Shown here: positions 1 to 64,000 of the stretch, piece after piece
Position numbering within the stretch: the stretch's first letter is position 1
How the letters are laid out: each line of letters opens with the position of its first letter
Assembly (NCBI RefSeq): GCF_004363075.1
Contig: NZ_SNYN01000003.1
Span: forward strand, 124,001 to 188,000
Length of the DNA stretch: 64,000 nt
Source of the DNA: Actinorugispora endophytica
GTDB lineage: Bacteria > Actinomycetota > Actinomycetes > Streptosporangiales > Streptosporangiaceae
Reading direction: 5' to 3'
Position numbers and translations under genes: made by a program
The notes under the pieces: generated by a model
Databases searched by the model: none
What the model saw: the letters and a program-made list of their open reading frames with translations, nothing else
What the model was told of the DNA's origin: nothing

Positions 1-1
1 G

Positions 2-712
2 CCCTCCCTCGCGGCCGTCGCGCACGACGCGGGGACACTGCTCGTGGTGGACTCCACCTTCGCCTCGCCCGCGGTGTGCCGCCCGCTGGAGCACGGCGCC
101 GACGTGGTGCTGCACTCGGCGACCAAGTACCTGGGCGGGCACTCCGACGCCACCGGGGGCGTGACCGTGGCCAGGCCCGAGCTCTCGGCCCGGATCCGGT
201 CCGCCCGCGTCGACCTCGGCCCGTGCCTGTCCCCCGACGAGGCGTTCATGCTGCACCGGGGCCTGGAGACGCTGCCGCTCCGGGTGGCCCGCCAGTGCGA
301 CTCGGCCGCCGAGTTCGCCGCCGCGGTGCTGGGCCACCCCGCCGTGGCCCGGGTGGACTACCCGGGCCTGCCCGGGCACCGGGGACACCGGCTGGCGCGG
401 ACGCTGTTCGACGAGGGCGAGGCGGGCACCCGGTACGGCGCGGTCGTCACGGTCACCCCGCACGGCGGCCGCGAGGCCGGGACGGCCTTCGCCGACGGCC
501 TGCGGCTCGCGACCATCGCCGCCTCACTGGGCGGAGCGCACACCCTCGTCGGGCACGTGGGCTCCACGTCGCACCGCCAGATGTCCGACGACGCCCTGAG
601 CGCCGCCGGGATCGAACCGGGCGCGGTGCGCTTCTCCATCGGTCTGGAGGACCCGGCGGACCTGATCGCCGACGCGCTGCGCGCTCTGGACGAGCTTTCC
701 CACCGGGTATGA
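2..712 (+). CDS. Cys/Met metabolism PLP-dependent enzyme, C-terminal part
   Basis: Partial gene running in from the left edge; 236 residues are visible. It is the C-terminal part of a trans-sulfuration enzyme (cystathionine gamma-synthase / gamma-lyase family, fold-type I PLP). The motif SATKYLGGH holds the Schiff-base lysine (visible residue 42, codon at 125-127), preceded by the VVDSTFASP strand typical of the family. The end (STSHRQMSD, then VRFSIGLEDPADLI) matches the substrate-carboxylate-binding C-terminal domain. Synthase cannot be told from lyase without the N-terminus. It ends about 70 bases before ddl on the same strand. Confidence 0.9.
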   Translation, partial: PSLAAVAHDAGTLLVVDSTFASPAVCRPLEHGADVVLHSATKYLGGHSDATGGVTVARPELSARIRSARVDLGPCLSPDEAFMLHRGLETLPLRVARQCDSAAEFAAAVLGHPAVARVDYPGLPGHRGHRLARTLFDEGEAGTRYGAVVTVTPHGGREAGTAFADGLRLATIAASLGGAHTLVGHVGSTSHRQMSDDALSAAGIEPGAVRFSIGLEDPADLIADALRALDELSHRV

Positions 713-781
713 CAAACACCCCGTTTCGGACGGCCGTGGTTGTTTCCGGTTGCGGGGATGAGCGAGATAAGGTCGGGCACC

Positions 782-1897
782 ATGGCCGAGCAGCGAAAGA
801 TTCGGGTCGCCGTCGTCTTCGGCGGACGCAGCTCCGAACACGAGATCTCCTGCGTGACGGCGGGCAGCGTGATGTCCGCCATCGACACCGACCGCTATGA
901 GGTCGTGCCCATCGGGATCACCCGGGAGGGCAACTGGGTGCTGAGCGCGGCCGACCCGCGCGGTCTGGCGATCACCGACGGCACGCTGCCCAGCGTGAAG
1001 GGCGGCACCGCGCTGGCGCTGCCCTTCGACACCGGGGCCGCCTTCCTGGAGGTCGCCCCGGGGTCCGCGCCGCGCGCCCTGGACCAGGTGGACGTCGTCC
1101 TGCCGCTGCTGCACGGCCCCTTCGGCGAGGACGGCACCATCCAGGGCCTGTTCGAGATGATCGGCGCGCGCTACGTGGGCGCGGGGGTCTTCTCCAGCTC
1201 CGCCTCCATGGACAAGGTGTTCATGAAGGCGCTGCTGACCGGCCAGGGGATCAGGACCGGCCGGTACGTGGCGGTGACCGACCGCGCCTGGCGCGGGGAG
1301 CGCAAGCGCGTCCTCGACGACGTCGCCGCGCTCGCGGGGGTCGTCTTCGTCAAGCCCGCGCGCGCCGGTTCCAGCATCGGTATCAGCAGGGTCCCCGACG
1401 CCGCCGACGCCGAGGCGGTGGCCGCGGCGATCGAGGCGGCGCGCGAGCACGACCCCAAGGTCATCGTCGAGGCGGGGATCAGCGGCCGCGAGATCGAGTG
1501 CGGAGTGCTGGAGGGCGTCGACGGCGCCGCCCCCGACGTGTCGGTCCCGGCCGAGATCCACGTCGCCGAGGGCTTCGACTTCTACGACTTCGAGGCCAAG
1601 TACCTGTCCGACAGCAGCACCCTCAGCATCCCGGCGGACCTGCCCGCCGACGTGGCCGAGCGGGTGCGCCGCCTGGCCGCCGACGCCTTCGAGGCGATGG
1701 GCTGCGAGGGCCTGGCCAGGGTGGACTTCTTCTACGGCGACGACGGCGAGGTCTACGTCAACGAGATCAACACCATGCCGGGGTTCACCCCGTCCTCGGC
1801 CTTCCCGAAGATGTGGGAGGCCAGTGGGACGGACTACGGGGCCCTGGTGGACCGGCTGATCCAGACGGCGCTGCGCCGCCGCACCGGGCTGCGCTGA
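782..1897 (+). CDS. ddl: D-alanine--D-alanine ligase
   Basis: ATP-grasp ligase joining two D-alanines for the peptidoglycan pentapeptide, cytosolic. 371 aa, the usual length. The N-terminal VVFGGRSSEHEIS motif, the central PLLHGPFGEDGTIQG loop and the C-terminal VNEINTMPGFT metal/ATP-binding segment are all intact. I chose ATG 782 because the protein then begins just before the conserved beta strand and a TAAGG ribosome site lies about 9 bases upstream; the frame stays open further upstream only through a TTG at 740. Next to thiL and rpmB in many actinomycetes, here separated from them by the cyd insertion. Confidence 0.96.
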   Translation: MAEQRKIRVAVVFGGRSSEHEISCVTAGSVMSAIDTDRYEVVPIGITREGNWVLSAADPRGLAITDGTLPSVKGGTALALPFDTGAAFLEVAPGSAPRALDQVDVVLPLLHGPFGEDGTIQGLFEMIGARYVGAGVFSSSASMDKVFMKALLTGQGIRTGRYVAVTDRAWRGERKRVLDDVAALAGVVFVKPARAGSSIGISRVPDAADAEAVAAAIEAAREHDPKVIVEAGISGREIECGVLEGVDGAAPDVSVPAEIHVAEGFDFYDFEAKYLSDSSTLSIPADLPADVAERVRRLAADAFEAMGCEGLARVDFFYGDDGEVYVNEINTMPGFTPSSAFPKMWEASGTDYGALVDRLIQTALRRRTGLR

Positions 1898-1963
1898 GCG
1901 GTCCCGCCGCACCCGGCCCCTTCCGCGCGCTTCCGGCGCGGCGGGGCCGGGGAGACGGAGGAT

Positions 1964-2770
1964 TCAGACCTGGCCGCCGGGCAGCGACGGGTGCGCGGGG
2001 CCTTCGGGCGCGGGCGGGGTCCGCGGGGTGAGCGAGCGGGCCAGGATGGTGCCGCCCGCCGTCGCGGCGGGGAACACCACGACCGCCACGAACGGGATCG
2101 AGAGCAGCAGGAACGCGGGGACCGCGAACCCCAGGACCCGCAGCCGTCGCGTCCGCATCCCGGCGAAGCGGTCCCGCAGCCGCCGCAGGCCGCGCCGGTC
2201 GAAGGCGGTGCCGACCAGTTCGGCGCACAGCATCCAGCCGCCGAACAGGGCCGAGGCCACCGGAACGACCGTCTGGCCGACGAACGGGATGAAACCCGCC
2301 AGGAACAGCGGGATCGCCACCGCGACCGAGATCAGGATCAGCGCCACGGACTGGCGCAGGGCCCGCACGACGGACGCGGCGAGCGGCTCGTCCAGGGGCG
2401 GGGGCGCGCCGCCCAGCTCGTCCTCGACGTCCTCGGCGATCTTGTCGTAGAGCGGGAAGCCCAGCGCGAGCGTGATCGTGGTGAAGCCGATCACCATGAC
2501 CAGGACGGTCGAGCCGACGACCGCGACGCCGATCGCCGCCTGGAGCACGCCCGCCCAGGTCTCGTTCCAGGTGGCGGTGAACGGCGTCATCCACACGACG
2601 AGCTCGTCGATCCGGGCGATGAGCGCGATGAGCGCGGCCAGGAACAGGACCGATGTGATGAGGGGCGGGATCGCCCCCAGCAGGAACAGTCTGGGCCGGC
2701 GCAGGATCAGGCCGAACCCCCGGAACAGCGTTCCGATACCAGTGAGGATTTCGCGTAGGGGAGTGGTCAC
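1964..2770 (-). CDS. EI24 / CysZ-like integral membrane protein
   Basis: Protein of 268 aa with several hydrophobic segments and the layout of the EI24 family (E. coli CysZ is the sulfate-transporting member). The N-terminus has an amphipathic stretch (LREILTGIGTLFRGF) followed by a long hydrophobic segment; another pair of membrane segments surrounds the PLYDKIAEDVEDELGG loop, which is typical of actinobacterial members. GTG 2770 is the best start: the upstream extension is Arg/Pro-rich and unlike the family. There is no clear ribosome site before it, so translation may be leaderless. Sulfate transport here is only inferred; no cys genes sit beside it. Confidence 0.75.
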   Translation of the reverse strand: MTTPLREILTGIGTLFRGFGLILRRPRLFLLGAIPPLITSVLFLAALIALIARIDELVVWMTPFTATWNETWAGVLQAAIGVAVVGSTVLVMVIGFTTITLALGFPLYDKIAEDVEDELGGAPPPLDEPLAASVVRALRQSVALILISVAVAIPLFLAGFIPFVGQTVVPVASALFGGWMLCAELVGTAFDRRGLRRLRDRFAGMRTRRLRVLGFAVPAFLLLSIPFVAVVVFPAATAGGTILARSLTPRTPPAPEGPAHPSLPGGQV

Positions 2771-2832
2771 GGGGGTGACAATAGCGTTGCGGGCGCCGTG
2801 CCGGGACCGGGGGCGGTGTCTGTTCCCTCGCC

Positions 2833-2888
2833 GATCGTGGCCTTTGCGGGGTCTCGGAGGTGGTCGGGACCCCGGAAAGGCCAAGGCC
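2833..2888. repeat. Imperfect inverted repeat
   Basis: Arms 2833-2853 and 2868-2888 pair at about 16 of 21 positions (core TGGCCTTT / AAAGGCCA, outer GGGGTC / GACCCC) around a 14-base loop. Read directly from the sequence. It could fold in RNA or be a REP-like element. Confidence 0.55.
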
Positions 2889-2955
2889 GGCGGGGAGGCA
2901 CCACGGGCACCATGGGGTCTCCGGCGCGGGGGTGGATTCGGGCACCGGTGGTTTT

Positions 2956-3021
2956 GTTGACGGTCGTGGGCTTTCTGCCCGTTTCGGGGCCGGGAAGGGA
3001 AGAAGGCCCACGACCGTCAAC
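2956..3021. repeat. 16-bp perfect inverted repeat with 34-base loop
   Basis: Left arm 2956-2971 (GTTGACGGTCGTGGGC) is the exact reverse complement of 3006-3021. After one mismatch the pairing continues for four more bases into the loop. The long loop argues against a simple intrinsic terminator; it lies downstream of cydC, which is on the minus strand. Confidence 0.7.
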
Positions 3022-3050
3022 GGACCCCTCACGCGACGGACATCATGGGC

Positions 3051-3134
3051 GCGGCGTGACCTCGCGATCCGCGTGGCGTGAGGCCGAACGACCCACCCGA
3101 AGCACCGGCACGCGAACCACCCCCGCGCCGAAGA
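3051..3134 (-). repeat. Dispersed 84-base repeat, copy A
   Basis: The reverse complement of this stretch matches 52537-52620 at 72 of 84 positions (my hand alignment). Ten of the twelve differences are transitions in which copy A carries T or A where the other copy has C or G. It sits immediately beyond the stop codon of cydC. The shared core includes CGCGTGCCGGTGCTTCGGGT. No open frame is conserved in it. Confidence 0.7.
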
Positions 3135-3138
3135 TCTC

Positions 3139-4917
3139 CTAGCGCACCGCTCGGAGCCCCTGCCCCGGGAGGTCGGGGAGGCCGTGGGCGCGGCGGTACC
3201 AGCCGTCGCGGGACAGCAGGTCCGTGTGGGGGCCGTGCTGGAGGACGCGGCCGTCGACGATCACGTAGATCTCGTCCATCCGCTCCAGACCGGCCAGGTC
3301 GTGTGTGATCAGCAGGGTGGCACAGCCCTCGGAGGCCGCCAGCAGGTCGGCGAGCACGGCGTCGCGCGCGTCGGGGTCCAGGTGCGTGGTCGGCTCGTCC
3401 AGGACCAGGATGCGGGGCGCCGCCAGCAGCGCCCGGGCCAGGGCCAGGCGGCGGCGCATGCCCCCGCTGAGGCGGGCGCCGTGCGCGCCGACCTCGGTGT
3501 CCAGTCCTTCGGGCATCGTCTCCCGCACGTCCTCCGCCAGGCGCGCCCGCTCCAGGGCCGCCCACAGTTCGGCGTCGTCCGCGCCGGGCCGGGCCAGCCG
3601 CAGGTTCTCCCGGAGGGTGCTGGCGAAGATGTGCGGGTCCTGGGGGACCCCGCTGACGGCTCCGCGCACCTCGTCGACCGGGTACGCGGTGATGTCGACG
3701 CCGCCCAGTTCGACCGTCCCGGCGTCGGGGTCGCGGAAGCGGAACAGCACCGCCGCCAGCGTGCTCTTGCCCGACCCGCTGGGCCCGAGCACCGCGATCC
3801 GCCGCCCCGGTCCGAGGTCCAGGTCCACCCCGTCCAGCGCCCACGGCTCGTCCGGGCCGTAACGGACCCTCAGGCCGCGGACCCGCAGCGGGAGGTCGCC
3901 CTCGGGGACCGTCCGCTCGGAACCGCCCCCGCGGACCACGGGCTCGGTGTCCAGGACGTCGAACAGCCGCGTCCCGGCCGCGCGCACCGCCCCCAGCCGC
4001 GCCGCCACCGCGGGCAGCGGGGCCACGATCTCGAACGCCGCGAGCGCGGTCAGCACCAGCACCGCCATGGGGATCGCGCCCAGAGTGCCGCCCTCCACGG
4101 CGGCCACGCCCAGCAGCAGCGTCCCCCACACGGTCCCCCCGGCGACCAGCGCGCTCGCGCCCGCGCCGAAGCCCAGCAGCACGGCGTCCCGTTCGGCGAC
4201 CCGGGTCAGTTCCGCGTCCGCCCGCTCCACCCGCTGCACGGCCCGCTCCATCGCGCCGTAGGCGACGAGGTCGGGCGCGCCGTACAGGGTGTCCACCAGG
4301 GTGGTGGACAGCTCACCGCGCGCCGCCGCCTGGCGCCTGCCCGGTGCCCGGCCCAGCGCCGCCGCGAACAGCGGGACGGCGAGCCCGGCCAGCAGCAGTC
4401 CGGCGGCGAGCAACAGGCCGCCGGGCACCAGCAGCGCCGTGCCCAGCGCCACCACCGCGCCGCCGGTGACGACCGAGACCAGCGGCGGGGTGAGCCCGCG
4501 CACCAGCAGGTCCTGGGTGGCGTCGGTGTCGTTGACCAGCCGGGACACCAGGTCGCCGGAGCGGAACCGGCGGACCGGCTCCGAGTGGGCGAGCCGCTCG
4601 TACACCCGCACCCGCACGTCCGCGAGGGTGCGGAACGCCGCGTCGTGGGTGACCAGGCGCTCCAGGTAGCGGGTGACGCCCCGGGACACGCCCAGCGCCC
4701 TGGTCGCGACCACCGCCACGCTCAGCGCGGTGATCGGCGGATGCGTGGCGGCGGTGGCCAGCAGCCAGGCGGCCACGCTCAGCAGTGCCACGCCCGAACC
4801 GGTGGCCAGCGCCCCCAGCAGCACGCCGAGGGCGAAGCGGGCCCCGCGCGGGCGGGCCAGCGCGATCATCCGGCGCAGCCCCCGGTTCGGGTGGACCACG
4901 GGGTGCGGGTCGCTCAT
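3139..4917 (-). CDS. cydC: ABC exporter subunit CydC
   Basis: One half of the heterodimeric CydDC exporter, which moves cysteine/glutathione across the membrane and is needed to assemble cytochrome bd. 592 aa: six-helix transmembrane domain (about 1-330) then nucleotide-binding domain with Walker A GPSGSGKST (about 377-386), signature LSGGMRRRL (about 483) and Walker B ILVLDEP. The ATG at 4917 overlaps the cydD stop as ATGA, so the two are translationally coupled. The reading frame runs open far upstream inside cydD, but that extension is only a shadow of cydD. Last gene of the cydABDC operon. Confidence 0.93.
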   Translation of the reverse strand: MSDPHPVVHPNRGLRRMIALARPRGARFALGVLLGALATGSGVALLSVAAWLLATAATHPPITALSVAVVATRALGVSRGVTRYLERLVTHDAAFRTLADVRVRVYERLAHSEPVRRFRSGDLVSRLVNDTDATQDLLVRGLTPPLVSVVTGGAVVALGTALLVPGGLLLAAGLLLAGLAVPLFAAALGRAPGRRQAAARGELSTTLVDTLYGAPDLVAYGAMERAVQRVERADAELTRVAERDAVLLGFGAGASALVAGGTVWGTLLLGVAAVEGGTLGAIPMAVLVLTALAAFEIVAPLPAVAARLGAVRAAGTRLFDVLDTEPVVRGGGSERTVPEGDLPLRVRGLRVRYGPDEPWALDGVDLDLGPGRRIAVLGPSGSGKSTLAAVLFRFRDPDAGTVELGGVDITAYPVDEVRGAVSGVPQDPHIFASTLRENLRLARPGADDAELWAALERARLAEDVRETMPEGLDTEVGAHGARLSGGMRRRLALARALLAAPRILVLDEPTTHLDPDARDAVLADLLAASEGCATLLITHDLAGLERMDEIYVIVDGRVLQHGPHTDLLSRDGWYRRAHGLPDLPGQGLRAVR

Positions 4918-6713
4918 GTCATGGCTCCGATCCGGCCGGACTCGATGCGGACGGTCTCGTCGACCAGGTCCGACCATCCCGTGTCGTGCGCGACGACGAC
5001 GCCGGTCCGGCCTTCGAGCAGCCGGGCGACGGCGGTGCGCACCGCCGCCGCGTTGTCGGGGTCCAGGTGCGCGGTGGGCTCGTCCAGCAGCACGATCGGG
5101 GAGTCCCGCAGGAAGGCGCGCGCCAGCGCGACGCGCTGGCGCTGCCCGGCGGACAGTCGCGCGCCGCGCTCGCCGAGGCGGGTTCCGTACCCCTGGGGGA
5201 GGGCGGAGACGAAGTCGTGCGCCTCGGCGAGCTCGGCGGCGCGCCGCACCTCGGACACGCTCGCGTCGGGCCTGCCGAGCCGGATGTTGTCCAGGACGGT
5301 GTCGTCGAAGAGGTAGGGGTGCTGGGGGACCCAGGCGATCAGCTCGCGCCACCGCTCGACCGGGACGTGCTCCAGAGGTGCGCCGCCCTCCCCGCTGGGC
5401 CGCTCCACCAGGATCGTCCCGCCGGTCGGCTCGGCGAACCGCAGCAGCAGCGCCAGCAGGGAGCTCTTGCCCGACCCGCTCGGCCCGGTCAGCAGCAGGC
5501 CGCGTCCGGGGCGGATCACCAGGGACACCTCCGACAGGGCCAGGGCGGTGCGCCCCGGATAGGTCAGGGACACCGCGTCGAACCGGATCCGGGGCGCCGC
5601 GCAGCCGTCGCGGCAGGGCCGCACGAGCGCGCGTGCCCCGGTCCGCAGGGCGGCCTCGGAGAGCGGTCCGGCGCGCCCGGGGGGCTTCTCGTCCAGGACG
5701 GCGAAGACCTGCTCGGCCGCCGCGACCCCCTCCATGCTGGCGTGGAAGCGCGCGCCGACCTCCCGCAGCGGCAGGTACGCCTCGGGGGCCAGGACCAGCA
5801 CCAGCAGCGCGGTCTCGTAGTCGAGCATCCCGTACATCAGCCGGAGCCCGATCTCGACGGCGACCAGCGCCACCGCGAGCGTGGAGAGCAGCTCCAGCAC
5901 GAACGCGGACAGGAAGGCCACCCGCAGCGTGCCCATGGTGGCGTGCCGGTGCTCGTCGGTGATCCGCCGGATGATGGCGGCCTGGGCCTTGGCGCGGCGG
6001 AAGACCGCGAGCGTGGGCAGCCCCTCCACCACGTCCAGGAAGTGCCCGCCGAGCCGGTTCAGCAGCCGCCACTGGCGCCGGGTGCGGGCCTGGGTGTGCC
6101 AGCCGACCAGCGCCATGAAGACCGGGATGAGGGGGACCGTCAGCGCGATGACGAGGGCCGATATCCAGTCGGCCCGCGCCACCACGAACAGAACGGCGAG
6201 GGGGACGAGTACCGCCAGCACCAGTTGCGGGAGATACCGGGCGAAGTAGTCATCCAGCGCGTCCAGGCCGCGAGTGGCGAGCGTGGCCAGTTCGCCGGCG
6301 CGGGGAGTACCCGCCCCCTCGTCGTCGGGATCGGTCCGCCCTGACAGCCAGACCGGTCCCGGACCGCGTTCCCCCGGGGCGGATTCCGGGGAGCCGGTCA
6401 CTCGTACGCCCGTCACGTGGGCGATCAGGCGGCGGCGCAGTTGGGACTTGGCGCGCGCCGCCGAGTGCAGGGCGGCGGCCTCCGCGCCGTAGGCCAGCGC
6501 CGCCCGGACCAGGGCGACCACCGCGACGGCGGTGATCGCGCCCGACAGCTCGGTGAGCCCCTCGCCCGCGTGGGTCCCGGCGATGACGCGCGCCAGCAGC
6601 CACGCCTGGGCCAGCACCAGACCGGTCACGGCCACTCCGCAGGCCACCGTCACGGCCAGGTGCGTGCGCACCGCGCGGGCGGCGCGCACCAGCCTCGGGT
6701 CGAGGGGTCTCAT
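4914..6713 (-). CDS. cydD: ABC exporter subunit CydD
   Basis: Partner of CydC in the CydDC transporter that supports cytochrome bd maturation. 599 aa: transmembrane domain then ATPase domain with Walker A GPSGSGKSS (K416/S417), signature LSAGQRQRVALARAF (about 520) and Walker B VLLDEPTAHLD (about 543). The transmembrane half has the typical MALVGWHTQARTRRQW region. ATG 6713 lies 18 bases after the cydB stop, consistent with a single transcript. Order A-B-D-C is the usual actinobacterial one. Confidence 0.94.
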   Translation of the reverse strand: MRPLDPRLVRAARAVRTHLAVTVACGVAVTGLVLAQAWLLARVIAGTHAGEGLTELSGAITAVAVVALVRAALAYGAEAAALHSAARAKSQLRRRLIAHVTGVRVTGSPESAPGERGPGPVWLSGRTDPDDEGAGTPRAGELATLATRGLDALDDYFARYLPQLVLAVLVPLAVLFVVARADWISALVIALTVPLIPVFMALVGWHTQARTRRQWRLLNRLGGHFLDVVEGLPTLAVFRRAKAQAAIIRRITDEHRHATMGTLRVAFLSAFVLELLSTLAVALVAVEIGLRLMYGMLDYETALLVLVLAPEAYLPLREVGARFHASMEGVAAAEQVFAVLDEKPPGRAGPLSEAALRTGARALVRPCRDGCAAPRIRFDAVSLTYPGRTALALSEVSLVIRPGRGLLLTGPSGSGKSSLLALLLRFAEPTGGTILVERPSGEGGAPLEHVPVERWRELIAWVPQHPYLFDDTVLDNIRLGRPDASVSEVRRAAELAEAHDFVSALPQGYGTRLGERGARLSAGQRQRVALARAFLRDSPIVLLDEPTAHLDPDNAAAVRTAVARLLEGRTGVVVAHDTGWSDLVDETVRIESGRIGAMT

Positions 6714-6731
6714 ACGCGGTCTACCTCCGGA

Positions 6732-7766
6732 TCAGGAGCCGTGCGGCGGGACGGCGCCCCCGTAGGCGGGCGTCGGTTCGATGTGTTCCCGTGTGACGCG
6801 CTTGCGGAACACCCAGTAGCTCCAACTCTGGTAGGCCAGCACTATGGGCAGGGCGACCACCGCCACCCACGTCATCACGGTCAGCGTGTAGTCGGACGAG
6901 GACGCGTTCTCGACGGTCAGGCTGAAGGCGGGGTCCGTGGTGGACGGCAGCACGTTCGGGAACAGCGAGCCGAACAGCACCACGGTGGCGGTGGCGATGG
7001 TCACCGCGGTCGCGACGAACGACCAGCCCTCCCGGCCCCTGAGCGACAGCAGGACCGCGGCGATCAGGGCGACGGCCGCGATCCCGGCCAGGGGCAGCGT
7101 CCACGGCTTGCCGTAGGCGGTCTGGGTCCAGATCAGGAACCCCGCGGCGGCGGGCACCGCCACCAGCGCGATCGCGGGCACCGCGCGGCGGGCCAGCGTC
7201 CGGACCTCGCCGTCGGTCTTGAGGCTCAGGAACATCGCGCCGTGCAGGGTGAACAGCGACAGCGTCGTCACCCCGCCGAGCAGCGCGTACGGGTTGAGCA
7301 GGTCGAGAAGGCCCGCCGTGACGATGTTGGCCTCGTCCATGGCCACCCCGCGCACGATGTTGGCGAAGGCCACCCCCCACAGCAGCGCGGGCGCCGCGCT
7401 GCCCCAGAAGATCGCCTTGTCCCAGCGGGCCCGCCAGCGGTCGTCGTCGACCTTGCCGCGGTACTCGAAGGCGACCCCGCGCGCGATCAGCGCGACCAGG
7501 ATCAGGAGCAGCGGCAGGTAGAAGCCGCTGAACAGGGAGGCGTACCAGGCGGGGAAGGCCGCGAACATGGCGCCGCCCGCGGTGATCACCCACACCTCGT
7601 TGCCGTCCCAGACCGGGCCGATCGAGTTGATCATGACCCGGCGGTCGGTGTTGTTCCGGCCGAGGAGGGGCAGCAGGACGCCCACCCCGAAGTCGAAGCC
7701 CTCCAGGACGAAGTAGCCGATCCACAGGACGGCGATGGCGGCGAACCAGATGACGGGGAGATCCAT
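6732..7766 (-). CDS. cydB: Cytochrome bd ubiquinol/menaquinol oxidase subunit II
   Basis: Membrane subunit II of the bd-type terminal oxidase, a high-affinity quinol oxidase used at low oxygen. 344 aa, rich in hydrophobic helices, with the family N-terminus (WFAAIAVLWIGYFVLEGFDFG) and the GPVWDGNEVWVITAGGAMFAA motif. ATG 7766 follows an AGGAG ribosome site and starts 9 bases after the cydA stop. Its partner cydA is directly upstream. Confidence 0.96.
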   Translation of the reverse strand: MDLPVIWFAAIAVLWIGYFVLEGFDFGVGVLLPLLGRNNTDRRVMINSIGPVWDGNEVWVITAGGAMFAAFPAWYASLFSGFYLPLLLILVALIARGVAFEYRGKVDDDRWRARWDKAIFWGSAAPALLWGVAFANIVRGVAMDEANIVTAGLLDLLNPYALLGGVTTLSLFTLHGAMFLSLKTDGEVRTLARRAVPAIALVAVPAAAGFLIWTQTAYGKPWTLPLAGIAAVALIAAVLLSLRGREGWSFVATAVTIATATVVLFGSLFPNVLPSTTDPAFSLTVENASSSDYTLTVMTWVAVVALPIVLAYQSWSYWVFRKRVTREHIEPTPAYGGAVPPHGS

Positions 7767-7775
7767 GCCGGGCTC

Positions 7776-9230
7776 CTAGTAGACGAAGGCGGGGACGGGG
7801 GCGTCGCGGTCCTCGTCGTCGGCGTCGTCGTCCAGGTGGGGGACGACGTGCGAGGGGCCGGCCTTGACGTAGCGCCACAGCAGTCCGGCCTCCACGACCG
7901 CGAGCACCCCGTAGACCAGGGTGAACACCGACAGGGAGAAGGCGACCTCGCCCAGGGTGACTCCCGGGGAGACGCTGACGGCGGTGAGGAGTTCGCCCAC
8001 GACCGTCCAGGGCTGGCGGCCCATCTCGGTGAGGACCCAGCCGAAGAGGTTGGCGGACAGGGCGGCGGGCAGGGCCAGGATCGCGGCCCGGTACATCCAG
8101 CGCCGGTTCGGCAGGCGGCCTCCGCGGGTCAGCCAGAGCCCGGCGGCGGCCAGCGCCACTCCTGTCATGCCCAGCCCTATCATCAGCCGGAACGACCAGT
8201 ACAGGACCGGGATGTTGGGCTGGTAGTCGCCGGGGCCGAACTCGGTCTCGTAGCGCTCCTGCACGTCGTTGATGCCCTGGACGTTGCCGTCGAGGGTGTC
8301 GGTGGCCAGGAAGCTCAGCAGGTAGGGGATCTGCACGTTGACGTGGTTGCGCCCGTCGACGATGTCGCCGACCGCGAAGAGCGAGAAGCCCGCGCCGTCC
8401 TCGTCCTCCCACAGCGCCTCGGCGCCGGCCAGTTTCATCGGCTCGTAGTCGGCCATCAGCTGGGCCTGGTGGTGGCCGGAGACGGAGACGAGCAGTCCGG
8501 CCAGGAGGGTGACGACCATGCCCGTGCGCAGCGTCTTGCGGAAGAGCTCGGACTCGCCGGGGTGCGGGACGTCGCCGGGGGTGCCGCCGTCGCCGTGGAA
8601 CCGCGAGCGCATCAGCTTGAAGGCGCTGACCGCGACCACGAACAGCCCCGCCGCGATGAAGGCGCCCGCCACCACGTGCAGGTAGGTGGACCAGGCCTGG
8701 TCGTTGGAGAGCACCGCCCAGATGTCGTTGAGCTGGGCGCGGCCGGTCTCCTCGTTGATCTCGAAGCCCACGGGGTGCCGCATCCAGGCGTTCGCGGCGA
8801 GGATGAAGTAGGCGGAGAGGTTGGTGCCGATGGCCGCCGCCCAGATGCAGGCCAGGTGGACCCCGCGGGGGAGCTTGTCCCAGCCGAAGATCCACAGCCC
8901 GATGAAGGTGGACTCGAGGAAGAAGGCGAGCAGCGCCTCCATCGCCAGGGGCGCCCCGAAGACGTCGCCGACGAAGCGCGAGTACTCGCTCCAGTTCATG
9001 CCGAACTGGAACTCCTGGACGATGCCGGTGACCACGCCCATCGCGAAGTTGATCAGGAAGAGCTTGCCGAAGAACTTGGTCGCCTGCAGGTACTCGTGCC
9101 TGCCGGTGCGGTACCAGGCGGTCTGCAGGCTCGCGACGATGACCGACAGTCCGATCGTCAGTGGGACGAACAGGTAGTGGTAGACGGTGGTGACGCCGAA
9201 CTGCCACCGTGCGAGATCTAGTGCTTCCAT
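7776..9230 (-). CDS. cydA: Cytochrome bd ubiquinol/menaquinol oxidase subunit I
   Basis: Catalytic subunit I carrying hemes b558, b595 and d. 484 aa. The N-terminus LDLARWQFGVTTVYHYLF places the conserved heme-ligand histidine at residue 18, and the C-terminal half has the GRQPW motif near the methionine heme ligand. The loop after the GRQPW-preceding helices is short, as in most actinobacterial (short Q-loop) enzymes. I chose ATG 9230, preceded by GGAGAGG, over an in-frame start 18 bases upstream. First gene of cydABDC; the dyad at 9274-9322 is in its promoter region. Confidence 0.96.
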   Translation of the reverse strand: MEALDLARWQFGVTTVYHYLFVPLTIGLSVIVASLQTAWYRTGRHEYLQATKFFGKLFLINFAMGVVTGIVQEFQFGMNWSEYSRFVGDVFGAPLAMEALLAFFLESTFIGLWIFGWDKLPRGVHLACIWAAAIGTNLSAYFILAANAWMRHPVGFEINEETGRAQLNDIWAVLSNDQAWSTYLHVVAGAFIAAGLFVVAVSAFKLMRSRFHGDGGTPGDVPHPGESELFRKTLRTGMVVTLLAGLLVSVSGHHQAQLMADYEPMKLAGAEALWEDEDGAGFSLFAVGDIVDGRNHVNVQIPYLLSFLATDTLDGNVQGINDVQERYETEFGPGDYQPNIPVLYWSFRLMIGLGMTGVALAAAGLWLTRGGRLPNRRWMYRAAILALPAALSANLFGWVLTEMGRQPWTVVGELLTAVSVSPGVTLGEVAFSLSVFTLVYGVLAVVEAGLLWRYVKAGPSHVVPHLDDDADDEDRDAPVPAFVY

Positions 9231-9273
9231 GCGCCTCTCCGAGAGCACCCCGACAACGACCGCGCGGCCGCTT

Positions 9274-9322
9274 CTACTACGAAGTGTACTACTACAAATT
9301 GTAGTTCTACGATGCGTAGTAG
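9274..9322. promoter_or_regulatory. 49-bp concentric palindrome upstream of cydA (candidate operator)
   Basis: Inner perfect dyad ACTACAAATTGTAGT (9291-9305, 7-1-7) and outer perfect 8-bp arms CTACTACG (9274-9281) / CGTAGTAG (9315-9322) share the same centre, base 9298. Over the whole element 19 of 24 positions pair. The TACA/TGTA core resembles operators of the BlaI/MecI/CopY repressor family (known for that family; binding here is inferred). It lies 44-92 bases upstream of the cydA start, where an operator would control the whole operon. It does not look like a Rex site. Confidence 0.7.
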
Positions 9323-9374
9323 ATCACTCGGAGGCCGTGGGAAAGGGGTTCGGGGCGGGGCGGCCGGCCTCCGC

Positions 9375-10058
9375 TCAGTCGTCGACCGGCTCGGCGCCGC
9401 GCTCGACGAGCATGTCGTTCATCAGGTCGATCTCGCTCTGCTGGGCGGTGACCATGCCGCGCGCGAAGTCCACCACGACGTCCTCGGACGCGGTGTCGAC
9501 CGCCGCCCGGGCCATTTCGATGCCGCCCTTGTGGTGCTCGATCATCAGCTCCAGGAACAGGATCTCCGCCTCGACCCCCGAGGCCGCCTCGAGCGCGTCC
9601 ATCTGCTCGTCGGTGGCCAGCCCCGGCATCCGGTCCGGCACCTCGCCCCCGCCGCCGTGGCCGTGCCCGGCCATCCAGGCCATCGGCGGCTGCGTGCCGC
9701 GGGCGCCCAGCCCCCACAGCACGAGCCAGCCCTGCATGCGCCCGATCTGCGCCTGCTGCGTGCGGGCGATGTCGTAGGAGACGGTCTTGAGCACCGACTC
9801 GTCGCTCCCGTCGTAGGCGATCATCGCCATGTCCACGGCCTGCGCGTGGTGCGCGCTCATGTCGCGCAGGAACCCCGCGTCCGCGGAGGAGTCCAGGGGA
9901 TGGCCGGGACGGTTCGCGAGGAAGCCCCCGACCAGGGCGAGTATGACGAGGAACGCCGCGATCGGCAGCGGAACGCCTCTGGGCGTCCGTGGCGGCGCGG
10001 CCGTCACGTCCCTGTCGTCGCCTTCGTTGCCCAATGGAACCATCCTGGTAGGTAACAC
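9375..10058 (-). CDS. DUF305 family protein, membrane-anchored
   Basis: 227-aa protein of the DUF305 family (four-helix, ferritin-like fold, often linked to copper handling). One N-terminal membrane segment (PLPIAAFLVILALVGGFLAN, about 31-50) followed by an extracytoplasmic domain with the paired motifs FLRDMSAHHAQAVDMA and FLELMIEHHKGGIEMA that define the family. A His/Gly-rich patch (GHGHGGGG) lies between them. GTG 10058 is the longest start; ATG 10043 is also possible and neither has a good ribosome site. Divergent from a DUF3105 gene, the common partner in actinobacteria. Confidence 0.85.
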   Translation of the reverse strand: MLPTRMVPLGNEGDDRDVTAAPPRTPRGVPLPIAAFLVILALVGGFLANRPGHPLDSSADAGFLRDMSAHHAQAVDMAMIAYDGSDESVLKTVSYDIARTQQAQIGRMQGWLVLWGLGARGTQPPMAWMAGHGHGGGGEVPDRMPGLATDEQMDALEAASGVEAEILFLELMIEHHKGGIEMARAAVDTASEDVVVDFARGMVTAQQSEIDLMNDMLVERGAEPVDD

Positions 10059-10071
10059 GTTTGTCGGTGCA

Positions 10072-10093
10072 TATGATCCCTAGTTGGATCATA
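10072..10093. promoter_or_regulatory. Palindrome in the DUF305/DUF3105 divergent promoter
   Basis: Perfect 8-bp arms TATGATCC (10072-10079) and GGATCATA (10086-10093) around a 6-base spacer. It lies 14 bases upstream of the DUF305 GTG and 61 bases before the DUF3105 gene, so a bound repressor could control both. The regulator is unknown. Confidence 0.55.
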
Positions 10094-10153
10094 GGCAATC
10101 AAGTTCAGCACCTTTCGGTACATGACTCGGACGTCGGTCACTAGGAGACACGG

Positions 10154-10873
10154 GTGAGCAAGAGCTCGGCGGAGCGGCGGCGCCAGAGGGCCGCGGAGAT
10201 GCGTGCCCAACGAGAGCGCGAAGCCCGTAGGCGCAAAGCCCTCACGACCGTCGGGATCACCGCGGCGGCCGTCGTCGTCATCGGCGGGGTCGGCTTCGCG
10301 GGGTACATGGAGTACCAGCGCCGCAACATCGACGGGGTCCAGGAGTTCGACGGCCTGACCAACGACCACGTCACCGAAGAGGTGAAGTACGAGCAGAGCC
10401 CGCCGGTGGGCGGCGACCACAGCTCCTACTGGCAGAACTGCGGCGTCTACACCGCCCCGGTCAAGCACATCCACGCGGTCCACTCGCTGGAGCACGGCGC
10501 GGTCTGGGTGAACTACTCCCCGGACCTGCCCGCGGACCAGGTCGAACGGCTCGAGGCGCTGTACACGCCGGGCAGCTACGTGCTGGTCAGTCCGTACGAG
10601 GGCGAGATGGAAGCGCCCATCGTGCTCTCCGCCTGGGGGCACCAGCTGCCGCTGGAGAGCCCCGACGACAGCCGCCTGGACGCCTTCGTCCAGTTGTACG
10701 AGCAGGGTGAGCAGACCCTGGAGCCGGGCGCGGCCTGCTCGGGCGCGATCGACTTCACCGCCGCCGAGATCGACCAGATGATCGCGGACCAGGCGGAGGG
10801 CGGCGGCGAGGAGGCCCCCACCGAGGACGGGGAGGCCCCCGCCCAGGACGAGGAGGTCCCCGCCCAGGAGTGA
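10154..10873 (+). CDS. DUF3105 family membrane-anchored protein
   Basis: 239 aa. A strongly basic N-terminus (about 1-30), one membrane anchor (TTVGITAAAVVVIGGVGFAGY, about 31-51), then an extracytoplasmic DUF3105 domain with the hallmark residues PPVGGDHSSYWQNCGVY and the HAVHSLEHGAVWVNY block, and an acidic Pro/Glu tail. GTG 10154 has an AGGAG site 7 bases upstream. Function is unknown; the conserved His and Cys residues and the DUF305 neighbour suggest metal, perhaps copper, handling (inference). Confidence 0.85.
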   Translation: MSKSSAERRRQRAAEMRAQREREARRRKALTTVGITAAAVVVIGGVGFAGYMEYQRRNIDGVQEFDGLTNDHVTEEVKYEQSPPVGGDHSSYWQNCGVYTAPVKHIHAVHSLEHGAVWVNYSPDLPADQVERLEALYTPGSYVLVSPYEGEMEAPIVLSAWGHQLPLESPDDSRLDAFVQLYEQGEQTLEPGAACSGAIDFTAAEIDQMIADQAEGGGEEAPTEDGEAPAQDEEVPAQE

Positions 10874-10916
10874 CCGCGCGGTCCGCCGGCGGTCGGCCGG
10901 CCGCCGGCGCACCGCC

Positions 10917-11402
10917 TCAGAGCTCACCGGCGGGAAGGGCGGGGACCTCCTCCTCGACCAGGCCGCTGATCGTCGCCAGGGCGAGGGCCGGAGGAGTGTA
11001 GGTGGCGGGCAGCGTCAGCTCCACGTAGGCCTCGCGCCCTACCGCCGTGTACAGGCTGGGCGAGTCCGCGGGCTCGCCCAGCCACGCGACCTCGCCGACC
11101 ACGGTCAGCTGCGAGTCGGGAAGCAGCCCCTCGGGCCGCTCGACACCGCAGCGAAGCGCGATGGTGGGCGAGCCCCACGCGGCGACCAGGTCGGAGTCCG
11201 GTTGGACGGCGACCCGGTCCTGCTCGTACAGCGTTTCGGGAAGCCGGTCCACCAGCGCGCGGCACAACCCGGCGGTCCGCTCGTCGGGCTCGGGCGGCTG
11301 CATCCGCACCGCGCCGCAGCCGCTCAGCAGGAGCAGCCCCGCGGCCAGCGCCGCCGCGGCACGGCCGGCCGGTCCGGCCGCCGCACGGAGTGCGCGTCGC
11401 AT
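10917..11402 (-). CDS. DUF3515 family lipoprotein
   Basis: 161 aa with a lipoprotein signal ending in LLLLSGC (lipid-anchor cysteine at residue 29). The mature part carries the DUF3515 pattern, including LVAAWGSPTIALRCGV. The function is unknown. In many actinomycetes this family sits between ddl and an AsnC-type gene and thiL, as it does here once the cyd insertion is ignored. It follows the AsnC-domain gene by 22 bases and is probably co-transcribed with it. Confidence 0.8.
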   Translation of the reverse strand: MRRALRAAAGPAGRAAAALAAGLLLLSGCGAVRMQPPEPDERTAGLCRALVDRLPETLYEQDRVAVQPDSDLVAAWGSPTIALRCGVERPEGLLPDSQLTVVGEVAWLGEPADSPSLYTAVGREAYVELTLPATYTPPALALATISGLVEEEVPALPAGEL

Positions 11403-11424
11403 CAGGTCCTGGCTCCAGTCCGGT

Positions 11425-11658
11425 TCAGATGTTCACGATCGGGCACGTGAGGGTGCGCGCGATGCCGTCCAGCCGCTGGATCCGCGCGACCACCAGGCGC
11501 CCCAGGGCGTCCACGTCGTCGGCCTGCGCCCGCACGACCACATCGTAGGGCCCCGTGACGTCGTCGGCCTGGGTCACGCCCTCGATCCCGGAGATCTCGC
11601 TCGCCACATGGGCCGCCCTGCCGACCTCGGTCTGGATCAAGATGTACGCCTGCACCAT
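11425..11658 (-). CDS. Stand-alone Lrp/AsnC effector-binding (RAM) domain protein
   Basis: 77 aa consisting only of the C-terminal ligand-binding domain of Lrp/AsnC regulators (VQAYILIQTEVGRAAHVA through the GPYDVVVRAQADDVDALG block), with no DNA-binding helix-turn-helix. Such proteins oligomerise and may bind amino acids or modulate full-length Lrp proteins. ATG 11658 has a GGAGGG site 6 bases upstream. Open frame continues upstream but that is the antisense of thiL. Divergent from thiL. Confidence 0.88.
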   Translation of the reverse strand: MVQAYILIQTEVGRAAHVASEISGIEGVTQADDVTGPYDVVVRAQADDVDALGRLVVARIQRLDGIARTLTCPIVNI

Positions 11659-11799
11659 GAGAACCCTCCGCGACTCTGCGTTGGAGCGCGAGGCCGACCC
11701 CGGGCTCCACCGACCGCCGCGAGAGAAGGGCCGAGCGGGGAAAGGGCGAAACCCGGGTCTAGACCAATGCGCCGGGAGCGTCACCGTACCCTGAAGGCT

Positions 11800-12762
11800 G
11801 TGTCGAGCACCATCGGGGACCTCGGTGAATTCGGGCTGATCGCCCGGTTGACCGCCAGATTCCCGCACACAGACGATGTAATCCTCGGGCCCGGCGACGA
11901 CGCGGCCGTCGTGCGGGCCCCCGACCGGCGCGTTGTCGCCACCACGGACATGCTGGTGGAAGGGCGGCATTTCCGGCGCGACTGGTCCGGTCCGCGTGAT
12001 GTCGGGCACAAGGCCGCCGCGCAGAACCTCGCCGACGTCGCGGCCATGGGGGCCCGGCCCACCGCGCTGCTCCTGGGCCTCGCCGCTCCGGCGGACCTGC
12101 CCACGCGGTGGGTGGAGGAGTTCGGCGACGGGCTGCAGGCCGAGTGCGCGGTCGCCGGAGCCGCCGTGGTGGGCGGCGACACCGTCCGCTCGGACAGCCT
12201 CACCGTCTCCATCACCGCGCTCGGGGACCTCCGGGGCGGGCGCGCGGTGCGCAGGGACGGGGCCGCGCCCGGCGACGTCGTCGCGGTCGCGGGAGACCTG
12301 GGGCTGTCGGCGGCGGGGCTCGCCCTGCTCCGGGCCGGACGCGCCGAACGCGAGGACGCCTGCCTGGCCGCGCACCGCCGACCGGCGCCGCCGTACGCGG
12401 CGGGACCGCGCGCCGCGGAGCTGGGCGCCACCGCGATGCTCGACGTCAGCGACGGCCTCGTGCAGGACCTCGGCCACATCGCGGCGGCCTCGGCGGTGCG
12501 CGTGGCCCTGCGGCGCGGGGCGCTGCGTGTGCCGCCCGCCCTGGCGGAGGCGGTCGGACTGCTCAACCGGATCGGGGCCACCGGACGCGATCCGGTCGAC
12601 TTCATGCTCGCCGGGGGAGAGGACCACGCGCTGGCCGCCACCTTCCCCCCGGACGTCGCGCTGCCGGCCGAGTGGACCGTGATCGGCCGGATCGACGAGG
12701 GAGAGGGCGTCGCCCTGGACGGGGCACCCGCCGAAGCGGCGGGCTGGGACCACTTCTCCTGA
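11800..12762 (+). CDS. thiL: Thiamine-monophosphate kinase
   Basis: Phosphorylates thiamine monophosphate to thiamine diphosphate, the last step of TPP synthesis. 320 aa. Shows the AIR-synthase-fold signatures: TIGDLGEFGLI N-terminus, LGPGDDAAVV, TTDMLVEGRHF, AAQNLADVAAMGA and the C-terminal GGEDHALAATF. GTG 11800 gives the family N-terminus; ATG 11767, eleven codons upstream, is an alternative. No TPP riboswitch was seen before it. Confidence 0.93.
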   Translation: MSSTIGDLGEFGLIARLTARFPHTDDVILGPGDDAAVVRAPDRRVVATTDMLVEGRHFRRDWSGPRDVGHKAAAQNLADVAAMGARPTALLLGLAAPADLPTRWVEEFGDGLQAECAVAGAAVVGGDTVRSDSLTVSITALGDLRGGRAVRRDGAAPGDVVAVAGDLGLSAAGLALLRAGRAEREDACLAAHRRPAPPYAAGPRAAELGATAMLDVSDGLVQDLGHIAAASAVRVALRRGALRVPPALAEAVGLLNRIGATGRDPVDFMLAGGEDHALAATFPPDVALPAEWTVIGRIDEGEGVALDGAPAEAAGWDHFS

Positions 12763-13038
12763 GTGCCCGGAGTCCGGGGCCCAAGACCGCCGGGAAGAAC
12801 GGGCACCGCGGCGGTGCGTCGTGGCCGGGCCCGGACGCCGCCGCTCGCCGTGGTTCTGTGGCACCTCTCACTTTCCGGGGGACCGGAACGCGCGACCAGG
12901 TCATGAGTCGGTCACCCGGAGGCAAGATGCCGGTTTTGCGAAACTGTTCACGCTAAGCTCTGCCCGATCATCGCCGCATCGGAGCGGGGCGGGAAGTCGG
13001 CCGACCCGCCGGGAGAGCGGATCGAAAGGGCGCGGTCT

Positions 13039-13767
13039 ATGGGGCGGTACGGACTGGGGAGAGGGCAGCGCGGGGCGCACCGCGCGGAGTCTCCCGACGC
13101 CGGTGCGCTGGCCACGGTGGGGCAGGTGCTGGGGAGTACCGTCCCCAAGCGGGTGCCCCCGCCCAGGCCGCTGCGTGTGCTCGTGCTCTCCGGGGTGATC
13201 GTCGGCCTGGTGCTGTTCAGCTACAGCACCACCCAGATCTACCTCCGCTTCGCGGAGCCCGACCACGACGCCTCGGTCCCCGGGGAGGCCCTGGCGTCCC
13301 CGACCCCCGAGGCGCCCGCGACCGAGAGGGCGCCGCAGCCCGCCGCCTCGGCCGGGACCGAGGTCACCGCCGAACGCGAGGACGGGGACCAGGTCGAGGA
13401 CGAGGGAGAGGGCGGTTCCGACGGCCAGGAACCGGTGCCGGAGGAGGCGCCCGGCGGGGCGATGGTCTCCTACCAGACGGTGACCCACGGCGGCGAGAAC
13501 TTCATGGGCACGGTGACCATCACCAACAACAGCGGCAGCCGGATCGACGGCTGGGAGCTCCAACTCGACTTCTCCGACGCGCGGGTGTTCACGGCCTGGG
13601 AGGCCGACTGGGAGGCGACCGCGGGCGGGCTCGTCGCCCGCCAGCCCTCCTGGGCCGGGGGGATCGAACCGGGCCAGTCGGTGACGGTGAACTTCACCGC
13701 CCAGGGAAGCACGCGGACCCCCGACGGCTGCTCCCTCAACGGCCGGTCGTGCGGCCTCGCCCCCTGA
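13039..13767 (+). CDS. Membrane-anchored protein with C-terminal CBM2-type domain
   Basis: 242 aa: basic, Gly-rich cytoplasmic N-terminus (1-45), one membrane segment (VLVLSGVIVGLVLFSY, about 47-62), a long acidic Pro/Ala/Glu linker (about 75-145) and a C-terminal domain of about 95 residues resembling carbohydrate-binding module family 2 (GTVTITNNSGSRIDGWELQ, GQSVTVNFTAQG). CBM2 modules usually sit on secreted cellulases or chitinases; here there is no catalytic domain and the protein is tethered. ATG 13039 has AAGGG upstream. The role is unknown; it may bind polysaccharide at the cell surface (inference). Confidence 0.75.
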   Translation: MGRYGLGRGQRGAHRAESPDAGALATVGQVLGSTVPKRVPPPRPLRVLVLSGVIVGLVLFSYSTTQIYLRFAEPDHDASVPGEALASPTPEAPATERAPQPAASAGTEVTAEREDGDQVEDEGEGGSDGQEPVPEEAPGGAMVSYQTVTHGGENFMGTVTITNNSGSRIDGWELQLDFSDARVFTAWEADWEATAGGLVARQPSWAGGIEPGQSVTVNFTAQGSTRTPDGCSLNGRSCGLAP

Positions 13768-13832
13768 GGGCCGTCAGCGCCGCGCCGGGCCGGTCCCGGG
13801 GCGCGCCGTCGCCAGCAGTCCCGGGAACGAGA

Positions 13833-13866
13833 AGGAGCGCCATGACAGATCGTCTATGGCGCTCCT
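13833..13866. terminator. Hairpin between CBM2 gene and rpmB
   Basis: Perfect 11-bp stem: AGGAGCGCCAT (13833-13843) and ATGGCGCTCCT (13856-13866), 12-base loop. It lies between convergent genes and could end transcription from both. No U tract, as usual in high-GC actinobacteria. Confidence 0.6.
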
Positions 13867-13867
13867 C

Positions 13868-13890
13868 GCGAGCGTGTGGAAGACGCTCGC
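13868..13890. terminator. Second hairpin downstream of rpmB
   Basis: 8-bp perfect stem GCGAGCGT / ACGCTCGC with a 7-base loop, directly downstream of rpmB and adjacent to the 13833-13866 hairpin. Confidence 0.5.
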
Positions 13891-13903
13891 TGACAACCAG
13901 GCT

Positions 13904-14089
13904 CTAGCGCTCGACCTTGCCGGCCTTGAGGCAGGAGGTGCACACGTTCATACGCTTGGGCGTGCCGCCCACGCGCGTGCGCACGGTCTGGATGTTCGGG
14001 TTCCAGCGACGGCGGGTGCGGCGGTGCGAGTGGGACACACTGTTCCCGAACCCTGGTCCCTTGCTGCAGACGTCACAGACGGAAGCCAC
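13904..14089 (-). CDS. rpmB: 50S ribosomal protein L28
   Basis: 61-aa large-subunit ribosomal protein. Two CxxC pairs (CDVC near the start, CTSC near the end) show it is the zinc-binding (C+) form. GTG 14089 has a GGAG site 6 bases upstream and gives the family N-terminus ASVCDVC; an in-frame TTG 15 bases upstream lacks this. In the minus direction the upstream region has a TATACT box (14332-14337) that could be its -10, which would leave a leader of roughly 230 bases. Confidence 0.96.
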
Positions 14090-14476
14090 GGCAACTCCAT
14101 TCAAGCGCTCGGGACGTGAGTGCTGGGCGCACGCCGACGAACCCGAGAGAGGTCTGATGAGCAGGCAGGTCGACGCGGGGCGCCAACCGTGGAAGCGTAC
14201 CCGAAGAAAGGACGGCTCCCCGCGAGGGAGAGGGCCCGCGCCTTCGGATGGACGCCGGATTCACGACCGGAAGGGAACTCCCGCCCCAGGAAGCCCCTCC
14301 GGTGAAGAGTCGTCCCAAGATAATCGCTCGGTCCAGTATAGCCCGGCCGGAATCCGTAAGATGCCACAGGCAGCCGCGCAAGCGGGACCAGGGCGTGTCA
14401 CTCCGGCCGATCCGGGCGCGTCCGCTGATCCGAGAGCACCCGGGAGGCACGCCCCGGTGGTGTCGGGAGGAGAGTC
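14090..14476. other. Divergent intergenic region rpmB/recG
   Basis: 387 bases with no credible gene on either strand. A near-consensus TATACT on the minus strand at 14332-14337 is a candidate rpmB promoter. In many actinomycetes a DAK2/YloV-type gene lies between rpmB and recG; no trace of its motifs was seen here. Confidence 0.5.
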
Positions 14477-16681
14477 GTGACCAGTCTGCAGGAGCCGTTG
14501 GCCAGGACGCTCGGTGACAGGACCGCGAAGGTGCTGGCGTCCTCGCTCGACCTGCGCACCACCGGGGACCTGCTGCGGCACTACCCCCGCCGGTACGGCA
14601 GGCGGGGCGAGCTCACCGACCTGGCCGGGCTGGCCGAGGGCGAGCAGGCCACCGTGGTCGCCGAGGTGCTCAAGGGCGAGAGCCGGCCGATGCGCAACCG
14701 GCGCGGGGCCATCTTCGAGGCCACCGTCACCGACGGCCGGGGGCGGCTGTCCCTGCTGTTCTTCCACCGGGCCGGATGGCACCGGGACCGGCTGCGGCCG
14801 GGGACGAGGGGGCTCTTCGCCGGGAAGGTCTCCGTCTACAAGGGCCGCCGGCAGCTGGCGCACCCCGAGTACGAGCTCTTCCCGTCCTCGGAGAGCGCCG
14901 AACTCGAGCTCGCCAAGGCCTACGCGGACACGCCCATCCCCATCTACCCCGCCACCGAGAAGATCGCCTCCTGGAAGATCGCCAAGTGCGTGGGGACCGT
15001 GCTCGACCAGCTCGGCGAGGTCCCCGATCCCCTCCCCGGCGGGTTGCGCGGCCGACGCCGCCTGATCGGGCTCGCAGAGGCGTACCGGCTCGTGCACACC
15101 CCCGCGGACGGCTCCGACATCGCCAAGGCGCGGCGCCGCCTGAAGTGGGACGAGGCCTTCGTGCTCCAGGTGGCGCTGGCCCGCCGCCGCCGCGAGGCGC
15201 AGGGACAGCCGGCCCGTCCGCGCCCCCGCGCCGAGGGCGGGCTGCTGGACGCCTTCGACGCGCGCCTCCCCTTCACCCTCACCGACGGGCAGCGCGAGGT
15301 CGGCGAGGTGATCGCCGCGGACCTCGCCTCCACGCACCCCATGCACCGGCTGCTCCAGGGCGACGTCGGAGCGGGCAAGACCCTGGTCGCCCTGCGCGCC
15401 ATGCTCCAGGCCGTGGACGCGGGAGGGCAGGCGGTGCTGCTCGCCCCGACCGAGGTGCTGGCCCAGCAGCACCACCGCTCCATCACCGCGATGCTCGGTC
15501 CGCTCGCCGGGGCCGGGCGGCTCGACGGGGCCGAGCACGCGACCCGGGTCGCCCTGCTGACCGGCTCGCTCGGGGCCTCGGCCAGGCGCGAGGCCCTCCT
15601 GGAGGCCGCCTCGGGCCGGGCGGGGATCGTCGTGGGCACCCACGCCCTGCTGCAGGAGCAGGTCTCCTTCGCGGACCTCGGCCTGGTCGTCGTGGACGAG
15701 CAGCACCGCTTCGGCGTCGAGCAGCGCGACGCGCTCCGGGACAAGTCCGCGACCGGGCGCCCGCACGTGCTGGTGATGACCGCCACCCCCATCCCGCGCA
15801 CCGTGGCGATGACCGTCTACGGGGACCTCGACGTCCTGGCGCTCACCCAGCTCCCGGCCGGGCGCGCGCCCATCGCCACCCACGTCGTCCCGGCCCGGGA
15901 GAAGCCGCACTTCCTGGCCCGCGCCTGGGATCGCATCCGCGAGGAGGTCGGGAAGGGCCACCAGGCGTACGTCGTCTGCCCGCGCATCGGCGGGAACGAG
16001 GAGGAAGAGGAGACGGAGGGGACGCCGCCCGCCGGCCCCGGCCCGGAGGGGGAGGCGGTGCCCCGCCGCGCCCCGCTGGCCGTGCTGGACGTGGCCGCCG
16101 AACTGTCGCGGGGACCGCTCGAAGGCCTGCGGGTGGCCGCCCTGCACGGCCGCCTCGCCCCCGACGAGAAGGACGCGGTCATGCGCGCCTTCGCTGCGGG
16201 GGAGGTCGACGTCCTGGTGGCGACCACCGTGATCGAGGTCGGTGTGGACGTGCCCAACGCCACCGTGATGGCGATCACGGACGCGGACCGCTTCGGCGTC
16301 TCCCAGCTGCACCAGCTGCGCGGCAGGGTCGGCCGGGGGAAGCTCCCCGGGCTGTGTCTGCTCGTCACCGACGTGGAGGAGGGGGCGCCCGCCCGCGAGC
16401 GCCTCGACGCGGTGGCCGCGACCACCGACGGCTTCGCGCTGTCGAGGGTGGACCTGGAGCAGCGCCGCGAGGGCGACGTGCTCGGCGAGGCCCAGTCGGG
16501 CCGCCGCTCCTCCCTGCGGATGCTCACCCTGCTGCGTGACGAGGAGCTCATCGGCGAGGCCCGGGAGGAGGCGGTCGCCTTCGTCGAGGACGACCCCGAG
16601 CTGCTCGCGCACCCCCCGCTGGCCGCGGCGCTGGAGGAGCTTCTCGGCGAGGACCGCGCCGAGTACCTGGAGAAGACCTGA
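14477..16681 (+). CDS. recG: ATP-dependent DNA helicase RecG
   Basis: Superfamily 2 helicase that remodels stalled replication forks and Holliday junctions. 734 aa: N-terminal wedge/OB domain (about 1-240), helicase domains with Walker A GDVGAGKT, DEXH-type motif VVDEQHRFG, motif III TATPIPRT, and the C-terminal QLHQLRGRVGRG motif VI. GTG 14477 follows GGGAGGAGAG. An acidic Glu/Gly/Pro insert (near residue 510) interrupts the second helicase lobe, which is common in actinobacterial RecG. Starts the recG-rsmD-coaD run. Confidence 0.96.
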   Translation: MTSLQEPLARTLGDRTAKVLASSLDLRTTGDLLRHYPRRYGRRGELTDLAGLAEGEQATVVAEVLKGESRPMRNRRGAIFEATVTDGRGRLSLLFFHRAGWHRDRLRPGTRGLFAGKVSVYKGRRQLAHPEYELFPSSESAELELAKAYADTPIPIYPATEKIASWKIAKCVGTVLDQLGEVPDPLPGGLRGRRRLIGLAEAYRLVHTPADGSDIAKARRRLKWDEAFVLQVALARRRREAQGQPARPRPRAEGGLLDAFDARLPFTLTDGQREVGEVIAADLASTHPMHRLLQGDVGAGKTLVALRAMLQAVDAGGQAVLLAPTEVLAQQHHRSITAMLGPLAGAGRLDGAEHATRVALLTGSLGASARREALLEAASGRAGIVVGTHALLQEQVSFADLGLVVVDEQHRFGVEQRDALRDKSATGRPHVLVMTATPIPRTVAMTVYGDLDVLALTQLPAGRAPIATHVVPAREKPHFLARAWDRIREEVGKGHQAYVVCPRIGGNEEEEETEGTPPAGPGPEGEAVPRRAPLAVLDVAAELSRGPLEGLRVAALHGRLAPDEKDAVMRAFAAGEVDVLVATTVIEVGVDVPNATVMAITDADRFGVSQLHQLRGRVGRGKLPGLCLLVTDVEEGAPARERLDAVAATTDGFALSRVDLEQRREGDVLGEAQSGRRSSLRMLTLLRDEELIGEAREEAVAFVEDDPELLAHPPLAAALEELLGEDRAEYLEKT

Positions 16682-16705
16682 CCCCGGCCCCGTGCGGGGA
16701 TCCGC

Positions 16706-16769
16706 CGGTGATCGTGACGCCGGCGTTCCGGAACGTCCGTTTCGAGGAACGCCGGAGTCAGGATCGTCG
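16706..16769. repeat. Inverted repeat, GATGATC family, member 1
   Basis: Arms 16706-16729 and 16746-16769 pair at 20 of 24 positions; the 16-base loop contains GTCCGTTTCG. The same loop decamer and the same arm plan (GATNNTGACGCC near the outer end) recur at 56844-56906. It lies between recG and rsmD. Confidence 0.65.
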
Positions 16770-16875
16770 AGGAAGGCGCGGCGGAGGGGGAGCCTTCCGG
16801 TGCCGACCGCCGCATCGGGAGACTCCGTAAGCTGTCGCACGACCGTGACGATCGCATCCAGGAGTCGCAGCGCAC

Positions 16876-17457
16876 ATGACCCGCATCATCGCCGGCGCCG
16901 CAGGCGGGCGAAGGCTCGCCGTCCCCGACGGGCGCACGACCCGGCCCACCAGCGACCGCGCGCGCGAGGCGCTGTTCGCCTCGGCGCTGTCGGACCTGGG
17001 GTCCTTCGCCGGGCTGCGTGTACTGGATTTGTACGCGGGCTCCGGCGCGATCGGGCTGGAGGCGCTCTCCCGGGGCGCCGCGCACGTGCTGCTGGTGGAG
17101 GCCGACCGGCGCGCCGCGGAGGTGGTCCGGCGCAACCTGGCCGGAATCGGCCTTCCGGGGGCGCGGCTGGCCGCGGACCGGGTGGAGCGCGTGCTGGCCA
17201 AGGGGCCCGAGGGGGGTCCGTACGACTTCGTGGTCGCGGACCCGCCCTATCCGATGGCCGACGGGGAGGTCGCGGCGGTGCTGGAGGCGCTGCGCGACCA
17301 CGGCTGGCTGTCCGCCGACGCGCTGGTCGTGGTGGAGCGCGCGACCCGGGGTCCCGCGCTGGAGTGGCCAAGGGGTTACGAAGGGGACAGGGCGCGTAAA
17401 TACGGTGAAGCGACCCTTTGGTACGGTCGCGCCGCGAGCCTCCCCGACCAGCTCTGA
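16876..17457 (+). CDS. rsmD: 16S rRNA (guanine(966)-N2)-methyltransferase
   Basis: 193-aa SAM-dependent methyltransferase acting on G966 of 16S rRNA. N-terminal RIIAGAAGGRRLAVP, the SAM-binding LDLYAGSGAIGLEALSRGA loop and the catalytic DPPY motif (ADPPYPM) are intact. ATG 16876 has AGGAG about 10 bases upstream. coaD follows 67 bases later, the usual partner. Confidence 0.95.
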   Translation: MTRIIAGAAGGRRLAVPDGRTTRPTSDRAREALFASALSDLGSFAGLRVLDLYAGSGAIGLEALSRGAAHVLLVEADRRAAEVVRRNLAGIGLPGARLAADRVERVLAKGPEGGPYDFVVADPPYPMADGEVAAVLEALRDHGWLSADALVVVERATRGPALEWPRGYEGDRARKYGEATLWYGRAASLPDQL

Positions 17458-17524
17458 CCATCTGGGCAGAATCCTGGTGATACCGACTCGCCATCCCTGG
17501 AGACCACCAGAGAGGAGCGGTCTT

Positions 17525-18013
17525 GTGCGCCGCGTCGTCTGCCCCGGGTCCTTCGACCCCGTAACCAACGGCCACATCGACATCATCGGCCGGGTCGCGC
17601 GCCAGAACGAGGAGGTCATCGTCGCCGTTCTGGTCAACGTGAACAAGCGCGGCCTGTTCGCCGTGGACGAGAAGCTCGACATGCTCCGGGCCGCCACGGC
17701 GGAGTTCGGCAACGTCACCGTGGCCAAGTTCGACGGGCTGCTGGTGGACTTCTGCCGGCGCAACGACGTCTCCGCCATCGTGCGGAGCCTGCGCTCGGTC
17801 AGCGACTTCGACTACGAACTCCAGATCGCGCAGATGAACTACCAGCTCTCGGGCGTCGACACGCTGTTCCTGACGGCCAACCCGAAGTACTCCTTCCTCA
17901 GCTCCAGCCTGGTCCGCGAGGTCGCCCAGTACGGCGGGGACGTCAGCAGCCTGGTCCCCGGATACGTGGAGGAGCGGCTGCGGGAGAAGTACGCCGAACG
18001 CCTCGGTGAGTGA
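17525..18013 (+). CDS. coaD: Phosphopantetheine adenylyltransferase
   Basis: Adenylates 4'-phosphopantetheine, the penultimate step of coenzyme A synthesis. 162 aa, standard length. N-terminal VCPGSFDPVTNGHIDII (nucleotidyltransferase HxGH-type motif) and the C-terminal YSFLSSSLVREVAQYGGDV motif (ISSS-type) are present. GTG 17525 follows GAGAGGAG. The frame runs open upstream inside rsmD, but that part is a shadow. Confidence 0.96.
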   Translation: MRRVVCPGSFDPVTNGHIDIIGRVARQNEEVIVAVLVNVNKRGLFAVDEKLDMLRAATAEFGNVTVAKFDGLLVDFCRRNDVSAIVRSLRSVSDFDYELQIAQMNYQLSGVDTLFLTANPKYSFLSSSLVREVAQYGGDVSSLVPGYVEERLREKYAERLGE

Positions 18014-18029
18014 TCCGAGGGGCTCTGAT

Positions 18030-18059
18030 TTGGGGCGCGTCGACTCCTGTCGCTAGAAT
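18030..18059 (+). promoter_or_regulatory. Putative promoter for DUF177-rpmF
   Basis: A TAGAAT -10 hexamer at 18054-18059, 18 bases after TTGGGG (18030-18035). It lies just downstream of coaD and about 145 bases before the DUF177 start. The -10 is good; the -35 is weak. Confidence 0.5.
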
Positions 18060-18204
18060 CGGTGCCTGACTGTGCCCGTGGTCCAGTCGCGCGGCCGCCG
18101 GTGACCGGCAGCCGCTGTCCCAGCCGTCGTTCCCGCGCACCGCGGGGGCGGGTCCCACCGAAAGCGCGATCATCCTGTCTCGTCTAGACCCCCGTTCCCC
18201 GTTC

Positions 18205-18759
18205 GTGGTCGACACCCGGCCGCTGGGCCGCCAGGCCGGCTCGATGCGGACGGACGTCCGTGTCGTCCCGGCTCCGGCGCCGTTGGCGGTGGGGATGGCC
18301 AGCGTGCCCGAGGGGAGCGAGATCGAGCTGGACTTCCGGCTCGAGGCCGTCATGGAGGGCGTGCTCGTGACGGGCGAGGCGCGGACCGCGTTCGCGGCCG
18401 AGTGCTCGCGCTGCCTGGACCCGCTGACCGAAGAGGTCGAGGCCGGCTTCCAGGAGCTCTTCCAGTATCCGCCGGACGACGACCCGTACGGGCGCGACGC
18501 CGGGGGAGAGGCGGACGCCGACGACGAGGATGAGGACTACTATCTTGAGGGCGACCTGCTCGACCTCGAGCCGGTGGTCCGCGACGCGGTGGTGCTCGCG
18601 CTGCCGTCGTCGCCGTTGTGCCGAGAGGACTGCCCCGGTCTGTGTGTGGACTGCGGCGTCCGACTGGCCGACGCCGGTCCTGACCACGGTCACGGCGACC
18701 GCGTCGACCCCCGATGGGAGGCGCTGCACCGGCTGCGCGAGGAGCCGGGAGAGCGCTGA
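18205..18759 (+). CDS. DUF177 (YceD-like) metal-binding protein
   Basis: 184 aa, family YceD/DUF177, almost always encoded directly before rpmF and thought to aid 23S rRNA or L32 handling. The conserved AECSRCLDPL motif and the C-terminal zinc site (CREDCPGLCVDCGV) are present, with an acidic loop (DADDEDEDYY) between. The family N-terminus (DPRSPFVVDTRPLGRQAGSM) begins a few residues before the GTG at 18205, so the true start may be a non-canonical codon slightly upstream; the only in-frame candidate seen is CTG 18175. Confidence 0.88.
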   Translation: MVDTRPLGRQAGSMRTDVRVVPAPAPLAVGMASVPEGSEIELDFRLEAVMEGVLVTGEARTAFAAECSRCLDPLTEEVEAGFQELFQYPPDDDPYGRDAGGEADADDEDEDYYLEGDLLDLEPVVRDAVVLALPSSPLCREDCPGLCVDCGVRLADAGPDHGHGDRVDPRWEALHRLREEPGER

Positions 18760-18869
18760 ACTCACAACCTAGGGAGCGTCGGGCGGACAGGCCGGCGAAA
18801 CCCAGTAAGTCCGTGCTTCCCGACCGGGTTGCGCTCTCCGCTCCGGCGGGCAGATCCGCAAGGAGCATG

Positions 18870-18932
18870 GTGTTCCCCGCGAACGCGGGGATGACCGAGG
18901 AAAGTTAGCTCCCGCGCGCGCGGGGGTGACCC
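18870..18932 (+). repeat. Two CRISPR-repeat-like hairpins in the rpmF leader
   Basis: 18870-18897 is 28 bases, beginning GTGTTCCCCGCG and ending CGCGGGGATGACCG around a 2-base AA tip. It matches the length, stem and ends of actinobacterial type I-E CRISPR repeats. A second, degenerate 28-base version follows at 18905-18932 (CTCCCGCG / CGCGGGGGTGACCC). Only 7 bases separate them, not the roughly 32 of a real array. The pair abuts the rpmF ribosome site AGGAGG (18933-18938), so both hairpins would be in the rpmF mRNA leader. Confidence 0.65.
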
Positions 18933-18944
18933 AGGAGGATTGAA

Positions 18945-19124
18945 GTGGCCGTCCCTAAGCGGAAGATGTCGCGGAGCAACACCCGCACCCGTCGCTCCCA
19001 GTGGAAGGCGTCGCGCCCGGTGCTGGTCAACTGCCCGCGCTGCCGCGACCCCAAGCTGCCGCACATCGCGTGCCCGACGTGCGGTACCTACAACAACCGC
19101 CAGGTCATCAGCCCGGCGTCCTAA
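18945..19124 (+). CDS. rpmF: 50S ribosomal protein L32
   Basis: 59-aa ribosomal protein beginning [18 protein letters not shown], the family signature, with two CxxC zinc pairs (CPRC, CPTC). GTG 18945 has a perfect AGGAGG site (18933-18938) 6 bases upstream. Encoded between DUF177 and rnc as in most actinobacteria. The leader carries two CRISPR-repeat-like hairpins directly before the ribosome site, which could affect its translation (inference). Confidence 0.96.
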
Positions 19125-19400
19125 GGCGGGCAAGGGCGGGTCCGGTGGTTTCGGGCCCGCCGTTCGCGCTTTCGCGCCCGCGAGGAGGAACCCGCGGGCG
19201 TCCGGGCCGTATCGGGGACATCCCGAGGCCGTGGTGGCCGCCGGGGAGGGAACGCCTCCGCGACGCTCACCTCGCCTTCGAGCATCCCTGATCGCCCGGG
19301 CAGTTCGCAGCCGTGTCCGATCTGCACAGTACGTTCACCATGCGGCGGTTCCCGCCCGGCGGGAGTGTCGCCCGGCGCAACACCAGGGATGTGAAAGCCG

Positions 19401-20129
19401 ATGGCAACGCAGATCTCCGCGTCCGAGGCCCGTGAGTTCCAGAGGTCGGTCGGGGTCGACGTGGACCCCAAGATGCTGACCCGGGCGCTCACCCACCGGT
19501 CCTACGCCTACGAGAAGGGCGGGCTGCCGACCAACGAGCGGCTGGAGTTCCTCGGCGACTCCGTGCTGGGGCTGGTCGTCACCGACACCCTCTTCCGCAC
19601 CCACCCGGACCTTCCCGAGGGGCAGCTGGCCAAGCTGCGCGCGGCCGTGGTCAACATGCGCGCGCTGGCCGACGTGGCCCGTGGCCTCGGAATCGGCCGC
19701 TACGTGCGCCTGGGCCGGGGCGAGGAGGGCACCGGGGGCCGGGACAAGTCCTCGATCCTGGCCGACACCCTGGAGGCCCTGATCGGCGCCGTCTACCTGG
19801 ACCGCGGTCTGGACGAGGCCTCCGCGCTGGTGCACAGGCTGTTCGACCCGATGATCGCCAAGGCCTCGGGGCTGGGCGCGGGTCTGGACTGGAAGACCTC
19901 CCTGCAGGAGCTCACCGCCTCCGAGCTGCTCGGCGTGCCCGAGTACCAGGTCGAGGAGAGCGGCCCGGACCACCAGAAGACCTTCCGCGCCACGGTGCGG
20001 GTCGCGGGCCAGAGCTACGGTTCGGGCGAGGGGCGCAGCAAGAAGGAGGCCGAGCAGCAGGCCGCGGAGTCGGCCTGGAAGGCCATTCGGGCGGCGGCGG
20101 ACGCGGGCGGCGCCGCGAGCGGGGGCTGA
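19401..20129 (+). CDS. rnc: Ribonuclease III
   Basis: Double-strand-specific endoribonuclease that processes rRNA precursors and structured mRNAs. 242 aa: RNase III catalytic domain with [13 protein letters not shown] (signature, about 45-57) and the [13 protein letters not shown] motif, then a double-stranded RNA-binding domain (about 165-232, [18 protein letters not shown]). ATG 19401; 276 bases of non-coding sequence separate it from rpmF. mutM starts 6 bases after its stop. Confidence 0.96.
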
Positions 20130-20135
20130 GCCGCG

Positions 20136-21020
20136 ATGCCGGAGCTTCCCGAGGTCGAGGTCGTGCGGCGCGGACTGGAGCGCTGGGTCGTCGGCAGGTC
20201 CATCGGCGAGGCCGCGGTCCTGCACCCGCGCTCGGTGCGTCGGCACGCCCCCGGTCCGGCGGACTTCACCGGCCGCCTGGCCGGGCGCTCCGTCGCGCGG
20301 GCGCGGCGGCGCGGCAAGTACCTCTGGCTGACACTGGACTCGGGCGACGCGCTGCTGGCGCACCTGGGTATGAGCGGGCAGCTGCTGGTCCAGCCCCCCG
20401 GCGCGGACGACGAGCGGCACCTGCGGGTGCGCCTCCCGCTGACGCCGCCCGCGGGCGCCCCCGAACCGCTGGAGCTGCGCTTCGTGGACCAGCGCACCTT
20501 CGGCCACCTGCTGGTCGACCGGCTCGTCCCGGACGACGCGGGGGAGGGCCTGCCGTCGGTCATCGGGCACATCGCGCGCGACCCCCTGGACCCGGCCTTC
20601 GACGACGACGCCTTCGCCGCGGCGCTGCGCCGCAGACGCACCGGGGTCAAGCGGGCGCTGCTGGACCAGTCCCTGGTCAGCGGGGTGGGCAACATCTACG
20701 CGGACGAGGCGCTGTGGCTGGCCCGGCTGCACTGGGCCCGGCCGACCGAGTCGCTGCGCCGCCCGCAGGTCGACGCGCTCCTGGCGGCGGCCCGGGGGGT
20801 GATGACCGAGGCGCTGGCCCAGGGCGGGACCTCGTTCGACAGCCTCTACGTGAACGTCAACGGCGAGAGCGGCTACTTCGAGCGCAGCCTCAACGCCTAC
20901 GGCCGCCGCGACCGCCCGTGCGGCCGGTGCGGCACGCCGATCCTGCGGGAGACGTTCATGAACCGCTCGTCGTACAGCTGTCCCAAGTGTCAGCCGGCAC
21001 CGCGCGACGCGCGCTTCTGA
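20136..21020 (+). CDS. mutM: Formamidopyrimidine-DNA glycosylase
   Basis: Base-excision repair enzyme removing 8-oxoguanine and Fapy lesions. 294 aa with the catalytic N-terminus [13 protein letters not shown] (nucleophile Pro right after Met), the H2TH region ([17 protein letters not shown]) and the C-terminal zinc finger CGRCG...CPKCQ. ATG 20136, 6 bases from rnc, so co-transcribed. Confidence 0.96.
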
Positions 21021-21062
21021 GCCCCGCCAAGAGCCTGTTTCCGATCGCGAATGGGGTATCCG

Positions 21063-21338
21063 ATGGGTGACATTCGTCTGACCGCCTGGGTGCGCGGCCG
21101 GGTGCAGGGCGTGGGCTTCCGTTGGTGGGTGCGATCGCGCGCGCTCGAACTCGGGCTGACCGGCGCCGCGACGAACCTGGTGGACGGCAGGGTGGAGGTC
21201 GTCGCCGAGGGGGAGCGCGCCGTGTGCGAGCGGCTGCTCGCGCTGTTGAGGAGCGGGCGGACCCCCGGAAGGGTGGATTCGGTCGTCGAGCGTTGGGCAA
21301 ACCATAGGGGTTCTTTCACCGGATTCGACGAACGGTGA
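21063..21338 (+). CDS. acyP: Acylphosphatase
   Basis: 91-aa acylphosphatase hydrolysing carboxyl-phosphate bonds. The signature [13 protein letters not shown] contains the catalytic arginine, and the asparagine-bearing segment [17 protein letters not shown] follows. ATG 21063 gives the family N-terminus (GDIRLTAWV); an in-frame ATG 12 bases upstream (21051) is possible. Commonly sits between mutM and smc, as here. Confidence 0.92.
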
Positions 21339-21687
21339 GTATGCTGGGGACAGCGACGCGATTCGTGTGATGCCTTCGTGTGTCGGGGCGCCTGCGCCAC
21401 ACCGGGGAGACGATCACTCTCCGTGGCCGGACTCGGTCCAGTGCCCGGAGCGGGGTATTCCGAAATGAATCGTGATCGCCCGCATGCCCCGGGTGGCACT
21501 GATAATCGCAGTCGTCTCCGGTTTTCATTCGATTCTTGACCGACGGCTCGCAGAGTGAGACGCTGGAAGGCACAATCACGCGCCTATCCACGTTCACATC
21601 CAGGTGACCGGACCACCGGTCGCCCGGTCGTGTTCCCGTCTCGCGTGCGAATTTCCGTCTGGTCACTCAGTGTGGAGGACCCGCATC
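21339..21687. other. Intergenic region acyP to coiled-coil gene
   Basis: 349 bases without a credible gene. A TTGACC (21536-21541) resembles a -35 box but no convincing -10 follows at 17-18 bases. A weak hairpin (GGCGC / GCGCC, near 21382-21400) may end acyP transcription. Confidence 0.4.
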
Positions 21688-21879
21688 ATGGCGAAGGCTC
21701 TGTTCGGTCACGTCGGAGGCCCGGACCCGCGTATGGTTCAGGAAATGCGACGCTTGCAGAAGCGAGTACGCGATCTCGAGGACGAGGTCGGCCGACTCCA
21801 GACCCAGAACGACCAGCTCAGCGAGACGCTTACGGACGTCGCGGTCCGCGCCTCCGAGCGGGAGCCGGCCCTGGCCTGA
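21688..21879 (+). CDS. Small coiled-coil protein
   Basis: 63 aa: a short N-terminus (AKALFGHVGGPDPRMVQEM) then a heptad-repeat helix (MRRLQKRVRDLEDEVGRLQTQNDQL, quoted only in part: residues about 20-45) typical of a short coiled coil. ATG 21688 has a GGAGG site (21674-21678) 9 bases upstream. Similar small proteins starting AKALxGxVGG are conserved in actinomycetes, but I do not know a function. It lies about 500 bases before smc. Confidence 0.8.
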   Translation: MAKALFGHVGGPDPRMVQEMRRLQKRVRDLEDEVGRLQTQNDQLSETLTDVAVRASEREPALA

Positions 21880-22373
21880 CGGGGTTCCACCGGCTCCGTG
21901 CCGCGGTCCACCGAAACGGGACGCCCACAGCGGTCTCGGCGTCCCGGTAGTCGACACCGGATGGCCATCGGTATTCGCGAGCCGTTTTCTTTTCTTCCAG
22001 TTTGATTTGTCGAGGGTTTACCCGGGGACTGTTTCCGACAATCCTCAATTGCCTCGACCGGTTCATATTTCTTTCGCGCGGATAATCGGCTCCGCTGACC
22101 GCACCGTCTCGCGGAGCCACACCGCGGCCCCCCGGACGCACCGTGAACGGCCGGAAGACGACGACCGCCTCCGGTCGGACCCGACTCCCCACGTGCGCCC
22201 GCGCCCCCTTCACCCCGTTCCTCCCGCTTCCCTGACATGTGCGCTGACCTGCGGTCCGCTCTGTGTCCGGAACCGTGTCGCACCCCGCGCGTATCGTGGC
22301 ACCCTTGACTCCGGACGCCGCCGGGCCGGGAGGGCCCGGAGAGCGTCGAGGGGACGGGGAGGGGCGCACGGCC
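21880..22373. other. Intergenic region upstream of smc
   Basis: 494 bases with no credible gene. The stretch 21960-22090 is noticeably richer in A/T than its surroundings, as expected for a promoter region, and holds a GATAAT at 22081-22086, but no matching -35 could be assigned with confidence. Confidence 0.4.
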
Positions 22374-25300
22374 GTGTATTTGAAGAACCTCACGCTGCGC
22401 GGGTTCAAGTCCTTCGCCTCGGCCACCACGCTCCGCTTCGAGCCCGGGATCACCTGCGTCGTGGGCCCCAACGGCTCGGGCAAGTCCAACGTGGTGGACG
22501 CCCTGGCGTGGGTCATGGGCGAGCAGGGCGCCAAGTCGCTGCGCGGCGGGAAGATGGAGGACGTCATCTTCGCGGGCACGTCCTCGCGCCCCGCGCTGGG
22601 CCGCGCCGAGGTCAGCCTCACCATCGACAACACCGACGGCGCGCTGCCCATCGACTACTCCGAGGTCACCATCAGGCGGACCATGTTCCGCAACGGCGGC
22701 TCCGAGTACGCCGTCAACGGCGACACCTGCCGCCTGCTCGACATCCAGGACCTGCTCAGCGACTCGGGCATCGGCCGGGAGATGCACGTCATCGTCGGCC
22801 AGGGCCAGCTCGACACCGTCCTGCACGCGGGGCCCGAGGAGCGGCGGGCGCTCATCGAGGAGGCCGCGGGGATCCTCAAGCACCGCAAGCGCAAGGAGAA
22901 GGCGCTGCGCAAGCTCACCGCGATGCAGGGCAACCTCGACCGGGTCAACGACCTGGCCACCGAGCTGCGCCGCCAGCTCAAACCGCTGGGCAGGCAGGCC
23001 GAACTGGCCCGGCGCGCCGCCGTCGTCCAGGCCGACCTGCGCGACGCCCGGCTCCGCCTGCTCGCCGACGACATCGTTACCCTGCGCGAGACCCTGGCCA
23101 AGGAGGAGGCGGACGAGTCCGCGGTGCGCGAGCGCCGCTCGGCGGCCGAGCAGGCCCTGGCCGAGGCCCAGGAGCGCGAGGCCCGGCTCGACCAGGCCGC
23201 CACCGAGGCCGCCCCGCTGCTCGCCGGGGCGCAGGAGACCTACCACGGGCTGTCCCGGCTGAAGGAGCGGCTCAGCTCGGTCGCGAGCCTGGCCGCCGAA
23301 CGCCACCGCGGCCTCACCGCGGGAGGGGACGAGGAGCGGCGCGGCCGCGACCCCGAGGAGCTGGAGCGCGAGGCCGAGGAGATCCGGGCGCAGGAGGAGG
23401 AGCTGGCGGAACGGCTGGATGCCGCCCGCGCCGAACTGGAGGGCGTCGTCTTCGAGCGAGCCGGGGCCGAGGCGGCCCTGCGCGAGGAGGAGCAGCGCGT
23501 CACCGCGGCCGCGCGCGCCGCCGCCGACCGCCGCGAGGGCCTGGCCAAGCTGCGCGGCCGGGTGGACGCCCTGCGCAGCAGGCTGGAGGCGGGGCAGGCC
23601 GAGGTGGAGCGGCTCGAACAGGCCGCCGCCGAGGCGCGCGAGCGCGCGGCGGAGGCCCGGCTGGAGTTCGAGGAGGCCCGTGTCGAGGCCGAGGGCCTGG
23701 ACCTGGGCGACAGCGAACTGGAGGCCGCGCACGCCGAGGCCCGGGAGGAGCTGGCCGCCGCAGAGGCCCGCCTGAACGAGTTGCGCGACACCGAGCGCAC
23801 CGCCGAGCGCGAGCGCGCCGCGCTCAGCGCGCGCAAGGAGGCCCTCTCCATGGGGCTGGACCACAAGGACGGCGCCGCGGCCCTCCTGGCCGCCGCCGAG
23901 CGCGTTCCCGGCCTGGTCGGCTCGCTCGCCGCCCTGGTCCAGGTCGAGCCCGGGGCCGAGACCGCGGTCGCCGCCGCGCTGGGCCCCGCGTCCGACGCCG
24001 TCGCGCTGGCCCGGACCGAGGACGCCCTCGCCGCGCTGGACCTGCTCAAGAGCGGGGACGCCGGGCGCGCCGGGATCATCGTGGCCGACCCCGGTCCTCA
24101 CGCCGTTCCCCCGCGCGAGCGGTGGCCCGACCCGCCCGAGGGCGCCCGCTACGCCCTGGACGCCGTCACCCCGCCGCAGAGCCTGCGCGCGGCGCTGACC
24201 GCGCTGCTCGCCGACACCGTCCTGGTCGCCGACGTCTCCGCGGCGCGCCTCGCCATCGGGGAGCGGCCGGGGCTGCGCGCCGTCACCCCCGACGGGGACG
24301 TGCTCACCGCCGCGTTCGTGCACGGCGGTTCCGGCGCGGTGCCGAGCGTCCTGGAGGTCCGGGCGGCCGTGGACGAGGCCGCCGAGCGGCTGGAGGCGGC
24401 CGTCGACACGTGCAAGCGCGCCGCCGCCGACCTCGCCGAGGCCAAGGCCGAACGGGCCGCCGCCTCGGCCGCGGTCGAGGCGGTCGCGGCCCGCCGCCGC
24501 ACGGCCGACAAGCGCCGCAACGAGGTCGCCGGGCAGGTCGGCAAGCTCGGAGGGCAGGCCCGCGCGGCCGCCCTCGAGGCCGAGCGGTACGTGGTCGCGG
24601 CGGGGAAGGCGGGGGAGGGCCGCGAGTCCGACCTGTTCGCGCTCGCCGCTCTGGAGGAGCGGCTGGAACAGGCCGAGGCCGAGCCCGTCGACGAGGACGA
24701 TCCCGACACCTCCCGGCGCGACGAGCTCGCGGGCGCCGCGGCGCGCCTCCGCTCGGTGGAGATGGAGGCGCGGCTGGCGGTGCGCACCTCCGAGGAGCGG
24801 GTCCGCTCCATCACCGGCCGCGCCGAGGCGCTGCTGCGCTCGGCCGCCGCCGAACGCCGGGCCAGGGAGCAGGCCGCGCGCCGCCGGGAGCGGCGCCGGG
24901 CGCAGTCGCGGGTGGCCGAGGCGGTCGCCGAGGGCGCGGCCGAGGCGCTGTCCCGCATCGCGGTCTCGCTCGCCGCCGCCGACGGCGAGCGCAGGGTCGC
25001 CGAGGAGCGGCGGGCCGCCCGCGACGCCGAGCTCAGGACGGTGCGGGCCAGGGTCCGGGAGCTCTCGGTGGAGCTGGAGAAGCTCCTCAACGTCGTGCAC
25101 GGCAGCGAGGTGGCCCGCGCCGAGCGCAGGCTGCGCCTGGAGCAGCTGGAGACACGCGCCCTGGACGGCCTGGGGGTCGAGGTCGAGGTGCTCGTGGCCG
25201 AGTACGGCCCGCACGTGCCGGTCCCGCCGCCCGCCGACGCCGGTCCGGCCGAACCGGCCCCGTACGTGCGCGAGGTCCAGGAGAAGCGCGCCAGGACCGC

Positions 25301-25925
25301 GGAGCGCCGGCTCAACCAGCTCGGCAGGGTCAACCCGCTGGCGCTGGAGGAGTTCGCCGCGCTGGAGGAGCGGCACAACTTCCTCACCACCCAGCTGGAG
25401 GACCTGAGGAAGACACGCCGCGACCTGCTGACCGTGGTCAAGGAGGTCGACGACCGGGTCCAGGAGGTGTTCGCCGCGGCCTACGCCGACGTGGAGCGCG
25501 AGTTCTCGGGGATCTTCGGGCGGCTCTTCCCGGGCGGCGACGGAAGGCTCGTCCTGACCGACCCCGACGACATGCTCGCCACCGGAGTCGAGGTCGAGGC
25601 CCGCCCGCCGGGGAAGAAGGTCAAGCGGCTGTCGCTGCTGTCCGGCGGGGAGCGCTCGCTGACGGCGGTCGCCTTCCTGGCCGCCATCTTCAAGGCCCGG
25701 CCGTCCCCGTTCTACGTGATGGACGAGGTCGAGGCGGCGCTGGACGACACCAACCTGCAGCGGCTGCTGGTGATCTTCGAGGAGCTGCGCGGGGCCTCCC
25801 AGCTCATCGTCATCACCCACCAGAAGCGCACGATGGAGTCCGCCGACGCGCTCTACGGCGTGACGATGCAGGGGGACGGGATATCCCGGGTGATCAGCCA
25901 GAAGCTCGACCGGGTGGCGGGCTGA
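22374..25925 (+). CDS. smc: Chromosome partition protein SMC
   Basis: Condensin ATPase organising and segregating the chromosome with ScpA/ScpB. 1183 aa: N-terminal head with Walker A GPNGSGKS (31-38), two long Ala/Glu/Arg-rich coiled coils (about 165-490 and 660-1010) flanking a hinge (about 500-650), and C-terminal head with signature LSGGERSLTAVA (about 1089) and Walker B YVMDEVEAALDD. GTG 22374 has a GGGAGGGG site and gives the family start VYLKNLTLRGFKSF; the in-frame sequence upstream to 22263 is Gly/Pro-rich and unlike the family. The antisense strand is also open over the whole gene, a composition artefact. Confidence 0.96.
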   Translation: MYLKNLTLRGFKSFASATTLRFEPGITCVVGPNGSGKSNVVDALAWVMGEQGAKSLRGGKMEDVIFAGTSSRPALGRAEVSLTIDNTDGALPIDYSEVTIRRTMFRNGGSEYAVNGDTCRLLDIQDLLSDSGIGREMHVIVGQGQLDTVLHAGPEERRALIEEAAGILKHRKRKEKALRKLTAMQGNLDRVNDLATELRRQLKPLGRQAELARRAAVVQADLRDARLRLLADDIVTLRETLAKEEADESAVRERRSAAEQALAEAQEREARLDQAATEAAPLLAGAQETYHGLSRLKERLSSVASLAAERHRGLTAGGDEERRGRDPEELEREAEEIRAQEEELAERLDAARAELEGVVFERAGAEAALREEEQRVTAAARAAADRREGLAKLRGRVDALRSRLEAGQAEVERLEQAAAEARERAAEARLEFEEARVEAEGLDLGDSELEAAHAEAREELAAAEARLNELRDTERTAERERAALSARKEALSMGLDHKDGAAALLAAAERVPGLVGSLAALVQVEPGAETAVAAALGPASDAVALARTEDALAALDLLKSGDAGRAGIIVADPGPHAVPPRERWPDPPEGARYALDAVTPPQSLRAALTALLADTVLVADVSAARLAIGERPGLRAVTPDGDVLTAAFVHGGSGAVPSVLEVRAAVDEAAERLEAAVDTCKRAAADLAEAKAERAAASAAVEAVAARRRTADKRRNEVAGQVGKLGGQARAAALEAERYVVAAGKAGEGRESDLFALAALEERLEQAEAEPVDEDDPDTSRRDELAGAAARLRSVEMEARLAVRTSEERVRSITGRAEALLRSAAAERRAREQAARRRERRRAQSRVAEAVAEGAAEALSRIAVSLAAADGERRVAEERRAARDAELRTVRARVRELSVELEKLLNVVHGSEVARAERRLRLEQLETRALDGLGVEVEVLVAEYGPHVPVPPPADAGPAEPAPYVREVQEKRARTAERRLNQLGRVNPLALEEFAALEERHNFLTTQLEDLRKTRRDLLTVVKEVDDRVQEVFAAAYADVEREFSGIFGRLFPGGDGRLVLTDPDDMLATGVEVEARPPGKKVKRLSLLSGGERSLTAVAFLAAIFKARPSPFYVMDEVEAALDDTNLQRLLVIFEELRGASQLIVITHQKRTMESADALYGVTMQGDGISRVISQKLDRVAG

Positions 25926-25953
25926 CGCCGGGACCGCGCCGGAGCGCGGCAAA

Positions 25954-25973
25954 CCGGGGGGGCGGACCCCCGG
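25954..25973. terminator. Hairpin after smc
   Basis: CCGGGGG (25954-25960) pairs with CCCCCGG (25967-25973) across a 6-base loop, about 30 bases after the smc stop. No U tract. Confidence 0.5.
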
Positions 25974-26030
25974 CCGGTGGGCGCGCGATCTAGGATGGCG
26001 TGGTCGCGCCCGCTCCGGCCGGTCGCCGGT

Positions 26031-26156
26031 GACGGACGCGATGACGGCAGGTGAGCGAAGTCCGGACGACGAAACCGGCGCTGTCTACGCAACTGTGACG
26101 CCTTCTCCCGGAGGGAGGGGCGGAGCCAGGTCGCCTCGCGTGCCCGTCGGCGTTCA
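26031..26156 (+). promoter_or_regulatory. Cobalamin riboswitch
   Basis: Contains the conserved blocks of the cobalamin element in order: AGTCCGG ... ACCGGCGCTGT (26059-26084), CGCAACTGTGACG (26088-26100), then the B12-box-like GGAGCCAGG (26122-26130). The ends ACGC-x-GACGG and CCGTC-x-GCGT can pair as the closing P1 helix. It precedes a BtuF-like binding protein and a BtuC-like permease, the expected targets. A small palindrome GGACGGTCCGTCC at 26172-26184 could be part of the expression platform. A covariance-model search would settle the exact borders. Confidence 0.85.
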
Positions 26157-26231
26157 CTGTCCTCGTGGGAAGGACGGTCCGTCCATGGCACGGGCGCGGT
26201 TCTCCCTGCTCTTCCTGTCGAAGGAGCCCCC

Positions 26232-27167
26232 GTGCGCATCGCACGAAACCTGGCGGCGTTCTCGCTGCCGGCGCTGCTCGTCCTGACCGCCTGCGGCGGC
26301 GGTTCGCAGTCCCCCGAGGAGCCGGCGGAGGAGAGCGCGTCCGCGGCCGGCTTCCCGGTGACCGTCACCGACGCCCGCGGCGAGGTCACCCTGGACGCCG
26401 CGCCCGAGCGCGTCGTCTCGCTGTCGCCGTCCCTCACCGAGATCCTGTTCGAGGTCGGCGCGGGGGACCAGGTGGTCGCCGCCGACGAGTACTCGAACCA
26501 CCCGGAGGACGCTCCCACCACCGACCTGTCCGGGTTCACCCCCAACGTCGAGGCCATCGTCGAGTACGAACCCGACCTGGTGGTGCTGTCCGAAGACGGC
26601 GACGACATCACCGAGCAGCTGGAGAAGGTGATGGTCCCGGTCCTGCTGCTGCCGTCGGCCACGTCCCTGGACGACACCTACGCGCAGCTGGAGCTGCTCG
26701 GGGAGGCCACGGGCAACGCCGAGGAGGGCGCCGCGGCCGCCGACGAGCTCCGGACCCGCATCGACGGCATCGTCGCCGGGGTCGAGGAGGACGGCGGCGC
26801 GGAGGAGCTGACCTACTACCACGAGGTCGACGCCGCGATGTACTCGGTGACCTCCGAGACCTTCATCGGCCAGGTCTACGAGCTGTTCGGGCTCACCAAC
26901 ATCGCCGACGCCGCCGAGGACGCCGCGGGCGGCTACCCGCAGCTGTCGGCGGAGTTCATCGTCGAGGAGGACCCCGACCTGGTCTTCCTGTCCTACCCGG
27001 GCGGGGCCGAGGACTTCACCGGGCGCCCGGCCTTCGACTCGGTCACCGCCGTCCAGGAGGACCGCGTGGTCGAGCTGGACGCCGACACCTCCTCCCGCTG
27101 GGGCCCGCGGGTCGCCGACTTCGCGGAGGACGTGGCCGGGGCGGTCGAAGCGGCGCGGGAGAGCTGA
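26232..27167 (+). CDS. Cobalamin/metal-chelate ABC transporter substrate-binding lipoprotein (BtuF-like)
   Basis: 311 aa. Lipoprotein signal with lipobox LTAC (Cys21), then a class III periplasmic-binding-protein domain with ERVVSLSPSLTEILFEVGAGD and the NVEAIVEYEPDLVVLSED block, as in BtuF and FecB-like proteins. GTG 26232 follows AAGGAG. The cobalamin riboswitch directly upstream makes corrinoid uptake the best call. The permease starts 20 bases after its stop. In high-GC Gram-positives the protein is anchored outside the membrane. Confidence 0.9.
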   Translation: MRIARNLAAFSLPALLVLTACGGGSQSPEEPAEESASAAGFPVTVTDARGEVTLDAAPERVVSLSPSLTEILFEVGAGDQVVAADEYSNHPEDAPTTDLSGFTPNVEAIVEYEPDLVVLSEDGDDITEQLEKVMVPVLLLPSATSLDDTYAQLELLGEATGNAEEGAAAADELRTRIDGIVAGVEEDGGAEELTYYHEVDAAMYSVTSETFIGQVYELFGLTNIADAAEDAAGGYPQLSAEFIVEEDPDLVFLSYPGGAEDFTGRPAFDSVTAVQEDRVVELDADTSSRWGPRVADFAEDVAGAVEAARES

Positions 27168-27187
27168 CCGGTACGGCGCAGCGTCCC

Positions 27188-28231
27188 ATGGGAGCCAACC
27201 GGGGGGTGCGGGCCGCCGGCCTGCTGTGGACCGGCGGCGGCCTGGTCCTGCTCGCGGCCGCGATGGTCCTCGGGGCCGGAGCGGGCGCGGCCAGCATCAC
27301 CTCGACCGACATCGTCCACGAGCTCCTCGCCCGCCTGGGGGTCGCCGGAGTGGATCCGCCCCTGTCGGAGAGGCAGCGGGCGGTCCTGCTCCAGCTCCGG
27401 CTGCCCAGGGTCGTGCTGGGCGCGGTGGTGGGCGGGCTGCTCGCCGTCGCGGGCGCGTCCTACCAGGGGGTGTTCCGCAACCCGCTGGCCGACCCCTACC
27501 TGCTGGGGGCGGCCGGAGGGGCGGGGCTGGGCGCGACCCTGCTCATCGTCTACGGCGGGGGGCTCGCGAGCCCGCTGCCGCTGGTGCCGATGGCGGCGTT
27601 CGCGGGGGCGCTGGCCGGGGTCATGGGCGCCTACCTGCTGGGCCGGACCGCGGGCGGCGGCGGTACCGCGTCGCTGCTGCTGGCGGGGGTGGCGGTGTCG
27701 TCCTTCCTGGCCGCGGTGCAGACCCTCGTCCAGCAGGCCGAGATCGACGACCTCCAGCGCGTCTACTCCTGGCTCCTGGGCGGTCTGGGCCGCGGCGGCT
27801 GGGAGGACCTGCGGCTCGTCGCGCCGTACGCGGTCGTGTCGACGCTGGTGCTGCTGGTGTGCGCGTACCTGCTCGACCTGCTCGCGCTCGGCGACGACAA
27901 GGCCGTCAGCCTGGGTCTGAACCCGGCCGCGGTGCGGCTGGTGGTGATCTCGGCGGCCTCGCTGGCCACCGCGGCCGCCGTCGCGGTGAGCGGCCTGATC
28001 GGGTTCGTGGGCATCGTGGTCCCGCACGTGGTGCGCCGCCTCGTCGGCCCGGCCTACCGCCGCATCCTGCCCGTGTCGCTGCTGTTCGGCGGCGCGTTCC
28101 TGGTGGCGGTCGACATCCTCGCGCGCACCCTGGTGGCCCCGGCCGAGCTTCCGATCGGTGTGGTGACCGCCTTCATCGGCGCGCCCTTCTTCGTCCTGGT
28201 CCTGCGCGCCACCCGCGGCCGCGTCGCGTGA
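27188..28231 (+). CDS. FecCD/BtuC-type ABC transporter permease
   Basis: 347 aa polytopic permease of the FecCD family. Signature segments: LRLPRVVLGAVVGGLLAVAG, YQGVFRNPLADPYLLGA and the C-terminal GLIGFVGIVVPHVVRRLVG coupling region. ATG 27188 was chosen; the frame is open far upstream but overlaps the lipoprotein gene. Pairs with the BtuF-like protein under the cobalamin riboswitch. No ATPase gene (BtuD) follows: the next gene is ftsY, so the ATPase must come from elsewhere or be missing. Confidence 0.9.
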   Translation: MGANRGVRAAGLLWTGGGLVLLAAAMVLGAGAGAASITSTDIVHELLARLGVAGVDPPLSERQRAVLLQLRLPRVVLGAVVGGLLAVAGASYQGVFRNPLADPYLLGAAGGAGLGATLLIVYGGGLASPLPLVPMAAFAGALAGVMGAYLLGRTAGGGGTASLLLAGVAVSSFLAAVQTLVQQAEIDDLQRVYSWLLGGLGRGGWEDLRLVAPYAVVSTLVLLVCAYLLDLLALGDDKAVSLGLNPAAVRLVVISAASLATAAAVAVSGLIGFVGIVVPHVVRRLVGPAYRRILPVSLLFGGAFLVAVDILARTLVAPAELPIGVVTAFIGAPFFVLVLRATRGRVA

Positions 28232-28312
28232 CCGCGCGCGGCGGGAGCGCCGGTGACTCCCCCGGCCGGGGTCTCCCGGGAATCGGCGGGCGTCTGGAAG
28301 ACTGAAGGCGTT

Positions 28313-29482
28313 ATGGACTACACGATCGTTGCCATTGTCATCTTCGTCGTCGCCCTGGTGGTGGCCGGAGGCACGCTCCTGTTCCGTCCCCGCGGCAGGC
28401 TGGAGAGCGCGGAGAAGCCGAGCGTCGAGGAGCCGCGGGGCTCGACGGCGGTCGCCGAACCGGAGGCCGGGGCCGAACCGGAGGCCGGCGCCGCGGGGGC
28501 GACCGCGGTGGCCGAACCCGTCGTCGAACCGGTCGCGCCGCCGCTGGTCGAGACCCCGCCGCCCTCGGCCGGGCGCCTGGTCCGGCTGCGCGCACGCCTC
28601 GCCCAGTCGCAGAACGTCTTCGGACGGGGGCTGCTGACCCTGCTGTCGGGCGACACGCTCGACGACGACGCCTGGGACGAGATCGAGGAGATCCTCATCA
28701 CCTCCGACGTCGGCGTCACCTCGGCCGGGCAGATCGTGGAGAGCCTGCGGACCAAGGTCAGGGTGCTGGGCACCCGGAAGCCCGAGGAGGTCCGCGCGCT
28801 GCTGAAGGCCGAGCTGGTCGCGCACATCAACCCCGGGCTGGAGCGCGCCGTGCGCACCGAGCCGCACGGCGAGAGCCCGGCCGTGATCATGGTGGTCGGC
28901 GTGAACGGCGTCGGCAAGACCACCACCACCGGGAAGCTGGCCCGCGTCGTCATCGGCGACGGGGGCACCGTCGTGCTGGGCGCGGCCGACACCTTCCGGG
29001 CCGCCGCCGCCGAGCAGCTCCAGACCTGGGGCGAGCGCGTGGGCGCGCCGGTCGTGCGCAAGGAGGAGGGGGCCGACCCCGCCAGCGTCGCCTTCGACGC
29101 GGTCTCGCGGGGCATCGAGGACGGCGTGGACACCGTCATCATCGACACGGCCGGACGCCTGCACACCAAGACGGGCCTGATGGACGAGCTCGGCAAGGTC
29201 AAGCGGGTCGTGGAGAAGAAGTCCCAGGTGGACGAGGTGCTGCTGGTGCTGGACGCGACCACCGGCCAGAACGGGCTGCGCCAGGCGCGGGTGTTCGCCG
29301 AGGTCGTCAACGTCACCGGGATCGTGCTGACCAAGCTGGACGGCACCGCCAAGGGCGGCATCATCATCCAGGTGCAGCGTGAGCTCGGCGTGCCGGTCAA
29401 GCTCGTCGGCCTCGGCGAGGGGCCCGACGACCTGGCCCCCTTCGACACCGAGGCCTTCGTCGACGCGATCCTGGGCGGTTAG
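28313..29482 (+). CDS. ftsY: Signal recognition particle receptor FtsY
   Basis: SRP-receptor GTPase that docks ribosome-nascent chain complexes at the membrane. 389 aa: an N-terminal membrane segment (YTIVAIVIFVVALVVAGGTL), an acidic Pro/Glu A-domain (about 35-90), then the NG domain with G1 GVNGVGKTTTT, DTFRAAAAEQL, DTAGRLHTK and TKLDGTAKGG. ATG 28313 has GAAGG upstream. Partner Ffh is in the same window (34667). Separated from smc by the inserted btuF/btuC pair. Confidence 0.96.
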   Translation: MDYTIVAIVIFVVALVVAGGTLLFRPRGRLESAEKPSVEEPRGSTAVAEPEAGAEPEAGAAGATAVAEPVVEPVAPPLVETPPPSAGRLVRLRARLAQSQNVFGRGLLTLLSGDTLDDDAWDEIEEILITSDVGVTSAGQIVESLRTKVRVLGTRKPEEVRALLKAELVAHINPGLERAVRTEPHGESPAVIMVVGVNGVGKTTTTGKLARVVIGDGGTVVLGAADTFRAAAAEQLQTWGERVGAPVVRKEEGADPASVAFDAVSRGIEDGVDTVIIDTAGRLHTKTGLMDELGKVKRVVEKKSQVDEVLLVLDATTGQNGLRQARVFAEVVNVTGIVLTKLDGTAKGGIIIQVQRELGVPVKLVGLGEGPDDLAPFDTEAFVDAILGG

Positions 29483-29504
29483 CCTCACCCGGCGCTCCGG
29501 GTCC

Positions 29505-29572
29505 CCGCTGTTGTCGATGCCGAAGGGCCTTGCTCCGCGCGGAGTAGGGCCCTTCGGCATCGACAACAGCGG
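29505..29572. terminator. Long near-perfect palindrome, bidirectional terminator
   Basis: Arms of 25 bases (29505-29529 and 29548-29572) are exact reverse complements; the 18-base centre is itself partly palindromic (CTCCGCGCGGAG). It lies between convergent ftsY and the ABC-2 permease gene, within 25 bases of one stop and 2 bases of the other. No U tract. Confidence 0.75.
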
Positions 29573-29573
29573 T

Positions 29574-30371
29574 TCACACCCCGATGTCGCGGCGGTCGAA
29601 CGCGGCCGCGGCGATCGCGGTCAGGACCGCCGCTGCGGCCGCCGGTACGGCGGTGGCCCCGGCGTCGAAGCCGTTGACCAGCGGGTCGGGAGCCATCGCG
29701 TAGTGGAACGCGGAGCCGAAGCGCAGCCACTCCAGCTCCTCGACCTGACGCGCGAAGGTGTTTCCGAGATAGCCCACGACCGCGAGGACAGCGGCGGCTC
29801 CCAGCGCGACGGCGCGTCGGCCGGTCGCCGCGCCGACGGCCAGCGCGACCGCTCCGTGGACCAGCGCGATCAGGGTGACGCCGGTGCTCGCGGCCAGGAG
29901 CCGGTCGAGGGGGATGTCGACGTCGATGGCCGGGCCGAGCAGGGCGAGCGTGCCGAACACGGTCAGGCCCGGTACCGCGAGGAAAACCGCCGACGCTGCG
30001 GCCCGTTGCAGGACGACGCCGACCCGGGTGACCGGGTGCGCCATGAGCAGCTCCAGCGCACCGGCCTCCTCGTCCCCGGCGATCGCCCGGGACCCCAGGG
30101 AGACGGCCGCGATCACCAGGAGGACCGGGACGAGCAGGCCGAACACGGTGGCGTTGAGATAGCCGTCGACGGTGGAGAGGCTGGTCCAGCCCATCGACTC
30201 CATGAAGCCCTCCGGCAGGGACTCCACGTAGGCGTCCATGGCGTCACCGGCCTCGCTCATCGACGGCCAGAAGGAGCCGTACAGTGCGGTCACCGCCGCG
30301 ACGCCGACCGTCCAGCCGACGAGGGCGCGGAGGTTGTCCCGCAGGAACCGGGTGAAGACGCTACTCCGCAT
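29574..30371 (-). CDS. ABC-2 type transporter permease
   Basis: 265 aa polytopic membrane protein with about six hydrophobic segments. The region GSRAIAGDEEAGALELLMAHPVTR is typical of ABC-2 exporters, where it forms the intracellular coupling element after the second or third helix. It overlaps the start of its ATPase partner gene's end by 11 bases, so the two form an operon. Substrate unknown; antibiotic or lipid export is common for the class. Confidence 0.85.
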   Translation of the reverse strand: MRSSVFTRFLRDNLRALVGWTVGVAAVTALYGSFWPSMSEAGDAMDAYVESLPEGFMESMGWTSLSTVDGYLNATVFGLLVPVLLVIAAVSLGSRAIAGDEEAGALELLMAHPVTRVGVVLQRAAASAVFLAVPGLTVFGTLALLGPAIDVDIPLDRLLAASTGVTLIALVHGAVALAVGAATGRRAVALGAAAVLAVVGYLGNTFARQVEELEWLRFGSAFHYAMAPDPLVNGFDAGATAVPAAAAAVLTAIAAAAFDRRDIGV

Positions 30372-31290
30372 CGGACGGGCCCTCTCGGTCGGTGCCGTTG
30401 TTGTAGTGGGTGAAGAACAGGTCCTCCAGGTCGGGTTCGGCGCTGTCGAACTCCAGCACGGTGTGCCGCGCGGCGCGCTTGACGAGCGCGTCGGGGCTGC
30501 CGTCGACGACGCAGCTCACGGTGTCGCCGGAGACGTCGACATCGCGCACGTTCTCCAGGCCGGTGAACCCGGCCGCGTCGACCGGCGCGGCGAAGCGGAT
30601 CCGGACCTGCCGGGAGGCGCGCTCGCGCAGCGCGTCCATGTCCTCGGTGGCCACGATCCGGCCCCGCCGGATGACGGCCGCGCGGTCCGCGACGTCCTGG
30701 ACCTCGCCGAGCACGTGCGAGGACATGAACACGGTGCGGCCGTCGGCCCGGGTCTCGCGCACCATCTCCAGGAACTCCTGCTGCAGGAGGGGGTCCAGGC
30801 CGCTGGTGGGCTCGTCCAGGACGAGCAGCCGGGGCCGGTGCATGAACGCCTGCACCAGCCCCACCTTCTGCTTGTTGCCCTTGGACAGGCCGCGGACCGG
30901 TCGTGACAGGTCCAGGCCGAGCCGGTCGGCGAGTTCCCCGATCCGGGCGGGGGACACGCCGCCGCGCAGGTCGCCCAGGTAGGCGAGCAGTTCGCGGGCC
31001 GGGCGACGGCTCGCGACCGTCAGCTCGCCCGGGAGGTAGCCGACCTCGCGGCGGACGCGGACACCGTCGGCGCGCGGGTCGAGGCCCAGGACGCGGGCCT
31101 CCCCGCCCGAGCGGCGGATCAGGTCGAGCAGGATCCGGATGGTCGTCGACTTCCCCGCCCCGTTGGGGCCGAGGAAACCGAAGACCTCGCCCGCGCGGAC
31201 CTCCAGGTCGAGGCCGAACAGGGCCCGGGTGCGGCCGTAGTTCTTGGTGAGAGCACGGGTGGTGATGACGGGCGGGGGTGCTGCGGTCAT
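30361..31290 (-). CDS. ABC-2 type transporter ATP-binding protein
   Basis: 309 aa ATPase of the DrrA/CcmA class: Walker A GFLGPNGAGKSTTIR, Q-loop region VGYLPGELTV, signature LSKGNKQKVGLVQAF, Walker B LLVLDEPTSGLDP and H-loop FMSSHVLGEVQ, followed by the C-terminal DUF4162-like tail ending in a DLEDLFFTHY element. ATG 31290 gives a complete domain; open frame continues upstream for 1.5 kb but is antisense to amt. An AAGGG lies 9 bases before the start. Exports with the 29574-30371 permease. Confidence 0.9.
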   Translation of the reverse strand: MTAAPPPVITTRALTKNYGRTRALFGLDLEVRAGEVFGFLGPNGAGKSTTIRILLDLIRRSGGEARVLGLDPRADGVRVRREVGYLPGELTVASRRPARELLAYLGDLRGGVSPARIGELADRLGLDLSRPVRGLSKGNKQKVGLVQAFMHRPRLLVLDEPTSGLDPLLQQEFLEMVRETRADGRTVFMSSHVLGEVQDVADRAAVIRRGRIVATEDMDALRERASRQVRIRFAAPVDAAGFTGLENVRDVDVSGDTVSCVVDGSPDALVKRAARHTVLEFDSAEPDLEDLFFTHYNNGTDREGPSDAE

Positions 31291-31671
31291 GGGAGCTCGC
31301 CCTTCTCGGAGCCTTCTCGTGCGGGGCTTTGTCGGATTGTGCCCGGAACCGGCGTCGTCCACGAGGGGAGCGGGCCGGGGGACCGCGAGGGCAACGGTTC
31401 CGTAACACGGCTCCGGGCGGTCCGGGACGTCGGCGGAGGCCGCGTCGCCGCGCCGGGCCCGGGCGCCCGCCCGTCCGGACGCGTGTTCACGCAGCCGTAA
31501 CACCGTGTCCGATGTCTTTACGCGCGCGCAACAGTTCTGGTCGCACCGACTTAACAAGCCGGGAAGAGGCTTTCGGCCGTGGAACTGGTCGTCGAGCCCA
31601 AAGGCGCGCCCGAGCGAACCACTCACTCCCCAATGCGCCAGTAATCCCCCGTACAAGATCGTGGAGGCGAT
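31291..31671. other. Divergent intergenic region ABC exporter/amt
   Basis: 381 bases without a gene. Two copies of CCGTAACAC (31400-31408 and 31495-31503) lie upstream of amt. GTNAC is half of the actinobacterial GlnR box, but the expected GAAAC partner at 6 bases was not found, so GlnR control of amt is only a possibility. Confidence 0.35.
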
Positions 31672-32967
31672 GTGGAAATCGACAGCGGCAACACCGCATG
31701 GGTGCTGACCTGTGCCGCGCTGGTGATGCTCATGACCCCGGGCCTGGCCTTCTTCTACGGAGGCATGTCCCGGGCCAAGAGCGTCCTCAACATGATGCTG
31801 ATGAGCTTCTCCAGCATCGCGATCGTCAGCGTGCTCTGGGTCGTGGTCGGATACTCCCTGACCTTCGGATCGGGTTCGGGCCCGCTCTCGCCGGTTATCG
31901 GGGGCCTCGACACGGTCGGCCTCACCAGCATCCTGTCCGACAGCGACGGCCTCCTGTTCGCCGGTTTCCAGATGATGTTCGCCATCATCACGGTCGCGCT
32001 GATCAGCGGCGCCATCGCGGACCGCGCCAAGTTCGGCGCCTGGCTGCTCTTCGTGCCGATCTGGGCGCTGCTCGTCTACTTCCCGGTCGCGCACTGGGTG
32101 TGGTCCGCTGACGGCTGGATCTTCAACCTCGGGGTGATCGACTTCGCCGGCGGCACCGCGGTGCACATCAACGCCGGCGCCGCGGCCCTGGCGCTGACCT
32201 TCGTGCTGGGCCGCCGCAAGGGCTTCGGCTCCGAGTCCATGCGTCCGCACAACCTGCCGTTCGTCCTGCTGGGCGCCGCGCTCCTGTGGTTCGGCTGGTT
32301 CGGCTTCAACGCGGGGTCGGGTCTGGCCGCCGACAACACCGCTGTCCTCGCCTTCGTCAACACCCAGGTCTGCACCGCCGCCGCCACCGCCGCCTGGATG
32401 CTGGTCGAGCGCATCCGCTACGGCAAGGTCACCGCCCTCGGCTTCGCCTCCGGCGCCATCGCCGGCCTGGTCGCCGTCACCCCGGCCGCGGCCGCGCTCT
32501 CCCCGATCGGTTCCATCGCCCTCGGCCTGATCACCGGCGCCGTCTGCGCCTACGCGATCAGCTGGAAGTTCAAGTTCAAGTACGACGACGCCCTGGACGT
32601 GGTGGGCGTCCACCTGGTCGGCGGCATCATCGGCTCCCTGATGATCGGCTTCCTGGCCGTCAACATCGCCGACGGCGTCGGCAACGGGGTCGACGGGCTG
32701 CTCTACGGCGGCAGCGTCATGGTCCTGGTCTGGCAGGCCCTCGCGGTGCTCGCGGTGCTCGTCTACTCCTTCGTGGTCAGCTTCGCCATCGGCAAGGTCA
32801 TCGACCTGATCATGGGCTTCCGCATCCCCGAACACGTCGAGACGAACGGTCTCGACGCCGAACTCCACTCCGAGTCGGCCTACGCCTTCGACGAGCTGGA
32901 CGAGGAAGAGCTCTCCTCGCCGACGCCTCCGGGCGGGGAGGAGCCCTCAAAGCAGGTGCGGGTCTGA
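31672..32967 (+). CDS. amt: Ammonium transporter
   Basis: 431 aa Amt/MEP/Rh-family channel importing ammonium, with about 11 membrane helices. It shows ALVMLMTPGLAFFYGGMSR near the N-terminus, the FAGGTAVHINAGAAALAL motif with a pore histidine, and GVHLVGGIIGSLMIG with the second. GTG 31672 has GTGGAGG directly upstream. The long acidic C-terminal tail (about 385-431) is where a PII protein would normally dock, but glnB and glnD, the usual downstream genes, are absent here. Confidence 0.95.
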   Translation: MEIDSGNTAWVLTCAALVMLMTPGLAFFYGGMSRAKSVLNMMLMSFSSIAIVSVLWVVVGYSLTFGSGSGPLSPVIGGLDTVGLTSILSDSDGLLFAGFQMMFAIITVALISGAIADRAKFGAWLLFVPIWALLVYFPVAHWVWSADGWIFNLGVIDFAGGTAVHINAGAAALALTFVLGRRKGFGSESMRPHNLPFVLLGAALLWFGWFGFNAGSGLAADNTAVLAFVNTQVCTAAATAAWMLVERIRYGKVTALGFASGAIAGLVAVTPAAAALSPIGSIALGLITGAVCAYAISWKFKFKYDDALDVVGVHLVGGIIGSLMIGFLAVNIADGVGNGVDGLLYGGSVMVLVWQALAVLAVLVYSFVVSFAIGKVIDLIMGFRIPEHVETNGLDAELHSESAYAFDELDEEELSSPTPPGGEEPSKQVRV

Positions 32968-33018
32968 CGTCCCCAATGTCGAGGTCGTCCCCCGCACCGT
33001 GACGCGATGGGGGCAGGC

Positions 33019-33048
33019 CGGGCCGGTGAGGTTCTCCTCACCGGCCCG
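33019..33048. terminator. Terminator hairpin after amt
   Basis: Perfect 13-bp stem CGGGCCGGTGAGG (33019-33031) / CCTCACCGGCCCG (33036-33048) with a TTCT loop, about 50 bases after the amt stop. The rest of the 359-base gap to the next gene (32968-33326) shows nothing further. Confidence 0.8.
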
Positions 33049-33326
33049 CGCCGTTGTCCCGGGCGGACCGGTCCGCGGCCGGAAACGGCCGTTCGGCCGC
33101 TCCCGGACCGGTGGCAGAGAGTTCCACCGGCGGGGTTGGATAGGCTCGGGTCTCGTCCCGGATGTCGGTCGGTTCGCCGGGGTGCCGCCCCGCACGCGGT
33201 CCGGTACCGGATGGTCGCGCTGTTCCCGCGTGAGACCCCGAACCGAATCGGGCTCCGGCGCGTCCAAACGCTCAGACGAAACGTCCCCTACATCCCTCAA
33301 CCCTTTGGCTTGGGCCGGGAGGCACA

Positions 33327-34517
33327 ATGGCGCGGGCACCTCACCTGCCGCGGAGACCAGTGAGAACGACGATCGTCGCCGCTGCCGCGGCCGCATTCAC
33401 CCTCGGCACCGCTGGGTGCACGATTGACCTCAGCTCCTGGCGGCCCGGAGCCGAGACCGAACAGTCCCCCTCGCCGACCCCGGTCAGCGCGGGACCGGTC
33501 CTGGACGCGGCGCTGGCCGCGCTGGAGGAGGCCCCGGCGATCCAGCTCCAGGGCCAGTTCTCCGACCCCGAGGACACCACCGCGGCGGTGGACACCATGG
33601 TCACGGTCACCGACTCCGGAGCCACCTCCGGCACCTTCCAGACCGGGTCCGGCGAGGCCCGCTACATCGAGGCCGACCGCAAGCTCTTCGTCGACGCCGA
33701 CGACGACTACTGGCTGACCACCGGCATCTTCAACCCCGACAGCGACACCTACGCCGACAACTGGGTGCGCACCTCGCCCGAGCAGTTCGGGCTCGACCCC
33801 GGCGCCGTGCTGACCCCGGGCAGGCTCGCCGAGAGCCTGCGCGCCCAGGCCCCCGGTGAAGGGGCCCAGGCGGTGGAGGAGAAGCTCGACGGAGCCGTCA
33901 CCTACCGCGTCGACCTCGCCGGGGGCAAGGTCTGGATCTCCGCGGAGGAGCCGTACCAGCTGATCCGGATGCAGGTCGAAGAGCTCGCCCCGGCCGACGG
34001 CGAGGGCGTGGCCAGCAGGATCGACGCCGACTTCGTCGAGGTCGACACCGCCGCCGTCGAGCAGCTCTACGGCGACCTCGCCACGATCGCCGAGGACGAG
34101 CTCGGCTCGGCCCGCGACGCGCGGATGGAGGTCGGCTGGGAAGGGGACCTCGGCGGCAACTGCGAGACCGGCGGCGCGTGCACCATGATCGGCACCATCA
34201 CGGACGTCGGCGGCGCCTCGGAGGGCTCCGTCCGGGTCCGCATGGACAGCGTCTTCAGCAACGACGAGCTCGGCGAGAAGAAGTGCGACAAGACCGGTGA
34301 GCTGGAGGCCGGCGGTACGGTCGAACTCTCCTGCTCCGTCGACTTCGGGCTGGCGCCCAGCACCAACCCGCAGACCTACCAGATCTCCTACGAGGCGTTC
34401 CTGTCCACCCGGGCCCTCTCGGGGGACGCGAGGGAGGACCTGGTCGGCAAGATCGGGGAGCAGCGCGAGGCCACCCTGTCGGGCGGCGCGGGCGGGGAGG
34501 CCGAGGAGGGCAACTGA
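33327..34517 (+). CDS. Secreted lipoprotein, LppX/LprG-like layout, function unknown
   Basis: 396 aa. Lipoprotein signal with lipobox GTAGC (Cys31). The first half (about 55-240) resembles the LprG/LppX lipid-carrier type of domain in its pattern (DAALAALEEAPAIQLQG, sequential beta segments, YRVDLAGGKVWISAEEPYQLIRMQ), which I infer from pattern only. A second domain (about 255-385) has four cysteines in a beta-rich layout. ATG 33327 has GGGAGG upstream. Lies where glnB-glnD usually sit, between amt and ffh. Confidence 0.75.
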   Translation: MARAPHLPRRPVRTTIVAAAAAAFTLGTAGCTIDLSSWRPGAETEQSPSPTPVSAGPVLDAALAALEEAPAIQLQGQFSDPEDTTAAVDTMVTVTDSGATSGTFQTGSGEARYIEADRKLFVDADDDYWLTTGIFNPDSDTYADNWVRTSPEQFGLDPGAVLTPGRLAESLRAQAPGEGAQAVEEKLDGAVTYRVDLAGGKVWISAEEPYQLIRMQVEELAPADGEGVASRIDADFVEVDTAAVEQLYGDLATIAEDELGSARDARMEVGWEGDLGGNCETGGACTMIGTITDVGGASEGSVRVRMDSVFSNDELGEKKCDKTGELEAGGTVELSCSVDFGLAPSTNPQTYQISYEAFLSTRALSGDAREDLVGKIGEQREATLSGGAGGEAEEGN

Positions 34518-34567
34518 TCCCGGTCCCCGCCGGTTCGGGCCCGGCCCGCCGAGGCGGTCCGGGCGAA

Positions 34568-34595
34568 GGCGTCCCGGCCGCGCGGCCGGGACGCC
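34568..34595. terminator. 28-bp perfect palindrome after the lipoprotein gene
   Basis: Arm GGCGTCCCGGCCGC (34568-34581) and its exact complement (34582-34595). With no free loop bases it will fold as a strong hairpin. Confidence 0.65.
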
Positions 34596-34601
34596 GGGCG
34601 C

Positions 34602-34621
34602 CCCGCCGGGCTTCCGGCGGG
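34602..34621. terminator. Second hairpin before ffh
   Basis: CCCGCCGG / CCGGCGGG with GCTT loop, seven bases after the palindrome at 34568-34595. The tandem pair insulates ffh from the lipoprotein gene. Confidence 0.6.
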
Positions 34622-34666
34622 TAACCTTGTGGATCTAACCCGAGAGACGAAGGACAGGGCTCACCC

Positions 34667-36262
34667 GTGTTCGAGACGCTTTCCGACCGCCTTACAACGG
34701 TCTTCTCCTCGCTGCGCGGCAAAGGCCGTCTCTCCGAGGAGGACATCAACGCGACCGCGCGCGAGATCCGCCTCGCCCTGCTGGAGGCCGACGTCGCGCT
34801 TCCGGTCGTGCGCGAGTTCATCGCGCAGATCAAGGAGCGCGCCCGCGGAGAAGAGGTCTCCAAGGCGCTGAACCCGGCGCAGCAGGTCATCAGGATCGTC
34901 AACGAGGAGCTCGTCGAGATCCTCGGCGGCGCGACCCGCGAGATCCGGTACGCCAAGAACCCGCCCACGGTCATCATGCTGGCGGGCCTCCAGGGCGCGG
35001 GCAAGACCACTCTGGCGGGCAAGCTCGCCAAGTGGCTCGGCGCCCAGCGCAACACCCCGCTGCTGGTGGCGGCCGACCTCCAGCGCCCCAACGCCGTCAC
35101 CCAGCTCCAGGTCATGGGGCAGCGCGCGGGCGTCCCGGTGTTCGCACCCGAGCCCGGCAACGGCGTCGGCGACCCGATCGAGGTCGCCCGCGGCTCCGTC
35201 GAGCACGCGCGGCGCAACAACCACAACGTCGTCATCATCGACACCGCGGGCCGCCTCGGCGTGGACGCGGAGCTGATGCGGCAGGCCGCCGACATCCGCG
35301 ACGCGGTCACCCCGGACGAGATCCTCTTCGTCGTCGACGCCATGATCGGCCAGGACGCGGTCAACACCGCGCAGGCGTTCCTCGACGGCGTCGGCTACGA
35401 CGCGGTCGCGCTGACCAAGCTGGACGGCGACGCCCGAGGCGGCGCCGCGCTGTCCATCCGGCACATCACCGGCCGGCCGATCATGTTCGCCTCCACCGGT
35501 GAGAAGCTCGAGGACTTCGACCTCTTCCACCCGGACCGGATGGCCTCGCGCATCCTCGACATGGGCGACGTGCTCACCCTGATCGAGCAGGCGCAGCGCA
35601 CGTTCGAGCAGGAGGAAGTCGAGAAGATGGCCAGCACGCTGGCCTCCGACGACGACTTCACGCTGGACGACTTCCTCGAGCAGATGATGATGGTCCGCAA
35701 GCTCGGACCCATCGGCAACCTGCTCGGCATGATGCCCGGCATGGGGCAGATGCGCGACCAGATCAACAACGTCGACGACAAGGACCTGGACCGCGTCGCG
35801 GCGGTCATCCGGTCGATGACCCCGGCCGAGCGCGCGAACCCCAAGATCATCAACGGTTCGCGCCGGCTGCGCATCGCCAACGGATCGGGCACCCAGGTCG
35901 GCGACGTCAGCGGCCTGGTCACCCGCTTCTTCGACGCCCAGAAGATGCTCCGCCAGATGAAGAGCGGCGGCGGGTTCCCCGGCATGCCGGGCATGCCCGG
36001 CATGGGCGGCGGCAAGAAGAAGGCGGTGAAGGCCGCCGGCAAGAAGAAGAACAAGCAGCGCAGCGGCAACCCCATGAAGGCCAGGCAGCAGGAGGCCGAG
36101 CGCGTCGCCGAGCGCGAGCGGCGGCGGACCGAGGCCCCGGCCGACGAAGGGGCCCCGAAGCTGCCCCCGGGGTTCGGCGGCGGCGCCCCGCAGCTCCCGC
36201 CGGGGCTGGGCGGCGGGAAGATGCCGGACCTGTCCGGGTTCAAACTGCCGAAGAAGCAGTGA
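34667..36262 (+). CDS. ffh: Signal recognition particle protein Ffh
   Basis: SRP54 GTPase binding signal sequences and 4.5S RNA, targeting proteins to FtsY. 531 aa: N domain, G domain with GLQGAGKTTLAGKLA (about 105-119), DTAGRLGVD and TKLDGDARGG, then the methionine-rich M domain (LGPIGNLLGMMPGMGQMRD and following). The C-terminal 100 residues are a basic then Pro/Gly-rich tail (GMPGMPGMGGGKKKAVK), longer than in E. coli but usual in actinobacteria. GTG 34667. Confidence 0.96.
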   Translation: MFETLSDRLTTVFSSLRGKGRLSEEDINATAREIRLALLEADVALPVVREFIAQIKERARGEEVSKALNPAQQVIRIVNEELVEILGGATREIRYAKNPPTVIMLAGLQGAGKTTLAGKLAKWLGAQRNTPLLVAADLQRPNAVTQLQVMGQRAGVPVFAPEPGNGVGDPIEVARGSVEHARRNNHNVVIIDTAGRLGVDAELMRQAADIRDAVTPDEILFVVDAMIGQDAVNTAQAFLDGVGYDAVALTKLDGDARGGAALSIRHITGRPIMFASTGEKLEDFDLFHPDRMASRILDMGDVLTLIEQAQRTFEQEEVEKMASTLASDDDFTLDDFLEQMMMVRKLGPIGNLLGMMPGMGQMRDQINNVDDKDLDRVAAVIRSMTPAERANPKIINGSRRLRIANGSGTQVGDVSGLVTRFFDAQKMLRQMKSGGGFPGMPGMPGMGGGKKKAVKAAGKKKNKQRSGNPMKARQQEAERVAERERRRTEAPADEGAPKLPPGFGGGAPQLPPGLGGGKMPDLSGFKLPKKQ

Positions 36263-36521
36263 CCGGGGGCGGGCGGACGCTCCGGGGCGCCTCTCCCACG
36301 GCGGTGGGGAGCCCCGGACACGCGCCCGGACCCTCCCGAGCGGGGTGGAACGCGCACCCCGCGTCCAATCGTCTGGCACAATTGGGTGTCGACTAACGGT
36401 GCGCGGGGTCAGCCCTCTAACTCACCCCCGCATCCACGTCCCCGCCTTCCCGCGGTGCCGCAACCCCACGCGGCACGTGCGGACAGGGCAATTTCCGCCG
36501 TAACCGGGAGAGACCACACCA

Positions 36522-36959
36522 GTGGCTGTCAAGATCAAGCTCAAGCGCATGGGGAAGATCCGCGCGCCGCAGTACCGGATCGTCATCGCCGACTCGCGCA
36601 CCAAGCGCGACGGAAAGGCGATCGAGGAGATCGGCAAGTACCACCCGAAGGAGGAGCCGAGCCTCATCGAGGTGAACTCCGAGCGGGCGCAGTACTGGCT
36701 GTCCGTGGGCGCCCAGCCCACCGGTCCGGTGCAGCACATCCTCAAGCTCACCGGCGACTGGCAGAAGTTCAAGGGCCTGCCGGCCCGGGGCCCGCTCAAG
36801 GTGGCCGAGCCCAAGGACAAGGAAGCTCAGGAGGCCGCTTTCCAGGCCGCCCTGAAGGAACTCGTCCTGCCGGGTGCCGAGGGCAAGGGCAAGTCCAGGA
36901 AGGCCGAGAGCAAGCCGGCCGAGACCACCACCGCGGAGAAGTCCGAGGGCGAGGCCTGA
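36522..36959 (+). CDS. rpsP: 30S ribosomal protein S16
   Basis: 145 aa. Residues 1-85 form the S16 core ([24 protein letters not shown]); the rest is a Lys/Glu/Ala-rich extension seen in actinobacteria. GTG 36522 with GGGAGAG upstream. A CACAAT hexamer at 36377-36382 is a possible promoter element; the other 250 bases upstream hold nothing recognisable. khpA starts 1 base after its stop. Confidence 0.96.
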
Positions 36960-36960
36960 C

Positions 36961-37203
36961 GTGTTGGAAGAGGCGCTTGAGCACCTCGTCAAGGGGATCG
37001 TCGAGAACCCCGACGACGTCCAAGTGCGGGCCCGCCGGTTCCGCAAGGGCAAGGTGCTCGAAGTCCGGGTCCATCCCGACGACCTCGGGAAGGTGATCGG
37101 CCGCAACGGCCGGACCGCCAAGTCGCTGCGAACCGTCATCGGTTCGCTGGCCGGTGGCCGGTACGTTCGCGTCGACCTGTTGGACCTGCACGAAGTGCGC
37201 TGA
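36961..37203 (+). CDS. khpA: KH-domain RNA-binding protein KhpA
   Basis: 80-aa single KH domain with the RNA-binding GxxG loop (VIGRNGRTAKSLRTVI). Members pair with KhpB (Jag/EloR) and bind many RNAs. GTG 36961 begins one base after the rpsP stop, so the two are translationally linked. The rpsP-khpA-rimM-trmD order is conserved, but here two strong hairpins separate khpA from rimM. Confidence 0.94.
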   Translation: MLEEALEHLVKGIVENPDDVQVRARRFRKGKVLEVRVHPDDLGKVIGRNGRTAKSLRTVIGSLAGGRYVRVDLLDLHEVR

Positions 37204-37212
37204 CACGCGCTG

Positions 37213-37240
37213 GGTGACACCGGCTGCCGCCGGTGTCACC
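37213..37240. terminator. Hairpin after khpA
   Basis: Perfect 12-bp stem GGTGACACCGGC / GCCGGTGTCACC, TGCC loop, 9 bases after the khpA stop. Confidence 0.75.
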
Positions 37241-37254
37241 GCGGGCGTGCGAAC

Positions 37255-37285
37255 CGCGCGGGTGGGGCGAGTCCCCACCCGCGCG
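37255..37285. terminator. Second hairpin between khpA and rimM
   Basis: Perfect 13-bp stem CGCGCGGGTGGGG / CCCCACCCGCGCG with a 5-base loop. A third, interrupted hairpin follows at about 37324-37351 (GGCGCCGC...GCGGCGCC), in the leader of rimM. Confidence 0.7.
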
Positions 37286-37410
37286 CTCGTATTGGGGCGT
37301 GTCCCGCGATGGCCTCGACGCCGGCGCCGCGGAACGCCCGTTCCGTGCGGCGCCGACGTCAAGACCATCGACACAACCACCATCCCCGCGTCAACGTGCA
37401 AGGAGAAGAT

Positions 37411-37923
37411 GTGCGTCTCGTCGTCGGCCGGATCGGCCGCGCGCACGGAATCAGGGGCGAGGTCGCGGTGGAGGTGCGCACCGACACCCCCGACGAGCGC
37501 TTCACCCCGGGCGCGGTCTTCGAGACCGACCCCCCGAGCGCCGGACCGCTCACGATCAAGGCGGTGCGGCGGCACGCCGACCGGCTGCTGGTGCGCTTCG
37601 AGGCGGTCAGGGACCGGACCGCGGCCGAGGGGCTGCGCGGAGCCTCCCTGCTGGTGGACTCGGCGGACCTGGCGCCGGTGGACGACCCCGACGAGTTCCA
37701 CGACCACGAGCTCATCGGCCTGAGGGTGGAGACCACCGGCGGCGCCGCGGTCGGCACGGTCTCGGACGTCCTGCACCACGCCCAGGACGTGCTCGTGGTC
37801 GAAGGCGGGGCCGGGACCGAGGTCCTGGTGCCGTTCGTCCGCCCGATCGTGCCCGTCATCGACACCGAGGCCGGGCGCATCGTGATCGATCCGCCCCCCG
37901 GCCTGCTCGAACTCGGCGAATAG
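37411..37923 (+). CDS. rimM: Ribosome maturation factor RimM
   Basis: 170 aa factor binding S19 during 30S assembly. RimM N-terminal domain begins LVVGRIGRAHGIRGEVAVE; the C-terminal PRC-barrel covers about 95-170 (VLVPFVRPIVPVIDTEAGRI). GTG 37411 has AAGGAG 5 bases upstream; upstream in-frame sequence is unlike the family. trmD starts 14 bases after the stop. Confidence 0.95.
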   Translation: MRLVVGRIGRAHGIRGEVAVEVRTDTPDERFTPGAVFETDPPSAGPLTIKAVRRHADRLLVRFEAVRDRTAAEGLRGASLLVDSADLAPVDDPDEFHDHELIGLRVETTGGAAVGTVSDVLHHAQDVLVVEGGAGTEVLVPFVRPIVPVIDTEAGRIVIDPPPGLLELGE

Positions 37924-37937
37924 CCAGGAACGGTCCC

Positions 37938-38723
37938 ATGCGCATCGACATCATCACGATCTTCCCCGACTACTTCACCCCCCTCGAACTGTCCCTGATC
38001 GGCAAGGCCCGCGCGTCCGGCCTGCTCGACGTGCGCCTGCACGACCTGCGGAGCTGGACGCGCGACCGGCACAACACCGTGGACGACACGCCCTACGGGG
38101 GCGGTCCCGGAATGGTGATGAAGCCCGAGCCGTGGGGCGAGGCGCTGGACGCGGTCACCGACGGGGCCGCCGGGGCTCCCCGGCTGGTCCTGCCGACCCC
38201 CAGCGGGGTGCCCTTCACGCAGCGGGACGCGGTCCGGTGGGCGGGCGAGCCCTGGCTGGTCTTCGCCTGCGGGCGCTACGAGGGCATCGACTCGCGGGTG
38301 GCGGTGGACGCGGCCGAGCGGATGCCGGTCGAGGAGGTCAGCATCGGCGACTACGTGCTCAACGGGGGAGAGTCCGCGACGCTGGTGATGGTGGAGGCCG
38401 TCTCGCGGCTGCTGCCCGGGGTGCTCGGCAACGCCGAGTCGGTGGCGCAGGACTCGTTCGCGCCGGGGGTGATGGACAACCTGGTCGAGGGTCCGGTGTA
38501 CACCAAGCCCGCGGTCTGGCGCGGCCGGGAGGTGCCGCCCGTGCTACTCTCCGGGAACCACGGGGCGGTGGACCGCTGGCGGCGCGACGAGGCGCTGCGC
38601 AGGACGGCCCGCAACCGACCCGAGCTCCTGGACAGGTTCGGCCCCGACGACCTCGACCGACGCGACCGGGAGGTCGTCGCCGACACTCGGTTACAGGTCG
38701 GCCCTGAATCTATGGCAGACTAG
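37938..38723 (+). CDS. trmD: tRNA (guanine(37)-N1)-methyltransferase
   Basis: 261-aa SPOUT-class methyltransferase modifying G37 of tRNAs to prevent frameshifting. Conserved: MRIDIITIFPDYF start, DDTPYGGGPGMVM, the trefoil-knot segment VFACGRYEGIDSRV and the SIGDYVLNGGESA loop. ATG 37938 with AGGAA upstream. Co-transcribed with rimM. Confidence 0.96.
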   Translation: MRIDIITIFPDYFTPLELSLIGKARASGLLDVRLHDLRSWTRDRHNTVDDTPYGGGPGMVMKPEPWGEALDAVTDGAAGAPRLVLPTPSGVPFTQRDAVRWAGEPWLVFACGRYEGIDSRVAVDAAERMPVEEVSIGDYVLNGGESATLVMVEAVSRLLPGVLGNAESVAQDSFAPGVMDNLVEGPVYTKPAVWRGREVPPVLLSGNHGAVDRWRRDEALRRTARNRPELLDRFGPDDLDRRDREVVADTRLQVGPESMAD

Positions 38724-38877
38724 ACGAGTTGCCCCTGACCGTCGGCGTATGCCGATTCTCCGCGGTCCCGAGGATTCGGGAATCCGGGTTGAGGCAGCCT
38801 TTGTTTTGAACCCAGCAGATCCGCCCGCGCGAGCGCACTCCGTCGCCGCGGCGCGCTTTCGATGAGGAACCGCTGAG

Positions 38878-39237
38878 ATGCACACCGCCATTCAGGAGCT
38901 TGAGAAGGCCCAGCTGCGCTCCGACGTGCCCGACTTCCGTCCGGGCGACACGCTGAACGTTCACGTTCGGGTCACAGAGGGCAACCGGTCCCGGATCCAG
39001 GTCTTCAAGGGTGTGGTGATCCGGCGACAGGGCTCCGGCAGCCGTGAGACCTTCACCATCCGCAAGATCAGCTACGCCGTCGGGGTGGAGCGCACCTTCC
39101 CGGTGCACACCCCGGTGATCGAGAAGATCGAGGTCGCCGCCCGCGGCCGCGTCCGCCGCGCCAAGCTGTACTACCTGCGCACCCTGCGCGGCAAGGCCGC
39201 CCGCATCCGCGAGCGTCGCGAGCCGGTCAACCGCTAG
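38878..39237 (+). CDS. rplS: 50S ribosomal protein L19
   Basis: 119 aa, family signature [21 protein letters not shown] and VEKI-type C-terminus ([15 protein letters not shown]). ATG 38878 with GAGGAA upstream. The 154 bases before it follow trmD and may carry its own promoter. lepB follows after 54 bases. Confidence 0.96.
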
Positions 39238-39291
39238 TACGGAGCGCCTTTACCGGCGGAAGACATCGGGCTCGGATAGGCTTCAGAGCCG

Positions 39292-40293
39292 ATGAGCAAA
39301 GACGATCTGCCTTCTCGCCACTCCGAGAACAACGACACCGACGACCAAGCCGCCCGGGATACCCCGGACGGGCCGGTCGGCACCCCTGGCTCCTCCGCGT
39401 CCACGCGCGGGGGAGCCGGTGCCGTTTCAGGAGGCGGGAAGGCCAGCACGGGAGAGAGCCCGGACGCCACCATGAGCGCGAAGAAAGAGGAAAACCAGGG
39501 TTCCTTCTGGAAGGAACTCCCCATCCTGATCGTGATCGCCCTCGTACTGGCGTTCATCATCAAGACGTGGGTCGTCCAGGCCTTCTACATCCCCTCCAAG
39601 TCGATGGAGGACACCCTCCTCATCGGAGACCGGGTCCTGGTCAACAAGATGGTCTACGAGTTCCGCGACGTCGAGCGCGGCGACGTCATCGTCTTCAACG
39701 GAGGGGACTCCTGGGACGAGGAGACCACGGTGGTGGTGCAGGAGCCCACCAACCCCGTCTCCCGGCTCTTCACCTGGGTCGGACAGCAGTTCGGCGTCGC
39801 CCCGACCGGCAAGGACTACATCAAGCGGGTCATCGGCCTCCCCGGCGACACCGTCGAGTGCTGCGACGAGCAGAACCGGGTCCTGGTCAACGGCGTCCCC
39901 CTGGAGGAGGAGGGCTACCTCTACCCCGGCAGCGTGGAGACCCACCAGGAGTTCGGCCCGGTGACGGTCCCCGAGGGGCGGCTGTGGGTGATGGGCGACC
40001 ACCGCGCGGTCTCCTACGACTCGCGCATGCACCAGGCCGACACCGGGGGCGGCAGCGTCTCCGAGGAGTCGGTGGTCGGCCGCGCCTTCGTCATCGTGTG
40101 GCCGCTGGACAGGTTCACCACCCTGCCCGCCCCGGACGTGTTCGACATGCTGGACGACGAGTCCGCCGGTCAGGCGGCGGCCGCCGCGCCGCTGGCCCTG
40201 GGCGCGGTCGCGGCGGTCCCCGTCCACCTGGCCGGACGGCGCCTCCTGCGACGCCCGCGCCCGTCCACCGAGCCGGATCATTACCGGGAATAA
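39292..40293 (+). CDS. lepB: Signal peptidase I
   Basis: Type I signal peptidase cleaving secretory signal peptides at the outer membrane face. 333 aa: a long disordered cytoplasmic N-terminus (1-70), membrane segment (about 76-92), catalytic Ser104 in YIPSKSMEDTL and Lys178 in DYIKRVIGLPGD, then GHR-type box (VMGDHRAVSYDSR). A second hydrophobic segment near the end (AAAAAPLALGAVAAVPVHLAG) puts the C-terminus inside. ATG 39292. The rnhB gene that often follows is missing. Confidence 0.94.
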   Translation: MSKDDLPSRHSENNDTDDQAARDTPDGPVGTPGSSASTRGGAGAVSGGGKASTGESPDATMSAKKEENQGSFWKELPILIVIALVLAFIIKTWVVQAFYIPSKSMEDTLLIGDRVLVNKMVYEFRDVERGDVIVFNGGDSWDEETTVVVQEPTNPVSRLFTWVGQQFGVAPTGKDYIKRVIGLPGDTVECCDEQNRVLVNGVPLEEEGYLYPGSVETHQEFGPVTVPEGRLWVMGDHRAVSYDSRMHQADTGGGSVSEESVVGRAFVIVWPLDRFTTLPAPDVFDMLDDESAGQAAAAAPLALGAVAAVPVHLAGRRLLRRPRPSTEPDHYRE

Positions 40294-40438
40294 CGGCGGG
40301 TAGTTGACACGTACTCCATGATGGTGCTGTGGGGCAGCCCCTGACCCCACCGGGAGTGCCGGGGTTTCGCACCCCGCCGGGTTGGTGAAGGAGGCCGGGC
40401 CGCCGTACAGGGAGCGCACGACGAAAGCGAGCTGTGTG

Positions 40439-40771
40439 ATGAGTTCTGAGGACCTGGAGAAGTACGAAGCCGAGATGGAGCTCCAGCTCTATCGCGAGTA
40501 CCGGGACGTCGTCGGGTTGTTCAGCTACGTGGTGGAGACCGAGCGCCGGTTCTACCTCACCAACCACGTCGACCTGCAGCCGCGATCCACCGACAACGGC
40601 GAGATGTACTTCGAGGTCAGGATGCAGGACGCCTGGGTCTGGGACATGTACCGGCCCGCCAGGTTCGTCAAGAACGTCCGGGTGGTGACCTTCAAGGACG
40701 TCAACGTCGAGGAGATCACCAAGTCTGACCTGGAGGTCCCCTCGCACGGGAACCCGGCACCGGGGGAGTGA
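40439..40771 (+). CDS. DUF2469 family protein
   Basis: 110 aa, a highly conserved actinobacterial family (SSEDLEKYEAEMELQLYREY start, FYLTNHVDLQPR and MYRPARFVKNVRVVTFKDVNVEE). Function unknown; nearly always between lepB/rnhB and yraN. ATG 40439 gives the family N-terminus; upstream in-frame codons do not. No strong ribosome site. Confidence 0.9.
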   Translation: MSSEDLEKYEAEMELQLYREYRDVVGLFSYVVETERRFYLTNHVDLQPRSTDNGEMYFEVRMQDAWVWDMYRPARFVKNVRVVTFKDVNVEEITKSDLEVPSHGNPAPGE

Positions 40772-40857
40772 ACCGGTCCGGACGGCGTCCCGCGGTCGGA
40801 ACGCCTCCGCTCGGGTAGCGGGTCGGGGAGACGACCGAACGCGACCCTGGAGCAGAC

Positions 40858-41199
40858 ATGGACGACCAGCAGCCCGGCCGGGACGCCGCCCGGACCAACC
40901 AGGCCCGGACGGAACCGCTTCCGGCCACCCCCGAATCCGGATCCGGCCAGGAGGCGGTCCGGCGCAACGAGGAGCTCGGCGGCCTGGGCGCCGCGCCGGA
41001 CCGGCCGGCGCGGTCCCGGGCCGCGGTCCCGGCCGAGGACGCCCCGGCCGACGCGCCCGGTGTCCAGGCGACCCGCGCCCGGTCCACCGAGGACGGGCGG
41101 CGGCTCCCGGCCGAGGTCGCCAACGCGGTCCGCGGCCGCCCCGACGGCGAGGTCGACACCCGATCCGGGCAGCCCGCCACCGGTTCGGAAACCCCGTAG
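40858..41199 (+). CDS. Hypothetical disordered protein
   Basis: 113 aa, polar and rich in Ala, Pro, Glu, Arg, Gln with no hydrophobic core, predicted disordered. ATG 40858 has GGAG 6 bases upstream, which favours a real gene. Overlapping minus-strand frames lack ribosome sites. I do not recognise a family. Confidence 0.45.
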   Translation: MDDQQPGRDAARTNQARTEPLPATPESGSGQEAVRRNEELGGLGAAPDRPARSRAAVPAEDAPADAPGVQATRARSTEDGRRLPAEVANAVRGRPDGEVDTRSGQPATGSETP

Positions 41200-41203
41200 G
41201 GTC

Positions 41204-41292
41204 CCCCGTCCGAGTCCGCTGATCCCGACCCCTCCCGGTCCCGAAGCCGGTTGAGACCCCGGAGAGGTCGGGATCAGCGGGCTCGGACGGGG
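41204..41292. repeat. 27-bp inverted repeat with 35-base loop
   Basis: Arms 41204-41230 and 41266-41292 pair at 26 of 27 positions (the other is a G-U in RNA); core CCGCTGATCCCGACC. It lies between the hypothetical gene and yraN. The long arms and loop set it apart from ordinary terminators. Confidence 0.75.
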
Positions 41293-41366
41293 TTGTCCAC
41301 AGCCGTAGGAAAACCTCGCGGGCGTCCCGTGTCCGTGCCCCACCCTGGACTCCGGAGGTGGTGCGC

Positions 41367-41741
41367 ATGCGCGCGCGAGCACTGTCGGCGGCCCGGCGGC
41401 GGGAGTTGGGGCGGCGGGGCGAGGACGTCGCCGCGGCCTATCTGGAGCGGATCGGCATGCGGGTCCTGGAGCGCAACTGGCGCTGCGGGGACGGCGAGAT
41501 CGACATCGTCGCGGGCTGGGGCCGGACCCTGGTGGTCGTCGAGGTCAAGACGAGGGCGGGCTCCCGGTTCGGCCGCCCGCTGGAGGCGGTGGACGCGCGC
41601 AAGCGCGTCAGGCTGCGCGGGCTCGGGCGGCGGTGGGCGCTGGCCCGCGGCCGGACCGGGCGGATCCGGGTCGACGTGCTGGGGGTGCTCGCCCGGCCCG
41701 GCGGCCGCTGGTTCGTGCGGCACCAGCGGGGGGTGGCCTAG
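41367..41741 (+). CDS. yraN: YraN family putative endonuclease
   Basis: 124 aa, UPF0102/YraN, Holliday-junction-resolvase-like fold with [10 protein letters not shown], the GDGEIDIVA aspartate/glutamate pair and [11 protein letters not shown] 41367 sits 8 bases after GGAGG. comM starts on the base after its stop. Biochemical role unproven; linked to DNA uptake or repair by its comM-dprA neighbours. Confidence 0.93.
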
Positions 41742-43277
41742 ATGGGGCTCGCGCGCACCCGCTCGGTCTCGCTGCTCGGGGTGGAGGGGCACAGCGTCGA
41801 GGTCGAGGCGCATCTCGGCGACGGCACACCCGGGTTGACCATCGTCGGACTGCCCGACGCGGCCCTGCGCGAGGCGCGGGACCGGATCAGGGCCGCCATC
41901 GTGAACAGCGGCGAGCACTGGCCCGAGGAGCACATCACCATCAGCCTGTCCCCGGCCAGCCTGCCCAAGCGCGGCAGCGGCTTCGACCTCAGCATCGCCG
42001 TCGCGGTGCTCGCCGCCGACGGCGCGATCCCCGTCGAGGGGATCCACGACGCGGTCCTGCTGGCGGAGCTCTCCCTCGACGGACGGGCCCGGCCCATCCG
42101 CGGGGTGCTGCCCATGGTGCTCGCCGAGAACGGCCGGGGCCGTGGCACCTTCGTCGTCGCGCGCGGCAACGCCGAGGAGGCCGGTCTCGTCGCGGAGGCC
42201 GAGGTCATCGCGGTGGGTTCGCTCGCCGAGCTCGTGGCAAGGCTGCGAGGGATCCCGGACTTCGCGGAGACCGGGCCCGAGGGGGACGAGGCGGCGGACG
42301 GACCGCCCGCCGGGGACGGCAGCCCCGGCCCCGACCTCGCCGACGTCCTGGGCCAGCCCGCGGCCCGGAGAGCCGTGGAGATCGCGGCCGCGGGAGGGCA
42401 CAACCTGTTCCTGCTGGGACCGCCCGGGACCGGCAAGAGCCTGCTCGCCGAACGGCTGCCCACGGTCCTGCCCGCGCTGAACACGGACGAGGCGCTCGAG
42501 GTCACCGCCATCCACTCGATCGCGGGCACACTGCCCCGGGGCGAGCCGCTGATCACCCGTCCACCGTTCTGCGACCCCCACCACACCGCCACCCGCGCCG
42601 CCATGGTCGGCGGAGGCAGCGGAGCGCTCCGGCCCGGCGCGGTCAGCCTCGCGCACCGGGGACTGCTCTTCATCGACGAGGCCCCGGAGTTCTCCAGGGG
42701 CGTCCTGGACTCGCTGCGGCAGCCGTTGGAGAGCGGGGAGGTCGTGGTCGCGCGGGCCGCCGCCACCGCGCGTTTCCCCGCGCGCTTCCTGCTGGTGATG
42801 GCGGCCAACCCATGCCCCTGCGGAAAGCCGGGGGCCGCGTGCGTGTGCCCGGCCGCCGCTCGCCGGCGCTACCTCGCCCGGCTCTCGGGACCGCTGATGG
42901 ACCGGGTCGACCTCAAGATCGAGCTGCAACCGGTGACCCGGACCGAACTCCTGGCCGACCGCGCCTTCGCGGAGTCCTCCGAGGTCGTCGCGGTCCGGGT
43001 GGCCGACGCCCGTGCGCGCGCCGCCGCGCGCCTGGCGGACACCCCCTGGACCTGCAACGCGATGGTCCCGGGAGCCGAACTGCGCCGCCGCTTCCCGCTG
43101 CCGCCCGACGCGCTGCGGGTGCTGGGCTGCGCCATGGACCGGGGCGAGGTCAGCGCGCGCGGCGCGGACCGCATCATCCGCCTGTCCTGGACCATCGCCG
43201 ACCTGGGCGGCAGGAGCTCACCGACCCCTGACGACACCGGGTACGCGTTCGCCCTCTGGTCGGGGACCGCGCGATGA
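41742..43277 (+). CDS. comM: YifB/ComM family Mg chelatase-like AAA+ protein
   Basis: 511 aa. N-terminal Lon-protease-like domain (HLGDGTPGLTIVGLPD), AAA+ core with Walker A LGPPGTGKSLLAERLP and Walker B LLFIDEAPEF, the MAANPCPCG motif and a C-terminal Mg-chelatase-type domain. ComM helicase promotes branch migration during natural transformation. ATG 41742; the stop overlaps the dprA ATG as ATGA. Confidence 0.95.
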   Translation: MGLARTRSVSLLGVEGHSVEVEAHLGDGTPGLTIVGLPDAALREARDRIRAAIVNSGEHWPEEHITISLSPASLPKRGSGFDLSIAVAVLAADGAIPVEGIHDAVLLAELSLDGRARPIRGVLPMVLAENGRGRGTFVVARGNAEEAGLVAEAEVIAVGSLAELVARLRGIPDFAETGPEGDEAADGPPAGDGSPGPDLADVLGQPAARRAVEIAAAGGHNLFLLGPPGTGKSLLAERLPTVLPALNTDEALEVTAIHSIAGTLPRGEPLITRPPFCDPHHTATRAAMVGGGSGALRPGAVSLAHRGLLFIDEAPEFSRGVLDSLRQPLESGEVVVARAAATARFPARFLLVMAANPCPCGKPGAACVCPAAARRRYLARLSGPLMDRVDLKIELQPVTRTELLADRAFAESSEVVAVRVADARARAAARLADTPWTCNAMVPGAELRRRFPLPPDALRVLGCAMDRGEVSARGADRIIRLSWTIADLGGRSSPTPDDTGYAFALWSGTAR

Positions 43278-44455
43278 GCCCCGACGACTCCGCCACCTCC
43301 GAGGACGCCGTGGCCCGTGCGGCGCTGACCGCGGTCGCCGAACCGGGGGACCCCGCGATGGGAGGGCTCCTGGCCGCCCGTTCCCCGGCCGAGGTCTGGT
43401 CCGCGCTGCGCGCGGGCGCGCCGCTGGGGGCACCACCCGGATGCCGGGACGAGGCCTTCCGCACCCGGCTGCCGCGGTGGCGGGCCCGTGCCCGGGCGAT
43501 CGACGCCGACACGCTGCTCACGCTCGCCGGGGAGCACGGCGTCCGCCTCGTGCTGCCCGGCGACCCCGAATGGCCCAGCCAGCTCGACCCGCTGGCCGAG
43601 CGCCGCCCCTACGCGCTGTGGGTGCGCGGCGCCCACGATCTGCGCAACGCCTGTCTGCGCTCGGTGTCGATGGTCGGTTCGCGGGCCGCGTCCGGCTACG
43701 GGCTGCACGTCGCCGCCGAACTGTCCTACTCGCTCGCCGGACGCGGTTGGAGCGTTGTCTCGGGCGGGGCCTACGGCATCGACGGCGCGGCGCACCGGGG
43801 CGCGCTGGCCGGTGGCGCGGCGACCGTGGTGGTTCTGGCCTGCGGCCTCGACATCAGCTATCCGCGCGGCCACGAGCGGCTCTTCGCGGAGGCCGCCGCG
43901 CGCGGCGTCCTGGTCAGCGAGTACCCGCCCGGTACGCCCCCGACACGGCGCTCCTTCCTGGTCCGCAACCGCCTCATCGCCGCGCTCACCCCCGGAACGG
44001 TGGTGGTGGAGGCGGGCGCGCGCAGCGGAGCGATGAACACCGCCGCGCACGCGAGAGAGCTGTGCAGGGTCCTGATGGCGGTTCCCGGTCCGGTCACCTC
44101 CGCGCTGTCCGTGGGCTGCCACCGCCTGCTCCGCGACTGCCAGGCCGTGTGCGTCACCGACGCGTCCGACGTCGTCGAGCAGGTGGGGCCGATCGGCGCG
44201 GACCCGGGGGGCGGGGAGGGGGTGCGGCTGGAGGAGGACCTCCTCGACGACACCGCGAAGAGGGTCCTGGCGGCCCTTCCGAGCCGGGGGAGCGCCGGGG
44301 TGGCCGGGATCGCCGCGGGAAGCGGGCTGGACCCGGAGTCCGCGCTGCGCCGGCTCGGCCTGCTCGCGGCGGCCGGGTACGCCGAGCGCGCCGGCGCGGG
44401 GTGGCGCCGCAGAACCCCCGCGGGGGAGGGCCCCGGGGATAGGGTGCGAGGATGA
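43274..44455 (+). CDS. dprA: DNA-processing protein DprA
   Basis: 393 aa. Binds single-stranded DNA and loads RecA. Rossmann-like domain with SMVGSRAASGYG, VSGGAYGIDGAAHRGAL and the EYPPGTPPTRRSFLVRNRLIA block; a C-terminal winged-helix domain (about 320-390). ATG 43274 overlaps the comM stop; its own stop overlaps the ridA start by 4 bases (ATGA). Confidence 0.95.
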   Translation: MSPDDSATSEDAVARAALTAVAEPGDPAMGGLLAARSPAEVWSALRAGAPLGAPPGCRDEAFRTRLPRWRARARAIDADTLLTLAGEHGVRLVLPGDPEWPSQLDPLAERRPYALWVRGAHDLRNACLRSVSMVGSRAASGYGLHVAAELSYSLAGRGWSVVSGGAYGIDGAAHRGALAGGAATVVVLACGLDISYPRGHERLFAEAAARGVLVSEYPPGTPPTRRSFLVRNRLIAALTPGTVVVEAGARSGAMNTAAHARELCRVLMAVPGPVTSALSVGCHRLLRDCQAVCVTDASDVVEQVGPIGADPGGGEGVRLEEDLLDDTAKRVLAALPSRGSAGVAGIAAGSGLDPESALRRLGLLAAAGYAERAGAGWRRRTPAGEGPGDRVRG

Positions 44456-44814
44456 GCAAGAGCTACAGTCCCGCCGTCGTCGCCGACGGGCCGTTGGTCT
44501 TCGTCTCGGGCCAGGTTCCCGAAGCCGCCGACGGCAGCGTCGTTGAGGGGGACGCCACCGCGCAGGCCAGGCAGGTCCTCCACAACATCGAGGAGGCCCT
44601 GGCCCCCCACGGGGCGGACCTGCGCCACGTCGTCAAGCTCACCTACTACCTGCGCCACATCGCCGACCTGCCCGCCCTGCGCGCGGTGCTGGCCGAGCGG
44701 CTGGTCCACCATCCGCGCCCCGCCGCGACCCTCATCGAGGTCAGCGGCCTGCTGGACTCCCGCTACCTCCTGGAGATCGACGCGGTGGCCACCCTGCCCC
44801 AGCGGACGTCCTGA
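44452..44814 (+). CDS. RidA family protein
   Basis: 120 aa, YjgF/YER057c/UK114 family; RidA deaminates reactive enamine/imine intermediates. Conserved PLVFVSGQVPEA start, VVKLTYYLRHIADLP middle and HPRPAATLIEVSGLLD with the catalytic Arg equivalent. Its ATG overlaps the dprA stop as ATGA, an unusual coupling for this locus. It may belong to a RidA subgroup other than canonical RidA. Confidence 0.9.
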   Translation: MSKSYSPAVVADGPLVFVSGQVPEAADGSVVEGDATAQARQVLHNIEEALAPHGADLRHVVKLTYYLRHIADLPALRAVLAERLVHHPRPAATLIEVSGLLDSRYLLEIDAVATLPQRTS

Positions 44815-44850
44815 CGTCCCGGTCGGCTGCCCGCCCCGGTCGGCGGAAAG

Positions 44851-44933
44851 CCCGGTGGCCCCACCCGGGGTCCGGGGTCCGTCGGTCGGGTCAGGGGAAG
44901 CCCGGCCCGTCCAGGAGCGGTGGGGCCACCGGG
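44851..44933. repeat. 15-bp perfect inverted repeat with 53-base loop
   Basis: Left arm CCCGGTGGCCCCACC (44851-44865) is exactly complementary to 44919-44933, in the 285-base gap between the RidA gene and xerC. GC-rich loop with no gene. Could be a terminator for the comM-dprA-ridA transcript or a mobile REP-like element. Confidence 0.65.
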
Positions 44934-45099
44934 TGGTCCCTCCCGGCCACCGGCCGCGCTCCAGGACCACGCGAACGTCACGCGGCTCTGTCGGGCGGGT
45001 GTCCCGGCGGGACTCCACCAGGGAGCCGGGAGGCCGGGTTTCGCGCCCGGCGCGGCGCGTAGCCGTTCTTTCCCGGACGGAATCGGGCAAGCTGGCCGC

Positions 45100-46014
45100 A
45101 TGGCCGAATCCGAACCAGTCCCGCCCCAGGGCGTGGCCGACGTCCTCGCCGACTTCGAGCGGTACCTGAGCGCCGAGCTCGGGCGGTCCCCGCACACCGT
45201 GCGCGCCTACCTGGGAGACGTGCGCGGGCTGATGGAGCACCTCGGCGGCGCGGCCGCGGATCCGGCGGACCTGGACCTGGCGGCGGTGCGCGGCTGGCTC
45301 GGTGTCCTGCACGAGGCAGGGGCGAGCCGGGCCACCCTGGCGAGGCGGGTCGCCGCCGCGCGCGTGTTCAGCTCCTATCTGCACCGCACCGGGCGCCTGG
45401 CCGTCGACCCGGGACCGCTCGTCTCGGGACCCAGGCAGCACCGCGGCCTGCCCACGGTGCTGGACGAGAAGCAGGCCGCGGACGCGCTCGCCGCGGCGGA
45501 GGCCGACGACGGCTCACCCACCGCGCTGCGCCGGCGCGCGGTGCTGGAGGTCCTGTACGGCACCGGTATCCGGGTGGCCGAACTGTGCGGGCTGGACCTG
45601 GACGACGTGGACTACGAGCGGCACACGGTGCGGGTGCTCGGAAAGGGCGGCAAGGAGAGGGTCGTGCCCATCGGCCGACCGGCCATCGCGGCGGTGGAGC
45701 GCTGGCTGCGGGAAGGCCGCCCCGGGTGGGTCGCGCCCGCCAGCGGCCGCGCGCTGTTCCTCGGTGCGCGCGGCGCCCGGCTGGGGGTGCGCACCGCCCG
45801 CCGGGACGTGCGCGAGGGCACGGACGCGGCCGGGGGCGCCAGCCCGCACGGGCTCCGGCACAGCGCGGCCACCCACCTGCTGAACGGCGGCGCGGACCTG
45901 CGCAGCGTCCAGGAGATCCTCGGGCACGCCTCGCTGTCCAGCACCCAGATCTACACACACGTGTCCATCGAGCGGTTGACCCGGACCTACAACCAGGCCC
46001 ATCCCCGGGCCTGA
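45100..46014 (+). CDS. xerC: Tyrosine recombinase XerC
   Basis: 304 aa site-specific recombinase resolving chromosome dimers. N-terminal SAM-like domain (about 10-105) and catalytic domain with RHRY residues: GTGIRVAELCGL (Arg), GKGGKERVVP (Lys), SPHGLRHSAATH (His/Arg) and LGHASLSSTQIYTH with the tyrosine. ATG 45100 gives the family start. Position next to dprA and rpsB is the usual one, so housekeeping rather than mobile. An in-frame extension upstream is low-complexity and unlikely. Confidence 0.93.
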   Translation: MAESEPVPPQGVADVLADFERYLSAELGRSPHTVRAYLGDVRGLMEHLGGAAADPADLDLAAVRGWLGVLHEAGASRATLARRVAAARVFSSYLHRTGRLAVDPGPLVSGPRQHRGLPTVLDEKQAADALAAAEADDGSPTALRRRAVLEVLYGTGIRVAELCGLDLDDVDYERHTVRVLGKGGKERVVPIGRPAIAAVERWLREGRPGWVAPASGRALFLGARGARLGVRTARRDVREGTDAAGGASPHGLRHSAATHLLNGGADLRSVQEILGHASLSSTQIYTHVSIERLTRTYNQAHPRA

Positions 46015-46557
46015 CCCGGACCGCCGGTGAGCCGTCCCCGGGGCGCCCGCGGGATCCCCTCCGGTCCCCGGCACCGGCAGCAGCCGCACCGGGCCCCGGC
46101 CCAGCAGGGCGAGCGGGTCGAGGTGGTCGCGGCCCCGCAGCAGGCCCCAGTGCAGGCAGGGTCTCGACGCGCAGTGCCGGGGCCGGTCCGCGAGCACGCC
46201 CACGGCCTCGCCGGCGCGGACCGGGTCGCCGCTCCGCACCCCGGCCAGCACCGGAAGGTAGGTGGTGCGCAGCGCGCCGTGCACCACGGTCACCACGGGG
46301 GTCCCCGCCACCGTCCCGGCGAACCCGACCACCCCGGGGCCCGCGGCCAGCACCTCGTCTCCCGGCTCGGCCGCGAGGTCCACCCCGCGGTGGCCGGGCA
46401 GCCACCGCTCGGGCGGAGGGTCGAAGCCGCGGAGGACCTGGGGTGCTCCGCCCAGCGGCCACCCCCACGGTCCTGTGTCGGCGTGGGCGGACGGCCCCCA
46501 CGGCGTGGTGCAGAAGGCGAGGAGCAGAGCCGCCAGGGTTCGGTGGAGAGTTCTCAT
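45514..46557 (-). CDS. M23 family metallopeptidase, C-terminal end uncertain
   Basis: Secreted LytM-type endopeptidase cutting peptidoglycan cross-links. Signal peptide at 1-27 (RTLHRTLAALLLAFCTTPW) then an M23 domain (about 30-155) with GHRGVDLAAEPGDEV (zinc ligands His/Asp) and CLHWGLLRG (HxH-type). ATG 46557. The catalytic domain ends near 46080, but no in-frame stop occurs until 45514, so a tail of about 170 residues is antisense to xerC and reads like a shadow. A one-base shift would meet a stop inside the xerC end; an unseen frameshift or a truly long tail are both possible. Confidence 0.6.
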   Translation of the reverse strand: MRTLHRTLAALLLAFCTTPWGPSAHADTGPWGWPLGGAPQVLRGFDPPPERWLPGHRGVDLAAEPGDEVLAAGPGVVGFAGTVAGTPVVTVVHGALRTTYLPVLAGVRSGDPVRAGEAVGVLADRPRHCASRPCLHWGLLRGRDHLDPLALLGRGPVRLLPVPGTGGDPAGAPGTAHRRSGSGPGMGLVVGPGQPLDGHVCVDLGAGQRGVPEDLLDAAQVRAAVQQVGGRAVPEPVRAGAPGRVRALAHVPAGGAHPQPGAARTEEQRAAAGGRDPPGAAFPQPALHRRDGRSADGHDPLLAALSEHPHRVPLVVHVVQVQPAQFGHPDTGAVQDLQHRAPAQRGG

Positions 46558-46651
46558 GCGCCCAGCCTGACCGGCGTGCCGACGCCGCCGCCGAACGAAT
46601 CCCCGGCCTGTGGACAAACGCGGCGGAGCCCGGTCGGAGGCCGCCGAACGC

Positions 46652-46711
46652 TTGACATCGCCCCGTCGACGGGACTAAAGGGCGCGGGCCTCTCCGTCAG
46701 GCGGCTAGAAT
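46652..46711 (+). promoter_or_regulatory. Putative rpsB promoters
   Basis: TTGACA (46652-46657) with a CTAAAG hexamer 17 bases later (46675-46680), and a separate TAGAAT (46706-46711). Either would give an rpsB leader of 170-200 bases, long enough for S2 autoregulation; no specific structure was recognised in it. This sits in the 326-base gap before rpsB. Confidence 0.55.
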
Positions 46712-46883
46712 CTTCTGGTGGCTCCTTGTTGAGCCGCTCATCACGCGCGTCCTCGTGCTTCCCCAGGGGAGGACCGGGCTCACGGTCCGCACCACGCCTT
46801 CACCGGCCGGTGCGGCGGCCAGGTCAGGGCGTCAGGAACAACCGAGGCGGGCGTCGCCCGCCGCATCAAGGAAAGGCCGAGTC

Positions 46884-47813
46884 ATGGCCACAGTCGTGAC
46901 GATTCGCCAGCTGCTCGAGAGCGGCGTCCACTTCGGGCACCAGACCCGTCGCTGGAACCCGAAGATGAAGCGCTTCATCTTCACCGAGCGCAACGGCATC
47001 TACATCATCGACCTGCAGAAGTCGCTGGCCTACATCGACCGCGCCTTCGAGTTCGTCAAGGAGACGGTCGCCCACGGCGGCACCATCCTCTTCGTCGGCA
47101 CGAAGAAGCAGGCCCAAGAGGCCATCGACGAGCAGGCCCGCCGCGTCGGCATGCCCTTCGTCAACCAGCGCTGGCTGGGCGGCATGCTCACCAACTTCTC
47201 CACCGTGCACAAGCGCCTGCAGCGCCTCAAGGAGCTGGAGGAGATCGACTTCGACGACGTCGCCGCCTCCGGTCTCACCAAGAAGGAGCTGCTCGGCCTG
47301 CGCCGTGAGAAGGAGAAGCTGGAGCGCACCCTCGGCGGTATCCGCGACATGGCCCGCGTCCCGAGCGCGGTGTGGATCGTTGACACCAAGAAGGAGCACA
47401 TCGCGATCAGCGAGGCTCGCAAGCTCAACATCCCCGTCGTGGCGATTCTCGACACCAACTGCGACCCCGACGAGGTCGACTACCCGATCCCGGGCAACGA
47501 CGACGCGATCCGCAGCGTCAGCCTGCTGACCCGGGTGGTCGCCGACGCCGTCGCCGAGGGCCTGCTGGTCCGCTCCGGTGGCGCCACGGGCGAGGCGAAG
47601 GCCGCCGAGGAGCCGCTGGCGGAGTGGGAGCGCGAGCTCCTGGAGGGTAAGAACGAGGCCGCCGAGGCCCCCGCCGCCGAGGAGGCCGCTCCGGCCGCCG
47701 CCGAGGAAGCCGCTCCGGTTGCCGAGGCCCCCGTCGCCGAGGAAACCGCTCCGGCCGCCGAGGAGGCCGCTCCGGCCGCCGCCGAAGAGGCCGCCGAGAC
47801 CAAGGAAGCCTAG
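46884..47813 (+). CDS. rpsB: 30S ribosomal protein S2
   Basis: 309 aa. Family core ([20 protein letters not shown] through the [13 protein letters not shown] and [20 protein letters not shown] motifs) occupies about 1-235. The C-terminal 60 residues are an Ala/Glu/Pro-rich tract built from repeats of [13 protein letters not shown] type. ATG 46884 after GGAAAGG. Followed by tsf, the universal partner. Confidence 0.97.
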
Positions 47814-47867
47814 GCCTCCTCCTCCGCTTCCCTCCCGATCCACTCCCAGGGGATAGAGAAAACAGAT

Positions 47868-48704
47868 ATGGCGAACTACACCGCCGCCGACGTCAAGAAG
47901 CTGCGCGACCTCACCGGCGCCGGCATGATGGCGTGCAAGAAGGCCCTCGAGGAGGCCGATGGCGACTTCGACAAGGCTGTCGAGGCGCTGCGCATCAAGG
48001 GCGCCAAGGACGTCGGCAAGCGCGCCGAGCGCACCGCCGCCAACGGCCTGGTCACCCTGCTGACGGACGGGGACACCTCCGCCGTCCTGCTGGAGCTCAA
48101 CTGCGAGACGGACTTCGTCGCCAAGAACGACCGGTTCCAGCAGCTGGCCTCCGACCTCGCCGCCTTCGTCGCCCGGACCGGTCCGGCCGACGTCCCGGCC
48201 CTGCTGGCCTCCGAGTACGCCGACGGCAAGACCGTCGCCACGGTCGTCGAGGAGAACAGCGCGGTCATCGGCGAGAAGCTGGAGATCCGCCGCTTCGCCA
48301 GGCTCCAGGGCGAGTACGTCGCCAGCTACATGCACAAGTCGGACCCCGACCTGCCCCCGACCCTGGGTGTGCTGGTCGAGCTCGACAAGCCCGACGCCGA
48401 GGTCGCCAAGGACCTGGCGCAGCAGATCGCCGCTCTCGCGCCCACGTACGTCAGCAAGGACGACGTGCCCGCCGAGATCGTCGAGAACGAGCGCCGGATC
48501 GCCGAGGCCACCGCTCGTGAGGAGGGCAAGCCCGAGCAGGCGCTGCCCAAGATCGTCGAGGGACGCGTCAACGGCTTCTTCAAGGACGTGACGCTGCTCG
48601 GCCAGCCGTTCGTCAAGGAGAACAAGAAGACGGTCCAGAAGATCGTCGACGAGGCCGGCGTCGCCGTGCGCGGCTTCGTTCGCTTCAAGGTCGGCCAGGC
48701 CTAG
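47868..48704 (+). CDS. tsf: Elongation factor Ts
   Basis: 278 aa guanine-nucleotide exchange factor for EF-Tu. N-terminal UBA-like part with [16 protein letters not shown], the core [13 protein letters not shown] motif and two dimerisation subdomains. Length is typical of actinobacteria. ATG 47868. A strong terminator follows. Confidence 0.97.
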
Positions 48705-48712
48705 AGCTTTGA

Positions 48713-49609
<897 letters not shown>

Positions 49610-49664
49610 CAAGGTTCGCGCAGCCTCCACACCACGCCGGCAAAGCGACATACGGGAGCCCGAA

Positions 49665-50222
49665 ATGATCGAAGAGACCCTCCTCGAGGCAGAGGAGAAG
49701 ATGGAGAAGGCCGTCCTCGTCGCCAAGGAAGACTTCGCCTCGATCCGTACCGGGCGCCCGGGCCCGGCCACCTTCAACCGGCTCGTCGCCGAGTACTACG
49801 GCACGATGACCCCCATCAACCAGCTCGCGTCCTTCCAGGTCCCCGAGCCGCGCATGGTGGTCATCTCGCCGTTCGACAAAGGGTCGACGCAGGCCATCGA
49901 GAAGGCGATCCGGGAGAGCGACCTCGGCGTGAACCCCGCGAACGACGGCAACGTCATCCGGGTGGTGTTCCCGGACCTGTCGGAGGAGCGCCGCAAGGAG
50001 TACGTCAAGGTCGTGCGGACCAAGGCCGAGGACGGCAAGGTCTCCATCCGCAACGTGCGCCGGCACGCCAAGGACACCCTCGACAAGGCCGTCAAGGCCG
50101 GTGACATCGGCGAGGACGAAGGCCGTCGCGCGCAGGACGAGCTCGAGGAGCTCACCCACAAGTATGTCGCGGGGATCGACGAGCTGTTGAAGCACAAGGA
50201 ATCAGAACTTCTCGAGGTCTGA
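49665..50222 (+). CDS. frr: Ribosome-recycling factor
   Basis: 185 aa. Splits post-termination ribosomes with EF-G. Family motifs [53 protein letters not shown] and [12 protein letters not shown] are intact. ATG 49665. cdsA starts 3 bases after the stop. Confidence 0.97.
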
Positions 50223-50225
50223 TCC

Positions 50226-51188
50226 TTGTCCAACTCCGAATCCTCCGAGGGAGCGCCGCCGGAGCAGCGGCCCGGTGGCGCGTCCCCGCAGGGCGGGACC
50301 GGACCGGGAGAGAACGGCGCCGCCGACTCCAACGGCAGGCGGTTCACGCTGCACAAGCCGGACGGGCAGCCCGTACGCACCGGCCGCAACCTGCCGCTCG
50401 CCATCGGAAGCGGGGTGGCGCTCGGGGCCCTCGCGTTCGCGGCGATCATGCCCTACCCGCCGCTGTTCACCGTCATCACCTCGATCGCGGTGGTGCTGGG
50501 GGTGCGGGAACTGCGCAGGGCCTTCGCCTCGCGCGGCATCCGCATGGCTCTGCCCCCGGTCGTCGCGGGCGGCGTCGCGATACAGGGGGCCGCCTTCTTC
50601 GGGGGGCCGATCTGGCTGGTGGGAGCGCTGGCGCTGGCCGCGATCCTCACGCTGGCCTGGCGGCTGCGCGGCGGGGCCGAGGGGTACGTCCGCGACTCGG
50701 CGGCGAGCCTCTTCTCCCTGCTGTACCTGCCCTTCCTGCTGAGCACGTGGCTGCTGCTGCTGGCCGCCCCCGACGACGGCCGGCTGCGGCTCATCGCGTT
50801 CATCATCGTGACCATCAGCAGCGACATCGGCGGCTACTTCGCCGGGATCCTGCTCGGCCGGCACAAGATGGCCCCGGTGATCAGCCCCAACAAGACCTGG
50901 GAGGGCTTCGCCGGGTCGGTCCTGGGCTGCATGATCGCGGGCGGTGTCACCGTCGGCCTCATGCTGGACGGACCGGTCTGGGCCGGCCTGGTGCTCGGGG
51001 TCGCGGTGGTCCTGGCGGCGACGGTGGGCGACCTGATCGAGTCGCTCGTCAAGCGCGACTTCGGGATCAAGGACATGGGCAGCTTCATGCCCGGCCACGG
51101 CGGTCTGCTGGACCGGGTGGACTCGCTCCTCATCGCGGGCCCGGTCGCGTGGATGGTGCTGACCTTGCTGGTCCCCTCGGCGGGCTGA
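50226..51188 (+). CDS. cdsA: Phosphatidate cytidylyltransferase
   Basis: 320 aa polytopic enzyme making CDP-diacylglycerol from phosphatidate and CTP, at the base of phospholipid synthesis. N-terminal 60 residues are disordered and cytosolic, then about eight membrane segments; the C-terminal signature KDMGSFMPGHGGLLDRVDSL contains the metal-binding aspartate. The start is TTG 50226, three bases after frr; no better start keeps this N-terminus. Confidence 0.93.
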   Translation: MSNSESSEGAPPEQRPGGASPQGGTGPGENGAADSNGRRFTLHKPDGQPVRTGRNLPLAIGSGVALGALAFAAIMPYPPLFTVITSIAVVLGVRELRRAFASRGIRMALPPVVAGGVAIQGAAFFGGPIWLVGALALAAILTLAWRLRGGAEGYVRDSAASLFSLLYLPFLLSTWLLLLAAPDDGRLRLIAFIIVTISSDIGGYFAGILLGRHKMAPVISPNKTWEGFAGSVLGCMIAGGVTVGLMLDGPVWAGLVLGVAVVLAATVGDLIESLVKRDFGIKDMGSFMPGHGGLLDRVDSLLIAGPVAWMVLTLLVPSAG

Positions 51189-51200
51189 GAGCGGGCTGTG

Positions 51201-51229
51201 AGGGGGTGGCCGCGACGCGGCCACCCCCT
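51201..51229. terminator. Bidirectional terminator cdsA/MFS
   Basis: Perfect 13-bp stem AGGGGGTGGCCGC (51201-51213) / GCGGCCACCCCCT (51217-51229), GAC loop, between convergent genes. Confidence 0.8.
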
Positions 51230-51238
51230 TCTCCGTGC

Positions 51239-52456
51239 TCAACGGCGGGTCAGCGAGCGCACGCTCCGGCTGCCCAGCGCGCCCAGGGTGGCCAGGCACA
51301 GCAGGACGGCCAGCCCGAGCATGGTGCGCTCCAGCCCGACCGCCTCGGCGACGGGCCCGACCGCGATCTCCCCGACCGGCAGCGCGACGAGCGAGCCGAG
51401 CGCGTCGTAGGAGTAGACGCGGGCGAGCCTGTGCGCGGGGATGTTCTGCTGGAGCGAGACCTCCCAGGCCACCCCGAACTGCTCGGTGGCCACGCCCACC
51501 AGGAACATGACGGGCACCAGCAGCGGGATGAACGGGGCCTCGGCCAGCACCAGCATCGGCAGCGACTCCAGCAGCATGAGCGCCACCCCGAGGAACAGCG
51601 CCCGCCGAGGCTGCCAGCGCGCGGCCAGGAAGCCGCCGGCCAGGGCGCCGGCGGTGGAGCAGGCCATCGCCAGGCCCCAGCCGCCGCGTCCGAAGGTCGC
51701 GTCCGCGATGGCGGGCCCCAGGACCACGGTCGCGCCGGACACGCAGGCGTTGACCACCATGAACTGGAGGACGACGATCCACACCCAGGGGCGTGCGACG
51801 AACTCGGTCCAGCCGTCGAGGAGGTCCCTGAGTATCCCGGACCGCTCGCCCTCGGAGGGCGGGGCCGGGACCCGCACCGCCGCGAAGCACAGCGCGGCGA
51901 GGGCGAACAGGGCGGCGTTGACGGCCAGGGCCGGGCCCGGGCCGACGAACCCGGACACGGCCCCGCCCAGCGACATGCCGATCGTCATCCCCAGCTGACT
52001 GCTGGTCCGGACCAGGACGTTGGCGGGGCGCAGGACCGCCTCGGGGACGGTCTGCGGGGTGATCGCGGCCGCGGCGGGGAAGCCGACGGCCGTGGCCGCG
52101 CCGTTGAGCATGCTCAGCGTGACGAGCAGCGGCAGCGTGGCGGCGTCCAGCAGGACCAGCGCCGCGATGGCGGCCTGGGAGGACGCGGAGGCCAGGCAGG
52201 AGCCCTGGAGCATCAGCGGGCGCGGGAGCCGGTCGGAGAGCGCTCCGCCGAGCAGCAGCAGGGCGACGGTGGCCAGTGAGCGGGCTCCCACCACCAGCCC
52301 GAGCCGGGCGACCGAACCGGTGAGGTCCAGGACGGCGAAGGCCAGGGCCACGGTGGCGACGCTGTTCCCCAGGTGGAGCAGGAGCCGCCCGCCGGCCAGG
52401 GCGCGGAACGCGGGGAAGCGCAGCGGGGCGGACAGCCGCGCGCCCGGAACCGTCAC
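51239..52456 (-). CDS. MFS transporter
   Basis: 405 aa with 12 hydrophobic segments in the EntS/MFS_3 style (FRALAGGRLLLHLGNSVATVALAFAVLDLTG at the N-terminus, quoted in part: residues about 17-45; LGLVVGARSLATVALLLLGG as helix 2, followed by the loop motif ALSDRLPRP). Such proteins are drug or siderophore exporters; substrate not predictable. GTG 52456 has AAGGAG 8 bases upstream. It stands alone; a dispersed repeat follows on its 5' side. Confidence 0.85.
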   Translation of the reverse strand: MTVPGARLSAPLRFPAFRALAGGRLLLHLGNSVATVALAFAVLDLTGSVARLGLVVGARSLATVALLLLGGALSDRLPRPLMLQGSCLASASSQAAIAALVLLDAATLPLLVTLSMLNGAATAVGFPAAAAITPQTVPEAVLRPANVLVRTSSQLGMTIGMSLGGAVSGFVGPGPALAVNAALFALAALCFAAVRVPAPPSEGERSGILRDLLDGWTEFVARPWVWIVVLQFMVVNACVSGATVVLGPAIADATFGRGGWGLAMACSTAGALAGGFLAARWQPRRALFLGVALMLLESLPMLVLAEAPFIPLLVPVMFLVGVATEQFGVAWEVSLQQNIPAHRLARVYSYDALGSLVALPVGEIAVGPVAEAVGLERTMLGLAVLLCLATLGALGSRSVRSLTRR

Positions 52457-52892
52457 GACCGTCTCCTTCGCACACCGGGCAGCCTGGAGTATTCCCCGGC
52501 ATCGGTCAAACGGTTATCGATCCGGGGGCCAGGGAACCTCCGGCGCGGGGGTGGCCCGCGTGCCGGTGCTTCGGGTGGGCCGTCCGGCCTCGCGCCGCGC
52601 GGATCGCGAGGCCGCGGCGGGCGGCGACGGCGGGTGCCGGTCGAGGCCGCGCCCACGGCGGCCGTTTCACGTGGTTTCCGTTGGATCGTGGTGTTGTCCC
52701 CCCGAAGTCAAGGAACCCCGGGGTCCGACACCGCGATCATCGGACGGGGTCCCCGTGGGGACCGCGAACCGGGTCGCTTCGCACGGCCCCGGCCCCCGCT
52801 CGTCGTCGCCGCCCCGGCACCGCGCCGAGCACGAGAGCACCCCGGCGGTCCGGCCGGCGTCGGGAGGAGGGGCCTGCTCGATGATCCCGATG
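52457..52892. other. Repeat-bearing intergenic region
   Basis: 436 bases with no credible gene. It holds copy B of the 84-base dispersed repeat (52537-52620) and, at about 52678-52743, an imperfect inverted repeat with arms resembling GGATCGTGGTGTTG and CGACACCGCGATCATC, related to the GATGATC repeat family. Confidence 0.55.
52537..52620 (+). repeat. Dispersed 84-base repeat, copy B
   Basis: Matches the reverse complement of 3051-3134 at 72 of 84 positions. Contains CGCGTGCCGGTGCTTCGGGT. About 49 kb separate the copies. Both are intergenic and both sit beside other inverted repeats. Confidence 0.7.
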
Positions 52893-53291
52893 TCAGCGGC
52901 CGGGGGAGTCCTCGGTCGTGTCGGCTCCGGCGCCGCTCCCGGTGGGTTCCTCCAGGCGCTGGCCGCAGATGCGGCACCGCAGGGCGTGCTTGGGGTTGGG
53001 CGCGTGGCAGGTCGAGCAGGAGAGGGTGCCCACGCCCTCGTCGAGGGCGCGCACCAGCGACCCCAGCCGCTCGTCGGTGGCCGCGGTGTGCGCGGCGCAC
53101 AGTCCCTCGCAGAACGCCGCCACCTCCTCGGGGCGCAGCGCCACCCGGCGGCCGTCCCTGGTGGTGATCCGGTAGGCGTCGCGCCCCCGGCCCTCGTGGA
53201 AGGTCAGCAGCCCTTCCTGCTGGGCCAGGCGGAGCAGGGTGCTCAGGTGGGCGTGGGTACCGCGTTCGAGTAAGGGGAACACGCCGATCAT
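52893..53291 (-). CDS. Zinc-ribbon protein of unknown function
   Basis: 132 aa from ATG 53291 (or 146 from GTG 53333). The C-terminal third has a rubredoxin-like zinc ribbon CSTCHAPN...CRICGQRL; the N-terminal part (FPLLERGTHAHLSTLLRLAQQEGLL, quoted from residues about 4-28) is helix-turn-helix-like. A TAATCT hexamer about 40 bases upstream of the ATG could be its -10. No family recognised. It lies between the repeat region and the suppressor-of-fused gene, all minus strand. Confidence 0.65.
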   Translation of the reverse strand: MIGVFPLLERGTHAHLSTLLRLAQQEGLLTFHEGRGRDAYRITTRDGRRVALRPEEVAAFCEGLCAAHTAATDERLGSLVRALDEGVGTLSCSTCHAPNPKHALRCRICGQRLEEPTGSGAGADTTEDSPGR

Positions 53292-53388
53292 CTTTCGTCC
53301 GTGCGGCAGAGAGGAGAACAACAGATTAGCCACTGCCGGGGCACCGTCGCCGGAACCGCTCCGAGGTGCTCCCCGCTCCCCGCCGGGT

Positions 53389-54471
53389 TCAGCCCAGGAT
53401 CCAGCTCCGGCCCTCCGCGGCGAGCTTGGCGATCAGGGTCTCGGCGTCGTGCTCCTTGGCGAACAGGCGCTCGGGCTGGGTGATGGGGACCACCCACAGC
53501 CAGTTCACCGGATCGCCGTGGAAGGACAGGCCGGACAGGTCCGGCGGCGGAGCCCAACTCGGCCCGGCCAGCACGCCGGGGTCGGACACCAGCAGCACGG
53601 CCGTGTGGTTGCCGCGCAGGGGGGAGTCCTCGCCGGACTCCATCCACTTGACGCTGTGGCCGGGGCCGAACCAGGTGACCGCGCGCCACGGGAACGTGCC
53701 CAGCCAGCGGAAGATGCGGGCCGCCAGGTGCGCCGGGGTGGTGGTGGCCAGCGCCAGCTCGATCCGCGCGTAGGCGGAGGTGTCGGCCATGTACCGGTCC
53801 AGCGTGGGCATCCGCTGGCCGCACATGCCCACCGTGCTCAGCACCGTGTACGGCCGGTCGGGGGTGGGCGGCCGCTCGGAGACGCGGATCAGCGGGTCGT
53901 GGCCGTCGGAGACGTCCCAGTAGTGGCCGGCCGGCCCCACGGCCTTGAGGTGGTTGAACACCGAGCGCTGCACGCCGCGCCAGGCTCCGGGGGCCGCGCG
54001 CCAGGACCAGTACGCCTCGGCGTGCACCACCCGCGGCCACAGCTGCGCGGCCACGTCGTCCAGCGCCCAGGCGTACGCGCTGCGCCCGATCGCCTCGCGG
54101 GAGTACCCCGGCAGGCCGCGGTCGGCCTCGGCCCACCCCGGGATGACCGCGAGCAGCCCGTCGTCGTCCAGCAGCGCCACCCCGTCGCCCTCCTCGAACC
54201 AGACCACCCGGAGGCGGTCGGGGTCCAGCTGGGGGCGCCCCTGCGGGTGCCTGGTGAAGTCGGAGGGCATCAGCGGGGCCTGCCCCGCGTACAGCCCGGA
54301 CGGGTCGCCGGTCTCGGGCGCCATCTCGTGGTTGGCCAGCCAGACCGGGACCCGCACCTGCCCGCGCGGGTCCAGCAGGTAGGCGGCGGTGGTGTGGGAG
54401 TCGTACTCCACTATGACGCGGCGGCTGCGGTACGGACTGGTCTCGTCGAGGAGGATCCGCGTCCGGGCCAC
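53389..54471 (-). CDS. Suppressor-of-fused (SUFU) domain protein
   Basis: 360 aa. The C-terminal half has the bacterial SUFU-family pattern, ending in VNWLWVVPITQPERLFAKEH. Known members include immunity proteins to secreted polymorphic toxins; no toxin gene is seen nearby, so the role here is open. The N-terminal half (about 1-180) has LLDPRGQVRVPVWLANHEM and Trp-rich segments that I do not recognise. GTG 54471 has GAGGAG upstream. Precedes the zinc-ribbon gene on the same strand. Confidence 0.75.
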   Translation of the reverse strand: MARTRILLDETSPYRSRRVIVEYDSHTTAAYLLDPRGQVRVPVWLANHEMAPETGDPSGLYAGQAPLMPSDFTRHPQGRPQLDPDRLRVVWFEEGDGVALLDDDGLLAVIPGWAEADRGLPGYSREAIGRSAYAWALDDVAAQLWPRVVHAEAYWSWRAAPGAWRGVQRSVFNHLKAVGPAGHYWDVSDGHDPLIRVSERPPTPDRPYTVLSTVGMCGQRMPTLDRYMADTSAYARIELALATTTPAHLAARIFRWLGTFPWRAVTWFGPGHSVKWMESGEDSPLRGNHTAVLLVSDPGVLAGPSWAPPPDLSGLSFHGDPVNWLWVVPITQPERLFAKEHDAETLIAKLAAEGRSWILG

Positions 54472-54662
54472 AGTGTCTCCTCGTCGCCGACTCGCCGCAC
54501 GGGGTCTCCCGGGCGCCGCATAGTATGGACGGCAGTGCCGGTTCGGGTGGCACCGCCGCTTCCTAGCGAAAACGTCGCAGTGGGCCTAAATTACCGCGAA
54601 CAGCCCCTCCGCCGCCGCCCCAATGACGACAGACACCTCCTTCCGCGATCTGGATCCACTTC

Positions 54663-55760
54663 ATGCCTGCTGAGCTCACCTTCGTCGCGCCGCGCCGGAC
54701 CAAACCGCCCCGGCACCTCGCCGACCTCAGCCCGGACGAGCGCCGGGCCGTGGTCACCGAGCTCGGCGAGAAGCCGTTCCGTGCCAAGCAGCTGGCCCAG
54801 CACTACTTCGGCCACCTGGAGGCGGACACCGCCCGGATGACCGACCTGCCCGAGGAGTCCCGCGAGCGGCTGGGCGAGGCGCTGCTGCCCCGGCTGCTCA
54901 CCGTCGTCAAGCACATCACCTGCGACAACGGCATGACCCGCAAGACGCTGTGGCGCGCCTTCGACGGCGTGCTGTTCGAGTCGGTTCTGATGCGCTACCC
55001 CGACCGGATCACGCTGTGCGTGTCCTCCCAGGCCGGATGCGGCATGAACTGCCCGTTCTGCGCCACCGGCCAGAACGGGCTCACCCGCAACCTCTCCACC
55101 GGCGAGATCGTCGACCAGATCGTCTCGGTCGCCCGGGACCTGGCCCGCGGCGAGGTCGCCGGGGGGCCCGGCCGGATCAGCAACATCGTCTTCATGGGCA
55201 TGGGCGAGCCGCTGGCCAACTACAAGCGGGTCCTGGAGTCGGTGCGCCGCATCACCGACCCGGTCCCGGGCGGCCTCGGCATCTCCCAGCGGGGTGTCAC
55301 CGTCTCCACCGTCGGGCTGGTCCCGGCGATCGACAAGCTCATCGCCGAGCGGCTCCAGGTGCGCCTGGCGGTCTCGCTGCACGCCCCCGACGACGAGCTG
55401 CGCGACGAGCTCGTCCCGGTGAACAACCGCTGGAAGGTCGCCGAGGTCCTGGACGCCGCCTGGCGCTACGCCGACGTCACGGGCCGCCGCGTCTCCATCG
55501 AGTACGCCCTGATCCGCGACATCAACGACCAGGCCTGGCGCGCGGACCTGCTCGGCAGGCTGCTGGCCGGGCACCTGGTGCACGTCAACCTGATCCCGCT
55601 GAACCCCACCCCCGGCTCCAAGTGGACCGCCTCGCGCCCCGAGGACGAGCGCGAGTTCGTCCGCCGGATCCAGGCGCACGGGGTCTCGGTGACGGTCCGC
55701 GACACCCGGGGGCAGGAGATCGACGGGGCCTGCGGCCAGCTCGCGGCCGCCGAGGACTGA
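54663..55760 (+). CDS. rlmN: Dual-specificity 23S rRNA/tRNA adenine C2-methyltransferase
   Basis: 365 aa radical-SAM enzyme methylating A2503 of 23S rRNA and A37 of some tRNAs. Cluster cysteines C126, C130 and C133 in [14 protein letters not shown] (CxxxCxxC), the [11 protein letters not shown] motif, and a second catalytic cysteine near residue 357 (IDGACGQLA). ATG 54663. A membrane-protein gene follows after 7 bases. Confidence 0.96.
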
Positions 55761-55767
55761 CCGGCGC

Positions 55768-56238
55768 GTGACCGAGACCTGGCTGGCCTTCCTGGTCGCG
55801 CTGGCCTCGGCACTGCTGCCGTTCATCAACATCGAGGTCTATCTGGTCGGCGCGGCGGCGCTGGTGCGCGACGGCTGGCTGCCCGCGATGGCGGTGGCCG
55901 CGGGGGCGGGCCAGACCCTCGGCAAGATCGCCTACTACTACATGGGCCGGGGCGTGCTCACCACCCCCTGGCTGCGTCGCAAGGCCTCGACGCCGGGCCG
56001 GTGGAGCGGGCACGTCATCCGCTGGAAGAAGAAGGCGGAGGGACGCCCGCTGTGGACGGCGGGGCTGGTCGCGGTGAGCTCCTTCGCCAGCGTCCCGCCG
56101 TTCATGGTCGTCTCGGTGCTGGCCGGGACCGTGCGCATGCCGCTGGCCGCCTTCGTCGCGGTCACCGCGGTGACCCGCACCGCCCGCTTCCTCCTCCTCG
56201 TCTACGCCCCGGGCGCGGCGCTCGCGCTGCTCCCCTGA
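55768..56238 (+). CDS. VTT/DedA-like small membrane protein
   Basis: 156 aa with four or five hydrophobic segments. It has the layout of VTT (SNARE-associated/DedA) proteins: FINIEVYLVGAAALV, AAGAGQTLGKIAYYYMGRGV and SSFASVPPFMVVSVLAGTVRMP. Related proteins move lipids such as undecaprenyl-phosphate. GTG 55768, 7 bases after rlmN. Specific role unknown. Confidence 0.75.
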   Translation: MTETWLAFLVALASALLPFINIEVYLVGAAALVRDGWLPAMAVAAGAGQTLGKIAYYYMGRGVLTTPWLRRKASTPGRWSGHVIRWKKKAEGRPLWTAGLVAVSSFASVPPFMVVSVLAGTVRMPLAAFVAVTAVTRTARFLLLVYAPGAALALLP

Positions 56239-56315
56239 CAGGGGCCGGACGGGGTGCTGCCGTTCGCGGGGTCCCGCCGCCCGGCGGTCCCTGCCGGGGC
56301 GTGCCCCCCGAGAGG

Positions 56316-56831
56316 TCAGCGGGCGCCCGGGGTCCGGGTCCGCCTGCGGGGGGCCAGGTAGAGGAAGCTCTCGGTACCGGTGACCGAGGGGGTCGCCCGG
56401 ATGCGGGTGAGGATCTCCAGCAGCTGCTCGTCGTCCGCGGCCGCGACCTCGACGAGCAGGTCCAGGGAACCCGCGGTGACCACCACGTCGCCGACCCCCT
56501 CCAGCTCGGAGATCGCGTCGGCGACGGCGTCGGGGGCGCCGGCGCATCGGACGCCGACCGTCGCCTGGCGGCCCAGACCCAGCATCACCGGGTCGGTGAT
56601 CCCCACGACCTGGACCACGCCGGTCTCCAGCAGGCGCTGGACGCGCTGGCGCACTGCGGCCTCGGACAGGCCGACGGCCTTGCCGATGGCCGCGTAGGAG
56701 CGGCGCCCGTCCTGCCGCAGCTGCTCGATGATCCGTTTCGCGGTGTCGTCGAGGACCGCGGCGGTCCCGCCCCGGCGTGCCGCAGACGCTGTATCCGGCT
56801 GCTCACTGGGGTTTGACCGTCGAATCCGCAC
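56316..56831 (-). CDS. Lrp/AsnC family transcriptional regulator
   Basis: 171 aa. HTH_AsnC (LDDTAKRIIEQLRQDGRRSYAAIGKAVGLSEAAVRQRVQRL) covers about 30-70, and the RAM effector domain about 95-165. Lrp/AsnC proteins sense amino acids. GTG 56831 has GAAGG 6-8 bases upstream; a TTG at 56861 is less likely. The gene's 5' end lies 13 bases from a GATGATC-family inverted repeat. A likely regulator of the nearby aminotransferase (inference). Confidence 0.88.
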   Translation of the reverse strand: MRIRRSNPSEQPDTASAARRGGTAAVLDDTAKRIIEQLRQDGRRSYAAIGKAVGLSEAAVRQRVQRLLETGVVQVVGITDPVMLGLGRQATVGVRCAGAPDAVADAISELEGVGDVVVTAGSLDLLVEVAAADDEQLLEILTRIRATPSVTGTESFLYLAPRRRTRTPGAR

Positions 56832-56843
56832 AGCCGCCACCTT

Positions 56844-56906
56844 CGATGATCTTGACGCCAACGCCCTGCGATGTCCGTTTCGGGGGCGCTGACGCCAAGA
56901 TCATCG
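56844..56906. repeat. Inverted repeat, GATGATC family, member 2
   Basis: Arms 56844-56866 and 56884-56906 (outer CGATGATCTTG / CAAGATCATCG) pair at 20 of 23 positions. The 17-base loop contains GTCCGTTTCG, the same decamer as the loop of the element at 16706-16769. It sits in the promoter region of the Lrp/AsnC gene. Confidence 0.7.
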
Positions 56907-57065
56907 AGGGGTTCGACGCAGAACCCGGTAATCGGACCTCGGTCAGCCACCTGTCCCTCTCACGTCTGCTTTTCCGATGGATCTTCGTGAAACGGGTGTT
57001 CCGAGCGGTTCGGACAGCAGAAGCAGGAGCCCTCGCGCCACCGTAGCCCCTGGCCGGTCCCGGTG

Positions 57066-58667
57066 TCACCCGGACAGCCGATCGCGCGCCGAGTCCAGCG
57101 CGAGGAGGGCGACGTGCAGCGACAGGCAGGTCTCCACCGACTCCAGGTCCGCGTCCAGCACGTGCGAGATGCGCCGCAGCCGCTCGTAGAAGGCGGGCCG
57201 GGACAGGTGCGCCGTGGAGGCGGCCAGCGCCTTGTTGCGGCCCGAGTCCAGGTAGTGCCGCAGTATCGGGGTCAGGGCCGCGCCGTGCCGGGCGTCGTAG
57301 GCCAGCAGCGGCCCCAGTTCGCGCTCGACGTAGGTCTGGAGCCGCTCGTCGTCGCGGAACAGGTGCAGCAGCCCGCGCAGGCGCAGGTCGGGCAGCTGGT
57401 AGTAGAGCCGGTCGCCGGGCTGGTGAAGCGCCACGTCACCCACCTGGCGGGCCTCCAGGAAGGAGCGCCTGACCTGGCGGATGTCCTCGGTGCGCGACCC
57501 CGCCGCGATCACCGGGCCGTCGCCGACGCGCTCACGCAGCAGCGGGGCCAGCCGGTCGAGGCAGCCGCCGAGCTCCTCCCGGGGCGGCACCTCCAGCAGG
57601 ACGCCCACCCGCACGTCGTCCAGCGAGCCGACCAGTGCGGGCAGGCGCGCCTCCCGGCAGGCGCGCGCCGCGCCCTCGGCGAGCCGGGCCTGGGCGGAGG
57701 GCCCGGCCCCCGCCTCGGGCAGCCGCAGCACCAGGCCGACCAGGTTGCGGCCGGTGAGCGGGACGCCCGCGGCGCCGGCGCGCACCAGGGCCTCCTCGGG
57801 GTCGGAGTAGGCGCGGTCCACGATGCCCGTGATGATCGTGCGGTGCGTCTGGCGCTCCAGGCTCTCCTGGCGCCGCTCCAGCAGCCGTCCCAGCGCCAGC
57901 GTCGTGGCCGCGCGTTCCACCAGGACGGTCTGGAGCTGGGTGGGTGAGGCCCCGCAGACGAGGACGAGCCGCCCCCAGTCGAGGCCGCGCGCGCCCACCA
58001 CGGTGACTAGCCAGCCCGACGCCGGGTCGTGGAGAGTCCGCTCGGTGCTGGGCACCGCTCGCGAGCGGTCCTCCCAGGAGGCGAGGAGGAGGCCCGGGTC
58101 CTCCCCGTTGGGGTCGCAGCCGAGCACCTGGTGGGTGAGGTTCTCCAGGACCACGGGGCACCCCGACAGCCGCGCGGCCTCCCGGAGCACCCGGTCGGGC
58201 CGGGCGCCCTCCACGGACAGGCCGGTGAACACCTCGTGCAGCCGCTCGGACTCGCGCAGCTCCTCCAGCCGCTCGCTGAGCACCCGGCTGTGCACGGCCT
58301 CGGTGATCTCCACGAACCGGGCCTCGCGGTCCAGCGAGATGACGGGCATGCCCACGTCGAGGGCGGCCTCGAGCAGCGCCTCGGGCAGCCGGGAGTGGTA
58401 CTTGCGCCCCAGTTCCACGGCGATCCCGCTGACCCCGACCGCGGCCAGGTCCGTGACGTAGCGGCGCAGCGCCTCGTCGTCGTCCGGCATCGCGATCCCG
58501 GTGGTCAGGACGAGCTCGCCACCGCGCAGCAGGTGCGCCAGGTCGGTGACCTCCGCGATGTGCACCCAGCGCACGGCGACGTCCAGCCGGTCCGACCCCG
58601 CCACGACCCGGGGGCGGGCGTGCCGCAGGGCGGGGAGCGCGAGGACGTCGGCGAGTGAGGGCAGCAC
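57066..58667 (-). CDS. PucR family transcriptional regulator
   Basis: 533 aa. N-terminal PucR-type domain (LPSLADVLALPALRHARPRVVAG through RGGELVLTTGIAMP), a middle GGDEF-like sensor region and a C-terminal helix-turn-helix of the PucR (HTH_30) type (LRHYLDSGRNKALAASTAHLS, quoted in part: LDSGRNKALAAS). GTG 58667 was chosen: a TACACT -10 element lies only about 6 bases before it, suggesting a leaderless transcript, and a TTG at 58682 is less likely. Divergent from the class III aminotransferase, whose genes PucR proteins often control. Confidence 0.9.
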   Translation of the reverse strand: MLPSLADVLALPALRHARPRVVAGSDRLDVAVRWVHIAEVTDLAHLLRGGELVLTTGIAMPDDDEALRRYVTDLAAVGVSGIAVELGRKYHSRLPEALLEAALDVGMPVISLDREARFVEITEAVHSRVLSERLEELRESERLHEVFTGLSVEGARPDRVLREAARLSGCPVVLENLTHQVLGCDPNGEDPGLLLASWEDRSRAVPSTERTLHDPASGWLVTVVGARGLDWGRLVLVCGASPTQLQTVLVERAATTLALGRLLERRQESLERQTHRTIITGIVDRAYSDPEEALVRAGAAGVPLTGRNLVGLVLRLPEAGAGPSAQARLAEGAARACREARLPALVGSLDDVRVGVLLEVPPREELGGCLDRLAPLLRERVGDGPVIAAGSRTEDIRQVRRSFLEARQVGDVALHQPGDRLYYQLPDLRLRGLLHLFRDDERLQTYVERELGPLLAYDARHGAALTPILRHYLDSGRNKALAASTAHLSRPAFYERLRRISHVLDADLESVETCLSLHVALLALDSARDRLSG

Positions 58668-58686
58668 AGGCCGAGTGTACAAACCG

Positions 58687-58702
58687 GGTGACCGCCGTCA
58701 CC
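58687..58702. promoter_or_regulatory. Palindrome between pucR-type gene and aminotransferase
   Basis: GGTGAC (58687-58692) and GTCACC (58697-58702) with a 4-base spacer, 20 bases upstream of the PucR-family start and in the divergent gap; a candidate operator for either gene. Confidence 0.4.
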
Positions 58703-58842
58703 GGTGATCGCGGCCGGGGCCGCCGAGCACGGGGACGACGCGCCGCGGGCGCCCCACCCGCTTTCGCGGGGTGTGGGCCGTTCTGTCGGGAAACATCGGT
58801 CTGGTGCTGGTCAAGGCGGGGCGGGGCGGTGAGACTGGGAGC

Positions 58843-60135
58843 ATGTCGGATCTGCTCGCGCGCCACCGCGCGGTCATGCCCTCGTGGCTGGCCCTGTACT
58901 ACGAAACGCCCATCGAGATCGTCAGCGGCAAGGGCAACCGTGTCGTCGACGCGGACGGCAACACCTATCTCGACTTCTTCGCCGGGATCGCCACCAACAT
59001 GCTCGGCTACGACGTGGCCGAGGTCCGCGAGGCCGTCGAGACCCAACTGGCCCGGGGGGTCGCGCACACCTCCACCCTCTACCTCCTGCGCGGGCAGGTG
59101 GAGCTGGCCGAGAAGATCGCCCGGCTCTCCGGGATCCCTGACGCCAGGGTGTTCTTCACCAACTCCGGCACCGAGGCCAACGAGACGGCGCTGCTCCTGG
59201 CCACCCACGCGCGCGGCACCGACCAGGTTCTGGCCATGCGCAACAGTTACCACGGCCGCTCGTACGGCACCACCGCCGTCACCGGGAACCGGGGGTGGAA
59301 GAACTCCTCGCTGTCCCCGCTCAACGTGCACTACCTGCACGGCACCGACCGCGACCGCCCGGCCTTCGCGAAGCTGTCCGACGCCGAGTACGTCGACGCC
59401 TGCGTGGCCGACCTGCGCGACGTCCTGGCCACCGCGACCGCGTCCGGCGTGGCCTGCCTGATCGCCGAGCCCGTCCAGGGTGTCGGCGGGATCGCGACGG
59501 CCCCCGACGGCCTGTTCGCGGCCTACAAGGAGGTCCTGGACGAGCAGGGGATCCTGTTCGTCTCCGACGAGGTGCAGACCGGCTGGGGCCGCACCGGCTC
59601 CAGCTTCTGGGGGATCGGCGGCCACGGGGTCGCCCCGGACATGATGAGCTTCGCCAAGGGGTTGGGCAACGGCTTCGCCATCGGCGGCGTGGTGGCCCGC
59701 GGGGACCTGATGGACGCCCTGCCCGCCAACGGGCTCGCGACCTTCGGCGGCAACCCCGTCGCCACGGCGGCGGCCAACGCCACCCTGGACTACGTCCTGG
59801 ACCACGACCTCCAGGCCAACGCGGCGCGGATGGGCTCGCTGCTGCTGGAGCGCCTCTCGCCGCTGGAGCGGCTGCCCGCCGTGGGCGCGGTGCGCGGCAG
59901 GGGGCTGATGCTCGCCGTGGACATGGTCGACCCGGGCAGCGGCGCGCCCGACCCGGAGCTGGCCGCCGCCGTCCTGGAGCGCACCCGCGAGCTCGGGCTT
60001 CTCGTCGGCAAGGGCGGCCTGCACGGCCACACCCTGCGGATGGCTCCGCCGCTCACCCTCTGCGCGGAGGAGGCGCTGGAGGGCGCGGGCATCCTCGTGG
60101 AGGCCGTCACCTCGGTCGGCGGCTCGGCCGTCTGA
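58843..60135 (+). CDS. Class III aminotransferase
   Basis: 430 aa PLP enzyme of the 4-aminobutyrate/ornithine/alanine-glyoxylate (AGXT2) group. Motifs: GNTYLDFFAGIATNMLGY, FTNSGTEANETALLLA, EPVQGVGGIATAPDGLF, SDEVQTGWGRTG and the PLP lysine in SFAKGLGNGF. ATG 58843, 24 codons into an open frame. Divergent from a PucR-family activator and near an Lrp gene, so likely a catabolic aminotransferase (GABA, beta-alanine or polyamine). Substrate not resolved. Confidence 0.9.
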   Translation: MSDLLARHRAVMPSWLALYYETPIEIVSGKGNRVVDADGNTYLDFFAGIATNMLGYDVAEVREAVETQLARGVAHTSTLYLLRGQVELAEKIARLSGIPDARVFFTNSGTEANETALLLATHARGTDQVLAMRNSYHGRSYGTTAVTGNRGWKNSSLSPLNVHYLHGTDRDRPAFAKLSDAEYVDACVADLRDVLATATASGVACLIAEPVQGVGGIATAPDGLFAAYKEVLDEQGILFVSDEVQTGWGRTGSSFWGIGGHGVAPDMMSFAKGLGNGFAIGGVVARGDLMDALPANGLATFGGNPVATAAANATLDYVLDHDLQANAARMGSLLLERLSPLERLPAVGAVRGRGLMLAVDMVDPGSGAPDPELAAAVLERTRELGLLVGKGGLHGHTLRMAPPLTLCAEEALEGAGILVEAVTSVGGSAV

Positions 60136-60268
60136 CCGGCCCGCGGACGGCGGCGCCCCGCCACCGGGAGGAGCGGGCCCCGGACGGGTAGCGGAACTCC
60201 ACCGGGACCGGTGAAGTTCTCCTACTCACGGTCGTACGGACGCTACACGGAGTACCGTGGTCCCCGGA

Positions 60269-60295
60269 GTCCCGCGCCGCGGTGCGGCGCGGGAC
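60269..60295. terminator. Hairpin after the aminotransferase gene
   Basis: Perfect 12-bp stem GTCCCGCGCCGC (60269-60280) / GCGGCGCGGGAC (60284-60295) with a GGT loop. Confidence 0.65.
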
Positions 60296-60355
60296 GGCCG
60301 AAGGCCGGCGTGCTCGCGCACCCCTCCTCCCGGGGCGGCGAGCACGTCAACGGGA

Positions 60356-60395
60356 AGCGCTCCGGGGCCACACCCCTCCTTGGCCCCGGAGCGCT
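60356..60395. terminator. Bidirectional terminator before the small Cys-rich gene
   Basis: Perfect 15-bp stem AGCGCTCCGGGGCCA (60356-60370) / TGGCCCCGGAGCGCT (60381-60395) with a 10-base loop, between convergent genes. Confidence 0.75.
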
Positions 60396-60447
60396 CTCTG
60401 TCTCGATCCGGCCTTCCCGCTTCGCGGCGCGCCTCCCCGTGAGGGGG

Positions 60448-60693
60448 TCAGTGGGCCGCGAACATGTGGTCGAACATGCTCGCGCGGCGATGGTCGGCGG
60501 CGATCTCCGCGCACTCGGCGCAGCCGTACACCTCGGTTCCGTCGGGCAGCTCGCCCAGTGGATCTCGCGGCCGTGGCCACCGCGTGTGGCAGACCGCGCA
60601 GGCATCCCCCATGACTTGCGCTTTCGTCAGTGACCCTGGATCGAAGACCTCGTCGTCGCCGCTCTCGGCGGCGGTTGTCCCGCGATCGCACAT
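60448..60693 (-). CDS. Small Cys-rich protein, probable zinc-binding
   Basis: 81 aa from ATG 60693 (or 87 from TTG 60711). Two CxxC pairs (CAVCHTRWPRP ... YGCAECAE) suggest a zinc knuckle. The tail ends HRRASMFDHMFAAH. No family recognised. The TTG has a better G-rich ribosome site (GGGGGGAG) than the ATG, so the start is uncertain. Confidence 0.6.
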   Translation of the reverse strand: MCDRGTTAAESGDDEVFDPGSLTKAQVMGDACAVCHTRWPRPRDPLGELPDGTEVYGCAECAEIAADHRRASMFDHMFAAH

Positions 60694-61578
60694 GGTGCTC
60701 AGACCGCTCAACGTCCCTGCTCCCCCCGTGGTTTAGGACAGTCGCGGGCCAATAGTTATCGGCATCTGGAATTCAAGCAGACGTTGAGCGCTTCCGGAAT
60801 AGCCAAGACCAAATTTTGTGACTATGGGCTTGGTAATAATAACTCTAAGTAGCCATAAGGTGAGCGTGGCGGCCTGTCTCTTCATGAATCAGTCGACATG
60901 TCAGACATGGGAAGCCGTCCGGGACGGTGGGAGGCGCCCCTCGGGGGCATTTCGGTCAGCGGGCCGGGCGGGGGCCGCCGGAGGGGGCGGGACGCGGGGC
61001 GGCCTCGTCCGTCCCCCGCGCCGGGTCACGCGGCGGTCGTGGTGGGGCTCCGGGCCGGGGGCCGGACCGCCGGGGGAAGAGGCCGGTCCGGCGGTGCGGT
61101 TTCCGTGGTCCGGACGAGTGCAATTGCCTCGGATCCCTGATCGGCGGCGGTACTGCTCAAGGAGAAAGGTGTTTCGGGAGAAGGCTCCGATGCTTTACGG
61201 GAATACGCCCTCCGAAATCGTACCGGCCTTTGTTCCTCTCCCGTTATGCGAGGTTTTCGGGGCGCTCGGCACGGCCGGAGGCGTCAGCGCGTATTTTCCC
61301 AGGAGCTCGGTGGCAGTCCGCATTATCGATGATCTTGGTGTTAATCGGCTCTCACCTGTGGTCTTCGTTATCGGACGGCCCCGGGAAGAGACGGGGAAGG
61401 GGCCGGGGGCCTTCCCCGCCGGCCGGCGGACGGGTTGGCCGAGGAAGTGGAATGTCTGGTCGGGGTGGTGCGTTAGAGGTCACGGACGTCGCCCGGAGTG
61501 GGGAGCGGCGGGGGCGCGGGAGCGGAGTCGGGGGGTTCTTCTCCCGCGCCCGCACAGGGGGTCGGGTCCGGGGGGACG
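60694..61578. other. Gene-poor stretch with AT-rich segment
   Basis: 885 bases without a credible gene on either strand. The part 60731-60900 is about 52% A+T by my count, far above the surrounding sequence. A half-copy of the GATGATC family (CGATGATCTTGGTGTTAA, 61327-61344) lies in it. Long frames here are Gly/Arg-rich and look non-coding. Confidence 0.55.
61327..61344 (+). repeat. GATGATC family, half copy
   Basis: CGATGATCTTGGTGTTAA matches the left arm of the elements at 16706 and 56844 for the first 11 bases and then diverges; no complementary right arm was found. Confidence 0.4.
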
Positions 61579-62619
61579 ATGGTCAGGATCATGGTGAAAG
61601 CGGCTGCCGCGGGTGCGGCCGTGGTGTTCGCGGTGCTCTCGGTTCCGCCGGCCGCGGCCGACGGAACCGACGGCGGGGGAGCGCCGGACCCGCTCGCGGC
61701 CGAGCTCGGCGGTGATCCGGCCCCCGAGATCCTCGAGGCGGTGCGGGAGGGTCGACCCCTCGTGCACCCGCGGGTCTCCGACCGGTTCCCGTCGATCACC
61801 GCGGACTCCGTCGCCGGCGTCCTCGGGGAGGACACGACCACCCGGGTCGCCGTGCTCCCCGCGGTGGAGGCCGATCCGGACGCGGTCGCCGAGGACATGC
61901 ACGAGGGGCGGGCCGAGGGGGCGGCCGTCCTCTACGTCTGGCACGACGGGGGCTTCCGGCCCCACCTGGCGGGGAGAGGGGACGGGGCCGGTCCGAAGGG
62001 GGCGCTCGCCACCGTCGGCTCATGGGCGGCCCCCGGCGAGCTGCTCCGGAGCCTGGCGCAGCTGGAGACGGTGCTGCGCGGGGACGTCATCTCCAGGGCC
62101 GCGGAGTCGCTGGCCGACTCGCCGCTGCACGTGCCCCCCTGCCTGAGGACCGACCTGGGGGCGGCCCGCGCCGAGGAGCTGGCCGATCGGTTCGCCGCGG
62201 TCCCCGCCCGGGTCAGGGTGGCGCTGCTGCCCAGCGAAGCGGTGGAGTACGAGAGCGCGGTGGCGCGGCGGGGATCGGGGAACGTCGCCGAGCTGGTGCA
62301 GGGCGAGAGCGACATGCCGGTCATCGTCTACCTGGTCGACCCCGGCGGCCGCGTCGTCTCCAGTGCCGCGAGCGGCCGGGTGTCCAACGACCGGTTCGGT
62401 CTGCGCGGAGACGACCTGGCGGGCCTGGCCAACAGCGTCAGGGACCGCGACAGCGCCGACACCACCCTGACGAACCTGCTTCGGAGGCTGGGCGGCGGCG
62501 ACGACGGCGGGAGCGCCGCCTTCGACCGGGCGGCCGAGTTCCTCATCTACGCGGCCCCCTTCCTCGCGCTCGTGGGCCTGGTGCTCGTCCTGCCCTCCCG
62601 CCGCGCGGAGCGGGACTGA
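61579..62619 (+). CDS. Membrane protein with two tandem similar extracytoplasmic domains
   Basis: 346 aa. Signal peptide (about 1-27, AAGAAVVFAVLSVPPAAADG), two domains of about 110-120 residues, then a C-terminal membrane segment (AAPFLALVGLVLVLPS) with a short basic tail. The two domains align: a helical start, a TRVAVLP / VRVALLP strand, an acidic helix, then a hydrophobic strand (AVLYVWHDGGF / VIVYLVDPGGR). The duplication is my reading; no family is recognised. ATG 61579, with a G-rich site upstream. The next genes are two small roadblock-like proteins on the same strand. Confidence 0.7.
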   Translation: MVRIMVKAAAAGAAVVFAVLSVPPAAADGTDGGGAPDPLAAELGGDPAPEILEAVREGRPLVHPRVSDRFPSITADSVAGVLGEDTTTRVAVLPAVEADPDAVAEDMHEGRAEGAAVLYVWHDGGFRPHLAGRGDGAGPKGALATVGSWAAPGELLRSLAQLETVLRGDVISRAAESLADSPLHVPPCLRTDLGAARAEELADRFAAVPARVRVALLPSEAVEYESAVARRGSGNVAELVQGESDMPVIVYLVDPGGRVVSSAASGRVSNDRFGLRGDDLAGLANSVRDRDSADTTLTNLLRRLGGGDDGGSAAFDRAAEFLIYAAPFLALVGLVLVLPSRRAERD

Positions 62620-62868
62620 CCGGATCCGGCCGCGGCCCGCAGGGGAGAGGCGCCCCCCTCGGCCGTGACCTCGGTCTTCCACGCCGTCCGCGCCCGATTG
62701 TTAAGTGACTTAGTAACTACTCTATGGTTTGAATTCTTTTTTTCGACCGAACCCCTGCGCAAGTCGCGCGCGGCCGAATATTCTCACTGCTGTCCCGAAG
62801 CGATGACGTTTGCGGCGAAGCTGTTCAATTCGAAACGGCGAGCTGTACCGACACAGTGAAGGAACACG
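62620..62868. promoter_or_regulatory. AT-rich intergenic region, candidate promoter
   Basis: 249 bases before the first roadblock-like gene. 62697-62760 is AT-rich, with repeated AGTNACT-like steps (AGTGACTTAGTAACTACT at about 62704-62721) and a TATGGT at 62722-62727. Looks like a regulated promoter region; no regulator can be named. Confidence 0.4.
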
Positions 62869-63489
62869 GTGTTCGCGATCGACGGCGACCTGAAGGCGAT
62901 CCTGGAGATTCCCGGCGCGCGGAGCATATCCCTGCTGGATTCGGGCCGTGTCGTGGCCGAATTCGGCCACGACACCGCGTTTCCCCGGGAGGAGAACCGG
63001 GGAGCGGCAGGCGTCGTTCACGCGATCGCCGATAATCCGGCGTTCGTTTCGATGGAGATCGCCGGGGCCCTGGAGGACCTGGTGCTCACCACCCGGTACG
63101 AGTACCTGCTCGTGGCGGTCGTGCGGGTGCCGGGCCGCTCGCGCTGCCGGCTCCAGCTCCGGCTGGACCGGGGCGGCGGCAACCTCGCGCTCGGACGACA
63201 GGCGCTGCGTCGCCTGGCCGCGCGGCTGGGGGCGGACGCCGACGCGGGGCCGCCCGCCTGGACGGGGGGTCCGCTCCCCAGGCGGCGGTACGCGGTGGGC
63301 GGGGCCGACGGCGGCGCGGTGTCGCTCCGGCGGGCCCCGAACCCGGGCCGGCCGGCGCGAGGCACGGGAGGGGGGTGGTCCCCGCCGGACCGGGCCACCC
63401 TCGAACGAGTGCTCGGCGCGTTGAGGTCCCTGTGCGCGCCCCCGGCCGGACTGCCGGGGCGCGTCATGGTCAGGGCCGAGGCGACCTGA
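62869..63489 (+). CDS. Roadblock/LC7-like protein with extra C-terminal region
   Basis: 206 aa. Residues about 1-115 resemble the 123-aa protein encoded next (63597): helix DGDLKAILEIPGA, a two-strand SLLDSGRVVAEF, a long helix, strands, and LDRGGGNLALGRQAL before the end. This pattern fits the roadblock/LC7 fold of GTPase-linked dimers (inference). The C-terminal 90 residues are Arg/Gly/Pro-rich. GTG 62869 has AAGGA upstream. A 28-bp perfect palindrome lies in its codons at 62948-62975. Confidence 0.6.
   Translation: MFAIDGDLKAILEIPGARSISLLDSGRVVAEFGHDTAFPREENRGAAGVVHAIADNPAFVSMEIAGALEDLVLTTRYEYLLVAVVRVPGRSRCRLQLRLDRGGGNLALGRQALRRLAARLGADADAGPPAWTGGPLPRRRYAVGGADGGAVSLRRAPNPGRPARGTGGGWSPPDRATLERVLGALRSLCAPPAGLPGRVMVRAEAT
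62948..62975. repeat. 28-bp perfect palindrome inside a coding region
   Basis: Left half GTGTCGTGGCCGAA (62948-62961) is the exact complement of the right half (62962-62975). It encodes the peptide RVVAEFGHDT in the roadblock-like gene. Confidence 0.85.
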
Positions 63490-63596
63490 GGGTGCGGATC
63501 ATCCGGCGCATCGAGAAGTTGCTGGTGAAGCGGTCGGAACAGCGGAGCGGACCACCGGAACCGACGTACTCGCCCCCCAACGGAAAAGGACTGACC

Positions 63597-63968
63597 ATGG
63601 CTGACCTGGACACCGGACTCAAGGAAATGATGGCGATCGGAGGCGCGATCGCCGCTTCTGTGGTCGACTACGGGAGCGGGATGGCCCTGGGCTCCCTGAC
63701 CACCGCCCAGAACCTCGACGTCACGGTCGCCTCGGCCGGGAACACCGAGGTGGTGCGGGCCAAGGTGCGCACCATCGACCAACTCGGCATCAACGACGCG
63801 ATCGAGGACATCCTCATCACGCTGGGGAAGCAGTACCACATCATCCGGCCGCTCAGCAGCCGGAAGGGGCAGGGGCTCTTCATCTACCTGGCGCTGGACC
63901 GGGGCCGCGCGAACCTGGCGATGGCCCGCCACCAGCTTCGCGGTATCGAGGAGGGCCTCGACATCTGA
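63597..63968 (+). CDS. Roadblock/LC7-like protein
   Basis: 123 aa, paralogous to residues 1-115 of the protein encoded upstream: ADLDTGLKEMMAIGGA, SVVDYGSGMALGSL, a middle helix (NDAIEDILITLGKQYHIIRPL) and LDRGRANLAMARHQLRGI. Predicted alpha/beta roadblock-like fold. ATG 63597 has AAGGA 8 bases upstream; an in-frame GTG at 63492 would add 35 residues but has no ribosome site. The cluster probably continues right of the window; no GTPase or DUF742 gene is visible in the window. Confidence 0.7.
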   Translation: MADLDTGLKEMMAIGGAIAASVVDYGSGMALGSLTTAQNLDVTVASAGNTEVVRAKVRTIDQLGINDAIEDILITLGKQYHIIRPLSSRKGQGLFIYLALDRGRANLAMARHQLRGIEEGLDI

Positions 63969-64000
63969 CCCCGGGACCAGGACCGCGCCCACGCGGGACT

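Follow-up and report, generated by a model that had tools for sequence, protein, structure and literature searches.

Tandem hairpins resembling type I-E CRISPR repeats form a candidate rpmF mRNA leader in the Nocardiopsis/Murinocardiopsis clade

Introduction

The window analysed here, a 64,000-nucleotide stretch of the Actinorugispora endophytica genome, raises the question of whether hairpins that look like type I-E CRISPR repeats, located in front of the ribosomal protein gene rpmF, are tied to the resident CRISPR system or serve the gene that they precede. The initial annotation had described a 28-base stem with I-E-repeat-like ends and length, and a degenerate second copy 7 bases later, directly against the ribosome-binding site of rpmF; two GC hairpins are indeed present in the sequence. 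It had proposed that Cas6e might cut this mRNA or, as a fallback, that convergent hairpins regulate L32 synthesis. Our analyses support the fallback as a reading. With moderate confidence, we regard the hairpins as a lineage-specific, cis-acting leader of the rpmF mRNA that most likely sets the translation of L32, and their likeness to I-E repeats as convergent or fossil.

Organization of the locus

The relevant features, all on the forward (+) strand, are the following (SD, Shine-Dalgarno sequence).

18205..18759, +: yceD (DUF177), the upstream gene of the operon (Pfam YceD, E 9.2e-28)
18760..18944, +: yceD-rpmF gap of 185 nt, which contains the leader
18870..18897, +: hairpin 1 (hp1), I-E-repeat-like; stem 18874-18880/18885-18891, tail UGACCG (26.3 bits with the I-E repeat model described below)
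18905..18932, +: hairpin 2 (hp2); stem 18909-18915/18920-18926, tail UGACCC (23.3 bits with the same model)
18933..18938, +: SD of rpmF, AGGAGG, directly 3' of hp2 (identified from the sequence; invariant in 31 aligned leaders)
18945..19124, +: rpmF, coding for ribosomal protein bL32, with a GTG start at 18945 (Pfam Ribosomal_L32p, E 1.6e-23; two CxxC pairs in the translation)
19401..20129, +: rnc, coding for RNase III, the next gene downstream of rpmF (Pfam Ribonuclease_3 and dsrm)

The stem of hp1 (GTGTTCCCCGCGAACGCGGGGATGACCG) consists of a U-A pair and six GC pairs closed by a GAAC tetraloop, and that of hp2 (TTAGCTCCCGCGCGCGCGGGGGTGACCC) of the arms CUCCCGC and GCGGGGG around a GCGC tetraloop; seven bases separate the two hairpins. 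They are copies of one unit, as the model of hp2 also matches hp1 in four genomes (G085, G131, G110 and G000, the latter being the genome of this window). A scan of positions 18600-19450 for promoters of the sigma-70 type found none.

Upstream of the hairpins, at 18780-18835 of the window, a block like GGCGAARCCCRGYAASTCCGTGCT recurs by eye in loci L015, L022 and L024, and partly in L016 and L018; the yceD-rpmF spacer may contain a further element besides the hairpins. A third repeat-like hairpin is found farther upstream in three loci (L008:1366-1393, L014:1366-1394 and L009:1369-1391, scoring 18.2, 13.7 and 8.2 bits, respectively). In three loci of genus g9 (L026, L030 and L031), the yceD stop codon is located just 5' of hp1, and a ribosome terminating yceD translation could disturb the fold of the leader there. 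The genome also harbours a second L32-like gene (G000:C1:332609-332743, L007), with 57% identity to RpmF over query residues 1-44, which we take to be possibly a zinc-free paralogue.

Distribution of the leader among relatives

Of 150 family genomes, 148 yielded an rpmF gene, and we inspected the leaders of the 30 best matches. We searched the family with a sequence-only model built from 31 rows and spanning hp2 to the start codon, which matched 68 of 341 genomes at E <= 2.1e-8, with stringent filters that may miss weak matches. These genomes belong to 15 of 68 genera, with 39 of them in genus g46. All 30 strong-match loci that we fetched run straight into rpmF, the start of which reads GTGGCYG. 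Conservation of the hairpins in relatives, which the initial annotation had left to be checked, is thus borne out in part of the family. A weak, deviating match to the same model precedes rpmF in G062 (genus g63). The next best match outside a leader (G089:C41:8812-8844, E 3.2e-6) is not located near rpmF and belongs to a genome that lacks the leader.

None of the 30 named actinobacterial outgroup loci searched has a leader match, with best scores of at most 10.3 bits versus 54.9 bits for the control locus L006. By eye, yceD almost touches rpmF in many of the outgroup loci. Some Nocardioides have a different, unrelated-looking GC hairpin in the yceD-rpmF gap.

In a tree of YceD, L32 and RNase III (44 rows, built by a quick method and devoid of a g8 row), the leader rows of 14 of the 15 genera and of g63, including the deviating L034, form one clade with an SH-aLRT support of 95. 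Its named members include Nocardiopsis species and Murinocardiopsis. The leader was likely gained once, in the ancestor of this Nocardiopsis/Murinocardiopsis clade, but this is not firm because the tree contains only three family rows without the leader (L032, L036 and L045).

Conservation and folding of the hairpins

Three sets of leaders were used: alignment A3, with 27 rows (without L011, L013, L024, L030, L034, L037, L040, L041, L043 and L044); alignment A4, with 31 rows (A3 plus L011, L013, L024 and L034); and a set of 34 rows for identity comparisons (without L011, L013 and L034). L038 covers the same contig range as L016.

Across the 34 leaders, the mean pairwise identity is 0.847 for the segment made of hp2, UGACCC and the SD, 0.625 for the hp1 region and 0.565 for the upstream spacer, compared with 0.839 at the third and 0.928 at the first two codon positions of rpmF. 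The hp2-SD segment is therefore much better conserved than the spacer, but about as well as the third codon positions of the gene. Within the leader, hp2 is the most conserved part. The motif GACCCAGGAGG is nearly invariant among the aligned leaders, also where hp2 is unlike a CRISPR repeat, and so is GACCC between the stem and the SD in 31 leaders. The sequence of the stem varies from genus to genus without losing its ability to fold into a hairpin, and hp2 occurs in two registers, as read by eye from the alignment: CUCCCGC/GCGGGGG versus CCCGCG/CGCGGG, the latter in g22, g31 and others.

Some of these features would also suit a passive element, namely a stable hairpin that has no regulatory role and would merely shield the rpmF mRNA from decay or serve to insulate its SD against the spacer. 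The stem is directly 5' of the SD, its sequence can differ between genera as long as it folds, and the identity of the hp2-SD segment does not exceed that of the third codon positions of rpmF. Nevertheless, the near-invariance of GACCC goes beyond the needs of insulation, and we consider a purely passive role unlikely.

The 121-nt leader region is predicted to fold more stably than its dinucleotide shuffles (z -2.5; 0 of 200), and its best fold is one merged hp1:hp2 duplex rather than two hairpins. Among 28 leaders folded singly, at least 11 likewise favour the merged duplex, as judged by eye. In the alignment, the two-hairpin form has 93.9% of cells paired, with three pairs (5 cells) changed on both sides, and its covariation score is equalled by 2 of 500 shuffles. 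In relatives, hp1 has two pairs with double changes within itself. Control structures slid by -3 or +3 positions also yield three double-change pairs (3 and 6 cells), but with only 48-53% of cells paired. As for the merged form, 91.1% of its cells are paired and none of its pairs is changed on both sides. Two separate hairpins under selection are thus supported, although not proven, and the merged duplex may be an alternative fold. One leader, L024, apparently has a single hairpin.

The merged duplex would be central to another explanation, according to which hp1 and hp2 together form an RNase III site cut by the enzyme encoded farther downstream by rnc, which would thereby control its own operon. 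The merged duplex is the predicted best fold of the region, its pairing holds in most cells of the alignment, and rnc follows rpmF. There is also a precedent, as a passage of PMC10126417 on Xu et al. 2008 states that RNase III of S. coelicolor cleaves the polycistronic transcript from which it is made at a pair of stem-loops, of which one is upstream of rnc. The resemblance lies in an rnc-containing polycistronic transcript with stem-loops. Conversely, the double changes are found within hp1 and not in the merged form, L024 seems to have one hairpin only, and an RNase III site would not be expected to conserve GACCCAGGAGG next to its stem. We therefore regard control by RNase III as improbable.

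Possible action on L32 translation

The location of the leader at the SD, the presence of an SD-complementary CUCC and the nearly invariant GACCCAGGAGG point to translation initiation as the step on which a regulatory leader would act. Each unit consists of a GC hairpin and a trailing (R)UGACC, and the second unit ends on the SD. In the mechanism that we propose, hp2 would by folding keep its anti-SD-like 5' CUCC off AGGAGG or, in a few species, on it, and a trans-acting factor might shift this balance, either bL32 itself or the ribosome via the SD-like GGGGGUGACC.

RNAalifold predicts pairing of the CUCC in the 5' arm of hp2 with the SD. Over 28 leaders, the predicted probability of hp2 as a local hairpin averages 0.23 and that of pairing between its 5' arm and the SD 0.08, with values of at least 0.25 for the latter in three leaders (L039, 0.99; L019, 0.91; L023, 0.25). 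As pairing with the SD is strong in L039 and L019 only and partial in L023, simple sequestration is not general. The slid controls, the fold probabilities of hp2 and the identity of third codon positions count against a regulatory leader. In a 4.9-kb stretch that includes the 23S gene, we found no sense match to rRNA beyond those of shuffles, so that mimicry of rRNA gives no sequence support to L32 as the ligand, but not all ribosomal protein leaders mimic rRNA. Pairing of GGGGGTGACCC with the 3' tail of the 16S rRNA (10/11) was also considered; shuffled words pair equally well somewhere in the 4.9 kb, and we keep it as an idea only.

Leaders of ribosomal protein genes are known in bacteria. 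Extracts from PMC7247131 report 20 of them, including L31 hairpin leaders of Actinobacteria, with sequestration of the ribosome-binding site as a stated mechanism and the gene product as the default ligand of the class. By analogy, autoregulation by bL32 would be the default for the rpmF leader. The latter shares with the leaders in those extracts, such as that of L31 in Actinobacteria, one or more conserved hairpins directly 5' of a single ribosomal protein gene and confinement to a lineage. It differs in its slight covariation, its two tandem hairpins and the lack of detected rRNA mimicry. In the text of PMC7247131, 'L32' does not appear, and the main text has rpmF once, in the row of a Corynebacteriaceae L31 leader. 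A search of positions 18000-20000 of the window against Rfam 15 gave no match at E <= 1, nor did the leader match in the loci of five relatives, where the one sub-threshold match, in L028, falls off the leader. The titles and abstract beginnings that we searched, mostly outside subscription journals, mention neither an L32 leader in this clade nor cutting of rpmF mRNA by Cas6e.

Likeness to type I-E CRISPR repeats

We built a covariance model from 25 I-E repeat consensuses taken from arrays of this genome and of relatives. It gave E values of 2.6e-6 and 3.1e-5 for hp1 and hp2, respectively, in a search set of 191 kb that includes many homologous leaders. The best other match in the window that overlaps neither hairpin scores 15.2 bits, and the I-E-like stem and flanks of hp1 and hp2 are thus above the window background. 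In the same 41 sources beyond the yceD-rpmF gap, the top scores are 21.4, 19.7 and 18.5 bits. We also searched six other whole genomes, scoring 150 candidates in each. Matches of 22-29 bits that look solitary, as judged by spacing, occur there at approximately one to three per genome, for example in G009 (22.1 bits), G022 (27.2 and 24.9 bits) and G015 (29.3 and 22.3 bits). The same search of the own genome, again with 150 candidates scored, was filled by arrays. One repeat-like match per genome is therefore not rare, but two within 63 bases are beyond chance, although hp1 and hp2 are copies of one unit. One isolated match of 45.0 bits was found in G146.

The resident I-E system with Cas6e that the initial annotation had invoked exists, with a full gene set and arrays. 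In this genome of 5.25 Mb, the locus on contig C4 includes a cas3-like gene, cse1, cse2, casC, cas5e, casE, cas1 and cas2. Arrays of the class 1 repeat, GTGCTCCCCGCGCACGCGGGGATGGTCC, are found on C4, C5 and C13, and a variant on C2. A second class of I-E-like arrays, with CCGAGCCCCACGCACGTGGGGATGAACC and a CCAAG variant, is also on C2 (171456-174838, 167370-167761 and 130444; L187 and L188). The CCGAGCCCCACGCACGTGGGGATGAACC class shares the genome with the GTGCTCCCC class, and one casE gene was found. Within the clade, few of the repeat types are found more than once.

In sequence, hp1 is identical to the class 1 repeat at 23 of 28 positions and to the I-E repeat of Bifidobacterium animalis, as given in an extract of PMC4762764, at 24 of 28, and the actinomycete I-E palindrome in that extract, CC(T)CCGCNNNNGCGGG(A)G, fits hp1. 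No further copy of hp1 within three mismatches exists anywhere in the genome. Identity is lower for hp2 (19/28 to the class 1 repeat and 21/28 to the C2 variant). The leader shares with actinobacterial I-E repeats the length of 28, the CCCCGC-N4-GCGGGG stem, the GTG start and the ATG..C end. It differs from them by a unit spacing of ~35 rather than 61, by the lack of a second near-identical genomic copy and by its retention without detectable casE or casC. The window contains no CRISPR array signal, and the leader is not a series of identical repeats with ~33-nt spacers but a pair of divergent units separated by 7 nt. Outside g46, hp2 scores 15.3-24.3 bits in 17 of the 26 leader rows, so that its likeness to a repeat may be ancestral.

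Relationship between the leader and Cas6e

If the hairpins were a Cas6e site, the resident I-E endonuclease would bind or cut the leader and link the expression of L32 or rnc to CRISPR activity. The scores of both hairpins with the repeat model and the presence of cse1, cse2, casC, cas5e, casE, cas1, cas2 and cas3 in one locus are in line with this. So is, at first sight, the co-occurrence with casE, which was detected at E <= 0.001 in 55 of the 68 leader genomes, some of which, such as G085 and G133, score under the casE cut-off, versus 92 of the 273 other family genomes. However, this enrichment is confounded with the clade, and we discarded it as a sign of a link to Cas6e and therefore turned to the members of the clade without casE.

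The remaining 13 of the 68 leader genomes have no detectable casE. All 13 also lack detectable casC, in searches that found both positive controls; where a genome is fragmented, casE might be missing because of a gap in the assembly, but G180 and G203 consist of 2 and 4 contigs, respectively. Within g46, the seven leaders from casE-less genomes, among these 13, have an identity of 0.936 to the rest, versus 0.909 for the 11 from genomes with casE (18 g46 leaders in total). The scores of hp2 with the repeat model are 10.2-16.4 bits in g46, while in g31 hp2 scores 8.6 bits or is absent from the matches listed, as it is in g22; hp2, its tail and the SD are still intact in all three. The leader thus seems able to function at present without Cas6e, because casE-less g46 leaders are as close to the rest as those with casE and the hp2-SD segment is intact despite low repeat scores. 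Arrays are present in both casE-less leader genomes that we inspected, G087 and G146. Their repeats (many in G087, a few in G146) are I-E-like, yet neither casE nor casC is detectable, and these arrays are apparently orphaned.

That the hairpins exist because of Cas6e is thus not supported, given the retention of the leader in 13 genomes without detectable casE and casC and an hp2 unlike the repeat in g46, g31 and g22 (at most 16.4 bits, or absent from the matches listed). Together with the lack of other hp1 copies in the genome, this makes a Cas6e site very unlikely. It is more speculative still that the leader descends from a captured pair of I-E repeats and that genomes having kept Cas6e still bind or cut its hairpins, wiring the expression of L32, and of rnc with it, to CRISPR. 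The best reading is that the likeness of the rpmF leader to CRISPR repeats is convergent or fossil and does not reflect its present function.

Conclusions

We classify the rpmF leader as a new candidate among the leaders of ribosomal protein genes and not as a CRISPR repeat. This work adds a candidate rpmF/L32 leader, found in one actinobacterial clade, for which the tested leaders have no match in Rfam 15 and which is not named in the extracts from PMC7247131. It also indicates that a strong-looking match to CRISPR repeats (E about 1e-6) can fall in a probably unrelated regulatory RNA, which calls for caution with claims of solitary CRISPR repeats within mRNAs.
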